Origin: SAR202 cluster bacterium
GTDB taxonomy: Bacteria > Chloroflexota > Dehalococcoidia > UBA3495
NCBI GenBank assembly: GCA_009392775.1
Contig: VFFT01000048.1
Span: 1 to 12,062, forward strand
Direction: 5' to 3'
Length of the DNA: 12,062 nucleotides
A model generated the notes under the pieces. That model saw only the letters and a program-made list of their open reading frames with translations. It did no database searches and had not been told where the DNA came from. Position 1 is the stretch's first letter. The number at the start of each line of letters is the position of its first letter. Made by a program: the position numbers and the translations under genes. Of this stretch, positions 1-12,062 are shown in pieces.

Positions 1-2620
1 TACAGTGGGAACAGTTACCGAAATCTATGATTACCTTAGACTTTTATTCGCACGAGTTGGAAAACCACATTGCCCCAAATGTGGTCTGCCAGTACAACGC
101 CAAACTATTGAGCAAATCGTGGACGCATTGCTTAATCTATCCGAGGATAGCCGCATAACTCTCCTTGCCCCAAAGATCCGCCGAAAGAAAGGGGAACATA
201 AAGAAATATTTGAATCCGCTAGAAAATCGGGGTTTACTCGAGTCAGAGTCAATAACGAAATAATGACTCTGGATGAAGCGGAAACCATAAGCTTAGATAA
301 GCAAAAATGGCATTACATTGATATAGTCGTAGACCGCTTAATAATCCGGCCTGACATAGAAACTTCACGTGTAGCTGAGTCTGTCGAGACTGCCCTGAGA
401 GAAGGAAACGGACTATTGCAAATATTTCAGGAAGACAAAGACGACATAGTCTTTTCCGAGGAATTTGCCTGTGTCTCGTGCGGAACTAGCCTTCCTGAAA
501 TTGAACCTAGGACATTCAGTTTTAACAGCCCACATGGGGCCTGCAATATTTGTACAGGACTGGGATACAAACTAGAAGTGGATCCTCAATTAGTTATACC
601 CAACAAAGATTTGTCCCTTTCAGAAGGTGCCATATCACCATGGAACAGATCCGGTACATCCAGTACGTGGTACCTAAGCATGGTCGAATCCGTAGCTAGT
701 AGCCATGGATTTTCTGCCAAGACACCCGTCAAGGACCTGGAATCATCGAGTATTGAGCTAATATTGAACGGTGACTCTGAAAAGAAAATCACTATGAAAC
801 ACAAGACTCGCCGAGGCCAAGTATATAGTTGGGATACGGCCTTTGAAGGAGTCATACCAAATCTGGAAAGAAGGTACCAAAAAACTGAATCCGATTATGT
901 TAGACACGAAATAGAAAGATACATGTCGGCCAGACCTTGTCAAAGTTGCCAAGGGAAACGCCTTAGACCAGAAGCTTTGGCTGTACAAGTCTGCGGTATT
1001 AACATTGTAGACGTGGCATCTATGAGCATCAGTGAAGGTCTAATATGGGTCTCAGAAATAGACCCAATGATTAATCCAGAAACCATAAACGTTACACTTA
1101 CAGAGAGAGAACGTACCATCGGTGCTCAAATATTAAAAGAAATCGAGGGACGCCTCAAATTCCTAGATAACATCGGCCTTGGTTACCTCACCATGGATCG
1201 TACAGCACGAACTTTATCAGGCGGTGAAGCGCAGAGAGTACGCTTAGCCACACAAATCGGATCTGGCTTAACAGGTGTTTTGTATGTCTGTGATGAACCA
1301 ACCATCGGATTACACCCGCATGACGACCATATGTTGATAACCACTTTATCCGATCTACGAGATATGGGTAACACAGTAATCGTAGTAGAACATGATGAAG
1401 CCATGATGAGATCCGCAGACCATATAATTGATATGGGACCAGGCGCAGGAGAACACGGAGGAAATGTAGTAGCTACAGGTACCATATCAGAAATCATGGA
1501 CAATCCCAGATCTCTGACAGGGCAATATTTAAGCGGAACGAAAATAATACCTTTACCAGGGTCACGTCGTGCTGGCAACGGGTCAACCATTACTATTACC
1601 GGTGCCACCGAGAACAATCTCAAAAACGTCAACGCAGACATTCCTCTAGGTTGCTTAGTATGTGTAACGGGAGTATCAGGGTCAGGTAAAAGCACTTTAA
1701 TCTATGATGTCTTATTTAAAAAACTAGCCCAAGTACTAAACAACGCACGAGAGTTGCCCGGGTCCCATAAGTCCATCTCAGGGATAGAACACATAGACAA
1801 AGTAGTAAACATAGATCAGTCACCCATTGGTAGAACTCCACGTAGCAACCCCACTACCTACACAGGCGCTTTCACGCCTATACGAGAACTCTTCGCTAAC
1901 CTTCCTGAGGCTCGAGTTAGAGGATACAAACCTGGTAGATTCTCATTCAATGTAAAAGGTGGCCGGTGTGAAGCCTGCCAAGGGGAAGGGTATATCCAAA
2001 TAGAAATGCAATTCTTACCAGACGTGACAGTCCCTTGCGAAATCTGCGAAGGTCGACGCTACAACCGTGAAGCTTTAGAAGTAACTCTACGAGATAAAAG
2101 TATCGCTGACATATTGCAAATGACAGTGGATCAAGCTCTAGATTTCTTCTGGAACTTCCCGAGAATACGACCTAAGCTTGAAACCCTAAGAGACGTCGGA
2201 TTAGGATATATAAAACTAGGCCAACCTGCTACCACCCTCTCTGGGGGAGAAGCCCAAAGAGTCAAACTGGCTACCGAACTATCTAAACGTGCTACCGGCA
2301 AAACATTGTATTTACTGGACGAACCTACGACTGGACTATCTTTTGAAGACTGTGCCGCGCTTTTAAGAGTTTTACATAGATTAGTGGATAACGGTAACAC
2401 TATAGTTATGATCGAACATAACCTCGACTTGATTAAGAACTCTGATTGGGTAATAGATCTTGGACCAGAAGCAGGACACAATGGAGGCAAGGTCATTGCA
2501 ACAGGAACACCTGAGCAGCTAACTAAGAAAAAACGCTCTCACACTGGTAAATACATCAAAGACCTCGTGAAAACGAGAACGCACACAATAAAGAATGAAC
2601 TAACGACAGTTGGAGATTAA
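1..2620 (+). CDS. uvrA: UvrABC system protein A (excinuclease ABC subunit A), 5'-truncated by the window edge
   Basis: UvrA is the damage-recognition ATPase of nucleotide excision repair. It dimerises, scans DNA with UvrB and loads UvrB at lesions. The frame is already open at the first bases (TVGTVTEIYDYLRLLFARVG is a classic UvrA stretch), so the gene begins upstream. About 95-100 N-terminal residues, including the first Walker A, are missing compared with the usual ~940-950 aa; the GTG at 5 is internal. Visible parts: a CPKC pair near nt 71-82; a zinc module with CVSC and CNIC around nt 470-555; the first ABC signature LSGGEAQR (~nt 1214) followed by Walker B CDEPTIGLH; the second Walker A GVSGSGKST at nt 1670-1696; the C-terminal zinc module CEAC/CEIC (~nt 1971-2050); the second signature LSGGEAQR (~nt 2237) with LLDEPTTGL. 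It ends with TAA. The frame is intact. The neighbour downstream is 147 bp away. Confidence 0.97.
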   Translation, partial: TVGTVTEIYDYLRLLFARVGKPHCPKCGLPVQRQTIEQIVDALLNLSEDSRITLLAPKIRRKKGEHKEIFESARKSGFTRVRVNNEIMTLDEAETISLDKQKWHYIDIVVDRLIIRPDIETSRVAESVETALREGNGLLQIFQEDKDDIVFSEEFACVSCGTSLPEIEPRTFSFNSPHGACNICTGLGYKLEVDPQLVIPNKDLSLSEGAISPWNRSGTSSTWYLSMVESVASSHGFSAKTPVKDLESSSIELILNGDSEKKITMKHKTRRGQVYSWDTAFEGVIPNLERRYQKTESDYVRHEIERYMSARPCQSCQGKRLRPEALAVQVCGINIVDVASMSISEGLIWVSEIDPMINPETINVTLTERERTIGAQILKEIEGRLKFLDNIGLGYLTMDRTARTLSGGEAQRVRLATQIGSGLTGVLYVCDEPTIGLHPHDDHMLITTLSDLRDMGNTVIVVEHDEAMMRSADHIIDMGPGAGEHGGNVVATGTISEIMDNPRSLTGQYLSGTKIIPLPGSRRAGNGSTITITGATENNLKNVNADIPLGCLVCVTGVSGSGKSTLIYDVLFKKLAQVLNNARELPGSHKSISGIEHIDKVVNIDQSPIGRTPRSNPTTYTGAFTPIRELFANLPEARVRGYKPGRFSFNVKGGRCEACQGEGYIQIEMQFLPDVTVPCEICEGRRYNREALEVTLRDKSIADILQMTVDQALDFFWNFPRIRPKLETLRDVGLGYIKLGQPATTLSGGEAQRVKLATELSKRATGKTLYLLDEPTTGLSFEDCAALLRVLHRLVDNGNTIVMIEHNLDLIKNSDWVIDLGPEAGHNGGKVIATGTPEQLTKKKRSHTGKYIKDLVKTRTHTIKNELTTVGD

Positions 2621-2756
2621 AAAGCTTGAATCCAGGCAGTCTCTCCACTACCGATTGAAATATTATGGTATTTCACCATCACATACTTGATAATATCCCC
2701 GCCTTTACTAAGTAATATGTCTTTGATACGATCCCCTCGCACACCCCATAACATCT

Positions 2757-2761
2757 GGAGG
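2757..2761 (+). promoter_or_regulatory. Shine-Dalgarno GGAGG fixing the start of the MBL-fold gene
   Basis: GGAGG sits six bases before the ATG at 2768. It decides between that ATG and the in-frame ATG at 2687, which would add 27 residues that do not resemble the family and has no comparable ribosome binding site. Confidence 0.75.
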
Positions 2762-2767
2762 AATAAT

Positions 2768-3406
2768 ATGCCCCTTCACTACGATGATGAAGTCAAAATA
2801 ACAAAAATTAATATGGGTCCATACAATAACAACGGATACATTGTAGTATGCCCTGATACAAACGAGGGCGTGATAATTGATACACCAGCGGAGCCAGACA
2901 AGTTATTGAGCGAATTGCATGATGTATCGATAAAGGCCGTTCTCATAACACATGGACATCAGGACCATTTACTAGGCTTCAATGAAATAACATCTCACGT
3001 CAATGCGCCAGTGGGAGTGGGCAATGATGATACTCATCTTCTGCCATCAGAACCATCCTTTCTGATAAGCGATGGAGACACTATTAAATTTGGCAATCAG
3101 GAGATGCACGCAATATCCACCCCTGGGCACACCGACGGCTCCACCTGTTACCTGATTGGCAAACATTTATTCTCTGGCGATACGCTATTCCCGGGAGGCC
3201 CAGGCAAATCACGCAGTCCAGAGGCTTTTGAACAGGAGTTAGAAAGTATAACTTCAAAATTGTTCATACTTCCATCGGAAACTCATGTATATCCTGGGCA
3301 CGGTGATGATACCAGCATTGCAAACGCTAAAGAACAATATGAAGTATTTAGGTCTAAGTCTCATCCCGCCGATATGCACGGTGATGTTTCCTGGTTAGAA
3401 AGTTAA
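2768..3406 (+). CDS. MBL-fold (metallo-beta-lactamase superfamily) hydrolase, glyoxalase II-like
   Basis: A 212-residue soluble dinuclear metal hydrolase of the glyoxalase II-like branch. Metal ligands are all present: HGHQDH at residues 62-67, H121 in STPGHTDGS, D138 in FSGDTLF and H178 in YPGHGD. This is the full HxHxDH-H-D-H set, so the enzyme should be active; substrate is not readable (thioesters such as hydroxyacylglutathione-type, persulfides or lactones are possible). The start at 2768 is chosen because of the strong GGAGG and because residues from MPLHYDD onward begin the fold directly (VKITKINMGPYNNNGYIV). The gene follows uvrA on the same strand after 147 bp that contain no clear terminator. 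A perfect hairpin follows 27 bp after its stop. Confidence 0.9.
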   Translation: MPLHYDDEVKITKINMGPYNNNGYIVVCPDTNEGVIIDTPAEPDKLLSELHDVSIKAVLITHGHQDHLLGFNEITSHVNAPVGVGNDDTHLLPSEPSFLISDGDTIKFGNQEMHAISTPGHTDGSTCYLIGKHLFSGDTLFPGGPGKSRSPEAFEQELESITSKLFILPSETHVYPGHGDDTSIANAKEQYEVFRSKSHPADMHGDVSWLES

Positions 3407-3433
3407 AACATACTTCGCAACTAATTTACTGGC

Positions 3434-3460
3434 AAGATGAGGGAGTAACTCCCTCATCTT
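3434..3460 (+). terminator. Perfect 12-bp hairpin between MBL and M16 genes; possible terminator or attenuator
   Basis: AAGATGAGGGAG and CTCCCTCATCTT are exact inverted repeats separated by a TAA loop. The stem end plus following bases read CATCTTTCTG, giving only a short T-rich stretch, so this is not a textbook intrinsic terminator; a run of five T lies at 3474-3479, farther downstream. It is only 30 bp from the next start codon, which leaves little room for a separate promoter after it. It may therefore be a partial terminator, an attenuator or an mRNA-stability hairpin. Confidence 0.6.
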
Positions 3461-3490
3461 TCTGAATGGCACAATTTTTCAGGAGAATAC

Positions 3491-4753
3491 ATGCACCAAA
3501 AAACCACCCTTGATAACGGTCTAAGGGTCCTGACATCTAACATAAGTCACTCGCAATCAGTGGCAATACTAATCTCAGTAGGGGCTGGGTCTCGTTACGA
3601 ACCCCCTGAATTAGCAGGGTTATCGCATTTCCTAGAACATCTCCCTTTCAAAGGGACTGAAAGATGGCCCACTGCTCGGTTAATAAGCGAAACTATTGAG
3701 GGTGTAGGTGGAATAATGAACGCAAGCACCGATCGCGAAATGACGGTGTTTTGGTGCAAAGTGGCAAAACCTCACTATAAACAATCACTAGCAGTGTTAT
3801 TAGATATGATATTACGTCCAATCCTGGATCCTGAAGAAATGGAAAAGGAACGAGAAGTCATTCAAGAAGAACTTCGCATGACTTATGATTATCCAAGCCA
3901 ACTAGTAGACCTACTTATCGACGATATCTTATGGCCCGATCAGGCAATGGGACGTGATGTAGGTGGAACCATAGACACGGTGAAGAGTATATCTCTTAGC
4001 GACGTGGAAGATTATATGGCGCACCAATACAATCCACACAATACGGTGATATCAGTAGCGGGGAATATAGACCATACAGAAGTAGTCAATCAGATTAATG
4101 AACACTCTCATAGCTGGTCTGACCAAGAAAGTCTAGATTGGGAAAGAGTCTCATACACAAATCAATCTCCCAAGGTGAAAATAGATAACCGAGCAACTGA
4201 TCAGACTCACCTATGTGTCGGATTGCCTGGGCTTTCATTAGAAGACCCAGATAGGTTTACTCTGTCAATTATGAATTGCATTCTAGGTGACGGAATGAGC
4301 AGCCGCCTATTCCAGAACCTAAGGGAAACACAGGGACTAGCTTACGATGTATCAAGTTCCACGAATAATTATAAAGACTGCGGATCACTTGTAATTTATT
4401 GCGGCACCGAACCCAATAAAGTACAGGATTCCATACGCAGTATAGTTTCTGATATTAAAAGCATGCTTGATCCGATATCAAATACCGAACTATCAAAAGC
4501 TAAAGAATATACAAAGGGGCGCTTGTTACTTAGAATGGAAGACACGAGAAGTATTGCCTCATGGTCAGGCACTCAAGAATTACTCACTGACCAAATCCTA
4601 GATATAGACCAAGTCGTCTCCATTATAGATCAAATCGACACAGACGATTTAAGCCGTGTTGCAGCCAGGGTAATATCTGAAGATAAGTTCAAGTTAGCAA
4701 TCGTAGGACCGCATACTACACCGGATATATTCGAGCAGTTGTTGAGTTTTTAA
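3491..4753 (+). CDS. M16 family zinc metallopeptidase (pitrilysin / processing-peptidase-like)
   Basis: A 420-aa M16B-type peptidase, the usual length for the bacterial single-chain half-size enzymes that dimerise to close the chamber. The inverted zinc motif HxxEH is HFLEH at residues 46-50, and the third ligand is E126 in REVIQEEL, 76 residues after H50, matching the family spacing. NASTDREMTVFW (77-88) is the conserved strand after the zinc helix. The C-terminal half carries the non-catalytic M16 domain with GDGMSSRLFQNLRETQGLAYDVSS, the segment that contributes substrate-binding Arg/Tyr in the family. No signal peptide is visible, so it is probably cytoplasmic; family members degrade or process peptides. 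The ATG at 3491 has AGGAG at 3481-3485. It lies 84 bp after the MBL gene, behind the hairpin. All catalytic residues are present. Confidence 0.93.
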   Translation: MHQKTTLDNGLRVLTSNISHSQSVAILISVGAGSRYEPPELAGLSHFLEHLPFKGTERWPTARLISETIEGVGGIMNASTDREMTVFWCKVAKPHYKQSLAVLLDMILRPILDPEEMEKEREVIQEELRMTYDYPSQLVDLLIDDILWPDQAMGRDVGGTIDTVKSISLSDVEDYMAHQYNPHNTVISVAGNIDHTEVVNQINEHSHSWSDQESLDWERVSYTNQSPKVKIDNRATDQTHLCVGLPGLSLEDPDRFTLSIMNCILGDGMSSRLFQNLRETQGLAYDVSSSTNNYKDCGSLVIYCGTEPNKVQDSIRSIVSDIKSMLDPISNTELSKAKEYTKGRLLLRMEDTRSIASWSGTQELLTDQILDIDQVVSIIDQIDTDDLSRVAARVISEDKFKLAIVGPHTTPDIFEQLLSF

Positions 4754-4764
4754 ACAGGTAGAGA

Positions 4765-4792
4765 TTGACTATTTTATTTTGCCATATATATA
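4765..4792 (+). promoter_or_regulatory. Candidate sigma-70-like promoter for the selenoprotein operon
   Basis: TTGACT at 4765-4770 (five of six to TTGACA) and TATATA at 4787-4792 are 16 bp apart, just after the M16 stop and about 70 bp before the first gene of the 4861-7321 cluster. The AT-rich stretch makes chance matches common, so this is suggestive only. Confidence 0.35.
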
Positions 4793-4860
4793 GCTCACGG
4801 AATGTATTTAACCCATGTTATACAATCTCTGCAGCAGTATAAATTGAACGTGGAGGCTAC

Positions 4861-5931
4861 ATGGATATAACAGAGCCTGTTTCGGTCGCAAATCTTGAAG
4901 ATGCGCATGAACGTATGTATGACCTGGGATGGACTGACGGGCTACCCGTAATCCCTCCTACCACCAATCTAGTTAATGCTGTCCTAGAATATTTAGGCAG
5001 AGATCCACAAGAAATAATTGGCATAGTCCCTCCTAAGAACAGAATAGCCTCAATAGAGAAGATCGCTGTCAACTGTGTCATGGCTGGCTGCAAGCCACAT
5101 CACGTGCCAGTTGTAATAGCAGCTTTAGAGGGACTATTAGAAGATTCTTTTAATTTAAACGGGGTCCAGGCAACGACTAACTGCGTGGCGCCCCTCACTA
5201 TAGTAAGTGGCCCCATAGTTGACGAACTAGATTTCAATTATGGGGATAACGTGTTCGGTGGAGGCTCACGCTCTAGCGCAGTGGTAGGTAGAGCTGTGCG
5301 TTTAATATTATGGAATCTAGGTGGAGGGTACCCGGGAGAGATTGATAGGGCTACAATCGGACACCCAGGAAAGTATACGTTTTGCATAGCTGAAGACCCT
5401 CACAATAATCCATGGGAATCAATACACGAAGAAATGGGATTTACCAAAGACGCCTCCTGCGCTTCTGTATTCGCGTGCGAAGCTCCACATCACATAGCAA
5501 CTGGATCAGGCTACATCCTGTCGGCCACTGACATACTGAAAGTCATCGCAGATAGCACAGCTACCGCTGGGAGCTCGACTATGAATGGGGGAGGACAGAT
5601 ACTCCTAGTCATAGGACCGATGACCGCGCAGAAACTCGCCTCCGAAGGGTATAATAAAGACCTGATACGAAAGGAACTGGCTCAATTAGCTGTGAAACCA
5701 GTTGGTTTAATGAAATCCTGCCAATTTTTGAATCCTGGCCATCCATTCCATTGGGCCAGCGTTGTTGACGCTAATGACGACAGAGCTATGGTACCTGCTT
5801 TACGAGAACCCGAGAAGCTCTTAATAGCAGTTGCTGGAGGGTGGGGTTCTGGATCTGGATTTTGTGCAGTTACACACGGTTGGATGGAAGCAGGCGGACA
5901 CCTACAAACTAAAGCGATAGTGAAACCATAA
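4861..5931 (+). CDS. Conserved uncharacterised protein upstream of UGSC selenoprotein, Cys/His/Gly-rich
   Basis: A 356-aa soluble protein with no signal peptide or membrane segment. I do not recognise a characterised function. Its N-terminus has the striking segment GWTDGLPVIPPT (23-34), which I recall as typical of a widespread uncharacterised bacterial family found with UGSC proteins. Other motif-like blocks: AVNCVMAGCKPHH with C72 and C77; NGVQATTNC with C108; IGHPGKYTFCIAEDPHNNPWE with C175; DASCASVFACEAPHH with C200 and C206; STMNGGGQILLVIGP; and C-terminal GWGSGSGFCAVTHGWMEAGG. The many Gly/Cys/His blocks suggest an active site or ligand-binding role, not a structural one. The ATG is preceded by GGAGG at 4852-4856. 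The selenoprotein gene begins 25 bp after its stop, so the two are very probably co-transcribed and may form a complex. That last point is inference. Confidence 0.85.
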   Translation: MDITEPVSVANLEDAHERMYDLGWTDGLPVIPPTTNLVNAVLEYLGRDPQEIIGIVPPKNRIASIEKIAVNCVMAGCKPHHVPVVIAALEGLLEDSFNLNGVQATTNCVAPLTIVSGPIVDELDFNYGDNVFGGGSRSSAVVGRAVRLILWNLGGGYPGEIDRATIGHPGKYTFCIAEDPHNNPWESIHEEMGFTKDASCASVFACEAPHHIATGSGYILSATDILKVIADSTATAGSSTMNGGGQILLVIGPMTAQKLASEGYNKDLIRKELAQLAVKPVGLMKSCQFLNPGHPFHWASVVDANDDRAMVPALREPEKLLIAVAGGWGSGSGFCAVTHGWMEAGGHLQTKAIVKP

Positions 5932-5956
5932 TTTGTGATATTGAGAGGTATACTTC

Positions 5957-6487
5957 ATGTCCGAAATAATATTACACAGCCCTATAGGTAAGGAAGCATC
6001 ATTCGATCCCGACATCACACCGATATCCACCCCCAGAGGGGGTAAAGTTGCCTTTCTATTTAACGGCCACGTATCGGTTTTACCTTTCTGGAATAACCTA
6101 GAATCTGAAATCAAATCCGTCCTAGAACCTACTGAGACTATGCAAATCATAAAGCCCAATACTTTCGCACCTGCGTCATCAGAGGACATAGACAGTCTGT
6201 CATCAGCTGATTTAGCTATAGTCGGTGTATGTGCTTGAGGATCATGCACATCCGGCTCCGTGCGAGACGGTATAAACCTAGAGAGAACAGGTGTACCCGC
6301 TATAGTCATATCACACAACGTATTTGAAAAAGCCGCAAGAGCTCAATGCAACGCACTAGGGGTTCCAGATTTGAGGATACTCGTTTACTCTCAGCCCAAG
6401 GGTGAAGAAGAAGAAGTTGAAGGAGCCAAAGCAGCCACAGATATATCGAAGCAACTAATTCAAATGATTGCATCTGAAGATAAATAA
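5957..6487 (+). CDS. UGSC family selenoprotein; selenocysteine at in-frame UGA, codon 94
   Basis: One 176-residue protein read through an in-frame TGA at 6236-6238. Upstream (93 codons) and downstream parts are in the same frame and make one continuous fold: a strand KVAFLFNGHVSVLPFW, a strand LAIVGVCA leading into U94, then GSCTSGSVRDG, a helix, TGVPAIVISHNVFE, and a Lys/Glu-rich C-terminal helix. The U94-G-S-C97 motif, with C92 close by, is the signature of the UGSC (seleno)protein family. U94 and C97 form a UxxC redox-type pair. From memory, the stretch after U also resembles the UGTCTR region of GrdB-type subunits of glycine/betaine reductases, followed by a similar helix and G-[IV]-P strand; this hints at related selenol chemistry but does not prove a substrate. 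The ATG has GAGAGG at 5943-5948. True stop is TAA. Without Sec decoding it would be annotated as two short hypothetical ORFs (5957-6238 and 6260-6487). The genome should then encode SelA, SelB, SelC and SelD elsewhere. Confidence 0.9.
6236..6238 (+). other. In-frame UGA, predicted selenocysteine codon
   Basis: The TGA is flanked by codons for VGVCA and GSCTSG in one frame, and the reading frame stays open for 82 more codons to a TAA. The flanking residues match the UGSC motif exactly at the Sec position. It is the only TGA seen in frame within any supported gene here. Confidence 0.88.
6239..6279 (+). promoter_or_regulatory. Candidate bacterial SECIS element downstream of the Sec codon
   Basis: CCGT (6258-6261) pairs with ACGG (6267-6270) around the five-base loop GCGAG. 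The loop starts 24 nt after the UGA and its first base is G, both within the accepted bacterial SECIS rules (loop about 16-37 nt away, G in the first two loop positions). AGG at 6238-6240 can pair with CCT at 6277-6279 to close a longer lower stem. Only four base pairs make the upper stem. A competing hairpin GCAC/GTGC (6246-6249 with 6260-6263) exists but places no G at the start of its loop and lies too near the UGA. Confidence 0.5.
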
Positions 6488-6502
6488 GTTCAGAAATATC
6501 TT

Positions 6503-7321
6503 ATGTCAACTAACTCAGATTTAAGCCTATCAAAACGAAAACTTAAAGTTTTAGAAAACCTAGACAAAGGTCATGCTGCGCTCCACAAATCCTTATCCGA
6601 CCTGGATCCTGAAGATGCTTTTCTGGGCACTAGGTGGTCAGTGTGGGATGTGATAAAACATTTGGATTCAGAAGGCTTTGTAGATACCCTCGAGTCCATC
6701 TCACAAGGAGCCGCTCACTTATTCCCACCATTTACCAGCCGTGCAGAAAAATTAAAATTAGATATATCTCATCTTGACCAAACGTTTTTACGATTTAAGA
6801 CACTAATAGAATCAATGTCGGAAGAACAACTACTCCGTGAAGCCACACCCGAAAATACATATAATACATTTCCCGCACTGAACATGATCGAGCTTCTTGA
6901 ACGATTCTCGAATCACGAATCTAATCATGCCATACAGATCGAGAAGACCCTTACATATGTGAAAGCGTTCAACGCTCGGGAAAAAGTGGTAACGATTATC
7001 ACATTGAACACTGATATAGACCCCATAGTTCCAGACGATATCCTAGGCATGATGAAACATGCTGATTACCTAGCAGCTACACTTCCAATTTTAGACGTAT
7101 TAGAAGGGAAATTCGCAGCGTTGCCTATTCAACTACTTGATAACAACTATAAGGAAGTTGTAGCAAGACTCATTAGAGAGTCCAAAGCTGGACTCTGGGT
7201 CGTACTGTGCATCTCCAGTCAGCCGTCACGGGTAGAAAGTAATTGCATAACCTTGGCAACCCAACAATGCGAAAAGGTGATCCATTACAATCCGCATAGC
7301 ACCAACGATGAAAACATCTAG
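6503..7321 (+). CDS. DinB-fold (DinB/YfiT-like) putative metalloprotein with unknown C-terminal region
   Basis: A 272-aa soluble protein. The first ~155 residues look like a DinB four-helix bundle: RWSVWDVIKHL (44-54) is the typical W-[ST]-V-x-D-V-x-x-H-L segment, and FSNHESNHAIQIEK (135-148) the HExxH-like helix. The expected metal triad is H53, H138 and H142. Members of this superfamily include thiol-dependent S-transferases and isomerases (mycothiol- or bacillithiol-using). The remaining ~110 residues (from about KVVTIITLN) are not recognised. The gene starts 15 bp after the selenoprotein stop, with no clear Shine-Dalgarno, so translational coupling in the same operon is likely. This context would suit a thiol or selenol partner role, but that is inference. 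It ends in TAG, 9 bp from the convergent FAH gene. Confidence 0.8.
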   Translation: MSTNSDLSLSKRKLKVLENLDKGHAALHKSLSDLDPEDAFLGTRWSVWDVIKHLDSEGFVDTLESISQGAAHLFPPFTSRAEKLKLDISHLDQTFLRFKTLIESMSEEQLLREATPENTYNTFPALNMIELLERFSNHESNHAIQIEKTLTYVKAFNAREKVVTIITLNTDIDPIVPDDILGMMKHADYLAATLPILDVLEGKFAALPIQLLDNNYKEVVARLIRESKAGLWVVLCISSQPSRVESNCITLATQQCEKVIHYNPHSTNDENI

Positions 7322-7330
7322 TAACTTACC

Positions 7331-8128
7331 CTAACGGCGCGAGTCGAATTCTAACTCAACGTTATTTTCCAGAACTCCTATCCCGGGTATATCCACTTCA
7401 ACCTTATCCCCGGGCTTAATTGCAATAGTTACTCCTGTTGCTCCAGAAAACACCAAATCGCCCGGTCTCAATGTAACTTGCTGACTAATGCAGCTCACTA
7501 TCTCCGGAAAAGTGAACAGCATATCTCTCGTATTACAACTCTGCACTAGCTCTGAATTTATTCTTACCATTAAATCTAATTCGGTAGGATCAATGTCTGT
7601 CTCTATCCAAGGCCCAACAGGAGCGAAAGTATCGGCTCCCTTTGCTCTCCAGAAAGACCAATCTTTCCCTTGCCATGTCCTGTCACTGACGTCATTTCCG
7701 CATGTATAACCCAGAATAAATCTGCCAGCTTCCTGGGGTGTCACCCTCCGACAATCTTTTGCTATTACTGCGACAGCTTCACCTTCATAATGGACATCCC
7801 CTTCAGAATCCGAGGGAATAATTATCGGATCACTAGGACCTGTCAATGCATTTCTCCCTTTCCTCCACGGTTGTGGTTGCGTAGGGATAGGTGGTGTGTC
7901 CTGGCCTAATACCTGCCCAGCGAACTCCAAATGCTCCAGAAAGTTCAAGCCGGGACACCAAATCTCCATAGGATCAGTCGGAGGTAACAATCTTACTTTC
8001 GACAGTTCATGCGCAGTATCAGTCATCCGAAATTTTGAAAATATACTCCCTCGTATTTCAACGAGCTTATCCCCCTGCAAAACTCCATACACTACCCTCT
8101 TACCGTCTCGAAAGCGAGCAATTTTCAT
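7331..8128 (-). CDS. Fumarylacetoacetate hydrolase (FAH) family protein
   Basis: A 265-aa member of the FAH superfamily, which hydrolyses or decarboxylates beta-diketo / 2-keto acids such as fumarylpyruvate, acylpyruvates and 2-oxo-hept-diene-dioates, commonly at the end of aromatic catabolism. A short N-terminal domain (MKIARFRDGKRVVYGVL) precedes the catalytic domain. Metal ligands are visible: E115 and E117 in HYEGEAVAVI and D146 in GNDVSDR, with the conserved lysine at K163 in AKGADTFAPVGPWI. The late loop that is usually TGTP-like is SGATGV here, a mild departure. The minus-strand ATG follows GGAAGGG with eight bases of spacing. It converges on the DinB gene and is divergent from the LLM gene with a 189-bp shared upstream region. 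No exact substrate can be assigned. Confidence 0.92.
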   Translation of the reverse strand: MKIARFRDGKRVVYGVLQGDKLVEIRGSIFSKFRMTDTAHELSKVRLLPPTDPMEIWCPGLNFLEHLEFAGQVLGQDTPPIPTQPQPWRKGRNALTGPSDPIIIPSDSEGDVHYEGEAVAVIAKDCRRVTPQEAGRFILGYTCGNDVSDRTWQGKDWSFWRAKGADTFAPVGPWIETDIDPTELDLMVRINSELVQSCNTRDMLFTFPEIVSCISQQVTLRPGDLVFSGATGVTIAIKPGDKVEVDIPGIGVLENNVELEFDSRR

Positions 8129-8317
8129 ATGGTTTTCCCTTCCTTAAAAACAATTTGACTTCGCGGCCAGTTTAACTAACAGACAATCAAGGGACAAGAC
8201 TTGAAAAGCTATCAATTATGTGGTTATGTTAGCTCAAATAAGTTGTACAGAATATATCTATTCATACAGAAATATCCCTGTTAGTCTACACATAATATCA
8301 ATTGAAAGAGGCATCTA
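8129..8317. promoter_or_regulatory. Divergent intergenic region between FAH and LLM genes, holding candidate promoters
   Basis: This AT-rich 189 bp must hold upstream signals for both genes. On the plus strand TTGAAA (8201-8206) and TATGTT (8225-8230) with an 18-bp spacer are a weak promoter candidate for the LLM gene, which also has GAGG at 8308-8311. I see no convincing minus-strand promoter and no clear operator palindrome. Shared control of the two genes is possible but unproven. Confidence 0.35.
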
Positions 8318-9331
8318 ATGAAATTAGGTTTCTTCGTCACCAACCAATATCTACCCGGAGAGTCAATGCCTAGGAAAATTCAAGACAGTGTAGAGCAAGT
8401 AAGAGCTGCTCGAGAAGCTGGCTTTGATTTAATATGCACAGGACAACACTACCTTGCCGCCCCATACCAAATGAGCACAAGCTTCCCATTATTGGCCCGC
8501 CTGGCTGCAGAAGCAGGGGACATGGAAGTTGCTGCAACTATAATATTAGTTCCTCTTCTAAACCCAGTAGAATTAGCCGAAAGTGTGGCAACCATGGATG
8601 CGATCTGTAACGGAAAATTTATATTCGGGGTCGGACTAGGATATCGAGACGAAGAATACGCCGCATTTGGCATCCAGAGCCATGAGAGAGTAGGGCGTTT
8701 AAAGGAATCTCTTGAAATCATGAAACTTCTGTGGGGAAAGGAAGAAGTAGAATTTCAAGGACAGTATTACCAAGTACCTAAGATCACACCGGCTACGAGA
8801 CCAGTCCAGTTGCCCCATCCACCTATATGGGTAGCAGCTAATAACGGCGTCGCGATACGCCGAGCCGCCAGATGGGGATATCCGTGGATCATCAATCCAC
8901 ACGCTACTATTCCAATGATATCCGAGCAGTGGACTGACTATAAAGCAACTTTGATAAAGGCCAACAATCCTATTCCAGACACTTTACCAATGATGCGGGA
9001 ATTATATATAGCTGACAATAGGGAGACCGCGTTTATAGAAAGTGAACCCTATCTGGCATCAAAATACAAAGCGTATGCCGACTGGGGTCAAGATAAGGCC
9101 CTTCCGGGGGAAGAGAGTTTCTCTGTCCCTTACCAAGATCTGGCTAAGGACAGATTTCTACTTGGCTCACCAGATGAAGTCGTCAGTGAAATCCAGCGCT
9201 ACGAAGAGGAATTAGACGCTAACTACTTAATATTCAGAATGCAGTGGCCCGGAATGGAGCAAAGTCAGGTTCTAAAACAGATAGAGCTACTTGGAAAAGA
9301 AGTAATACCCCGAGTCAAGAAAAACAGTTAA
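8318..9331 (+). CDS. LLM class flavin-dependent oxidoreductase (bacterial luciferase-like)
   Basis: A 337-aa TIM-barrel protein of the luciferase-like monooxygenase superfamily, which uses FMNH2 or F420 to oxidise or reduce organic substrates. Motifs include MKLGFFVTNQ at the first strand, EAGFDLICTGQHY (33-45), ATIILVPLLNPVELAESVATMD (73-94), the hallmark GKFIFGVGLGYRDEEYAAFG (99-118) and the C-terminal FLLGSPDEVVSEI segment. The family mark ERVGRLKESLEIMKLLW is also present. Cofactor (FMN or F420) and substrate are not decidable by eye. No signal peptide. Starts with ATG after GAGG; ends in TAA. LLM enzymes are strongly expanded in SAR202-type Chloroflexota, where they are proposed to attack recalcitrant organic matter; that is family knowledge used as context only. 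The gene converges on the ABC transporter 34 bp away. Confidence 0.94.
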   Translation: MKLGFFVTNQYLPGESMPRKIQDSVEQVRAAREAGFDLICTGQHYLAAPYQMSTSFPLLARLAAEAGDMEVAATIILVPLLNPVELAESVATMDAICNGKFIFGVGLGYRDEEYAAFGIQSHERVGRLKESLEIMKLLWGKEEVEFQGQYYQVPKITPATRPVQLPHPPIWVAANNGVAIRRAARWGYPWIINPHATIPMISEQWTDYKATLIKANNPIPDTLPMMRELYIADNRETAFIESEPYLASKYKAYADWGQDKALPGEESFSVPYQDLAKDRFLLGSPDEVVSEIQRYEEELDANYLIFRMQWPGMEQSQVLKQIELLGKEVIPRVKKNS

Positions 9332-9365
9332 CCTTCAGTCAGACTCAGATTCATAAATCTCCACC

Positions 9366-11237
9366 CTATACGTTACCAGGTTGAGATTGGTGGTTCGGTT
9401 CCATAAATTGCTGTTGGTACAACTCGTAATAGAATCCTTTACGGACTACAAGATCAGAGTGCGAGCCTGATTCTATTATTCTCCCATGATCTATGAAGTA
9501 TATAACGTCCGCTGCCAGTATCGTAGACAACCGATGGGCAATCGCTATTGTTGTCCTTCCTTTCATTAGAGGCTGCAATGCTTGCTGAATAAGCCTCTCA
9601 CTGCCAGTATCTAGAGCGGAAGTTGCCTCATCTAGTATTAAAATCCTAGGTTGATGTAAAATTACCCGACCTATTGCCAATCGCTGACGTTCGCCTCCAG
9701 ATAGACGGTAGCCTCTCTCGCCAACCACTGTATTATATTGTTCAGGGAACTCCATTATTCGGTCGTGGATATTCGCAGCTCTAGCAGCTTCGTAAACATC
9801 TTGTTCGTTTGCTTCTGGACGACCGTATAACAAATTTTCTTTTATGGTTGCATGAAAAAGATAACTCTCTTGGGATACATATCCTATGATTTCAGATATA
9901 GATTTAAGTTTAATAGATTTCAAATCATAACCATCAATGCTTATCAAGCCTTTTGTAGGGTCATATAATCTTGTCAAAAGATAGGATATGGTTGTCTTAC
10001 CAGCTCCACTAGGGCCAACTAGTGCTACTAACTGTCCAGGTTGTATATCGAAAGATACATCCTCTAAAGCCCAAGCTTCTGCCGCATTTTCCAGTTCTCC
10101 ACCATCAGAATATCTACTTGCTTCATATCTCATACTGACTGATTGAAATCGCACTTGCCCTAAAACTTTGTCTGGAGGAAGAACTACGGAAAAGTCTGAA
10201 TCAGCAATGTCAGGGTCTAAATCTAGATATCCAAATATACGTTCAAACAATGCTAAAGACGATTGTAGGTTCACACTGACTCGCAGAAGAGTAACTATAG
10301 GGAAATAGAGTCTAGATTGAAGAGTCGTAAAAGCCACTATCACTCCTGCTGAAATATCGTTATCCCCTACACCTGTCAGCATATAACCCGCTAAAACATA
10401 TATCATCACCGGAGATATTGAGAAAAATGCCTGCATAATAGCCCACACTGATTGCCCTGTCATTTCTCTACGTATTATCAAATCGGATAGATTTTGACTT
10501 TCAGATTCAAACCGACCAGCTTCCCGACTTTGTCGTCCAAAAAGCTTAGTAAGCATTACACCAGACACTGATAATGTTTCTTGAGTAATTGCTGTCATAT
10601 CAGCGGTCGACTTCTGAACAGCCCTTGATGCCGTACGACGGCGCTCACCAATCTTTTTTGTAATTACAGCGAATATCGGTACAACGCCAACTGCAACTAT
10701 TGTTAGTTCAATTGATAAGATTGCCATTGCAACAACGGTACTGATCAATATCACAACATTAGAGATTATGTCGGTCACAGTACTTGTAACCACATTTTGA
10801 ACACCACCTACATCGTCAGAAACCCTAGATTGTATTTCTCCTGTCCTAGTATCAGTGAAAAAGCCTAGAGACAGACTTTGCAAATGGTTGAAGAGTCTAT
10901 TTCTAAGGTCACGCATGACCTTTTGACCTACAGTATTCGTCAAATAAGTCTGAGCTATGCCTATAAAGCTAGTAACAACGATAACACCGGCCATTACCCC
11001 AGCGATTATCCAAAGCAAGTCCAAATCTGGTATTCCAGAACTCGGGAACAGAGCATAATCAAACACTACCCGTATTAATAGCGGATTTACAACACCCAAT
11101 CCAGCTGATAGTAATATCAGCCCTCCAACAAGGCATATTTGGTATGAATACGGCCCAAAACTGGACGCAATACGCCATCCCAATCGTTGATCCGATACTA
11201 GTTGTTCCTGGTTAGAAGCCACCGCTCTTGTCTCCAT
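9366..11237 (-). CDS. ABC transporter, type I exporter half-transporter (TMD-NBD fusion)
   Basis: A 623-aa fused permease-ATPase of the MsbA/BmrA/LmrA-like class, working as a dimer in the inner membrane to export lipids, drugs or peptides. Six transmembrane helices fall in residues ~33-330, including 34-57, 74-95, 155-175 and 177-193. The nucleotide domain shows A-loop Y371, Walker A GPSGAGKTT (408-416), Q457, signature LSGGE (513-517), Walker B ILILDE (533-538) and H569 in AHRLST, so it should hydrolyse ATP. A short acidic insert (SDGGELENAAEA, ~377-388) sits between the A-loop and the next strand, longer than in typical relatives. The ATG at 11237 has no clear Shine-Dalgarno; the GTG at 11222 (residue 6) follows GGAG within the first codons and is an alternative start. 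It is divergent from the gene at 11363, separated by 125 bp. Substrate unknown. Confidence 0.94.
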   Translation of the reverse strand: METRAVASNQEQLVSDQRLGWRIASSFGPYSYQICLVGGLILLSAGLGVVNPLLIRVVFDYALFPSSGIPDLDLLWIIAGVMAGVIVVTSFIGIAQTYLTNTVGQKVMRDLRNRLFNHLQSLSLGFFTDTRTGEIQSRVSDDVGGVQNVVTSTVTDIISNVVILISTVVAMAILSIELTIVAVGVVPIFAVITKKIGERRRTASRAVQKSTADMTAITQETLSVSGVMLTKLFGRQSREAGRFESESQNLSDLIIRREMTGQSVWAIMQAFFSISPVMIYVLAGYMLTGVGDNDISAGVIVAFTTLQSRLYFPIVTLLRVSVNLQSSLALFERIFGYLDLDPDIADSDFSVVLPPDKVLGQVRFQSVSMRYEASRYSDGGELENAAEAWALEDVSFDIQPGQLVALVGPSGAGKTTISYLLTRLYDPTKGLISIDGYDLKSIKLKSISEIIGYVSQESYLFHATIKENLLYGRPEANEQDVYEAARAANIHDRIMEFPEQYNTVVGERGYRLSGGERQRLAIGRVILHQPRILILDEATSALDTGSERLIQQALQPLMKGRTTIAIAHRLSTILAADVIYFIDHGRIIESGSHSDLVVRKGFYYELYQQQFMEPNHQSQPGNV

Positions 11238-11362
11238 GCCAATATTGTAACAATTCTAAAAGAAATAGAAATGATATATGAGTTCTCAACCCGATAAGTT
11301 TACTAGTATGCTATCCTGTATTCATATCACTTAAAGCCTCCAATCGATACAGGGAGACACAA
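11238..11362. promoter_or_regulatory. Divergent intergenic region between ABC transporter and HDR-like gene
   Basis: This 125-bp AT-rich gap must carry promoters for two divergent genes. I find no convincing paired -35/-10 boxes on either strand and no strong palindrome. A clear ribosome binding site for the plus-strand gene, AGGGAG at 11351-11356, lies six bases before its ATG. Confidence 0.4.
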
Positions 11363-12062
11363 ATGGTACCGCCACAAGATTTTTTTGGAATACTACCCGC
11401 GTGGGCAGGTGTTTACGCTGGTCTACTGATCACTGTCATACTCTCATCGCTTCTATTGCATAAACGAGTTTTCTGGTTGATTTCACAAGGCAAATCGACC
11501 GCTCGTTTTGATCAGCCCTGGAGAAGGCTAACTGGAGCGATATCAATAGTATTCGGACAAAGGAAGGTTTTACAAAGAGTCGGATCAATTGATCCCCGTA
11601 GCCGAAAAATCGATCTAGCAGGCTTAGGACATGCATCGATATTTTGGGGGTTCATGTCGTTTACTGCTAGCTACGCATTATTTATATTCGGAGACTCAAT
11701 CTGGCCTGAATTATCCAAAACCATTCTAACGACCACAGGAGTCATGATATTCAGCGCATACTTGGATATATTCGCAGCTATCATTCTAGTTGCCTTAGGC
11801 TGGGGACTTACACGCCGTTGGTTGGTCAAACCACACAGGCTGAGTTTTGACCTCACACGCAATATAGACGCTGTAATAGTAGTAGCCTTAACCGCAGCTC
11901 TGATGGTTGTCACGCTATTAGTACATTCATTATACGTAGCTTCTGGTTACGACGGCCCTGAGGCACACGTGATCATCGGTGGATTACTAGCAAACGGTAT
12001 TGCAGCCGTAGGTGTCACCCAAAGCGTAGCGATAGTGCTACATGAGGCTATGTGGTGGCTAC
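11363..12062 (+). CDS. Heterodisulfide-reductase-like electron-transfer protein, N-terminal membrane domain, 3'-truncated by the window edge
   Basis: The ATG at 11363 is preceded by AGGGAG and the frame stays open for 233 codons to the end of the window, so the gene continues beyond it. The visible part is a membrane domain of several helices (about residues 13-31, 83-101, 113-141, 159-179 and 191-214). Polar segments with GHASIFWGFMSF (residues 86-97) and LHEAMWW near the visible end place histidines as in the NarI-like (nitrate reductase gamma type) cytochrome b domain that binds haem. In many Chloroflexota and other bacteria this domain is fused to a two-[4Fe-4S] and CCG-domain heterodisulfide-reductase-like part; whether that follows here cannot be seen. 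Likely role: passing electrons between the quinone pool and soluble carriers. Divergent to the ABC transporter. Confidence 0.75.
   Translation, partial: MVPPQDFFGILPAWAGVYAGLLITVILSSLLLHKRVFWLISQGKSTARFDQPWRRLTGAISIVFGQRKVLQRVGSIDPRSRKIDLAGLGHASIFWGFMSFTASYALFIFGDSIWPELSKTILTTTGVMIFSAYLDIFAAIILVALGWGLTRRWLVKPHRLSFDLTRNIDAVIVVALTAALMVVTLLVHSLYVASGYDGPEAHVIIGGLLANGIAAVGVTQSVAIVLHEAMWWL

Follow-up and report, generated by a model that had tools for sequence, protein, structure and literature searches.

One gene across an in-frame TGA: a UGSC-family selenoprotein of a SAR202 cluster bacterium, its partner gene and a possible reductase role

Two short open reading frames of a SAR202 cluster bacterium lie in a common frame on the forward strand with a TGA closing the first of them, raising the question of whether this TGA terminates a protein or encodes selenocysteine (Sec), and of what the encoded protein might do. 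Within the window (the whole 12,062-nucleotide stretch of DNA that was analysed), the frames occupy positions 5957-6238 (93 amino acids, TGA-terminated) and 6260-6487 (75 amino acids, starting from GTG). The original prediction had joined them into a single UGSC-family gene with Sec at codon 94. Reading the TGA (6236..6238, plus strand) as U gave a protein of 176 amino acids with U as residue 94 and reproduced the predicted junction VGVCA-U-GSCTSGSVRDG, the gene occupying 5957..6487 on the plus strand with 176 codons and a TAA stop. The ATG at 5957 is preceded by GAGAGG, and no comparable purine run was found 5' of the GTG at 6260. Given that the chance of 82 open codons 3' of the TGA is about 0.008 at the local base composition, openness of the frame is by itself weak evidence.

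The joined protein matched the UGSC family model PF24696 over residues 24-171 with 107.1 bits against a cut-off of 25, in agreement with the family that had been named, while the second frame alone scored 52.2 bits and the first alone matched no Pfam family at E<=0.001. It shares with the GOS UGSC-containing protein this Pfam match and a Sec residue in a UxxC motif. The NCBIfam equivalog NF041046 gave 77.4 bits, under its curated cut-off of 125, indicating that the window protein belongs to a divergent, outlying UGSC branch. The family and the presence of Sec in it were already published in 2008: PMC2398784 counts 255 UGSC Sec sequences in GOS, so that few selenoprotein families are more numerous in ocean DNA, and reports a fusion to a second domain; the window gene thus adds a member to an already known family.

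A scan of genome contigs recovered six close relatives (61-93% identical, labelled Dehalococcoidia, SAR202 or Chloroflexi), all of which span the junction with TGA at codon 94 followed by GSCTSGSVRDG. Compared with the nearest relative, L001, dN/dS was 0.02 before the TGA and 0.04 after it, and third codon positions hold 23 of the 27 differences 3' of the TGA, indicating purifying selection on both sides. This protein-level conservation 3' of the TGA is stronger evidence than the open frame. The genomes of the six relatives contain 54 UGSC places (10, 8, 9, 4, 10 and 13), each with a single TGA. A scan of the phylum found UGSC in 19 of 201 genomes, with one TGA in 57 of 60 matched places; one of the three TGA-less places is only part of a gene, the TGA being in the remaining part, and the other two carry Thr and Met in translations read by eye. 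Among 13 plasmid UGSC genes that were read, the Sec place is filled by Cys in nine, by TGA in two (both Paracoccus) and by Met in two fused genes (Vibrio and Sporomusa, read by eye), in keeping with the expectation that U or C should align at position 94. Three of four database homologues (P0002-P0004) terminate precisely at GVCA, as expected where annotation halts at the same TGA, and the fourth (P0005) diverges from the alignment just 5' of the TGA site. Some of these loci are not independent: L005/L006 and L039/L040 are near-identical pairs, and L052 and L067 come from a single gene in two pieces. No relative was present among 50 pattern matches in viral contigs.

These data bear on whether the TGA could instead be a true stop or a Trp codon, or reflect a sequencing error or a pseudogene lesion. 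A sequencing error was rejected because it would have to recur at 54 of 54 UGSC places across six assemblies, and a pseudogene lesion because purifying selection acts 3' of a TGA that all six relatives share. We also rejected decoding as Trp, given that the replacement residue is Cys and that the nine window genes use TGG 42 times and TGA once. Such readings draw some support from the window itself, where no tRNA was found, the hairpin described below is of ordinary stability and none of the nine genes uses TGA as terminator; however, the relatives' genomes with Sec machinery argue against them as well, and we consider them extremely improbable. We therefore regard 5957-6487 as confirmed to be one gene with a selenocysteine-decoded TGA, and Sec at codon 94 as near certain. 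Standard annotation had been predicted to split such a gene into two hypothetical proteins, and this is seen for UGSC in Paracoccus CP038202, an example of how annotation can miss UGSC genes.

The Sec machinery, which the original prediction had proposed to look for, was searched in the genomes of the six relatives. Matches above cut-off were found for selB in all six and for selA, selD and tRNA-Sec in five each, all five selD genes having their own TGA and the tRNA-Sec matches scoring 62.9-68.2 bits. All four components are present in G001, to which the 93% identical relative belongs. With this, with homologues across the junction and with the recurrent TGA, none of the three refuting conditions named beside the original prediction holds. 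G004 lacks selA and a strong tRNA-Sec match and G006 lacks selD above cut-off, the completeness of neither assembly being given. Only the strong tRNA-Sec hits in five genomes were counted because the model, at the threshold used, matched in all 14 controls (5 above cut-off); in the same controls selB and selD each matched in all 14 (2 above cut-off each) and selA in 4 (1 above cut-off).

A candidate SECIS hairpin with 3+3 bp and a GU-containing loop lies 3' of the TGA at 6252..6270 on the plus strand, nominated by its position and loop. Its pairs are invariant in all seven window-clade sequences, so that the clade offers no covariation, and its energy in single-sequence folding is ordinary and not significant. 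Other UGSC branches have a covarying hairpin about 2 nucleotides nearer the TGA than the window candidate. Across 22 distinct UGSC genes from branches other than the window clade, this 6-bp hairpin has 97% of its cells paired, a loop at nucleotides 23-25 counting from the T of TGA, and both-side changes in five of its six pairs. Its covariation score was 0.541 against 0.132 in shuffles, with 0 of 500 shuffles as high (a count that is not a probability because the 22 sequences are related), and slid versions reached at most 0.093. The set was drawn from 34 loci with one in-frame TGA, omitting seven window-clade loci with the shifted hairpin and four USTC genes with an insertion. Besides its shifted hairpin and its score under the equivalog cut-off, the window clade differs from most other aligned UGSC members in reading GVCA-UGSC rather than G-D-UGSC. 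Fused UGSC-UP356 proteins (UP356 is described below) with USTC replacing UGSC (GHUSTCAPAVAVHG) were seen at L051, L053, L055 and L056, and CSTC occurs in a Neorhizobium plasmid copy that is apparently frameshifted further on. An Rfam search of the window returned three sub-threshold snoRNA matches, which were taken as chance.

What, then, might the protein do? The original prediction had called its reaction uncharacterised, which is in line with a 2026 review (PMC13188914) describing the functions of such selenoproteins as largely uncharacterised. It had left out a relation to GrdB/PrdB, a partner gene and the paralogues. In glycine and proline reductases, selenoprotein B is part of a thioredoxin-linked complex, and grd operons have a thioredoxin link. 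Profile alignment of UGSC with the GrdB/PrdB Sec domain gave an hhalign score of 64.9, against 20.4 for the best of 200 shuffles, with a probability of 96% and Sec aligned on Sec (the hhalign E-value refers to a single pair); the score was still 52.6 after masking Sec and six columns on each side. Neither the window protein nor any of 31 UGSC proteins matched PF07355. By this computation the Sec-bearing half of UGSC is a remote homologue of the GrdB/PrdB Sec domain, also sharing its UG(S/T)C motif, without being a PF07355 member. The Cys of the UxxC motif (codon 97, 6245..6247, plus strand) is unchanged across 31 aligned UGSC proteins and may serve as the resolving residue. The same Chloroflexota genomes encode PrdB-like selenoproteins that share the Sec-domain homology with UGSC but have UPxC rather than UGSC, and their match to PF07355 covers its C-terminal part. 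Further selenoproteins of these genomes, beside full GrdB/GrdE pairs, are encoded by PrdB-like genes whose reading frame has a TGA within U-P-x-C or a similar motif (L089, L090, L091, L103, L104, L107, L108, L110 and L094). In a structure model of UGSC, the order of elements and the best PDB matches are flavodoxin-, CheY- and PurE-like, which would fit a flavodoxin/CheY-like alpha/beta fold; thioredoxins are absent from the 50 fold matches listed, an absence that does not exclude a thioredoxin fold. The UGSC profile also hit two complex II flavoprotein sequences in the PDB (E 0.0016 over 61 positions), which were judged chance.

The partner gene, UP356, encodes 356 amino acids upstream of the UGSC gene at 4861..5931 on the plus strand. 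At 44 of 49 UGSC places it is found on the same strand no more than 700 bp away, and at several loci the two form one fused protein, showing by computation that UP356 is a partner that travels with the UGSC gene. The count covers 49 of the 60 UGSC rows of the phylum scan, leaving out 11 rows from genomes not scanned for UP356, and 54 of the 57 UP356 rows of 11 genomes, leaving out three fragment rows of G003. UP356 matched no Pfam or NCBIfam family. The glycine/proline reductase partner GrdE/PrdA (PF09338) was rejected as a relative, with a GrdE profile probability of 0.2%, and here the UGSC pair differs from selenoprotein B. A sequence search of the PDB gave one match only (E 0.59), and fold comparison gave weak matches to encapsulin, IspF, chorismate mutase and YjgF-like folds, none of them clear. 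Arg, Asn, Thr and His residues, among them R137, R144, R147, N152 and H189, are invariant across 34 UP356 sequences at least 50% identical, and the family comprises at least 2449 sequence clusters, the tested members of which have no Pfam entry. In haloarchaea, genes flank UGSC on both sides; this holds at L075:4352-7014, where both are UP356-like, and at L080:4300-6999.

To what extent do neighbouring genes point to thioredoxin? Fifteen plasmid regions carrying one or both of UGSC and UP356 were viewed with 6 kb flanks, 13 of them annotated. A TrxB-like gene is present in the flanks of four of the 13 annotated regions, those of Variovorax SRS16, Arthrobacter (with trxA), Roseovarius and V. 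boronicumulans. The genes of Variovorax SRS16 and Roseovarius passed the TrxB model (cut-off 343.45), that of V. boronicumulans scored 159.5 bits, under the cut-off, and that of Arthrobacter is identified from annotation. None was found in the other nine by annotation, where two flavin or NAD(P) candidates tested negative. In Chloroflexota genome G095, UP356 (111882-112862), UGSC (112980-113486) and a TrxB-like gene (113507-114394) follow in this order, with the TrxB-like gene (343.2 bits against the cut-off of 343.45) starting 5 bp past the UGSC stop codon. A TrxB-like match (E<=1e-30) lies within 5 kb of UGSC in three of 16 Chloroflexota genomes, namely G095 and the near relatives G005 and G006, in which it is 2.5 kb away; the window has no such gene. 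Recurring neighbours of the plasmid copies are organic-acid transporters (tripartite tricarboxylate, TRAP and TAXI) and organic-acid enzymes (CoA transferases and CoA ester lyase).

From the Sec residue, the GrdB/PrdB homology and the pairing with UP356, together with the TrxB-like neighbours and the recurring organic-acid transporters and enzymes, we infer a reductase role patterned on selenoprotein B in its thioredoxin-linked complex. We lean, with slight preference, toward UGSC and UP356 forming a Sec reductase of two subunits that acts on small organic acids and is regenerated by thioredoxin. The two proteins would assemble into the reductase, with UP356 holding a small organic acid by its invariant Arg, Asn, Thr and His. 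The Sec94 selenolate would attack the bound acid, leading to reductive cleavage of a C-X bond, and Cys97 would resolve the adduct to give a Se-S bond, from which thioredoxin and thioredoxin reductase would restore the selenol. Each UGSC paralogue might then handle a separate substrate. Against this proposal stand the nine of 13 plasmid regions and 13 of 16 Chloroflexota genomes without a nearby TrxB-like gene, the lack of one in the window, the unrelatedness of UP356 to GrdE/PrdA and its want of a clear fold match, the failure of all 31 UGSC proteins to match PF07355, the close similarity of the 34 sequences that define the invariant residues, and fused relatives without Sec or Cys. The wider statement stands on even ground: that this is a new reductase class, dependent on selenium and driven by thioredoxin, in which only the Sec subunit is related to glycine/proline reductase and the substrate subunit comes from an unnamed family, and that marine Chloroflexota of the SAR202 type have expanded it to 4-13 copies in each genome for different organic acids.

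Two other functions were weighed. UGSC could be a general thiol-disulfide oxidoreductase of thioredoxin-like fold acting through its UxxC site on proteins or small disulfides, as suggested in the paper that described the family (PMC2398784). The UxxC motif with its invariant C97 and the TrxB-like neighbours would suit such an enzyme; by contrast, the GrdB/PrdB homology and the element order and best matches of the model point elsewhere, and a general oxidoreductase has no need for UP356 at 44 of 49 places, leaving this function unlikely in our estimate. A non-reductive role of the UGSC-UP356 pair as lyase, isomerase or transferase, in which Sec would be a nucleophile or metal ligand, appears similarly doubtful. 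It could account for fused relatives in which Met or Thr stands where Sec would be, two of which (Vibrio and Sporomusa) lie near aconitase X genes, and for the CoA transferase and lyase neighbours. However, Sec is kept at 57 of the 60 places matched in the phylum scan, UxxC is typical of redox sites, and the TrxB-like neighbours also speak for redox chemistry.

A partner gene, a relationship to enzymes whose chemistry is known and a link to thioredoxin make the function of UGSC testable. If the proposed reductase is real, some marine Chloroflexota would need selenium for organic-acid breakdown, and the UP356 family would gain its first role. Specialists may find three points new: the GrdB/PrdB relation, an unnamed partner that is almost always present, and copy numbers of 4-13 per genome. 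In the accessible parts of the UGSC literature (PMC2398784, PMC13188914, PMC7539508, PMC9312934 and PMC1088965), we found no statement of the GrdB relation, which may still be in print, nor, apart from a fusion, of the partner gene and copy number. A literature search for SAR202 with selenoprotein gave no match, and matches for SAR202 with selenocysteine were unrelated by title.

Several further loci were recorded. Downstream of UGSC in the window are a FAH-family gene (7331-8128, minus strand) and an LLM flavin-type gene (8318-9331, plus strand), the latter kept in all six relatives; a Halorientalis UGSC cluster contains an LLM protein 35% identical to it. Met or Thr at the Sec place was seen at L077:5323-7008, L078:5329-7053, L066 and L057, at least three of which are fused to UP356, and the Vibrio and Sporomusa copies of this type have DUF126 as well as aconitase X genes nearby. 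An Arthrobacter plasmid (L073:2591-6735) carries, in this order, phosphosulfolactate synthase, trxB, trxA, UP356 and a Cys-type UGSC, a hint at sulfonate chemistry. On a Paracoccus ferrooxidans plasmid (L082:5411-12158), UGSC with an in-frame TGA, annotated there as a pair of hypothetical proteins, is followed by UP356; selB stands 3.3 kb downstream from UP356, and upstream lie genes for DsrE, TusA and cysteine desulfurase.
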